32,011 nucleotides of DNA. Source: Candidatus Zambryskibacteria bacterium RIFOXYD1_FULL_40_13. GTDB lineage: Bacteria; Patescibacteriota; Minisyncoccia; Phycocordibacterales; DATDWN01. The stretch spans positions 1-32,011 of the forward strand of contig MHWY01000007.1 in assembly GCA_001824295.1 (NCBI GenBank), written 5' to 3'. Positions 1-32,011 of this stretch are shown piece after piece (positions within the stretch are counted from its first letter, which is position 1; the number at the start of each line of letters is the position of its first letter). The notes beneath the pieces are model-generated. The model saw only the letters and a list, made by a program, of their open reading frames with translations. It did no database searches and was not told the origin of the DNA. Made by a program: the position numbers and the translations under genes.

Positions 1-289
1 CAACGAAGACAAAGACAATGGGGCCAATAACAATGTCGGCCTGGTGAAGGCTCTCACGCGTGGGGTGGTATTCAACCCCAAGCACCTTGAGGAGGAGTAG
101 CCCCGTCAGAAGGGCCGGGACAATGTGCGCGCGGAGAAGTCCGTGCGTGTGCACTTCTTCCCCGCTAATCATCCCAGCAAACACGCATAAAAACCAGAAC
201 CCTGGACCGAGAGCAATGTAGCCTAAGGCTACAAAGCCCTCAATTACACAGATGATGGCAATAGCCACCATACAAGTGCGCAAAGACAT
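1..289 (-). CDS. hypothetical multi-TM membrane protein, truncated by window start
   Basis: Reverse strand open from ATG at 289 to window edge: MSLRTCMVAIAIICVIEGFVALGYIALGPGFWFLCVFAGMISGEEVHTHGLLRAHIVPALLTGLLLLKVLG...; RBS-like GGGGGGCTT just upstream. Not in the ORF track because no stop is inside the window. Confidence 0.65.
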   Translation of the reverse strand, partial: MSLRTCMVAIAIICVIEGFVALGYIALGPGFWFLCVFAGMISGEEVHTHGLLRAHIVPALLTGLLLLKVLGVEYHPTRESLHQADIVIGPIVFVFV

Positions 290-371
290 AAGCCCCCCAT
301 GGACACATCAGGGGCGCAGCGCCCCCGAACCTACTAAAATAGTATAACAAAACCTGAAAAAGTCAAAGTAT

Positions 372-1163
372 CTACTTGCTTTCTACAAAGACATACTTGG
401 TTGCGAAAACATTTACTGGAACTCGTATATATATGGTTTTGAACGAGCTCTGAGAACTGACATCAATATAGTAAACACTACCAACCATAGAAGGAGAAAA
501 TCTTGGATAAAGAAAAACATCTCCCCAAACAATATCGGTGTCTTTGGGTACTTCAAGTTTCATATTGGCACCACCGAGACCTTGTAGTTTATACATTGCT
601 CCTGTTCGCGAAAGTGTCGTTTCTTGCTCCAATCCTCCGTTTGAAAAAAGCTCAACAAGAGAAGTGCTTGGAGTAACATTTTTGATGAGACCCACAATAA
701 TATTATCCGATATATATACTGGACTACCAAGAGAAACTCCATCTTCTGAACCAGCATCAATAACAAAAGTATCGTATGGAGAATAAGGTGGTTTCGATAA
801 AACACGGGAAACAATCCTACTTGCATTCTCTCCGCGTCCCAGCTTACTTTTCATATCCTCAAACTCTTTTAATAAAACCTGGTGGTCCACCTCGGTCATC
901 CTAAGGCCCACTATCTCCTGTTTAAGTGATAAGTTATCTTCTATGAGCGATTTCTTTGAAACAAAATAACCACCAATGCTTGAGAATGGTCTAGTTATCA
1001 CATCACGAACAAGCCAGAGAGGCTTAGAAACTGTAAGAGAGAGAGAACGAGAAAAATTTGGAAACAAATATACAAATAAACTAAAGAAGCAAAACAATAC
1101 AACAGCAAGAACAACTTTTCCCCAATGCTTGTACTTCGGTTTACTTTTTAGGAGGTAATTCAT
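372..1163 (-). CDS. mreC: rod shape-determining protein MreC
   Basis: N-terminal TM helix, coiled coil, MreC-like beta domain (SPVYISDNIIVGLIKNVTPSTSLVELFS), directly downstream of mreB. Confidence 0.85.
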   Translation of the reverse strand: MNYLLKSKPKYKHWGKVVLAVVLFCFFSLFVYLFPNFSRSLSLTVSKPLWLVRDVITRPFSSIGGYFVSKKSLIEDNLSLKQEIVGLRMTEVDHQVLLKEFEDMKSKLGRGENASRIVSRVLSKPPYSPYDTFVIDAGSEDGVSLGSPVYISDNIIVGLIKNVTPSTSLVELFSNGGLEQETTLSRTGAMYKLQGLGGANMKLEVPKDTDIVWGDVFLYPRFSPSMVGSVYYIDVSSQSSFKTIYIRVPVNVFATKYVFVESK

Positions 1164-2202
1164 CTTCGTTTGCTATTAATACATCTTTATATTTCTCAAG
1201 ATTCTCAAGTATAATTCCCGTTCCCCTACAGACCGCAGTCAGCGGGTCTCCGGCAATATGCACAGGTATTTTTGTATATTCAGTAATAATCTCAGCCAGA
1301 CCCTTTATCAGCGCACCACCGCCAAAAAGATAAATACCTCTTTGCATTATATCCGAAAGAATCTCGGGCGGAGTTATTTCCAGAACCTCTTTTATTGATT
1401 CAATCAAGGTATCGATGGATTGCGATATGGCTTCACGAATATCAGAATCTGTTATAACCACCTCTCTTGGAAGACCGGATATGAGGTCTCTGCCTTTTAT
1501 TGATGCTTCAAGTGGTGTTTCACCAGGAAGAATAGCCCCGATAGAAATCTTGATATTTTCTGCAGTTTTTTCTCCAATAAGAATCTTGAATTCACTTCTG
1601 ACATAAGAGATGATGTCTGTATTTAACTTATCTCCAGCAATACGAAGATTTTTTGAACGGACCACACCTCCGAGAGAAATAACCGCAATATCTGAAGTTC
1701 CTCCACCAATATCTATAACCATGTTTCCTATCGGCTCTAAAATAGGAAGCCTAATGCCAATAGCTCCAGCCATAGGTTCTTCCACAATATAAACTTCTGT
1801 TGCTCCAGCATTTTTTGTGGCGTCCCTCACTGCTCTCGTCTCAACGTTTGTGATTCCAGATGGAACACCAACCACAACCCTCGGACCGAGCAACTTCTTA
1901 TTATCCTTTTGGGCTTTGTTGATGAGATACGTTATCATTTCCTCTGTAACTTCAAAATCAGAAATGACTCCATCGACCAGGGGTCGTACTGCAACAATGT
2001 GCCCTGGTGTTCTACCGAGCATTTGTTTTGCATCTTTACCGACGGCCACAACACGACCGGTCTTTTGGTTCACAGCAACAACAGAAGGCTCGTTTATGAG
2101 AATCCCCTTGCCACTCAAATAAACCAAGGTGTTAGCCGTGCCAAGGTCAATGCCAATGTCATTAGAGAGGTATCTCTTTATTTGTTGTAAATAATTGAAC
2201 AT
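1141..2202 (-). CDS. mreB: rod shape-determining protein MreB
   Basis: Actin-fold motifs: DIGIDLGTANTLVYLSGKGI, VIDIGGGTSDIAVISLGG, YLFGGGALIKGL. Confidence 0.95.
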   Translation of the reverse strand: MFNYLQQIKRYLSNDIGIDLGTANTLVYLSGKGILINEPSVVAVNQKTGRVVAVGKDAKQMLGRTPGHIVAVRPLVDGVISDFEVTEEMITYLINKAQKDNKKLLGPRVVVGVPSGITNVETRAVRDATKNAGATEVYIVEEPMAGAIGIRLPILEPIGNMVIDIGGGTSDIAVISLGGVVRSKNLRIAGDKLNTDIISYVRSEFKILIGEKTAENIKISIGAILPGETPLEASIKGRDLISGLPREVVITDSDIREAISQSIDTLIESIKEVLEITPPEILSDIMQRGIYLFGGGALIKGLAEIITEYTKIPVHIAGDPLTAVCRGTGIILENLEKYKDVLIANEDELPPKK

Positions 2203-2203
2203 T

Positions 2204-2305
2204 AAGATACGAATGTTAAATCTGAGTAGCTACGAATGTCAACGAATGAAACTTAAAACTAATTCGTATACATTCGTTAATTACCCTGACCTTTTTTCGT
2301 ATCTT
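2204..2305. repeat. intergenic/promoter repeat copy A (iterated ACGAATG motifs)
   Basis: Outer inverted repeat AAGATACGAA/TTCGTATCTT; shares ACGAATGTCAACGAATGAA and AATTCGTATACATTCG with 4005-4100. Confidence 0.7.
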
Positions 2306-2402
2306 CTATACTAGCACATGTTTAAAAAATCTCTACTTAGGGTTGACAAAATAAAAATAAGGTGCAAAGTAATATCAGAACACCACACAAGAGGAAAGGC
2401 GT

Positions 2403-2630
2403 ATGCAACAATATTCGACAACCAAGAAGATGTTGGGCGCCGCCGAAATCATCGAAATGAGCGGGGTCGGTGGTCTAACACAAGCAAGTGAGCTTGTTGG
2501 AAAAAAGACGGCAATCGCAATGCTGATCTTACAACTAAGACACAACCTGGGTCCTGGTTCCACCCCAAACAGCAGCGATGACGCCGACAGTAGGATTCTC
2601 AAGGTTTTAGACCAGGAAGGCTTGGGGTAA
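2403..2630 (+). CDS. small hypothetical protein (75 aa)
   Basis: RBS-like AGAGGAAAGG before ATG, TTGACA upstream, hairpin terminator downstream. Confidence 0.55.
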   Translation: MQQYSTTKKMLGAAEIIEMSGVGGLTQASELVGKKTAIAMLILQLRHNLGPGSTPNSSDDADSRILKVLDQEGLG

Positions 2631-2673
2631 AACAAAACATGGCTCTTTGATACCCCACTACGCACGCCCACAC

Positions 2674-2709
2674 AAGAGCACGCCAGCTCTTCGGGGCGTG
2701 CTTTTTGTT
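2674..2709 (+). terminator. rho-independent terminator
   Basis: AGCACGCC agctcttcgg GGCGTGCT followed by TTTTTG. Confidence 0.7.
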
Positions 2710-2726
2710 TATTTAGAAATTAGAAA

Positions 2727-3998
2727 TTAGAAATTTTTCAGTGCCTCTCCGACTGAAATTAGTTTTGAATCATTTTCTGTTCGCATCTTCACCTCCACTT
2801 TATCTTCTGCAATTGTCTTATCACTGACCACAAACCTAACTGGAATGCCAATCAAGTCAGAATCAGCAAATTTCTCCCCAGCTCGCAAGTCACGGTCATC
2901 ATACAAGGCCTCAATACCCTTGTTTTGTAAGTCTGTATAAAGTTTATCAGCAAAGGCAAGTGTTTCTGGTTTATCTCCCAGCCTCACTAGATGCACACTA
3001 AATGGTGAGACCTCTTTTGGCCAGACGATGCCCTTGTCATCTGACAAAATTTCTACAATCGTACCCATGAGACGACCCAAACCTATACCATACGAACCCA
3101 TAAGAACAACATTGTCTTTCCCTTTTTCATCCTTGTATTTCAAATCGAATGGTTCTGAAAATTTTGTTCCCAAGGTAAAGATGTTTCCAACCTCAATAGC
3201 TTTTCTCTCAACAAAATCCCCAACTAGTCCCAAATCTTTTTTTAAATCTTCATTATAAATCTCCTTATTTACCACCACGCGATTTTCGTCCATTTTTAAC
3301 CCTTTTCCTTCATCTTCTTTACTGATATAAATGATATCTTCTCCAGCATCGCAAAGAGTTTGAAACTCATGAGAGAATTTTGAAAAAGTCCCCCCAGATG
3401 CATATGTTATATATGTTTTATCTCCTATACCGGCACGATTAAAAATATTTTTGTAGGCCTCTTTGGCTTTATTGTAGAAATCAAGATGCTCTGATTCGTT
3501 TCTTGAGAAAGAATATAAGGCTTTCCAATAAAATTCTCTACCTCGCATGATTCCAGACTTACTTCTTACTTCATTTCTGAAAATTTCCTTGAAATCGTAA
3601 GGATAAATTGGCAAGTCCTTATATGAAGATATGTACTGTCTTAAAATGTTTGAGTAGGCTTCTTCGTTGGTGAAGGATAAGCCAACTTCTCCTCCGCTTT
3701 TTAGTTTTGTCTTAAACCAGTTGTCTACAATATTATCATCCCAGCGATTTGTCTTTTCCCACACCTCCCTGCTCTGAAAAGCGGAGGTTTTCATTTCTAT
3801 CCCCCCAATAGCATTCATTTCCTCCCTAATAATATTTTCAATTCTTTTTATTACTTTAAGACCTAGTGGTAAGTATGAATACACCCCAGCCATCTCCTTG
3901 TGAATAAATCCTGCTCTAATAAGGAGTTGAGCATTCTTAGATGTTTCATCGGAGGGCACATCCTTACGTGTTTTTGTAAAAAGTTGTGATTGTCGCAT
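2727..3998 (-). CDS. proS: prolyl-tRNA synthetase, short form without the INS editing domain
   Basis: 423 aa class II ProRS: MRQSQLFTKTRKDVPSDETSKNAQLLIRAGFIHKEMAGVYSYLPLG, RGREFYWKALYSF, VLMGSYGIGLGRLMGTIVE. Confidence 0.93.
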   Translation of the reverse strand: MRQSQLFTKTRKDVPSDETSKNAQLLIRAGFIHKEMAGVYSYLPLGLKVIKRIENIIREEMNAIGGIEMKTSAFQSREVWEKTNRWDDNIVDNWFKTKLKSGGEVGLSFTNEEAYSNILRQYISSYKDLPIYPYDFKEIFRNEVRSKSGIMRGREFYWKALYSFSRNESEHLDFYNKAKEAYKNIFNRAGIGDKTYITYASGGTFSKFSHEFQTLCDAGEDIIYISKEDEGKGLKMDENRVVVNKEIYNEDLKKDLGLVGDFVERKAIEVGNIFTLGTKFSEPFDLKYKDEKGKDNVVLMGSYGIGLGRLMGTIVEILSDDKGIVWPKEVSPFSVHLVRLGDKPETLAFADKLYTDLQNKGIEALYDDRDLRAGEKFADSDLIGIPVRFVVSDKTIAEDKVEVKMRTENDSKLISVGEALKNF

Positions 3999-4004
3999 AA
4001 TATA

Positions 4005-4100
4005 CGAAAATCATACGAATAATTACGAATGTCAACGAATGAATGTTTCAAATTCGTATACATTCGCAACTACCCTGATCTCTATTCGTATCTTTTATTC
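4005..4100. repeat. intergenic/promoter repeat copy B (iterated ACGAATG motifs)
   Basis: ATTACGAATGTCAACGAATGAATG...AATTCGTATACATTCG...ACCCTGATCT..ATTCGTATCTT; parallels 2204-2305. Confidence 0.7.
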
Positions 4101-4133
4101 TACAGTAAAAAAAATTTTTGAGCAAAAAGAATA

Positions 4134-4353
4134 GGCTGGCGCCAAGAGGGGGGTAGTCCTCAGCGCCAGCCCGTGGGTGGGGTGGAAGTTGTTCAGCACT
4201 CCCCGGTATGAATTTCACTATCACCGGTTCGGCCCGTCGCGATGGATCGGCTTTTCTTTGCTTGGCATGAGCCAAGGCTGGAAATTCAGGAGTCCCGGGT
4301 TGGGAGACCTGGCGATCACACTAGGCGGAAGTCAGCTTGCACCCGCCCACCTA
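4134..4353 (-). ncRNA. candidate structured small RNA of unknown class (promoter plus terminator, no convincing ORF)
   Basis: Minus-strand TTGACT (4382-4387), 16 nt, TAATGT (4360-4365); terminator GGCTGGCGC...GCGCCAGCC (4134-4171) followed by T-rich sequence. GTGGGCGGG near the 5' end can pair 8/9 with CCCACCCAC near the 3' end. Several internal hairpins. Confidence 0.4.
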
Positions 4354-4421
4354 CCTCTAACATTAGACCAAAGCAACAAAAAGTCAAGTTATATAAATAG
4401 AAAGGCCCAAAATGCACTGCG

Positions 4422-5519
4422 CTAGAATAATTTGATTATGTCATGTCCAGTCACAACCACCATAAGAATAATCAGTAACAAAAATCCGATACCATTTGCC
4501 CACTGTACCACCGCTGGTTTTATGGGTCTTCGAATCACTGCCTCTATTGCCACAAAAAGTAATCTACCTCCATCTAGTGCGGGAAACGGCAACAGGTTTA
4601 TGATTGCAAGATTAATAGAGATTAAAGCAATGAGAGAGAGTAAATATACGAAACCAAGATTGTTTGCCTCACCAACCACCTTGGCAATACCTACTGGTCC
4701 CGCAACTTGTGAAAAATCAGATTTAAGTGTGACTGCATCCCAGAGAAATCCAACCAGCCCAACCGTGGTGGCCTTTGTTAGAAGCCATGTCGTACGAACA
4801 CCCTCTAGGAGCGCAAGGTGTGGAGCGAGCTTGAGTATTCCCATGTTATCCATTCCAATACCTATCATTTTCTTTTCCCCCCCAGAACCTACTGGTTCTA
4901 TACTTACACTCGTCGGCAAAGACTCGCCACGACGATAAATTATTTCGATTTTTTTTGTTGATTCATTTGAAATGAGGCTTCTCACGTTTTCTGAGGTGAG
5001 TGTTTCGCCTTGTAGTACCACCCCTCCCGAAGAAGCAAGGTTGATTATGTCGCCCGAAGCAAGTCCTGCATTACTTGCTGGAGATTCTGGTCTGACTTCT
5101 GTAATAACAAGTGCTGTCCCTTGTGTTTCTCCAAAGGTTGAGTAGTTACTTCCTGCTGGCAAACCAATCATAAAACCCAGAGAGACACAAAGCCAGGCAA
5201 ATATAATATTGAAAGTAACCCCAGCGACCAGGACACTAGCCTGAATCCATTTTGATTTATAAACAAAACTGGTTGGTTTGTCTGCTTCCGATATTTCTCC
5301 AGAGTGTGAGTCCTCGCCAAAAATTTTTACAAACCCACCAAACGGAATAGCATTCAAAGTATAGGTTGTCCCTCTCCATTTCTTTGCATAAATCTTTGGA
5401 GGAAAACCTAGACCAAACTCATCCACCCTAATCCCCGACTTCTTGGCTACAAGAAAATGCCCCAGTTCATGAACGAAAATTAAAATCGCCAGAATGATTA
5501 TAAATATGATAATGGACAT
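4422..5519 (-). CDS. rseP: RIP metalloprotease RseP (site-2 protease, M50, PDZ)
   Basis: HELGHFLVAKKSGIRVDEFGLGFPPKI, PDZ region, NLLPFPALDGGRLLF. Confidence 0.93.
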   Translation of the reverse strand: MSIIIFIIILAILIFVHELGHFLVAKKSGIRVDEFGLGFPPKIYAKKWRGTTYTLNAIPFGGFVKIFGEDSHSGEISEADKPTSFVYKSKWIQASVLVAGVTFNIIFAWLCVSLGFMIGLPAGSNYSTFGETQGTALVITEVRPESPASNAGLASGDIINLASSGGVVLQGETLTSENVRSLISNESTKKIEIIYRRGESLPTSVSIEPVGSGGEKKMIGIGMDNMGILKLAPHLALLEGVRTTWLLTKATTVGLVGFLWDAVTLKSDFSQVAGPVGIAKVVGEANNLGFVYLLSLIALISINLAIINLLPFPALDGGRLLFVAIEAVIRRPIKPAVVQWANGIGFLLLIILMVVVTGHDIIKLF

Positions 5520-5609
5520 ATAAGTTAAAAGTTTTTAAGGTCTATAAAGTTCTTAAAGTAAAATGCATCAAGTCCCTTTATAAACTTTATGGACTTTCGA
5601 CTTTATGAA

Positions 5610-6161
5610 CTATTCCCCTATCTCTTTCTCCTTTTTCACAAAAACCTCATCAAGTACCCTATTTGTATCATCCAGCATTTTTTGTAACTCTGCTTTTACC
5701 CTAAACTTCTCATCTTCTGATATTTCTCCCTCTTTTTCTTGTCTATCAACATCCTTTATGACCTTCTCTCTTTCGGTGCGAAGAGTGACTCGTGCATCCT
5801 CCAGCTTTTGCTTGGCCATTTTAACTAAGATAATTCTCCTGTCTGACGTCAACTCTGGAAAAACAACACGAACACCTTTATCATCCACCGATACTGACAG
5901 ACCAAGATTAGAGTCAATTATTCCTTTCTCTATTGCCTTTACCTGTGACATATCCCATGGAGTAATGAGTAAACTCCGTGCATCTGCAACAGAGATGTTA
6001 GCCAGCTCTGTAATACTCATGTCAGAACCATATGCCGACACCCTGACACTATCAAGAATAGTCGGAGTTGCTCGACCGGTTCTAATAGTGGTGAACTCCC
6101 GTTTCAGCCACTCCTCTATATCTTTGACACCCTGCTTAAATGGTTGAAAATTGTATGACAT
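5610..6161 (-). CDS. frr: ribosome recycling factor
   Basis: MSYNFQPFKQGVKDIEEWLKREFTTIRTGRATPTILDSVRVSAYGS; internal ATG at 6161 preferred over the track start at 6215. Confidence 0.93.
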   Translation of the reverse strand: MSYNFQPFKQGVKDIEEWLKREFTTIRTGRATPTILDSVRVSAYGSDMSITELANISVADARSLLITPWDMSQVKAIEKGIIDSNLGLSVSVDDKGVRVVFPELTSDRRIILVKMAKQKLEDARVTLRTEREKVIKDVDRQEKEGEISEDEKFRVKAELQKMLDDTNRVLDEVFVKKEKEIGE

Positions 6162-6198
6162 GAGAAAATCATAACATAAAATATTTCCAATTTCTATT

Positions 6199-6870
6199 TT
6201 AAACAGAAAGGACAAGGTTTTCTAATATCATTTTTATTGGCGCACCTCTGTCATACAAACTGGCACGAGTGAGTTCGCATATTTCCAGCGCCTTATGATT
6301 CTTTTCAACTCCTGCTTCATACAACTCTCTTTCAACTTGATTTAGGAAGACAATAGCATCCTGTTTGGTCTTATCCTCGTCACTTATAGCATCTGTTATT
6401 TCTTTGACCTTGGCCAGGCGCTCAGCAATCTCCATCTCTAATACTTTTGACTTTGTGGACTTTATAGACTTTTGAGTTATAACCTGCATGCGTGAACGAA
6501 AAGTTGGTAGAAGATTATCTTGCGGGGAAATTATAAAAAAGTGGGTACCAGGTGTTGGCTCCTCAAATACCTTGAGTAGTGAGTTCTGAGCCTCTTCAGT
6601 TATGAAGTCAGCCTGTATAACAAAAAACTTCGTGCCAGAAAAAAAATCTTTTCTTTCTTGATTGCTGGAAATACTTCTCGCACCATCAATAGTTAGTGTG
6701 TCATATTTTTCGTAAGAAAAATCGGGATTCCCTGTGGTTTTTACCTTAACCTCCTTTTCCAAAAAATCCCTGAGATGCAGAAAAATCTCTTCTGTTTCCC
6801 CCACTAAAAAATATGCGTGATGCAAATCCCCTGACTTTTTGTATGAATCAATTAATACTTTCATCTGCAT
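6199..6870 (-). CDS. DNA polymerase III delta'-like AAA protein
   Basis: HHAYFLVGE...AQNSLLKVFEEPTPGTHFFIISPQDNLLPTFRSRMQVI. Track start 7059 runs through the upstream divergent promoter; ATG at 6870 or 6864 preferred. Confidence 0.75.
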   Translation of the reverse strand: MQMKVLIDSYKKSGDLHHAYFLVGETEEIFLHLRDFLEKEVKVKTTGNPDFSYEKYDTLTIDGARSISSNQERKDFFSGTKFFVIQADFITEEAQNSLLKVFEEPTPGTHFFIISPQDNLLPTFRSRMQVITQKSIKSTKSKVLEMEIAERLAKVKEITDAISDEDKTKQDAIVFLNQVERELYEAGVEKNHKALEICELTRASLYDRGAPIKMILENLVLSV

Positions 6871-6913
6871 AGTATAACAAATATTTTTCACACAATTATT
6901 GCAAAATATGTGA

Positions 6914-6942
6914 TTGACAAACCACACTTTTGGGTGTATAAT
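6914..6942 (+). promoter_or_regulatory. consensus sigma70-type promoter
   Basis: TTGACA, 17 nt, TATAAT exactly. Confidence 0.85.
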
Positions 6943-7022
6943 AGGGTTTGAAATGGTGGACGATCTGTCTGCCATTAACCGTCTTTGACAAGCCCCAAAA
7001 GGGCAAAACCGAGGAGTGAGAA

Positions 7023-8332
7023 GTGAACGAACGTCTTCGGCCGTGGTTCTACACGGCATGTGCGATTGTCTGGGCTATCGTCGGCTTCTGGGGCCGGCAG
7101 TTTCCCAGATTAGCACAGAACAAGGTCGCCTCGACGATGCGTTCTACGCAACAATTCAGACAGCAACGCTATCTGAACTCTCTGCAGAATTCCCAGTATT
7201 GTCTGGGAACATGCGAGACGCGAAAACCTGGAAAGAGTACAGCCAGGCTCGAGCGGACCTTCGAAGGTTCGAATTCAAGTATCAGAAGGCTGTTCGGGGA
7301 GTGAAACGCTGGAAGATCAGCGGGGAAGCCTTCGATGACCTGAGGATGCTTGAGGCACGGATTTCGTCTATCAACCCAATCATCACGGGAAAGATGGATG
7401 AACTCCGAGCTGGACCAGAGCGATTCAACCCTGGGGACATCAAGGATGTTCCTGGTGGAAAAGTCGCATCGCTGGGTCCACTGTGGCCAGCATTTTACAC
7501 ATCCTGGCCGTTCGCACTCCTGGTTCTACTCGTGAGACTTCGAGCATGCGGGTTCAACCCGTGGCTCGAACTCAGCACGCCGTGGTGGCTCACCCTCGCA
7601 ACACTGGCGTGGCCCATCGGAGTATTCATGTATCCGACGGGTAACCCAGGTCGCCAGGTAATGCGAAGTCTGAGATTTGCAGCCTTCACCCTCACGACTG
7701 CACTGAGCCTGACGCCAGCGATGGCGTTCGCTCAGTCCGTCAAGAAGGACAACGGGAAGAAAAAGGACCCGCATGTCCTGATCCTGGATGTCCGGACCAG
7801 CACGCCAGTCGGCCCGGAGCCGAACCCCGATGGGTTGCTCAAGGCAACCCTGACGACGCCGTCGGGCTGGGTCTTCCAGACCACCGAGGTTGTTCGTCCC
7901 GCAACGGACTTCTGGTCCGCAACCAACCTGTTTGGCAGAAGGGTTGTGAACAAGAACGGGGTTCGGGTGGACATCCTCGGAGGGTACGCCACGAACTCGA
8001 CCGGTGCCAGAGTGGTGCCAGCCGGGATGAGCCTAAGCGTCAACCGCAAGGGATGGCTCACGGCCTTCCCCTTCATCGGCTACGAGAAACGCCTGGACAA
8101 ACCAGTCCAGGACATCTACGCCGTGAACCAGACCTTGCTGAAGGCTGGACGGTGGCGACTCGGCTTAGAGACCTATGCCAAGAAGGTCTTCCATGCACCA
8201 TACCAATGGTATGTCGGTGGGGTCCTCGGCCGAGCACTCGGCAAGGCCTCGTACCTGGAGGCCTCGGTAAACCGGAACCAGTCGGGCGCCTACACAGCAC
8301 GCATTCGGTCGAGCATCGCTCTTTCATGGTAG
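7023..8332 (+). CDS. membrane/secreted hypothetical protein; N-terminus probably out of frame with the rest (see findings)
   Basis: GAGGAG RBS six nt before GTG 7023, which encodes MNERLRPWFYTACAIVWAIVGFWG; the long ORF of the track (7016-8332) is in the -1 frame. It has several TM helices, an internal signal-peptide-like segment MRSLRFAAFTLTTALSLTPAMAFAQ and a beta-rich C-terminus. Confidence 0.55.
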
Positions 8333-8351
8333 GGACTTCAAAACCCTACCC

Positions 8352-8384
8352 CAACGGCCCCGGAGTCATCAGACTGCGGGGCCG
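8352..8384 (+). terminator. hairpin terminator
   Basis: ACGGCCCC...GGGGCCGT followed by AATTCGTAT. Confidence 0.6.
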
Positions 8385-8446
8385 TAATTCGTATATAAAA
8401 TATTCAAACAAAGAATTTCAGAAACTTCTTGTAAAAGATAATTTAG

Positions 8447-8566
8447 AAACTTTCAAATATGAGTGAAATCCGACGTGAGAAATTAAAAAAGCGAAGAGCC
8501 TTACTCGTCGTAAGGTGATGAGCATTTTTAATTTGGGAACGAGGAGTTCGCCAGATTTGAAAGTTT
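8447..8566. other. nested three-tier hairpin element in convergent intergenic region
   Basis: AAACTTTCAAAT/ATTTGAAAGTTT (12 bp), AAATTAAAAA/TTTTTAATTT (10 bp), CCTTAC-TCGTC-GTAAGG (6 bp), separated by ~20-nt asymmetric loops. Confidence 0.6.
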
Positions 8567-9578
8567 AGCGCTTTGAGATAATCAACTTTTTATAGGTATC
8601 AAGATGCTCGAGCGCAATTCCCGTCCCCTTGACCACACAATAGAATGCATCTTTTGCCAGCACGGCCTTCACACCTGTGCGTCTGAAAACAAGCTCTGGC
8701 ATGTTGCGGAGTTGGGATGAACCACCGGTCATAATAATCCCTTGGTCAATAATGTCCGCAGAAAGTTCTGGTGGAGTTTCTTGCAAAACCTCTTTGATGG
8801 CTTTTATCATTTCTCGCAAATCTTTACTGATAGCTTTTACAACTTCGTTTGTTTTAATCTCTACACTTCGAGGAAGTCCGGAAACAAAGTCGCGACCCTT
8901 AATGGTCATAGAGAGTTCCTCATCCAGAGGAATGGCGGAGCCAATATTTATTTTTATATCTTCTGCCGTTTTGTCCCCTATCCCGAGGTTGAAAGTCTTT
9001 TTTATATAATCGGTAATAGCATAATCAATTTTATTTCCCGCACACTTGACCGAAGTTGAAGCCACAATACCACCAAGAGAAATAACCGCCACATCTGTTG
9101 TGCCACCACCAATATCAACTATCATGTGCCCAAGTGCCTCGTGTATAGGAATGCCCGCGCCAATAGCAGCAAGAATCGGCTCCTTAACCACATATGCGTT
9201 TTTTGCACCCGCGCGAATAGCAGCCTCTATAACTGCTCTTCTCTCTGTAGAAGTCACTCCCGCTGGAACAGAAACCAAAACTTCTGGTTTAACAAAATTC
9301 CATTTTCCAAGTGCTTTGTCTATATAGTAGCGGAGCATTGCCTCTGTCACCCTATAGTCTGCTATGACACCATCCTTCATCGGCCTATAGGCCACGATGT
9401 TTTCTGGCGTGCGACCAATCATTTCCTTGGCCTCAAGTCCGATGGCCAAAATACGGTTATCTTCTTCCGATACGGCAACAACCGAAGGTTCATTTAGAAC
9501 CACTCCGCGACCCGGAACAAAGACCAGAGTGTTGGCGGTTCCCAAGTCTATCCCCAGTTTTTTTGAGAAAATGCCCAT
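8565..9578 (-). CDS. mreB: MreB paralogue
   Basis: MGIFSKKLGIDLGTANTLVFVPGRGVVLNEPSVVAV, MIVDIGGGTTDVAVISLGG, IIMTGGSSQLRNM; internal start at 9578 preferred. Confidence 0.92.
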   Translation of the reverse strand: MGIFSKKLGIDLGTANTLVFVPGRGVVLNEPSVVAVSEEDNRILAIGLEAKEMIGRTPENIVAYRPMKDGVIADYRVTEAMLRYYIDKALGKWNFVKPEVLVSVPAGVTSTERRAVIEAAIRAGAKNAYVVKEPILAAIGAGIPIHEALGHMIVDIGGGTTDVAVISLGGIVASTSVKCAGNKIDYAITDYIKKTFNLGIGDKTAEDIKINIGSAIPLDEELSMTIKGRDFVSGLPRSVEIKTNEVVKAISKDLREMIKAIKEVLQETPPELSADIIDQGIIMTGGSSQLRNMPELVFRRTGVKAVLAKDAFYCVVKGTGIALEHLDTYKKLIISKR

Positions 9579-9597
9579 GTGGTCTATAATACCCGAT

Positions 9598-10362
9598 ATG
9601 GATGACAAAGTAAAAACCCACCTAAAGAAGTACAAACCCGAATATATAATTCTGGTTCTCGCTATTGTTGCACTCCTTATTGGATTTATTGGTTACAAAA
9701 AAGGATACAGATTCACTGAGAATTTTATGATTGGAAAAGCTGGAAAACTTTCCCTCAATGTCGCCTTGCCACTTGCAAATATTTTTATTGACGAAGGAGA
9801 AAAAATAGTAACGACAAAGGATAATGAGCTCCTAGAAATTTCACTATCACCGAGAAAACACACCGTCATAATTTCCCGCGAAGGATACTTTCCATGGAAA
9901 AAAGATTTTGTTATGCAGAGTGAGGGCAAGGTGGATTTGTCCCCTGTCTTCGTTTCAAGCAATCCATCTGGTATGGTCATAACAAACAAAGACCCTGAGT
10001 TTTGGAAAATCAGAAACAAAATCATCGTTGACCCTGTTCCGACAAAAGAGTCCCCTAGGATTTCCAAAGATGGTAAAGCCAAATTATGGTTGGACGACAA
10101 TGCTGTGATGGTAGAGATTGCTAGTACAACCAAAACAGTTATACAACCAGACCCCGCCATTCGAAATTTGTATTTTTACAAAGATAGAACAGACGTCATT
10201 ATTTTTTCCATTAACAATGCTATCTACGCAATAGAGGTAGAGAAGGATGGCACACAAAACTTTCTTCCAATATACAAAGGTGCTTCTCCCAGCTTCATAG
10301 AAGGTGCTCTAGATTATATTTATGTTCTTGATGGTGAGATTCTAATGCAGGTGTATATATAG
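9598..10362 (+). CDS. membrane-anchored PEGA-like domain protein
   Basis: TM helix YIILVLAIVALLIGFIGY; NIFIDEGEKIVTTKDNELLEISLSPRKHTVIISREGYFPWKKDF resembles PEGA. Start ATG 9598 preferred over 9397. Confidence 0.6.
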   Translation: MDDKVKTHLKKYKPEYIILVLAIVALLIGFIGYKKGYRFTENFMIGKAGKLSLNVALPLANIFIDEGEKIVTTKDNELLEISLSPRKHTVIISREGYFPWKKDFVMQSEGKVDLSPVFVSSNPSGMVITNKDPEFWKIRNKIIVDPVPTKESPRISKDGKAKLWLDDNAVMVEIASTTKTVIQPDPAIRNLYFYKDRTDVIIFSINNAIYAIEVEKDGTQNFLPIYKGASPSFIEGALDYIYVLDGEILMQVYI

Positions 10363-10417
10363 GAATCTCGTTACTATTTTTTGAGAACATGTGCTTATTT
10401 AAAAAAATCTCTTTTTC

Positions 10418-10510
10418 GTAATATCTCTCAAAGAGACACGCATAAATTCTTGCTAGAATTTTGCTTGAGTTCGCGCCGTCGCGCTTACTAGTCTCTTTTC
10501 AAGATATTAC
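10418..10510. other. nested hairpin intergenic element
   Basis: GTAATATCT/AGATATTAC, AAAGAGAC/GTCTCTTT enclosing AAATTCT-tgct-AGAATTT and GCGC-cgtc-GCGC. Confidence 0.55.
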
Positions 10511-10539
10511 TCGACGATATTTTTTAGTCTGAAAACAGC

Positions 10540-10568
10540 TTGACATTTACACCCAACAGTGATATAAT
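10540..10568 (+). promoter_or_regulatory. consensus sigma70-type promoter
   Basis: TTGACA, 17 nt, TATAAT exactly. Confidence 0.85.
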
Positions 10569-10609
10569 ACATACAGAACGCTTATGTTCTCCACATACTG
10601 GAGCACCGC

Positions 10610-11170
10610 ATGAACCGCTTCCTCGTTACGATCGCTTTTCTCCTCACGTTCGCGTCAGACAACGTCATGGCCCAGACCACCGGGTTCGCTGAGTGGCAGT
10701 TGCGAGCCGTCTCAAGCGAGAAGTCCGTCACCACGATGGACGTCCAGCTGGTCAAGCCACTCGGGAACGGGTGGACACTTGAGAGTTGGAGTCTCAAGAC
10801 TGACGGTTGGGCCGAAACCCAGCTGGGGGTCGGCAAGAAACTCGCACCGTGGGTGTCAGTCTCTGCTTCGATCGGAATCGAGCAGTCGGACAACCTGTGG
10901 CGAACTGGCTACTCGCTGTGGATGGAGAAAGGGAAAAACACCATCCTCGTCCTCTACGAGTATGGCGACAGCGGGGCGTGGCACAAGATCGTTGCCGCCC
11001 ACGAGGTGAGTCCCAAGATCCGTGTCGGGGTCATGTCCCTGGCAGGCCTAGGAACAGGACCGTACGCGGAGAGAAAGTTCGGCCCAGTGAAAATCTGGGT
11101 CACAACCCCGGTCGTGGGAATGGACAAGCGTGAGCCCAAGGTCCAGTGCGGACTACCGGCCAGCTTCTGA
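10610..11170 (+). CDS. secreted beta-rich hypothetical protein
   Basis: Signal peptide MNRFLVTIAFLLTFASDNVMAQ, amphipathic beta pattern, preceded by perfect promoter, followed by terminator. Confidence 0.7.
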   Translation: MNRFLVTIAFLLTFASDNVMAQTTGFAEWQLRAVSSEKSVTTMDVQLVKPLGNGWTLESWSLKTDGWAETQLGVGKKLAPWVSVSASIGIEQSDNLWRTGYSLWMEKGKNTILVLYEYGDSGAWHKIVAAHEVSPKIRVGVMSLAGLGTGPYAERKFGPVKIWVTTPVVGMDKREPKVQCGLPASF

Positions 11171-11250
11171 TTCCCGGCCCCACCAACGACACACAGGAAA
11201 GGAGCACACATGCACAAAAGAGTTTATCGTTCTGTAGACTGAACGGTCGC

Positions 11251-11285
11251 GCACCCTAGCCAGTAATGGTTGAGGGTGCTTTCGT
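11251..11285 (+). terminator. hairpin terminator
   Basis: GCACCCT...AGGGTGC then TTTCGTTT. Confidence 0.6.
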
Positions 11286-11329
11286 TTGCAAAAAACGTCC
11301 TATAATGTAGTATGTTTTTGGGAGGAGTC

Positions 11330-11530
11330 ATGGCAGCACCGAAGTATCTGGCGACAAGAGAACAGGCGTTGGTTACAAATGAATACCCCACTGCTTTTGC
11401 TCATCGTTGCAAGGGGCAGAGGATTGTTCATATCTTTGTTGGTCTGAACGGCCAACAGAGAATTCTCGGCCGTGCGTACAATGTTCATGATGCCTGGAAA
11501 AGCGCGGCATCAAACATCGGCCTCATCTAA
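11330..11530 (+). CDS. small AWxSAA-motif protein, paralogue 1
   Basis: GGGAGGAG RBS before ATG 11330; MAAPKYLATREQALVTNEYPTAFAHRCKGQRIVHIFVGLNGQQRILGRAYNVHDAWKSAASNIGLI. Confidence 0.65.
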   Translation: MAAPKYLATREQALVTNEYPTAFAHRCKGQRIVHIFVGLNGQQRILGRAYNVHDAWKSAASNIGLI

Positions 11531-11645
11531 CCCCACCCTCGGTGGTTAGCCAACATTACATGTTCGGTACACCTTGTCAGCTTTTTCATTCGCTTTGCTC
11601 TGAAAAATCAAGGCAAGGTCTTGCGAAGCCATAACATGGCTTCTC

Positions 11646-11679
11646 ACCCACCGCAGACAACCTCCGGTGGGTTTTCTGT
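11646..11679 (+). terminator. hairpin terminator
   Basis: CCCACCGcagacaacctcCGGTGGG then TTTTCTGT. Confidence 0.6.
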
Positions 11680-11735
11680 ACTAGATTGACGAGCCACCAT
11701 TTTTACTATATTTTATGAGCAGAGGAGGTCAGTCT

Positions 11736-11984
11736 ATGCAGACGACCGAATGCAGTATCACTTACCAGAAGATCGTTCTACGAGTCTACCCAAACGCTAT
11801 TGCCCACAGAAACCCGGGTGGTGGACCATGGCGCATCCACTATCGCGTACCCATTCGCCACATTTGTCCCCACTGCGAAAGCTGTGTGGACGGAAGTGAG
11901 CTCAGTCTCAATGTGCTCGGTTCCGGACCAAATGAGCGCTCGGCCTGGAAGTCGGCAGCAAACCGACTTCTGAAGGGAGAATGA
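11736..11984 (+). CDS. small AWxSAA-motif protein with CxxC, paralogue 2
   Basis: AGAGGAGG RBS; ...VYPNAIAHRNPGGGPWRIHYRVPIRHICPHCESCVDGSELSLNVLGSGPNERSAWKSAANRLLKGE. Confidence 0.65.
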   Translation: MQTTECSITYQKIVLRVYPNAIAHRNPGGGPWRIHYRVPIRHICPHCESCVDGSELSLNVLGSGPNERSAWKSAANRLLKGE

Positions 11985-11985
11985 C

Positions 11986-12177
11986 GTGGCAAAGAAAACT
12001 GAGTTAACCCCAGAAGACCTTGTGTTGGGGGTTGAACCGGACGCCGTCGTCTATGACGACGGATGGAAGGTATACATCCAGGTCAAGAGAGCAACCCGCA
12101 TGCAAACACTCGGAAAAGGCAGTTCTGCCGAGTACGCGTGGCGGTCAGCTGCACGACGTCTTCGTCTCTGGAAGTAG
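11986..12177 (+). CDS. small AWxSAA-motif protein, paralogue 3
   Basis: GTG start right after the preceding stop; MAKKTELTPEDLVLGVEPDAVVYDDGWKVYIQVKRATRMQTLGKGSSAEYAWRSAARRLRLWK. Confidence 0.65.
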   Translation: MAKKTELTPEDLVLGVEPDAVVYDDGWKVYIQVKRATRMQTLGKGSSAEYAWRSAARRLRLWK

Positions 12178-12279
12178 CCCAGAGCCGAAGCACGAGCCCA
12201 CCCAGTCCCACCTTCGGTGGGTACTCACCCACTGACAGAAACTCATCGGTGGGTTTTCTGTTATAATTCAAGCATGCCC

Positions 12280-12339
12280 CGTAGTAGAACTTGGTATAGC
12301 ACGGGGTCCGTGCAAAGAATTAATACCAAGTTCACTACG
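12280..12339. other. long hairpin with nested GCACGG-GGT-CCGTGC stem
   Basis: CGTAGT(A)GAACTTGGTAT pairs with ATACCAAGTTCACTACG (17 bp, one bulged A). Confidence 0.65.
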
Positions 12340-12356
12340 AGACTATCCGGTAGTGC

Positions 12357-12460
12357 AAAATGACATAGAATAAATTCAATATGAACAAAAACTCACACTG
12401 GTCGGCATTAATAATAGTTAATATTGGAATGACTCACCGTTCGAAGAACGATGTCATTTT
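12357..12460. other. inverted-repeat element overlapping the track start of priA
   Basis: AAAATGACAT/ATGTCATTTT enclosing internal hairpins such as CGTTC-GAA-GAACG. Confidence 0.5.
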
Positions 12461-12471
12461 CTACTAACCGG

Positions 12472-14370
12472 ATGAGAATTGTTACTGTTATCCCTATAAG
12501 TAAAGGTATAGGCAAAGATACCCTAACCTACTTCACACAGAAAAGTGTGACGGCTGGTTCTATTGTCTCTGTCCCCCTCCGAAACAAAATGGTTTTTGGC
12601 CTAGTGACAGAGAGCAAGGTGGCACAGGAAATGAAATCCGAGCTCAAAAGCCTTTCATATAATATAAAAAAAATAGACAATATTGAGACCCATTCATTCA
12701 TATCAAGTTCCTTTATTGAAAGTGCGGAGAAAATTGCCGACTATAATGCCTCCTCGGTTGGAGCCGTCCTCTCTGCCCTTCTACCAAAAACAATCTTGGA
12801 GGAAAGCAAAGAACTTTCTTATACCCCAAAGGAGAAGCCTGTGGGAATATTCCACGAAACCCTCCTGCTCCAGTCTGATGACGAAGAAAGGTATGCGACA
12901 TACAAAAGTCTTATTCGCGAAGAATTTGCAAAGAACCGCAGTGTTTTCTTCTGCATGCCCGGTGCAGAGGATTTGCTCAACGCAAAACTTTCACTTGAGA
13001 AAGGCATAGAAAACTATACCCACATCCTTCATTCTGGCCTATCAAAAAAGGACATAGTTTCTACCTGGCAAAAGATAATCGCCGAGGAGCACCCAGTCTT
13101 GATTATCGCCACAGGGTTATTTCTTTCTATTCCAAGAGATGACCTCGGTGCTATCATCTTAGAGAAGGAAAGTTCCAGAGCCTACAAGATGCAAACGAGG
13201 CCATTTATTGATATCCGCTCGGCTGTAGAAATAATAGCCAAGAAATTTAGAGTTAAGCTTGTCTTGGGTGATATTTTTTTACGGACAGAAACACTCTGGG
13301 AGGAGAAAAACGGCACCTATGCGGACTTAGCTCCCTTGAAGTTCCGCTCACTGACCACAGCAACCTGTGAACTCATAGACATGAAAACTCCACAAGATAT
13401 GAAAAAAAAGGAGTTTAAGATACTTGACGAAAAGCTGAAGAAAATAATCATTGAAGCAAAGGAGAATAACGAACACACTTTTCTTTTTTGCGGGCGAAAG
13501 GGTCTTTTCCCCCAGACAGTCTGCAGTGACTGTGGAACTGTAGTTGTGTGTAAGAACTGCAACACGCCAGTTGTGTTATACAGCAGGAAAAACAATGGGG
13601 TACAAAAAAACTTATTTGTTTGTAACCATTGCGGAGAGAGGCGCGATGCAGAGGAACTATGCGCTCATTGTAAGGGTTGGAGACTGAATCCACTTGGCAT
13701 CGGTATTGACCGAGTGGTAGAGGAAGTTAAACAGCTCATTGAAGACGTAAACCTAGTCGTCATAGATAAGGAACACATCTCTACACACAAGCAGGCAGTT
13801 AAGGCTCGCGATTTATTCTACAAAACACCAGGTAGTATTATGGTCGGAACAGAGATGGCCCTAACCTATCTCAATGAAAAAATAGAGAACTCGGCAGTGG
13901 TTTCATTGGACTCCTACTTCTCAATTCCAGACTTCCAAATAAACGAGAAAATATTCCACATATTACTTACATTACGAGAGATAAGCCAAAAAAGTCTTGT
14001 CTTCCAAACAAGACAGGAAAATCCGAAAATTTTTGACTATGCATTACGCGGAAATCTCATAGATTTTTACCGAGATGAGATTGAGGAAAGAAAATCAATT
14101 GGCTATCCCCCATTTACTACCTATGTAAAAATGACCTTGGAAGGAGAAAAAAACACAGTTAAAAAAATGATGGAGGCGGTGGTGGAATTAATGAAACCGT
14201 TTGAAGTAAACACCTTTGATGCATTCACCCCAGGGAGCAAGCTTAAATACACTACCCATGGATTAATTTCTTTGCCAAAAGGTAGGTGGATAGATCAAGA
14301 ACTCCTTACCAAACTGCGCAATCTTCCACCACAATTTATGATTAGAATAGACCCAATCACCCTTCTCTAG
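12472..14370 (+). CDS. priA: primosomal protein N' (PriA-like) with degenerate helicase motifs
   Basis: PriA layout: LHSGLSKKDI, eight-Cys zinc region (CSDCGTVVVCKNC...CNHCGERRDAEELCAHC), GTEMALTYLNEK, RKSIGYPPFTTYVKM; lies upstream of def-fmt. Start at 12472 preferred because 12451-12460 is part of an inverted repeat. Confidence 0.85.
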   Translation: MRIVTVIPISKGIGKDTLTYFTQKSVTAGSIVSVPLRNKMVFGLVTESKVAQEMKSELKSLSYNIKKIDNIETHSFISSSFIESAEKIADYNASSVGAVLSALLPKTILEESKELSYTPKEKPVGIFHETLLLQSDDEERYATYKSLIREEFAKNRSVFFCMPGAEDLLNAKLSLEKGIENYTHILHSGLSKKDIVSTWQKIIAEEHPVLIIATGLFLSIPRDDLGAIILEKESSRAYKMQTRPFIDIRSAVEIIAKKFRVKLVLGDIFLRTETLWEEKNGTYADLAPLKFRSLTTATCELIDMKTPQDMKKKEFKILDEKLKKIIIEAKENNEHTFLFCGRKGLFPQTVCSDCGTVVVCKNCNTPVVLYSRKNNGVQKNLFVCNHCGERRDAEELCAHCKGWRLNPLGIGIDRVVEEVKQLIEDVNLVVIDKEHISTHKQAVKARDLFYKTPGSIMVGTEMALTYLNEKIENSAVVSLDSYFSIPDFQINEKIFHILLTLREISQKSLVFQTRQENPKIFDYALRGNLIDFYRDEIEERKSIGYPPFTTYVKMTLEGEKNTVKKMMEAVVELMKPFEVNTFDAFTPGSKLKYTTHGLISLPKGRWIDQELLTKLRNLPPQFMIRIDPITLL

Positions 14371-14409
14371 AGACAATTTTTGTGATAAATTGAGATGTAA
14401 ATCAATATA

Positions 14410-14949
14410 ATGAAAAAAATATTACAAAAAGAGGCCCCAGTTTTGAGAGAAATATGCAAAAGCATACCCCTTGAAGAAATATCCTCACCGCAAATTCAAA
14501 AAATCCTAAAAGAAATGAGCACTGCTCTGGCCTCACAGGATGACGGTGTCGCTATCGCAGCCCCACAGATTGGATACCCACTTAGAATTTTTGTTGTCTC
14601 CAAGAAAGTGGTTGGAATAATGAAAAAAGAAGACAAACAACCATCGGAGAAAGCAAAGGATTCGGTATATATAAACCCCATTCTAAAAAAAGTATCAAGA
14701 GAAAGAGCAACTGTGGAAGAAGGTTGCCTCTCAATAAGATATCTCTATGGCAAGGTCAGCCGTGGCGAGAAAGCAACAGTAGTGGCTTATGACGAAAATG
14801 GAAAAAAGTTTGAAAGAGGCGGAACAGGACTTCTTGCTCAGATATTTCAGCATGAGATGGACCACTTAGATGGAATTCTTTTCATTGACAAAGCAAAATT
14901 TGTTGAAGAAATACCACCCGTAAAACAATCAGCAAAAAAACAAAAATGA
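14410..14949 (+). CDS. def: peptide deformylase
   Basis: GVAIAAPQIGYPLRIF, EEGCLSIR, QHEMDHLDGILFID. Confidence 0.95.
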   Translation: MKKILQKEAPVLREICKSIPLEEISSPQIQKILKEMSTALASQDDGVAIAAPQIGYPLRIFVVSKKVVGIMKKEDKQPSEKAKDSVYINPILKKVSRERATVEEGCLSIRYLYGKVSRGEKATVVAYDENGKKFERGGTGLLAQIFQHEMDHLDGILFIDKAKFVEEIPPVKQSAKKQK

Positions 14950-15797
14950 ACAAACTAAATTGGGCCTTCTTTGGAACATCAAAATTCTCTGTTGTCGTCT
15001 TGGATGAACTTAAATCTGAGGGACTAATCCCCTCGCTAATAGTAACGACGGAAGACAAACCAAAAGGCAGAAAACTTATTTTGACAGCACCAGAAACTAA
15101 AACTTGGGCTATAGAAAACAACATACCATATATACAACCAAAAACATTAAAAGACACAGAAGTGGTCTCGAAACTTTCAACTTTAAACTTTGAACTATTC
15201 ATCGTCGCTTCCTACGGCAAAATTATTCCTCAAAACATTTTAGACATACCTAAATACAAGACCCTTAATGTCCACCCATCTCTCCTTCCCAGACTTCGTG
15301 GGGCTTCCCCCATCCAAAGTGCAATCCTTAATGAAGATGAGACTGGTGTGTCAATAATAAGGCTGGACAGTGAGATGGACCACGGACCGATTCTCCACAA
15401 GGAGACAGTCGCAACAGATGAGTGGCCAACATATGCTGAAAAATTAGAGAAAAGGCTGGGAGAAGTGGGTGGTAAAATGCTGGTGAAAATACTCCCTGAC
15501 TGGATTGATGGAAAAATTCTAGAAAAAGAGCAAGACCATTCCCTTGCGACTTTCTGTAAAAAAATAGAAAAAACTGACGGTGAATTAAATCTGGAGGATT
15601 CTCCAGAAATAAACCTTCGAAAAATAATGGCTTATTGTGTTTGGCCAGGTGCTTACTACTTTGAGGATAGAAAAAGAATGATAGTAAAACAAGCACACAT
15701 TGAAGACAGCAAACTAGTGCTAGATAGAATAGTTCCTGAAGGAAAGAAGGAGATGAGTTACAAGGATTATCTGAACGGTAAAAAGGTTAGTAAATAG
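14946..15797 (+). CDS. fmt: methionyl-tRNA formyltransferase
   Basis: NVHPSLLPRLRGASPIQSAILNEDETGVSIIRLDSEMDHGPIL; 4-nt overlap with def. Confidence 0.95.
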   Translation: MNKLNWAFFGTSKFSVVVLDELKSEGLIPSLIVTTEDKPKGRKLILTAPETKTWAIENNIPYIQPKTLKDTEVVSKLSTLNFELFIVASYGKIIPQNILDIPKYKTLNVHPSLLPRLRGASPIQSAILNEDETGVSIIRLDSEMDHGPILHKETVATDEWPTYAEKLEKRLGEVGGKMLVKILPDWIDGKILEKEQDHSLATFCKKIEKTDGELNLEDSPEINLRKIMAYCVWPGAYYFEDRKRMIVKQAHIEDSKLVLDRIVPEGKKEMSYKDYLNGKKVSK

Positions 15798-15860
15798 CTG
15801 TTAGGTTTTAGTAAAATACATTTGTACTTTTACTAGCCACCTAAACCTGAAATCTAGAAC

Positions 15861-16241
15861 CTAATGCTTCCACGGCCTGAAATCAACCATCTTGATTAGG
15901 TTTTTGATTTTTTGTGCTCCTCTTCTCCAAAGTTTTTTGTACTTGTTTTTTCTTGAAACAATTACCCTCTCCGCCTCATCACGGACAACATCAATAGCAG
16001 TATATAGGTCCACCTCTTCAGCCATAGCGTAAACTTGCTTGTTGCCTGGTCCAACAATATTCACTTCTGCCTTAAATATGTCCCCGGTGTTATGGTGTTT
16101 TGTTGTTCTCCCTATTTCCACTTCGCACAAAACCTCATCTCTCGTATCTAGAAATCGGCCAAGAGTGGATATTTTCTTTGACACATAATCATCTATCGCT
16201 GGTGTAATATCAAAATTCTTTGATGTTATTTTTATTTTCAT
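15861..16241 (-). CDS. hpf: ribosome hibernation promoting factor / RaiA-like
   Basis: MKIKITSKNFDITPAIDDYVSKKISTLGRFL...FKAEVNIVGPGNKQVYAMAEEVDLYTAIDVVRDEAERVI. Confidence 0.88.
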   Translation of the reverse strand: MKIKITSKNFDITPAIDDYVSKKISTLGRFLDTRDEVLCEVEIGRTTKHHNTGDIFKAEVNIVGPGNKQVYAMAEEVDLYTAIDVVRDEAERVIVSRKNKYKKLWRRGAQKIKNLIKMVDFRPWKH

Positions 16242-16387
16242 ACTCCTATTATACCATCTGGCACAACAAGCCTTCAACCCACAAAAAACATTGCATTCTT
16301 GTATATTTTTGGTATTATCTTACTAGTTTAATGTAAAACGTTAAACTAACATTCTGCGATAGCTCAGTCGGTAGAGCGCCTCCCTGT

Positions 16388-16955
16388 GTCGTAGGTTCAG
16401 TGGTATACTTATACTATGTATACCAAGAAGAAAGAAACTAGAACCTATGCTGATCGCGCCGAGTATATGCGTATGGCAGTTAAACGAAGAAGAAGAAAAC
16501 TTCGTGAAATGGCCAGAGCATCGAAAGGTGATAAATGTGCGATATGTGGTTATGATAAGTGCGCAAGAGTGCTCAGTTTCCATCACATCAACCCCTCAAA
16601 AAAAGATTTTTGTCTTTCTGAAAGGGGTCTTACCCGCTCATGGGAAAAGATAAAGAAGGAAATTGATAAATGTGTTCTATTGTGTGCAAATTGCCACGTT
16701 GAAGTACATGACGGCATTACGCAGCTTCCAAAAGAAATTTTGGTTGAAAAATGAGGTGAATTGCTGGAAGCCCAATCCAAATAAATTGGAGGGTAATCAG
16801 CAGCCAAGTCCCAAGAGAAATCAAGGGAAAGGTTCAGAGACTATCTCGAAAGAGAGTACTCGGTATTACTTAAAATAATACCCAGGAAGCGCCTCACCCG
16901 TCGATTCGTCACGGTGATGATATAGTCCATACCTTAAGTAATTAAGGATAAAATG
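16388..16955 (+). other. group I intron in the tRNA anticodon loop
   Basis: 5' exon ends in U, intron ends in G. Core motifs GGTTCAGAGACTAT (P7 5' strand) and GATATAGTCC (P7 3' strand), AATCAGCAGCC (P4/P6-type). Possible P1: CCUGU with GUAGG. Confidence 0.88.
16416..16754 (+). CDS. intron-encoded HNH homing endonuclease
   Basis: CAICGYDKCARVLSFHHINPSKKDF...CVLLCANCHVEVHDG; wholly inside the intron. Confidence 0.88.
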   Translation: MYTKKKETRTYADRAEYMRMAVKRRRRKLREMARASKGDKCAICGYDKCARVLSFHHINPSKKDFCLSERGLTRSWEKIKKEIDKCVLLCANCHVEVHDGITQLPKEILVEK

Positions 16956-16990
16956 TAAGGAGGATGTCCCAGGTTCGAGCCCTGGTCGCA

Positions 16991-17178
16991 GAGCAAATGA
17001 AAGAGCGCCTTTGTGGCGTTTTTTCATTTGCTCTGCGAAACAAAGCGAAGCTTTGTGCCCAGGGCTCGAACAGATTGGCGGTCTACGGGCGCAGTGGCGA
17101 CTGTCGCCAATCTGCGTTTTGAATTCTGACGAGAGGCGACGAGTCAGAATTCAAAAAGAGCACCCTGGTCGCAAAGCT
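16991..17178. repeat. multi-hairpin island-flanking element, copy 1
   Basis: 80 bp (16991-17070) identical to 21328-21407, then hairpins 17071-17114 and 17117-17156, then CCCTGGTCGCAAAG. Confidence 0.85.
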
Positions 17179-17220
17179 TCTTATCGATGATGATGCGTGA
17201 ATATGCTTCGTTCATAAAAT

Positions 17221-17403
17221 TTATTTTGTCTTGGTCTTCGCCATAAACTTCTCAAACTCAGTGCGATCAATCCGGTACTCCTTACCGATCTTATGAGCGA
17301 CAAGCCGGCCGGCTTTGATGTACCGGTATATGGTCATCACATTGACCGACAGAAGCTCGGCCAATTCCGTAGGCGTGTAGTATGCTTGCGGTTCTTTTTT
17401 CAT
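17221..17403 (-). CDS. excisionase/MerR-type helix-turn-helix protein
   Basis: YYTPTELAELLSVNVMTIYRYIKAGRLVAHKIGKEYRIDRTEFEKFM. Confidence 0.85.
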   Translation of the reverse strand: MKKEPQAYYTPTELAELLSVNVMTIYRYIKAGRLVAHKIGKEYRIDRTEFEKFMAKTKTK

Positions 17404-17465
17404 GGCTTTTGTGTCTCTAAATCATACTTTACTTTGATTGACATTACAATACCGACGCGAGTAGA

Positions 17466-19016
17466 ATGAAGACCAAGATGAGTATTTCAGATTTAATAAC
17501 TTGGATAAAAAACTTCTTCAAGAAGGAAGATAAAACAGCTCTCCAACTTTACACCAAAGAGTATTTGGAGTACTTCGACCATCTTTTTAATCGCGCAGCC
17601 AATGCCAATGGTTTTAACTATCTCTACACAATTTTACGTGTAGAAGGAATGACTAGCGGTCATTGGGATGCATTTGTCGAAGCGGAAGATACTGCTATGG
17701 ATTTCAGCAAACTTCTCCGAAAGATGGGGAAAAATGAGGAGAAGAGGAAAATTAGAATGGCTCTATTTTTGTACTGCCACTCTACTGAGATGTCAGTTCC
17801 ATATGAAGTAATTGCAAACCTTTTACGGGTATCGATGGATCAAGAGTACAAGATGTATCCATTTGCTCATCTAATTAGAGTAGAGAAGTCAAAAAACAAC
17901 TTTTTCGCAAAGCGACATTTGCCGTATCCTAAACAAAAAATTAAATACATCAAGGAGTTAGCTGCTACCGCAGGTGAAGAAAAGATCGGAGAGATTTTTG
18001 ACAGTTTCTTTCGCAACGATGTTAGGAACGCTTTTTATCACTCGGACTACACGATTACCGATGATGAATTCAGAATAATTCAAGGTGCTGAGTTAGGCCA
18101 AGAAGTTATTTCTCTCGAAGAAATCTCAGAAATTCTCGCACGTTGCTTCGCTTTCTACTCTGCTTTTTTTATTACATATAATCGTATTAGAAAAGGCCTT
18201 GCCGAGGGTCAGCGTTACCAGAGAATGCCAAACTATGAAGTTCTCGAGCTCTTGTCAGACAAGGACGAGGGACTAACAGGTTTCAAGATCCACTTTCCCA
18301 ATGGAGGTCATGCAATGTTTGAACGTAAAAAATATGAAGGCACCAAGGGTGTGAATTTCATGATTGAAGAAGAAGGGATAAGTTTACACGTTGGTGAACT
18401 CAGCAGCTACAATAATGCAACTGGTTGGTTCGTCGAAGGAAAGCCCTTTGTGCAACTCGGCACGAGATACAATCGTGTGGGACATTGGTACCCGATTGTT
18501 TTTCGCAGAAACTCTCAGTCCCTACAAACCAAAGCCCATCAAACGACAACAGATAAAGTTGTGCAGGGCTGTTTGTTCTACATTTACGCAACAGGCCATA
18601 TGGCTGTTGAATTCGTAATAAAATCAAAATCGGCACTTTTTGAGGGCGATATCTTGTCACTACCTCTATCAGGTAAAAAGAAAAATATAACTGTACATAA
18701 GGTTGCGGAAACTCCAAGTGGTAAATTTATTTACGATGCCACATTCCATCTAGACGAAAGCGACCCCGCAACAGTACGCGCAGCTCTCGATGAAATAGAG
18801 AAATTAATTGCAGAATTCAAAATAAAAGACGGTAACCTTCGTTGGCGATTAAAATACCAACTCTACGGTAGTCCTAGTGATAATGATGTTGAACCTAATG
18901 CTGACGGTTCCTTTACTATCGTACTTAATATGGATGACCCGCGGCACACCATGGTGGCCTCAGACTTAACCATGTTTCCAAAATCTGATTGGAAAATTAA
19001 AGAAGAGTGGATCTAA
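17466..19016 (+). CDS. hypothetical protein with HEPN-like motif (Rx4H)
   Basis: RNDVRNAFYHSDYTI contains RNAFYH; first gene of a tightly packed four-gene run. Confidence 0.6.
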   Translation: MKTKMSISDLITWIKNFFKKEDKTALQLYTKEYLEYFDHLFNRAANANGFNYLYTILRVEGMTSGHWDAFVEAEDTAMDFSKLLRKMGKNEEKRKIRMALFLYCHSTEMSVPYEVIANLLRVSMDQEYKMYPFAHLIRVEKSKNNFFAKRHLPYPKQKIKYIKELAATAGEEKIGEIFDSFFRNDVRNAFYHSDYTITDDEFRIIQGAELGQEVISLEEISEILARCFAFYSAFFITYNRIRKGLAEGQRYQRMPNYEVLELLSDKDEGLTGFKIHFPNGGHAMFERKKYEGTKGVNFMIEEEGISLHVGELSSYNNATGWFVEGKPFVQLGTRYNRVGHWYPIVFRRNSQSLQTKAHQTTTDKVVQGCLFYIYATGHMAVEFVIKSKSALFEGDILSLPLSGKKKNITVHKVAETPSGKFIYDATFHLDESDPATVRAALDEIEKLIAEFKIKDGNLRWRLKYQLYGSPSDNDVEPNADGSFTIVLNMDDPRHTMVASDLTMFPKSDWKIKEEWI

Positions 19017-19026
19017 CTGAAAAACA

Positions 19027-19941
19027 ATGTCTGACCCGAAAAACCAACATACCATTCCTCAGTGCTATCTAAAGCAGTTCGTGGATCCGAAGGTACCAAG
19101 TAATTTCGGACCATGCGTTTGGATTTTTGAACGTAAGAGTAAGCGCGGAAAAAGAAAGAACGTCAGGAGTGTGCTTACAGAGACCGATGTATACACTTTG
19201 CAAGGTGATTACTCGATTGAAAAGTCGCTTGCCCAACTAGAGAGTGAGTATGCGGTTATCTTCGAAAATAAGATCAAAAACAAACTACCTCTAACGCCCT
19301 ACGAGCACACTATCTTCTGTGCATTCGTTGCGGCCATGTTGCAACGAACTCTAAAACAAAAGGAGCATATTGAGAACCAAATGGATCAGATGATCGGCTG
19401 GGCGAAGCAGCTCGAAATGGTACATGGAGCGAAACCAAAGTCATCGATTGCTTGGGAGGAGGCAAAAAAGGATGCCCACAAAATTAGTGTTGTGGAAATG
19501 GTGCCAGATATCGCAAAAATCCTCTCTAAGATGAATGTGGCCTTCCTTTGTACGAAGAGTAAGAGGGTGTCGTTTATAACCTCGGACTCTCCTGCATACC
19601 TTTTCAATAGCCAATTGCAATTCCAGCGCTGGTTTGCGCCAGCGTTCGGGCAGAAGCATGTCGAAATCCGGATGCCGCTCTCGCCAGAGATTTCCGTATG
19701 TTTTAGTTGGATCAATAACCTGCGTGGCTACTTGGTAGCGACCGAGGACATGGTACACAACGACAACCGAATGGTGTTCGGATACTCTCACCAGTATTTC
19801 ATTGCAAACTCTCAGAAACTGAAACGGCGCTGGTTCCGGCGTCTACCCTTGGACCCAGTATTTATTTGGCGTTTCCTAAAGAACAAGACGCCGATGTGGA
19901 TCGCCGATATTCGTCGTAAGTACCGTAAACACCATGTCTGA
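19027..19941 (+). CDS. DUF4238 family protein
   Basis: N-terminal SDPKNQHTIPQCYLKQFVDP matches the QHxxPxxYLxxF signature I associate with DUF4238. Confidence 0.75.
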   Translation: MSDPKNQHTIPQCYLKQFVDPKVPSNFGPCVWIFERKSKRGKRKNVRSVLTETDVYTLQGDYSIEKSLAQLESEYAVIFENKIKNKLPLTPYEHTIFCAFVAAMLQRTLKQKEHIENQMDQMIGWAKQLEMVHGAKPKSSIAWEEAKKDAHKISVVEMVPDIAKILSKMNVAFLCTKSKRVSFITSDSPAYLFNSQLQFQRWFAPAFGQKHVEIRMPLSPEISVCFSWINNLRGYLVATEDMVHNDNRMVFGYSHQYFIANSQKLKRRWFRRLPLDPVFIWRFLKNKTPMWIADIRRKYRKHHV

Positions 19942-20863
19942 TCGAGAAAAACCAAACAAAGCAAGAGCACTTTTCGACCGTGGAGAATACCCCGAAGCGC
20001 GAAAGTTGCTCGAGGGAATCACCACAAAAGACCCGTCAATTCGGATCAATGTACTTTCAGCTCTTATAGGGGTTCTTGATCATGTGTCGGAAAATGAGAA
20101 GCTCTTAGCTGTTGCAAACGAAGGAATCGAAGTTGCTACTATCGCAGGCAATAATACAATGCGGAGTTATTTTTTGGGAAAGAAGTGCTTCTTTCTAATG
20201 TCGAATCTCTCTATGATTATCTACCGACAAAAGAACCTAACACTCTCGGCACGGGTATTTGAGTGGATCGGCTTCTCATTGGAGCGCGATAAAAATGAGT
20301 ATGAGGCGATTGGAGAGGAGCGTAAAAAACTTGAGAAAGAAATCGACTTGTCGCTCGAGACCGTTATCGATGAAGTAGAACGCGACTCTGATCATGACTT
20401 CAGAGGCCATCAGTTTTCCACCATCGGCGATGCCTACAGCTCAAAGTACTTGGCAGACAAGCTCGACTTTCAGGATGGCGGAAAGTACAAAAGTAAAATT
20501 GCCAACTTATATTTAGTGAGGCGTTGGAATCTCGATAGGTACCTCTACGGTAAAGACGTACGACACAAAATCGACCAGTCCCGAGATAGTTGCATCAAGT
20601 ACTTCGAGCGATCGATCGTAGAGTTTGGACTTGCTGGAAAAAAGTCAGAGCAGGCGCATGCGATTTACAATCTCGCAGTGAAGATGCAATTGTTCAATTG
20701 TTTCCGACGAGCAAAGAAACTACTAACAGAAGCGCGGACGATGGCGGAATCGATAAATGAGAACCGACTGCTTGATAAAATTACAAAACTCGAGGTGTCA
20801 GTAACGGATAGGAACCGCAACATCAGGGACTACGTTTCAGAAATGGGCTTAGACATGCCTTAA
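19934..20863 (+). CDS. TPR-like alpha-helical repeat protein
   Basis: ARALFDRGEYPEARKLLEGI...AHAIYNLAVKMQLFNCFRRAKKLLTEARTMAES; overlaps the upstream gene by 8 nt. Confidence 0.6.
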   Translation: MSDREKPNKARALFDRGEYPEARKLLEGITTKDPSIRINVLSALIGVLDHVSENEKLLAVANEGIEVATIAGNNTMRSYFLGKKCFFLMSNLSMIIYRQKNLTLSARVFEWIGFSLERDKNEYEAIGEERKKLEKEIDLSLETVIDEVERDSDHDFRGHQFSTIGDAYSSKYLADKLDFQDGGKYKSKIANLYLVRRWNLDRYLYGKDVRHKIDQSRDSCIKYFERSIVEFGLAGKKSEQAHAIYNLAVKMQLFNCFRRAKKLLTEARTMAESINENRLLDKITKLEVSVTDRNRNIRDYVSEMGLDMP

Positions 20864-20871
20864 CAACTACC

Positions 20872-21276
20872 ATGGGAACTTCAACCATATTCTCAATTCT
20901 GCCAAATGATTTTTTAATACAACTCGTGGCGATGACTGGAAAGTCCGTCGCGGGAATGTTTTGGCAAGCAGTGACAGTGCTCTGGTCCGGCTATTGGCCT
21001 TACATTTTACTAATAATCGTTTTGATCGTTGTGTACGAACTACTCACATGGAATGGTGGGTGGCACTACAACTCACGCAATGGCTTTTCGCCTGGGTTTA
21101 ACCGCTTGGTGGGTAGTGGTGTGTTCGCACTTTACTCGGCGATCTTCTTTGCTTTTATTCACTTTGTTTTTGGAGACAGCATTTACCTTGAACAGTATTG
21201 GCCGTACCTGGTTCATGCTCTGGCTTTCCCGTTAACGTGGCTAACTCTGCGTAAAATCGGCTTCTGGGTGTATTAA
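20872..21276 (+). CDS. small multi-TM membrane protein
   Basis: Hydrophobic helices YILLIIVLIVVYELL, LYSAIFFAFIHFVFG, LVHALAFPLTWLTL. Confidence 0.6.
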   Translation: MGTSTIFSILPNDFLIQLVAMTGKSVAGMFWQAVTVLWSGYWPYILLIIVLIVVYELLTWNGGWHYNSRNGFSPGFNRLVGSGVFALYSAIFFAFIHFVFGDSIYLEQYWPYLVHALAFPLTWLTLRKIGFWVY

Positions 21277-21327
21277 AAATCTCTAGTTTGATACCATTGC
21301 ATATGTTCTTACCTCGTTGAGCATGCG

Positions 21328-21513
21328 GAGCAAATGAAAGAGCGCCTTTGTGGCGTTTTTTCATTTGCTCTGCGAAACAAAGCGAAGCTTTGTGCCCAGG
21401 GCTCGAAGGAATCCACGGTTTACGCTTGCAACAGCAAGTGTCGTGGATTCCCGTTTTCAAATCTAATGAGCGACGGCGAATTAGATTTGAAAAAGAGATC
21501 CCTGGTCGCAAAC
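21328..21513. repeat. multi-hairpin island-flanking element, copy 2
   Basis: 80 bp identical to copy 1, then hairpins 21408-21451 and 21454-21493 with different stems, then CCCTGGTCGCAAA. Confidence 0.85.
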
Positions 21514-21548
21514 AGAACAGGTGTACAGAATCTGTAGGATTCGAGACC

Positions 21549-21562
21549 CCTGGTCGCAGAGC
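21549..21562 (+). repeat. putative right attachment-site repeat of tRNA 3' end
   Basis: CCTGGTCGCAGAGC, identical to 16981-16994 at the tRNA 3' end. Confidence 0.6.
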
Positions 21563-21594
21563 CCATTAGAACAGAATTGTGATAATATTATGTT

Positions 21595-21993
21595 GTGCAA
21601 CCAAATGCTAATCGAAATATCCTAATTATTGTGCTTGTTTTTATTGCTATTGTTTTTGGTGGTATTATGCTCGGATTCTGGTATTCGCGACTTCCTAGTA
21701 ACAACCCACAAAAAAGTCAGGCGGGGTGTGAGAGTGTGGGTGGAGATTGGGATGCCGTGGCGGGCAGATGTCTCGTTTCGTATAAAAAAGAGGGAGAACC
21801 ATGTGTTGATGGAGGGCAGTGTAAAAGCGGAATTTGTTTCCCACCTACACTAACTGAAGAACAAGAAGTGGTTCTTTTGGGCGGCCATTTGAAAAATGTA
21901 GTGGGAACTTGTTATTCTGATGAACAAATAACTGGCTGTGTCAAACAAGTACTTATGGGTATAGTATCAAAGGAATCAATGTGTTTAGATTAG
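21595..21993 (+). CDS. membrane-anchored Cys-containing hypothetical protein
   Basis: TM anchor NILIIVLVFIAIVFGGIMLGFWYS followed by a Cys-rich extracellular-type region. Confidence 0.55.
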   Translation: MQPNANRNILIIVLVFIAIVFGGIMLGFWYSRLPSNNPQKSQAGCESVGGDWDAVAGRCLVSYKKEGEPCVDGGQCKSGICFPPTLTEEQEVVLLGGHLKNVVGTCYSDEQITGCVKQVLMGIVSKESMCLD

Positions 21994-22023
21994 CAATGAT
22001 ATATGTAATTTAAAAAGGTGGGA

Positions 22024-22303
22024 TAAAATTTCTATATGAGCAAAACAAAACTATTATTACTGGTTCTTGCAATATTATGCGGTATATTTTTTATTATATA
22101 TGGTGGATATGATGACAGTCCAGGAGGACAAGGAATTGGATTACTGGTAGTCATAATCGGTATCGTAAGTATAGTAAGGAACAAGAGAAAAACACCAAAC
22201 CTAAAAGTGTAGGGTTTTTGGTGTATCTTATTCAATAAATCAATCCGGGAACTAATAGGTCCTAAACTGCACCCACTCGTGTGAGTCAGTCATCTTATGA
22301 TAT
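22024..22303. repeat. ~280-bp direct repeat, copy 1
   Basis: Near-identical to 23181-23459; carries a 58-aa ORF and a fragment matching the 3' end of the gene at 23409-23969. Confidence 0.9.
22036..22212 (+). CDS. 58-aa membrane peptide, paralogue 1
   Basis: MSKTKLLLLVLAILCGIFFIIYGGYDDSPGGQGIGLLVVIIGIVSIVRNKRKTPNLKV. Confidence 0.6.
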   Translation: MSKTKLLLLVLAILCGIFFIIYGGYDDSPGGQGIGLLVVIIGIVSIVRNKRKTPNLKV

Positions 22304-22312
22304 AATAAAAAA

Positions 22313-22678
22313 ATGAAAAGTTTTAGAAATTTTATATTTATTTTTTTGGCTCAATTTATTTACTATCTTCATTTTGTATCTACGTTCATTATTCATTTTG
22401 GGTGGCTTTTTCCTCGCTATAGAGTGGCATATATAATTTTTTTGATTCTTGTTCCTCTTCATTGGCTTTTATTAAATGGTAATTGTATATTCACAGTCTG
22501 GGAACATTATTTAAGAAGAAAAACAAATAAAAATTTTAATCCAGCAGGAAAAAATTTCACTGCAATAAACCTAAAAAAGTTTTTTGGTATAAATGTTACA
22601 AATCGTTGTGTTGATGTAACTTCCTTGAGTTTTATTATAGGAATGATTATTTTGCAAACCTTCTTATTATTTAAGTAA
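22313..22678 (+). CDS. DUF2784-like membrane protein
   Basis: HFVSTFIIHFGWLFPRYRVAYIIFLILVPLHWLLLNGNCIFTVWEHYLR. Confidence 0.55.
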   Translation: MKSFRNFIFIFLAQFIYYLHFVSTFIIHFGWLFPRYRVAYIIFLILVPLHWLLLNGNCIFTVWEHYLRRKTNKNFNPAGKNFTAINLKKFFGINVTNRCVDVTSLSFIIGMIILQTFLLFK

Positions 22679-22683
22679 AAACC

Positions 22684-23088
22684 ATGACTGGATTATTAAA
22701 AAAAGGAAAATATAATTCTAGTATTCTGTGCGCTTCTTCTATTATTTATTTTTTTGTGGGCATAGTCACAATTCCAAAGGATATCTATCTTTCAATCTTG
22801 CTTTTTATCGTGATGCTTTTTTCAGTTCTACACCATGGAAATTTTAAAAACTTTGACTTTAAGTTTTTAGATTGGACATTTGGAATGATTTTGGCCGTGT
22901 ATCTTTATTATCTTGTTAGGGTGAAATTTGATGTTTATATTTTTTCTTTTCTTTTAATTCTTACAGCAATCAGATTAGTTGATCATGTTTTATTCAAGGA
23001 AAAGCGTTATGGAATTTTTAGTTATACTCATTCCCTGTGGCATTTACTATCAGGGTTAATAATTGTTTTTATAATTTCCTACAATTAA
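22684..23088 (+). CDS. multi-TM membrane protein with HSLWHLLSG motif
   Basis: Multiple TM segments and a His-rich C-terminal TM motif; 5 nt downstream of the preceding gene. Confidence 0.55.
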   Translation: MTGLLKKGKYNSSILCASSIIYFFVGIVTIPKDIYLSILLFIVMLFSVLHHGNFKNFDFKFLDWTFGMILAVYLYYLVRVKFDVYIFSFLLILTAIRLVDHVLFKEKRYGIFSYTHSLWHLLSGLIIVFIISYN

Positions 23089-23180
23089 AATATTAATTGC
23101 GTAATCATATCGCAGATCATTAAATTGACAAAACAACTGTCTAGGACAAAACTTAACTAACTAATTCAGCACATTTGTGC

Positions 23181-23459
23181 TAAAATTTCTATATGAGCAA
23201 AACAAAACTATTTCTCTTGGTTCTTGCGATATTATGCGGTATATTTTTTATTATATATGGTGGGTATGATGACAGTCCAGGAGGACAAGGAATTGGATTA
23301 CTGGTAGTCATAATCGGTATCGTAAGTATAGTAAGGAACAAGAGAAAAACACCAAACACAAAAGTCTAGAATTTTTGGGATGTTTTATTCAATAAATCAA
23401 TCTGGGAACTAATAGGCCCTAAACTGTACCCACTCGTGTGAGTCAGTCATCTTATGATA
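23181..23459. repeat. ~280-bp direct repeat, copy 2
   Basis: See copy 1; this copy runs into the intact 23409-23969 gene. Confidence 0.9.
23193..23369 (+). CDS. 58-aa membrane peptide, paralogue 2
   Basis: MSKTKLFLLVLAILCGIFFIIYGGYDDSPGGQGIGLLVVIIGIVSIVRNKRKTPNTKV. Confidence 0.6.
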   Translation: MSKTKLFLLVLAILCGIFFIIYGGYDDSPGGQGIGLLVVIIGIVSIVRNKRKTPNTKV

Positions 23460-23969
23460 AAAACCCAACTCTGGGTTAATGTTTTTTGAATTAAAGATAA
23501 TCTGGTCCATTCCCTCCCATAAGAGGAATACAGCCACTGGATCAAGAAAAACAATAAGAAAAGAAAGAAATGCCTCACGCGATGAATCACCAAAGTGAAC
23601 CAGAGTGGCAATAATCATGCAGATAATACCAAGAAGAACCATAATAATACCAGTTTTCAAAACATCTCTTTTTTCCTTTTGTAGTAACTGATAATGTCGC
23701 AAGAAATGCGCACCAAGTCTCTCCTTAATAGTAGCTTCTCGTGATTCGTCCCTCTTGTTCTCTGGTACATGTAGTATAAGTTCAATATCACCACCATCTT
23801 TTCCACTAACCGCTCTTTTTATCTCATCAAGAAAATCAACAGAAAGAGCGCGGTCAGAATATGGCCTCATGTCAAAATCCGAAAAAATGTCGTCGTATTG
23901 GTCAAGCCTTACATATATTCCCTCTCTTTGATTTGTTTTAGTTTGTTTGTCCATACTCAAATTATACAC
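23409..23969 (-). CDS. hypothetical membrane protein
   Basis: Two TM helices (TGIIMVLLGIICMIIATLVHF, FLSFLIVFLDPVAVFLLWEG), charged N-terminus. Confidence 0.6.
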   Translation of the reverse strand: MYNLSMDKQTKTNQREGIYVRLDQYDDIFSDFDMRPYSDRALSVDFLDEIKRAVSGKDGGDIELILHVPENKRDESREATIKERLGAHFLRHYQLLQKEKRDVLKTGIIMVLLGIICMIIATLVHFGDSSREAFLSFLIVFLDPVAVFLLWEGMDQIIFNSKNINPELGFYHKMTDSHEWVQFRAY

Positions 23970-24044
23970 AAAACTGTATATTTAAGAAACTTTATTGTTC
24001 CTTTTGTGGAATTGAAACTTTTGGTATAGTTGTACAATAAACAA

Positions 24045-26636
24045 ATGACAAAAACGATAAATGACGCCAAGTATTGGCAAATGTCAGTAGAAGAAACCGC
24101 TAAAGCACTTGAGACAAACATAGAAAGTGGTTTATCAGTGAAGGAAGTGGGAGTCCGTCTTGACCTTTTTGGCAGAAACACCTTTGAAACATCAAAAAAA
24201 TCCAGCAGGGTTAAAATCTTTCTCAGCCAGTTAAAAAGCCCCCTTATTCTGGTTCTAATCATAGCTGGTATTGTCACGCTCGTTATATCAGACTATCGTG
24301 ATGCTGTTTTTATTTTTGTTGCGGTTATTGTTAATTCAATTTTGGGTTTTTGGCAAGAAAACAAAGCTGAGAATGCTCTTGCCCATATAAAAACATACTT
24401 GAAACAAAGAGCACGTGTAATACGAGAAGGAAAAGAACAAGACATAGATGCTGAAGAAATCGTGCCTGGAGATATTATTCGTCTTGCTCAAGGTGACCGA
24501 GTTCCAGCCGATGCAAGGATTATTTTTGTTAATGATTTTCAGGTTGATGAGTCAGTTTTGACCGGAGAATCATTGCCGGTCACAAAGTCTGAAAATATGG
24601 TGCTGGGGTCAACAAATATAGCAGACCAAGACTCGATGATTTTTGCTGGTACCCTAGTAACACAAGGAATCTGTGCAGCAATAGTCTGTCGTACCGATGC
24701 AAGCACTGAATTAGGAAAAATCGCCTCTCTCCTAGCAGAAACTAGAAACGAGAAAACCCCTCTGCAAAAGGCAATTATTCGGTTTAGTGTATATCTTAGT
24801 ATATTACTAGGTTTTCTAACACTGGCTGTTTTTATCGTTGGTGTGCTTTCGGGTGAGCCACGACTGGAAATGTTTTTAACTTCAGTTGCTATTGCAGTTT
24901 CAGCCATACCAGAAGGTCTTCCAATATCCATGACTGTAATTCTTGCAGTAGGTGTAGAAAGAATGGCCAAGCGTAAAGGCGTGGTCCGTAAACTCATTGC
25001 AGCTGAAACTCTGGGTGGAACTACAGTCATTCTGACAGACAAAACTGGGACTCTAACCATGGCTAAAATGATGCTATCTAAAATAATTCCTTTTAAAACA
25101 AGTGAGGAGGAATTCCTCACCCGTGCCCTTGCAAACACCAGTGTACTAATAGAAAATCCAGAGGATGACCCTTCCTTATGGAGAATGAATGGAAGAATTA
25201 TGGAGACCACCCTAGTACAATCCGCTGCACTAAAAGGAATGGCTCTTTCAGGAATAACTGACAAATCTCATGTACTACAAACCACGCCATTTAATGCAGT
25301 TCATAAATTCTCTGCATCACTTATAAAAGAAGCTGACCAACATTTAATCGTATTGTTTGGTGCACCAGATATTTTACTTGCAAAATCATCATTTACAGAT
25401 GACGAAAGACTGGAGGTTGCCGAACAAATAAATTCCCTAGCCTCTTCGGGCGAGAGAATCTTGGGTCTTGCAATTAAAAAAATAGAACACACCGAAGATT
25501 TTTCCTTGGCAAATGACTCAAATTTCTCTGATTTATCCTTCCAGGGAATCATTACTTTTAGAGACCCCATTCGGCCAGGTATTAAGCATGTTGTTGATAA
25601 AGTGAGGCAGGCAGGCATAAGAACAATCATAATGACCGGTGACCACCAAGGAACCGCTGTGGCCGTAGCCAAGGAGATTGGTCTAGTTGTTGACCAGAGG
25701 TCAATTCTTGACGCTTCAGAACTCGCCACCATATCTGACGAGTCCTTACGAGAAAGACTTCCCTTTCTCACAGTCGTATCACGAGTTACACCATTTGATA
25801 AAATGCGGATAGTAAAGTTATTTCAGGAATCTGGTGAAACAGTTGCGATGACTGGTGATGGAGTCAATGACGCTCCAAGCATCAGCCAGGCCGATGTGGG
25901 TATAGCTATGGGGTCAGGAACAGAAGTATCACAAAGTGTGGCAGATTTAATACTACTTGATGACAACTTTGAAACAATAGTTTCTGCGGTAGAAGAAGGA
26001 AGACAAATACTTGGAAATATACGCAAGGTTCTTGTTTATTTACTATCAAATGTTGCCGACGGCCTTATCCTGATTGGAGGTTCAATACTTGTTGGTATAC
26101 CGCTACCACTAAATGCTCTTCAAATATTGTGGGTTAATTTTTTTACGGATAGTTTTCCAGCTATTGCTTTTGCTTTCGAGAAAGACAATAACGGCCTATC
26201 AAATAAACCAAGCAAAAACTCCCAGTTGTTCGACCCCCTTATGAAAACATTAATTCTGATAATCGGTGTCTCTACAAGTGCAATGCTTTTTGCTATTTAC
26301 TATATTTTATTAAAGTTGGGTCACAATCCAGACATTGTGAAGACATTTACTTTTGCAGCCTTTGGTACATACACACTCATGCTAGCCCTTTCAGTAAAAA
26401 GCCTAAACGAAAGTATTCTGTCGTATTCTCCATTTTCAAACAGGTACCTTGCGGGTGGAATCATACTTGGACTGATTCTCATGGCTTCTGCTATTTATTT
26501 ACCATTACTTCAAACACTTTTTGGTACTGTTGCGCTACCGCTTAGCTGGATAATAGGCGTTGTTTTGATTGGTTTGTTTAATATTGTTTTGGTTGAAATT
26601 GCTAAGTGGTCTTTCAGACGATTCAAAAATAGATGA
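24045..26636 (+). CDS. cation-transporting P-type ATPase (P2/Ca2+-type)
   Basis: DESVLTGESLPV, AIPEGLP, ILTDKTGTLTMAKM, TGDGVNDAPSISQADVGIAMG. Confidence 0.95.
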   Translation: MTKTINDAKYWQMSVEETAKALETNIESGLSVKEVGVRLDLFGRNTFETSKKSSRVKIFLSQLKSPLILVLIIAGIVTLVISDYRDAVFIFVAVIVNSILGFWQENKAENALAHIKTYLKQRARVIREGKEQDIDAEEIVPGDIIRLAQGDRVPADARIIFVNDFQVDESVLTGESLPVTKSENMVLGSTNIADQDSMIFAGTLVTQGICAAIVCRTDASTELGKIASLLAETRNEKTPLQKAIIRFSVYLSILLGFLTLAVFIVGVLSGEPRLEMFLTSVAIAVSAIPEGLPISMTVILAVGVERMAKRKGVVRKLIAAETLGGTTVILTDKTGTLTMAKMMLSKIIPFKTSEEEFLTRALANTSVLIENPEDDPSLWRMNGRIMETTLVQSAALKGMALSGITDKSHVLQTTPFNAVHKFSASLIKEADQHLIVLFGAPDILLAKSSFTDDERLEVAEQINSLASSGERILGLAIKKIEHTEDFSLANDSNFSDLSFQGIITFRDPIRPGIKHVVDKVRQAGIRTIIMTGDHQGTAVAVAKEIGLVVDQRSILDASELATISDESLRERLPFLTVVSRVTPFDKMRIVKLFQESGETVAMTGDGVNDAPSISQADVGIAMGSGTEVSQSVADLILLDDNFETIVSAVEEGRQILGNIRKVLVYLLSNVADGLILIGGSILVGIPLPLNALQILWVNFFTDSFPAIAFAFEKDNNGLSNKPSKNSQLFDPLMKTLILIIGVSTSAMLFAIYYILLKLGHNPDIVKTFTFAAFGTYTLMLALSVKSLNESILSYSPFSNRYLAGGIILGLILMASAIYLPLLQTLFGTVALPLSWIIGVVLIGLFNIVLVEIAKWSFRRFKNR

Positions 26637-26704
26637 TTGACTTTTGTGTACAACATTATATTATTCTATTGGACAGTTAACTTGGAGAAGCCCGAGGAGA
26701 TGCC

Positions 26705-26920
26705 ATGCTCGACATACCAAAGGATAAGAGCTATCCGTGGGACGCGGGACAGTGTGACGATTGTGGGGGCATTGGATGTCCCACCTGTGGGGACAAGGGT
26801 TGGCTTGAGAAAACCAATCCAAAAGCGAGAAAGTGTGCCTGGGCTGGGTGCAAGAAAGTACTGCCGTCCTACCACATAGCCGTATACTGCTCCAACAGGT
26901 GCGCCAACCTGGACGCCTGA
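26705..26920 (+). CDS. small Cys-rich zinc-ribbon-like protein
   Basis: CDDCGGIGCPTCGDKGW...CAWAGCKKVLPSYHIAVYCSNRC; TTGACT/TATTAT promoter upstream, CGCCCGA/TCGGGCG terminator downstream. Confidence 0.6.
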   Translation: MLDIPKDKSYPWDAGQCDDCGGIGCPTCGDKGWLEKTNPKARKCAWAGCKKVLPSYHIAVYCSNRCANLDA

Positions 26921-26947
26921 GTGGCAAGAACCGCCTACCGAGAGATT

Positions 26948-26980
26948 CGCCCGATCTCTTGTCGGGCGGATTTCTTTTAA
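26948..26980 (+). terminator. rho-independent terminator
   Basis: CGCCCGAtctcttgTCGGGCG then GATTTCTTTT. Confidence 0.7.
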
Positions 26981-27009
26981 TCTTTTTATACCTCTGATAT
27001 GCTTCTGAA

Positions 27010-27417
27010 ATGAAAAATAAATTTGTCGTCGGGAATTTCGCTCTAAAGGTCAGAAAATCGTTTGCAGGTAAGGGGCTATTTACTCTAGGTTTTATTCCAA
27101 AAGGCTCGTGTATATTAGAGTACACAGGGAAAATGGTGGAGGAGAAGGACCATTACAAAGATACAAAGTATCTATTTTGGACCGACAAAAAAACAATGAT
27201 AGATGGAAATGTCCCCTCAAATATTGCCCGCTTCATTAATCATTCCTGTCGTCCAAACTGCGAAGCTGATGGACCAAAGGGACGAGTCTACATTATATCC
27301 ACCAAGGTAATTAAACCAAGCGAGGAACTAACGTATGACTACGGAAGAGAATACTTCAACAAACACATAAAACCCAAGGGCTGTCGATGTATAAAATGTA
27401 AAAGTAAACTGAGCTAA
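27010..27417 (+). CDS. SET-domain protein (putative lysine methyltransferase)
   Basis: GKGLFTLGFIPKGSCILEYTGKMV, ARFINHSCRPNCEAD, EELTYDYG, post-SET-like CRCIKC. Confidence 0.9.
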   Translation: MKNKFVVGNFALKVRKSFAGKGLFTLGFIPKGSCILEYTGKMVEEKDHYKDTKYLFWTDKKTMIDGNVPSNIARFINHSCRPNCEADGPKGRVYIISTKVIKPSEELTYDYGREYFNKHIKPKGCRCIKCKSKLS

Positions 27418-27683
27418 ACATACGGAACCCAAGTAAAATCTTCAGAACTAAGTTTCGGTGATTCATTTCGGAGAATATTAACAGCCTCTTTACCACCAAT
27501 GTATCCTAATAGTTTTTTTGTTTTCACATCAACAACAGGAAAACCTGATGCTGGGAAGTGGTGCTCGTTTTTCTTTCCGTCTTTCCAAACAATCGAGACT
27601 ATATAATGTTCATTCTCCATCCTTACATCTTGGACCCCAGTTTTCTCATAATTACTATCACCTATTGTGTCCTCAAAACTCAT
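27414..27683 (-). CDS. hypothetical protein
   Basis: 89-aa ORF with plausible composition; convergent with the SET gene. Confidence 0.5.
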   Translation of the reverse strand: MSFEDTIGDSNYEKTGVQDVRMENEHYIVSIVWKDGKKNEHHFPASGFPVVDVKTKKLLGYIGGKEAVNILRNESPKLSSEDFTWVPYV

Positions 27684-27841
27684 ATTGATTTTATTAAATT
27701 ACTAATAGAACCATGTGCTTATTCTAATTAAGGTGTTTTCCGTATAACCATAATTATACAATAGCTAACGTAGTTGTCAAAGTGTGTGAATAAATTTAAC
27801 TAGTTTTAGACTTACACAGAAGTGAAATCAATGCTATAATT

Positions 27842-28468
27842 TTGCATATGAACAAAGAAAACGACTATCCTGCAATAATTCTTGCGGTTGTTTTATTTTT
27901 TGCTGTTCTTATTTTCTCAGGAACGCGCACAAATAAGGAAACGATTACCCAATTGAAAAGTAAACCAGAACCAGCCACAAAAAATGTTGAGGTTACAGCT
28001 GAACCAATTAAAAATACATCGGAAAATGACGACATTGTTTTTGATGCAAAACTTATCAACGTAACACCTAAAACCAAGTGCATAGAAGATGGACAAGTTT
28101 TTGTTCAGAATTTTAGAGAGACTAATGATGTCCCAAATTCACTCGGATATAAGCCTGTATGGCAAGGGCCACAGTTTCACTACAATACTAGAATGGATAC
28201 CTGTCTTGTATATATTTCCTTCTATCAACAAAAAACCAAGGTAACACCGAGCGAAGCATCTTCTTCAGACCAAACCAACGAGACCGTAAACTGGAGCATA
28301 ATCTTTGATATCTACTCAAAAAAAGCAGTAATGCAAAATGGGTACAGTAAATACATTACGGATGGTAAAGTAACAGAGAAAACTTATGATGAGGGTTTAT
28401 ACAGCAATATCCCGAATTCTGACATGACAACCTTCCGCGAGAGGTTTATTGATTTGATGAACCTATAA
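27842..28468 (+). CDS. hypothetical membrane-anchored/secreted protein
   Basis: N-terminal TM YPAIILAVVLFFAVLIFSG then hydrophilic domain. Confidence 0.6.
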   Translation: MHMNKENDYPAIILAVVLFFAVLIFSGTRTNKETITQLKSKPEPATKNVEVTAEPIKNTSENDDIVFDAKLINVTPKTKCIEDGQVFVQNFRETNDVPNSLGYKPVWQGPQFHYNTRMDTCLVYISFYQQKTKVTPSEASSSDQTNETVNWSIIFDIYSKKAVMQNGYSKYITDGKVTEKTYDEGLYSNIPNSDMTTFRERFIDLMNL

Positions 28469-28470
28469 AT

Positions 28471-29211
28471 CTACTTCTTCATGAAGCCCTCTAGGGCCCT
28501 CAAGGCCTCAACGGGCACCATATATACCACAGTGTTACTCTGGTCTGAGGACATGTCGTTGATAGACTGAAGTGTTCGAAGGTGTAGAGCACCTGGGGTT
28601 TTTCCCAGCATTTCTGCCGCCTTAGCAATGTTATGTGAGGCTGCTAATTCCCCTTCTGAATTTATAATAACCGCTCTTTTCTCTCGTTCCGCTTCTGCTT
28701 GCTTACCAATAGTTCTTTCCATGTCAGCAGGCAAACTAACATCTTTTAGTTCTACATTCTGAACTTTCAATCCCCATGCATCTGTTTCTATATCAACTAT
28801 TTCCCTTATTCTTTCAGCTATTTTATCTCTACTTGAAAGCAACTCGTCCAGGGTGACTTCTCCAACAATATTTCTCATGGTTGTCTGAGCATATTGAGAA
28901 ATAGCGTATCGAAAATCCTCCACTTCAATAATAGCCTTGTTTGCATCACTGACTTTATAGTAAATAACCGCATTTACTTTTACCGTGACGTTGTCCCTTG
29001 TGATAGCATTCTGATCTGGCACATCCACAGCTTTTGTTCTTACATCAACTCTTTGAAAACCTTGAATGATTGGCCAAATCACTCTCCAACCTGGTTCCAT
29101 GATTCCAGTAAATTTACCAAAGGTAAACTTAACACCTCTTTCATATTGATTTATCTGGCGAATACTTGAGATAACTAGAAAAAACAAAATTACAATAATA
29201 GTGTATGACAT
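28471..29211 (-). CDS. SPFH/Band 7 (stomatin/slipin-like) protein
   Basis: INQYERGVKFTFGKFTGIMEPGWRVIWPIIQGFQRVDVRTKAVDVPDQNAITRDNVTVKVNAVIYYKV. Confidence 0.92.
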   Translation of the reverse strand: MSYTIIVILFFLVISSIRQINQYERGVKFTFGKFTGIMEPGWRVIWPIIQGFQRVDVRTKAVDVPDQNAITRDNVTVKVNAVIYYKVSDANKAIIEVEDFRYAISQYAQTTMRNIVGEVTLDELLSSRDKIAERIREIVDIETDAWGLKVQNVELKDVSLPADMERTIGKQAEAEREKRAVIINSEGELAASHNIAKAAEMLGKTPGALHLRTLQSINDMSSDQSNTVVYMVPVEALRALEGFMKK

Positions 29212-29262
29212 GGTAATGTGCTTATAAGATAATAATACTGATTATATCATATATTTGTACAC

Positions 29263-31011
29263 CTAGCCTCTGCGAAAGGCCACCGTAAATGCCGCACCCT
29301 TCCCTAGACTTGACTTCACAGTGATGGTTCCTCCCATTTTTTCCACAAGCTCTTTCGTTATAAACAGACCTAAACCAGTTCCTTGGATAGGTGTTTTCTT
29401 AACATCATCTGCTCGGAAAAACTTTTGAAATAGGTGCTTCTGGTCTTCCTCTGAGATGCCTCTACCATTGTCAGCAACAATAGTTTCAACAATATCATTT
29501 TTGACCACATGAGTTATTTTTATCCAGCCGTTGTTGCTTCCATACTTTATAGAGTTTGAAACCAAATTCATTATTACTTCCTTAAAGCGGGTCTCATCAA
29601 CAAAAACAAGAGGTAGGTCGGGCTCTGGTTCATATGTAAGAATAATGTATTTCTCCATAAGTAGTGGTTGTACTTCTTTGATGATTGAGTTTATCTGTGC
29701 TTTTATGTCACTGGCCACAACACTAATTCCAAGTTGTCCTGCTTCAGAGCGAGCAACATCTAGTAGGTCAGAAACAAGCGTAACTAGGCGGTCATTGGAT
29801 TGTTTAACAGGAGAAATGAAATCACGGACCCGTTTTGGCAACTCACCAGCATCTCCCTCAAGTAGAAGTGAGAGGTAGCCCTTTATAGCTGTCACTGGTG
29901 CTCGCAGTTCGTGAGCGGCTATGAAAACAAATTCATTTTTGAGTTCTTGTAAGCGCTTAAGCCCCACTGCCATGCGGTTGAAAGACTCACCGAGTTCCTG
30001 AAGTTCATCACCAGTTTTTATTTCAACTTTTTGTTCAAAATCACCCTTCTCAATTTCTCTTGAGGTTTTTTCCAAGAGCCTGATTGGATAAACTAGCCGA
30101 CTAGAAATAATCGGGGCAAGCAACAAGACAACAATAATACTTAGAAACACTGCAAACAAAATTTTGTTTCTTATTTCATTTATAAGATTATCCGCATCGC
30201 TTATTGGCCATTCAACAAATATAGACCAATTTATATTAGAAATCGACATACCTGAACCAACAACAGGCACATTCTTAACCGGGCTGTGATATCGTCCACC
30301 TATAACAAGCGTACGAGATACGCGTTCCCAGTTGGACAGGTTATATCCAGGAGCAAATGAACCAATACTCTCACCGGCAACAACAGTACCACTTTCATCA
30401 AGAAGTAAAATGTATCCCGAACTTCCTAAAACTGTACCCTTCATTAATTTATTTATTGGAGAGAGGTCAACCTCGGCTATGACTACATTGTGAACACCAC
30501 CTTCAACAAACACAGGAACCATAATAGTGACAGCCTGCCCCGAAATTTTGGTATGAACACTGCTTATTGTCGCTTCTCCTCTTATAGCCTTTTGAAATTG
30601 GAGTGATTTGGTAATATAAAGCAAATCTGGGTTTTTGTTTGTTTTAGATTTTTTGACTATTTCTTTACCCTGCAAATCGGCAAAACTAACTTCAAGAAAC
30701 GACGTGTTCTCTTTCAGAAGTGCTTCTGCAAATGATGTCTGCCACAGACTATTTGACTTGGATAAGGCTTCAGCATCAAGAGTTTCAACTTTTATTGCCA
30801 GCGTGCTTTGAATATTATCAAAGAAGTTTTTTATATTTTTTGATTTTTCCAGTATTACCTGATACTCCAAGTCATTAACGCTTTGCCTGTGAGAAACCGA
30901 AACTGCCGAAAGTGAAACAATGCCAAGCAATAAAACAGGCAGGCACGACAAAACAACAAAATATAGTATAAATTTGTCTCGTATTCTGCTTTTGCTTTTA
31001 ACTTCTATCAT
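29263..31011 (-). CDS. sensor histidine kinase (Cache-HAMP-HisKA-HATPase)
   Basis: FIAAHELRAPVTAIKGYLSLLL, NLVSNSIKYGSNNG, DNGRGISEEDQKHLFQKFFR, GTGLGLFITKELVEKMGG; start at 31011 (MIEVKSKSR) preferred. Confidence 0.92.
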   Translation of the reverse strand: MIEVKSKSRIRDKFILYFVVLSCLPVLLLGIVSLSAVSVSHRQSVNDLEYQVILEKSKNIKNFFDNIQSTLAIKVETLDAEALSKSNSLWQTSFAEALLKENTSFLEVSFADLQGKEIVKKSKTNKNPDLLYITKSLQFQKAIRGEATISSVHTKISGQAVTIMVPVFVEGGVHNVVIAEVDLSPINKLMKGTVLGSSGYILLLDESGTVVAGESIGSFAPGYNLSNWERVSRTLVIGGRYHSPVKNVPVVGSGMSISNINWSIFVEWPISDADNLINEIRNKILFAVFLSIIVVLLLAPIISSRLVYPIRLLEKTSREIEKGDFEQKVEIKTGDELQELGESFNRMAVGLKRLQELKNEFVFIAAHELRAPVTAIKGYLSLLLEGDAGELPKRVRDFISPVKQSNDRLVTLVSDLLDVARSEAGQLGISVVASDIKAQINSIIKEVQPLLMEKYIILTYEPEPDLPLVFVDETRFKEVIMNLVSNSIKYGSNNGWIKITHVVKNDIVETIVADNGRGISEEDQKHLFQKFFRADDVKKTPIQGTGLGLFITKELVEKMGGTITVKSSLGKGAAFTVAFRRG

Positions 31012-31018
31012 AAATATC

Positions 31019-31789
31019 TTATAGACCCATTTTTTGTAAAGTTTCTCTCTCAATATATGTAGACTCTATGGGAACACGAACATAGCCCATAATATCTTTA
31101 CTAGTAAGGTTAAGCATTGAAACCTGTTGAGAATCACCGAAAACATACGAGGATTCATCATAATTATCAGGAAGACCTAGGGTATGATAAAACTCATGAG
31201 CAAGGAAGGTTGAACTAAATGTTTGGTAGGCACTGAGCGTAAGGTAAGACCGAGAAATAAGCCCAAAGTCACCACTTCCAGCAGCTCCCTCCCCCTCAAA
31301 GACAACCAAATAAACTCTCCTACCTCTCTCCCCACTTGTGTCTTTCGGGTCATAATAATCCCCACCCTCTGACAAGACTCTCTTGGTCATCTCCTCTATA
31401 ATTGACGACATTTCCCCGCTTCCATAATGTTCAGATATATTTGTCTCGTATTCTGCTCCTGTTTTTTCCCCGACTATTGGTTGTGGAAAGAAATCGTAAC
31501 TAATTTTGGACGTTCCAAAGAACTGAACTTCATGAAATTTCAAAAGGTCTTGTAGGTGGGGGTCTGTAACCGCTTTCCAGTTGTTAATTGAATCATCTAA
31601 TCTATCTTTGGGAATAAAATAATAGACTAAGATAGAAATCTTATCTATGGGCATGTCTTCCTTTTCGTAGATATGTGGAATCTTACTTTCGAGTTTCTCT
31701 GTTGGCTCTACTCTAGAAATTCCAGCATATAAAGTAACCCACACTAAAGCTAGAATCAAAAGAATAAAGGTGACAAAGATTTTTTTCAT
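31019..31789 (-). CDS. membrane-anchored putative zinc metalloprotease (metzincin-like)
   Basis: LAHEFYHTLGLPDNYD (HExxHxxGxxD) plus downstream Met (DIMGY), N-terminal TM. Confidence 0.7.
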   Translation of the reverse strand: MKKIFVTFILLILALVWVTLYAGISRVEPTEKLESKIPHIYEKEDMPIDKISILVYYFIPKDRLDDSINNWKAVTDPHLQDLLKFHEVQFFGTSKISYDFFPQPIVGEKTGAEYETNISEHYGSGEMSSIIEEMTKRVLSEGGDYYDPKDTSGERGRRVYLVVFEGEGAAGSGDFGLISRSYLTLSAYQTFSSTFLAHEFYHTLGLPDNYDESSYVFGDSQQVSMLNLTSKDIMGYVRVPIESTYIERETLQKMGL

Positions 31790-31806
31790 AGGAATCTAAA
31801 ACATCA

Positions 31807-31995
31807 TTACTTAGAGAGCAACTGGTTAACCTTCTTCCTCGTACCTACACCAACATATCCATTACCGCTTGTTAAATCTGCTGGCACAAGTATCTCTGAG
31901 CTGTATTTTTCCTGGAACCTCTTTACCGCTTCAAAAGTCATCTGACCAAAGTATCCTGTGATTAAACCACTTGGATATACACCCTCGTTTAGCAA
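31807..31995 (-). CDS. peptidoglycan-binding-like (PGBD) domain, probably continuing beyond the window
   Basis: GLITGYFGQMTFEAVKRFQEKYS. Confidence 0.65.
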   Translation of the reverse strand: MLNEGVYPSGLITGYFGQMTFEAVKRFQEKYSSEILVPADLTSGNGYVGVGTRKKVNQLLSK

Positions 31996-32011
31996 AACTG
32001 TTTGTAGAGAT

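Follow-up and report, generated by a model that had tools for sequence, protein, structure and literature searches.

What are the two multi-hairpin sequences that flank a 4.3-kb island in the window (the whole stretch of 32,011 nt analyzed here), and why do their stems differ while remaining paired? A repeat search identified the direct repeat 16988-17175 / 21325-21512 as two element copies with 81% identity over 188 nt, and direct reading placed an identical 80-bp block at 16991-17070 and 21328-21407. Both the positions and the 80 identical bp that an earlier note on this DNA had given were thus confirmed. Between the copies, 6 of the 10 pairs in the outer stem of hairpin A and 4 pairs in hairpin B were changed, every change was compensated, and the hairpin B loops were alike at 9 of 12 positions, all as that note described. 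One point of that description needs correcting: the inner stem of copy 1 is not perfect, one of its positions being an unpaired G.A. Folded as single-stranded DNA, the two copies gave a three-way junction (z = -7.7 and -8.0) whose closing stem is tRNA-derived in both.

Both copies lie 3' of a tRNA-Asn(GTT) gene that ARAGORN missed without introns and found with introns allowed. This upstream gene with its group I intron had gone unmentioned, as had an inverted tRNA copy within the 80-bp block, a direct tRNA copy 3' of hairpin B, and a type II relative at 11552-11646 on the minus strand. The features of the window are as follows.

11552..11646, minus strand: type IIb unit (TGAG-h1-GCAAGACC-hpC-GGTGTAC-hpD), not next to a tRNA (model R3, 45.4 bits, E 1.7e-9; sequence)
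16353..16994, plus strand: tRNA-Asn(GTT) gene with a 568-nt intron at 16388-16955 that splits its anticodon loop (ARAGORN, introns allowed)
16416..16754, plus strand: HNH-like intron ORF, with a weak Pfam match below cut-off (PF01844, E 0.0016, 19 bits against a cut-off of 21.4)
16682..16948, plus strand: group I intron catalytic core within tRNA-Asn (Rfam RF00028, 81.5 bits, E 4e-20)
16974..16992, plus strand: X1, the T54-A73 stretch of tRNA-Asn from the T-loop to the acceptor end, which the element both mirrors and repeats (sequence; rule from 115 units)
16991..17037, plus strand: terminator-like palindrome of copy 1, whose 3' arm extends into a sequence complementary to the tRNA acceptor strand (inverted repeat)
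17041..17055, plus strand: small hairpin h1 (CAAAGCGAAGCTTTG) of copy 1 (sequence)
17059..17070, plus strand: X' of copy 1, an inverted tRNA T-arm copy with the end ..CTCGAA (sequence)
17071..17114, plus strand: hairpin A of copy 1, with 10 bp, a 4-nt bulge, 8 bp and an ANNA-type loop (core alignment)
17117..17156, plus strand: hairpin B of copy 1 (core alignment)
17158..17175, plus strand: X2 of copy 1, which repeats the tRNA 3' end in direct orientation and has the 2-nt AC insertion that is typical of type I (sequence)
21328..21374, plus strand: terminator-like palindrome of copy 2, identical to that of copy 1 (repeat search)
21378..21392, plus strand: h1 of copy 2 (sequence and repeat search)
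21396..21407, plus strand: X' of copy 2 (sequence)
21408..21451, plus strand: hairpin A of copy 2 (core alignment)
21454..21493, plus strand: hairpin B of copy 2 (core alignment)
21495..21512, plus strand: X2 of copy 2, a degraded tRNA-Asn 3' end (sequence)
21517..21549, plus strand: type II unit remnant, GGTGTAC and hairpin D (model R3, 26.5 bits, E 1e-4)
21544-21562, plus strand: third copy of the tRNA-Asn 3' end, after the type II remnant (direct repeat)

Between the copies, the island carries genes for an HTH_17 protein, a DUF4238 protein, and a protein with weak TPR matches (Pfam), together with one protein and one small protein that have no Pfam match. No recombinase was recognized in a Pfam search of its proteins.

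Reading the copies together with their tRNAs gave the order X1-(terminator)-X'-core-X2, 3' of the tRNA. X' is the reverse complement of T54-A73 of the adjoining tRNA itself and terminates exactly at T54; R57-A73 of the same tRNA recurs as X2, to which type I adds 2 nt, AC. A terminator-like palindrome usually lies between X1 and X'. In the family of genomes to which the window genome belongs, h1 divides X' into acceptor and T-stem parts; it is missing from some copies in a distant genome (G042). With X' and X2 as complementary arms, a strand that carries X', core, and X2 folds into the three-way junction. An own X' (at most 1 mismatch in 12) was present at 47% of 200 sampled tRNA loci, a sample enriched for matches in which this value is not a frequency, as against 2.3% with the tags of other tRNAs. 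The end of X' tracks the start of the T-loop, being GAA for TTC in 112 of 113 cases and GCA for TGC in 2 of 2. We also considered X' as a plain copy of the tRNA 5' strand, as in a tandem tRNA duplicate, and rejected this on the T-stem and T-loop: at T-stem positions that are not Watson-Crick pairs, X' agrees with the 3' strand's complement in 19 cases, with the 5' strand in 5, and with neither in 10, and the T-loop complement GAA/GCA fits a reverse complement only. The model search proposed in the earlier note revealed many homologues in Patescibacteria that adjoin tRNA genes; at 46 of the 60 tested loci a tRNA on the same strand ends at most 130 nt upstream of the unit, and several of the remaining loci were visibly displaced from a tRNA or beside one that the script had missed.

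The core position is filled by type I (the window copies), type I' (GGAGCGGG[T/C]ACC..GGTCGCGAG), type II/III (hpC - GGTGTAC - hpD, with loop TGTAA), or type IV (GGAAGGGGTCGGGAAAC..). Type I has 8 copies in the window genome, including some that a DNA search found on other contigs, and about 50 in relatives; its two-hairpin core measures 93-100 nt, with compensated stems and fixed loops. Six copies of the window genome (the two in the window and four more) align ungapped over a 100-nt core, laid out as 9 nt, hairpin A (10 bp, the 4-nt bulge GTTT/GTCT, 8 bp, and the ANNA-type loop), 2 nt, hairpin B (14 bp, centre GRCG), and 5 nt. In this alignment 99% of the 192 cells were paired and 17 of the 32 pairs showed double changes, whereas shuffles gave 6.8 +/- 1.8 such pairs and none of 500 reached 17; sliding the partner by one column reduced pairing to below 50%. 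Chance is excluded as the source of the type I covariation, and the suggestion of a maintained fold with exchangeable stems holds beyond both shuffles and slides. For type II/III, 65 distinct sequences were 97.2% paired, with double changes at 22 of 23 pairs and a covariation score of 0.667 against 0.179 in the control, in an alignment that was fitted to model R3 and is hence biased towards structure.

Model R1 (type I) matched in 16 of 61 genomes, model R2 (type I') in 102 of 384 genomes of the class, and model R3 (type II/III) in 43 of the 61 relatives, with a maximum of 32 copies per genome. In a sample of the phylum, R3 matched in 10 of 381 genomes, all of the same order. Viral contigs were also searched and no element copies were found; one pattern match was judged to be due to chance, there being no tRNA and no X'/X2 arms in its stretch. 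Cores were kept between genera at Ser-tRNAs, which form the only clear isotype lineage; as a general rule, isotype-specific core lineages fared poorly (Mantel-like r 0.06, with 261 of 2000 permutations as high). In the stretches scanned with Rfam 15 at gathering and relaxed thresholds, only tRNA, rRNA, and group I intron scored above gathering, and the sub-threshold matches rli52, snR40, and Plastid-ycf2 were judged to be chance. Literature searches, with preprints and most subscription journals outside their coverage, returned no prior description of the element. The initial impression that this is no described family stands, and we conclude that the element family is real, widespread across a class of ultra-small Patescibacteria, and apparently undescribed.

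Signs of mobility came from several loci. In one relative (G057), the start of msrA is duplicated as two identical 70-bp copies with a 91-nt type II unit between them; the second copy runs into msrA (PF01625) and leaves the gene intact. The window genome carries a broken tRNA-Ile copy that adjoins the intact tRNA-Ile and holds an inverted unit in its anticodon loop and a direct unit before the T-arm. Broken copies of tRNA-Glu, tRNA-Ala, and 5S rRNA likewise carry a unit with the intact gene alongside, and a unit was also present at the start of a GH1-like gene (identified by eye). At fMet, the loop of a type IV hairpin holds a type II unit, and this type of hairpin is unfilled at tRNA-Gln(CTG). 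Orthologous tRNA-Lys(CTT) loci have a type II core in the window genome and a type I core in G008, behind identical h1 and X'. Exact tandem duplicates of units occur in G041 and G038. Counting against mobility, flanking duplication was detectable at only 3 of 15 type IIb copies. Nor has type I jumped recently, because no genome holds a near-identical pair of its cores and the closest pairs (94%) come from different genera. Compared with MITE-like elements, small copies are dispersed and target duplication occurs (the msrA insert and the scattered copies); terminal inverted repeats specific to the element were not found, the terminal arms being target-specific, and duplications had no fixed length, at about 20 to 70 bp or none found.

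Beside tRNA genes, the units lie throughout on the tRNA strand and on the 3' side, which invites the reading that they are tRNA-like structured RNAs, with an acceptor- and T-stem-like P1 and two hairpins replacing the T-loop, involved in processing, decay, or regulation of the neighbouring tRNA. P1 does repeat the tRNA's own acceptor and T stems, the loops are fixed, the internal loops are rich in G.A, and the conservation of the Ser-tRNA cores across genera also fits. G-T slightly exceeds A-C on the top strand (about 1-2% and 0.5-1%, outside a few fixed positions); however, wobble pairs are rarer than in the tRNA stems at the same loci, which have 6% G-U. Moreover, 87 of 115 units are located past the T-run that follows the tRNA, and an RNA accords poorly with the lack of any Rfam match, the broken gene copies, the 70-bp target duplication, and the insertions at sites other than tRNAs. 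We regard a structured RNA, one of the options in the earlier note, as unlikely; the scarce wobble and the units past the T-run argue, without proving it, for structure at the DNA level. Scarce wobble has a further reading. Quasi-palindrome correction through template switching also yields perfect pairing without wobble intermediates, and for that reason covariation alone is not proof of selection. If template switching during replication had made and kept X', X2, and the stems as neutral palindromes, the covariation would reflect a mutation process and not a function, and the near absence of wobble intermediates, the inverted and direct target copies, and the tandem duplications would all be expected. 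Yet across the class the stems change and the loops, bulge, linkers, and lengths stay conserved, a pattern that mutation alone does not yield, and identical kinds of defined core turn up at sites unrelated to one another. We find neutral palindromes distinctly improbable; the conserved loops, bulges, and lengths do argue for selection.

The position of the two window copies on either side of the island could also point to an attC-like folded single-stranded recombination site that captures cassettes, the 4.3-kb island being one cassette between two sites. The strand-specific bulges and the single-stranded fold are compatible with this. But the units have no GTTRRRY/RYYYAAC core boxes and thus no attC core-site consensus, most are without a cassette, and no integron integrase was identified, the single tyrosine recombinase of the window genome looking Xer-like by its distribution. 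Among 47 tRNA-linked units no gene cassette was found, the measured cores being 61-95 nt, or tandem cores, with no gene. The islands of G003 and G004 lie between the tRNA and the unit, one of them with its own large serine recombinase, and we consider an attC-like site very unlikely. Nor is island flanking supported as a defining trait, since most copies flank none; a function in flanking islands was set aside, as the islands of G003 and G004 merely displace the unit.

A mobile hairpin element was the best of the three options in the earlier note. On balance, we lean towards the view that the window copies belong to a class-wide family of mobile elements that are small, non-coding and non-autonomous and consist of two or three hairpins (h1 with hpA/hpB or hpC/hpD), and a mobile origin of the family is likely. 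Our best reading is that such non-autonomous hairpin elements are copied into their targets at the DNA level, by a mechanism that we infer. The element would move as a folded single strand, more likely of DNA than of RNA, and would be copied into its target through template switching or some comparable priming reaction, with an enzyme acting in trans. Copying by a template switch would explain the variable length of the target duplication (about 20 nt in the case of tRNA T-loops and 70 bp in that of msrA), the inverted target copy X', and why the target stays functional and an intact copy is retained. The combination of fixed loops and bulges with variable stems suggests that a protein recognizes the former, the stems needing only to pair. 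Type IIb units usually follow a G-rich sequence (often GGGG) and end in TTCC|TGTAAGG, and the re-entry point at msrA is GTAAGGAA. Switching at microhomology is suggested by this one clean case and several older ones, and a strand-transfer enzyme that handles its target in an unusual way is just as possible. Type IIb insertions and T-loop units have cores in common, and one mechanism may serve both. Tentatively, and with less confidence than in mobility as such, we propose a new kind of mobile element: protein-free hairpin DNA of about 90 nt that would insert into the loops of structured genes, most of all the T-loops of tRNAs, and write the target's reverse complement and another target copy beside itself so that the host gene survives, and spread through the class by a host or parasite enzyme.

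No protein is encoded by any element, and a search for an autonomous element and for a co-occurring enzyme found none, which counts against mobility. The Y1 transposase (PF01797) was unmatched in G026 (19 copies), G047 (22), G003 (13), and G011 (11), and the Y1-free genomes with many copies include near-complete ones (19-22 copies). TnpB (PF07282) was found in 2 of 61 genomes, with none in the window genome, and reverse transcriptase (RVT_1) is patchy and does not track the elements. The only tyrosine recombinase (PF00589) of the window genome is of a family, Xer-like in its distribution, that relatives free of elements have as well. Y1, TnpB, and PF00589 thus fail to track the elements too. 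The large serine recombinase of G003 is part of an island whose insertion separated tRNA-Ala from its units.

Reaching 32 copies of a single type within about 1 Mb, these elements would rank among the most abundant non-coding features of these minimal genomes, and they are placed on the most conserved genes there. If they are mobile, an element can thrive even where transposases are almost absent from the genome, and the target-copied arms would point to an undescribed insertion chemistry; if they are instead RNA, a class of RNAs linked to tRNAs has gone unnoticed. Either reading complicates the annotation of tRNAs and islands in Patescibacteria.

Several known systems share part of this picture. 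In the way it works, the element resembles small mobile hairpin repeats of the REP or mitochondrial double-hairpin kind, but it lacks defining features, among those tested, of attC sites, REP-RAYT systems, and TnpB loci. Like the islands that tyrosine and serine integrases place at tRNA genes, the insert is flanked by a direct repeat of the tRNA 3' end; unlike them, it is about 100 nt long with an inverted copy of the tRNA end, has the same core at many tRNA isotypes, and has no integrase. TnpB omega-RNA loci differ in that a TnpB gene is essentially absent from the genomes searched. As in integron attC sites, a folded strand with bulges has variable stems around conserved elements, whereas the units here lack attC boxes, end in NNTCGAA ... 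GANN(AC), and have a P1 that is a copy of the neighbouring tRNA. REP/BIME sequences with RAYT (Y1) and IS200/IS605-derived elements are likewise small, non-autonomous bacterial hairpin repeats for which single-strand recognition is likely, though the present elements do not depend on a resident Y1 gene. REP sequences are not known to target tRNAs, to carry arms complementary to their targets, or to produce long target duplications. Double-hairpin or repetitive hairpin-forming elements are found in the mitochondria of sponges (PMC2800124) and cryptophytes (PMC5910586). The host here is bacterial and the fixed cores of several types differ from theirs, and the abstracts on them report no tRNA-specific inverted and direct arms like those found here (PMC2800124, PMC5910586). 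The mitochondrial elements resemble ours as short, non-coding hairpin units that are mobile, often intergenic, and encode no enzyme (PMC2800124, PMC5910586).

The two element copies in the window bound an island at 17221-21276, and no recombinase was recognised among its genes. The products encoded between 17221 and 21276 were:

HTH_17 protein
DUF4238 protein
protein of 516 aa without a Pfam match
protein with weak TPR matches
small, unmatched protein

An island of ~8 kb in another genome, G003 (contig 5, stretch L117, 3900-12330), has tRNA-Ala as its insertion point; it encodes a large serine recombinase of 515 aa and has pushed two hairpin units away from the tRNA gene. In the window, a type IIb hairpin unit at 11552-11646 on the reverse strand is flanked by ORFs and has no link to a tRNA.

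The window tRNA-Asn(GTT) gene (16353-16994) is interrupted in its anticodon loop by a group I intron of 568 nt, within which lies a small HNH-like ORF. ARAGORN predicted a second intron-like insertion in this genome (G000), of 209 nt, in tRNA-Asp(GTC) (contig 5, stretch L094), which is possibly another group I intron. A 237-nt intron was also predicted in tRNA-Asn(GTT) of genome G012 (stretch L182), and type II units lie on either side of that gene. The small G000 genome also carries two reverse transcriptase genes, which differ in kind (stretches L113 and L114).
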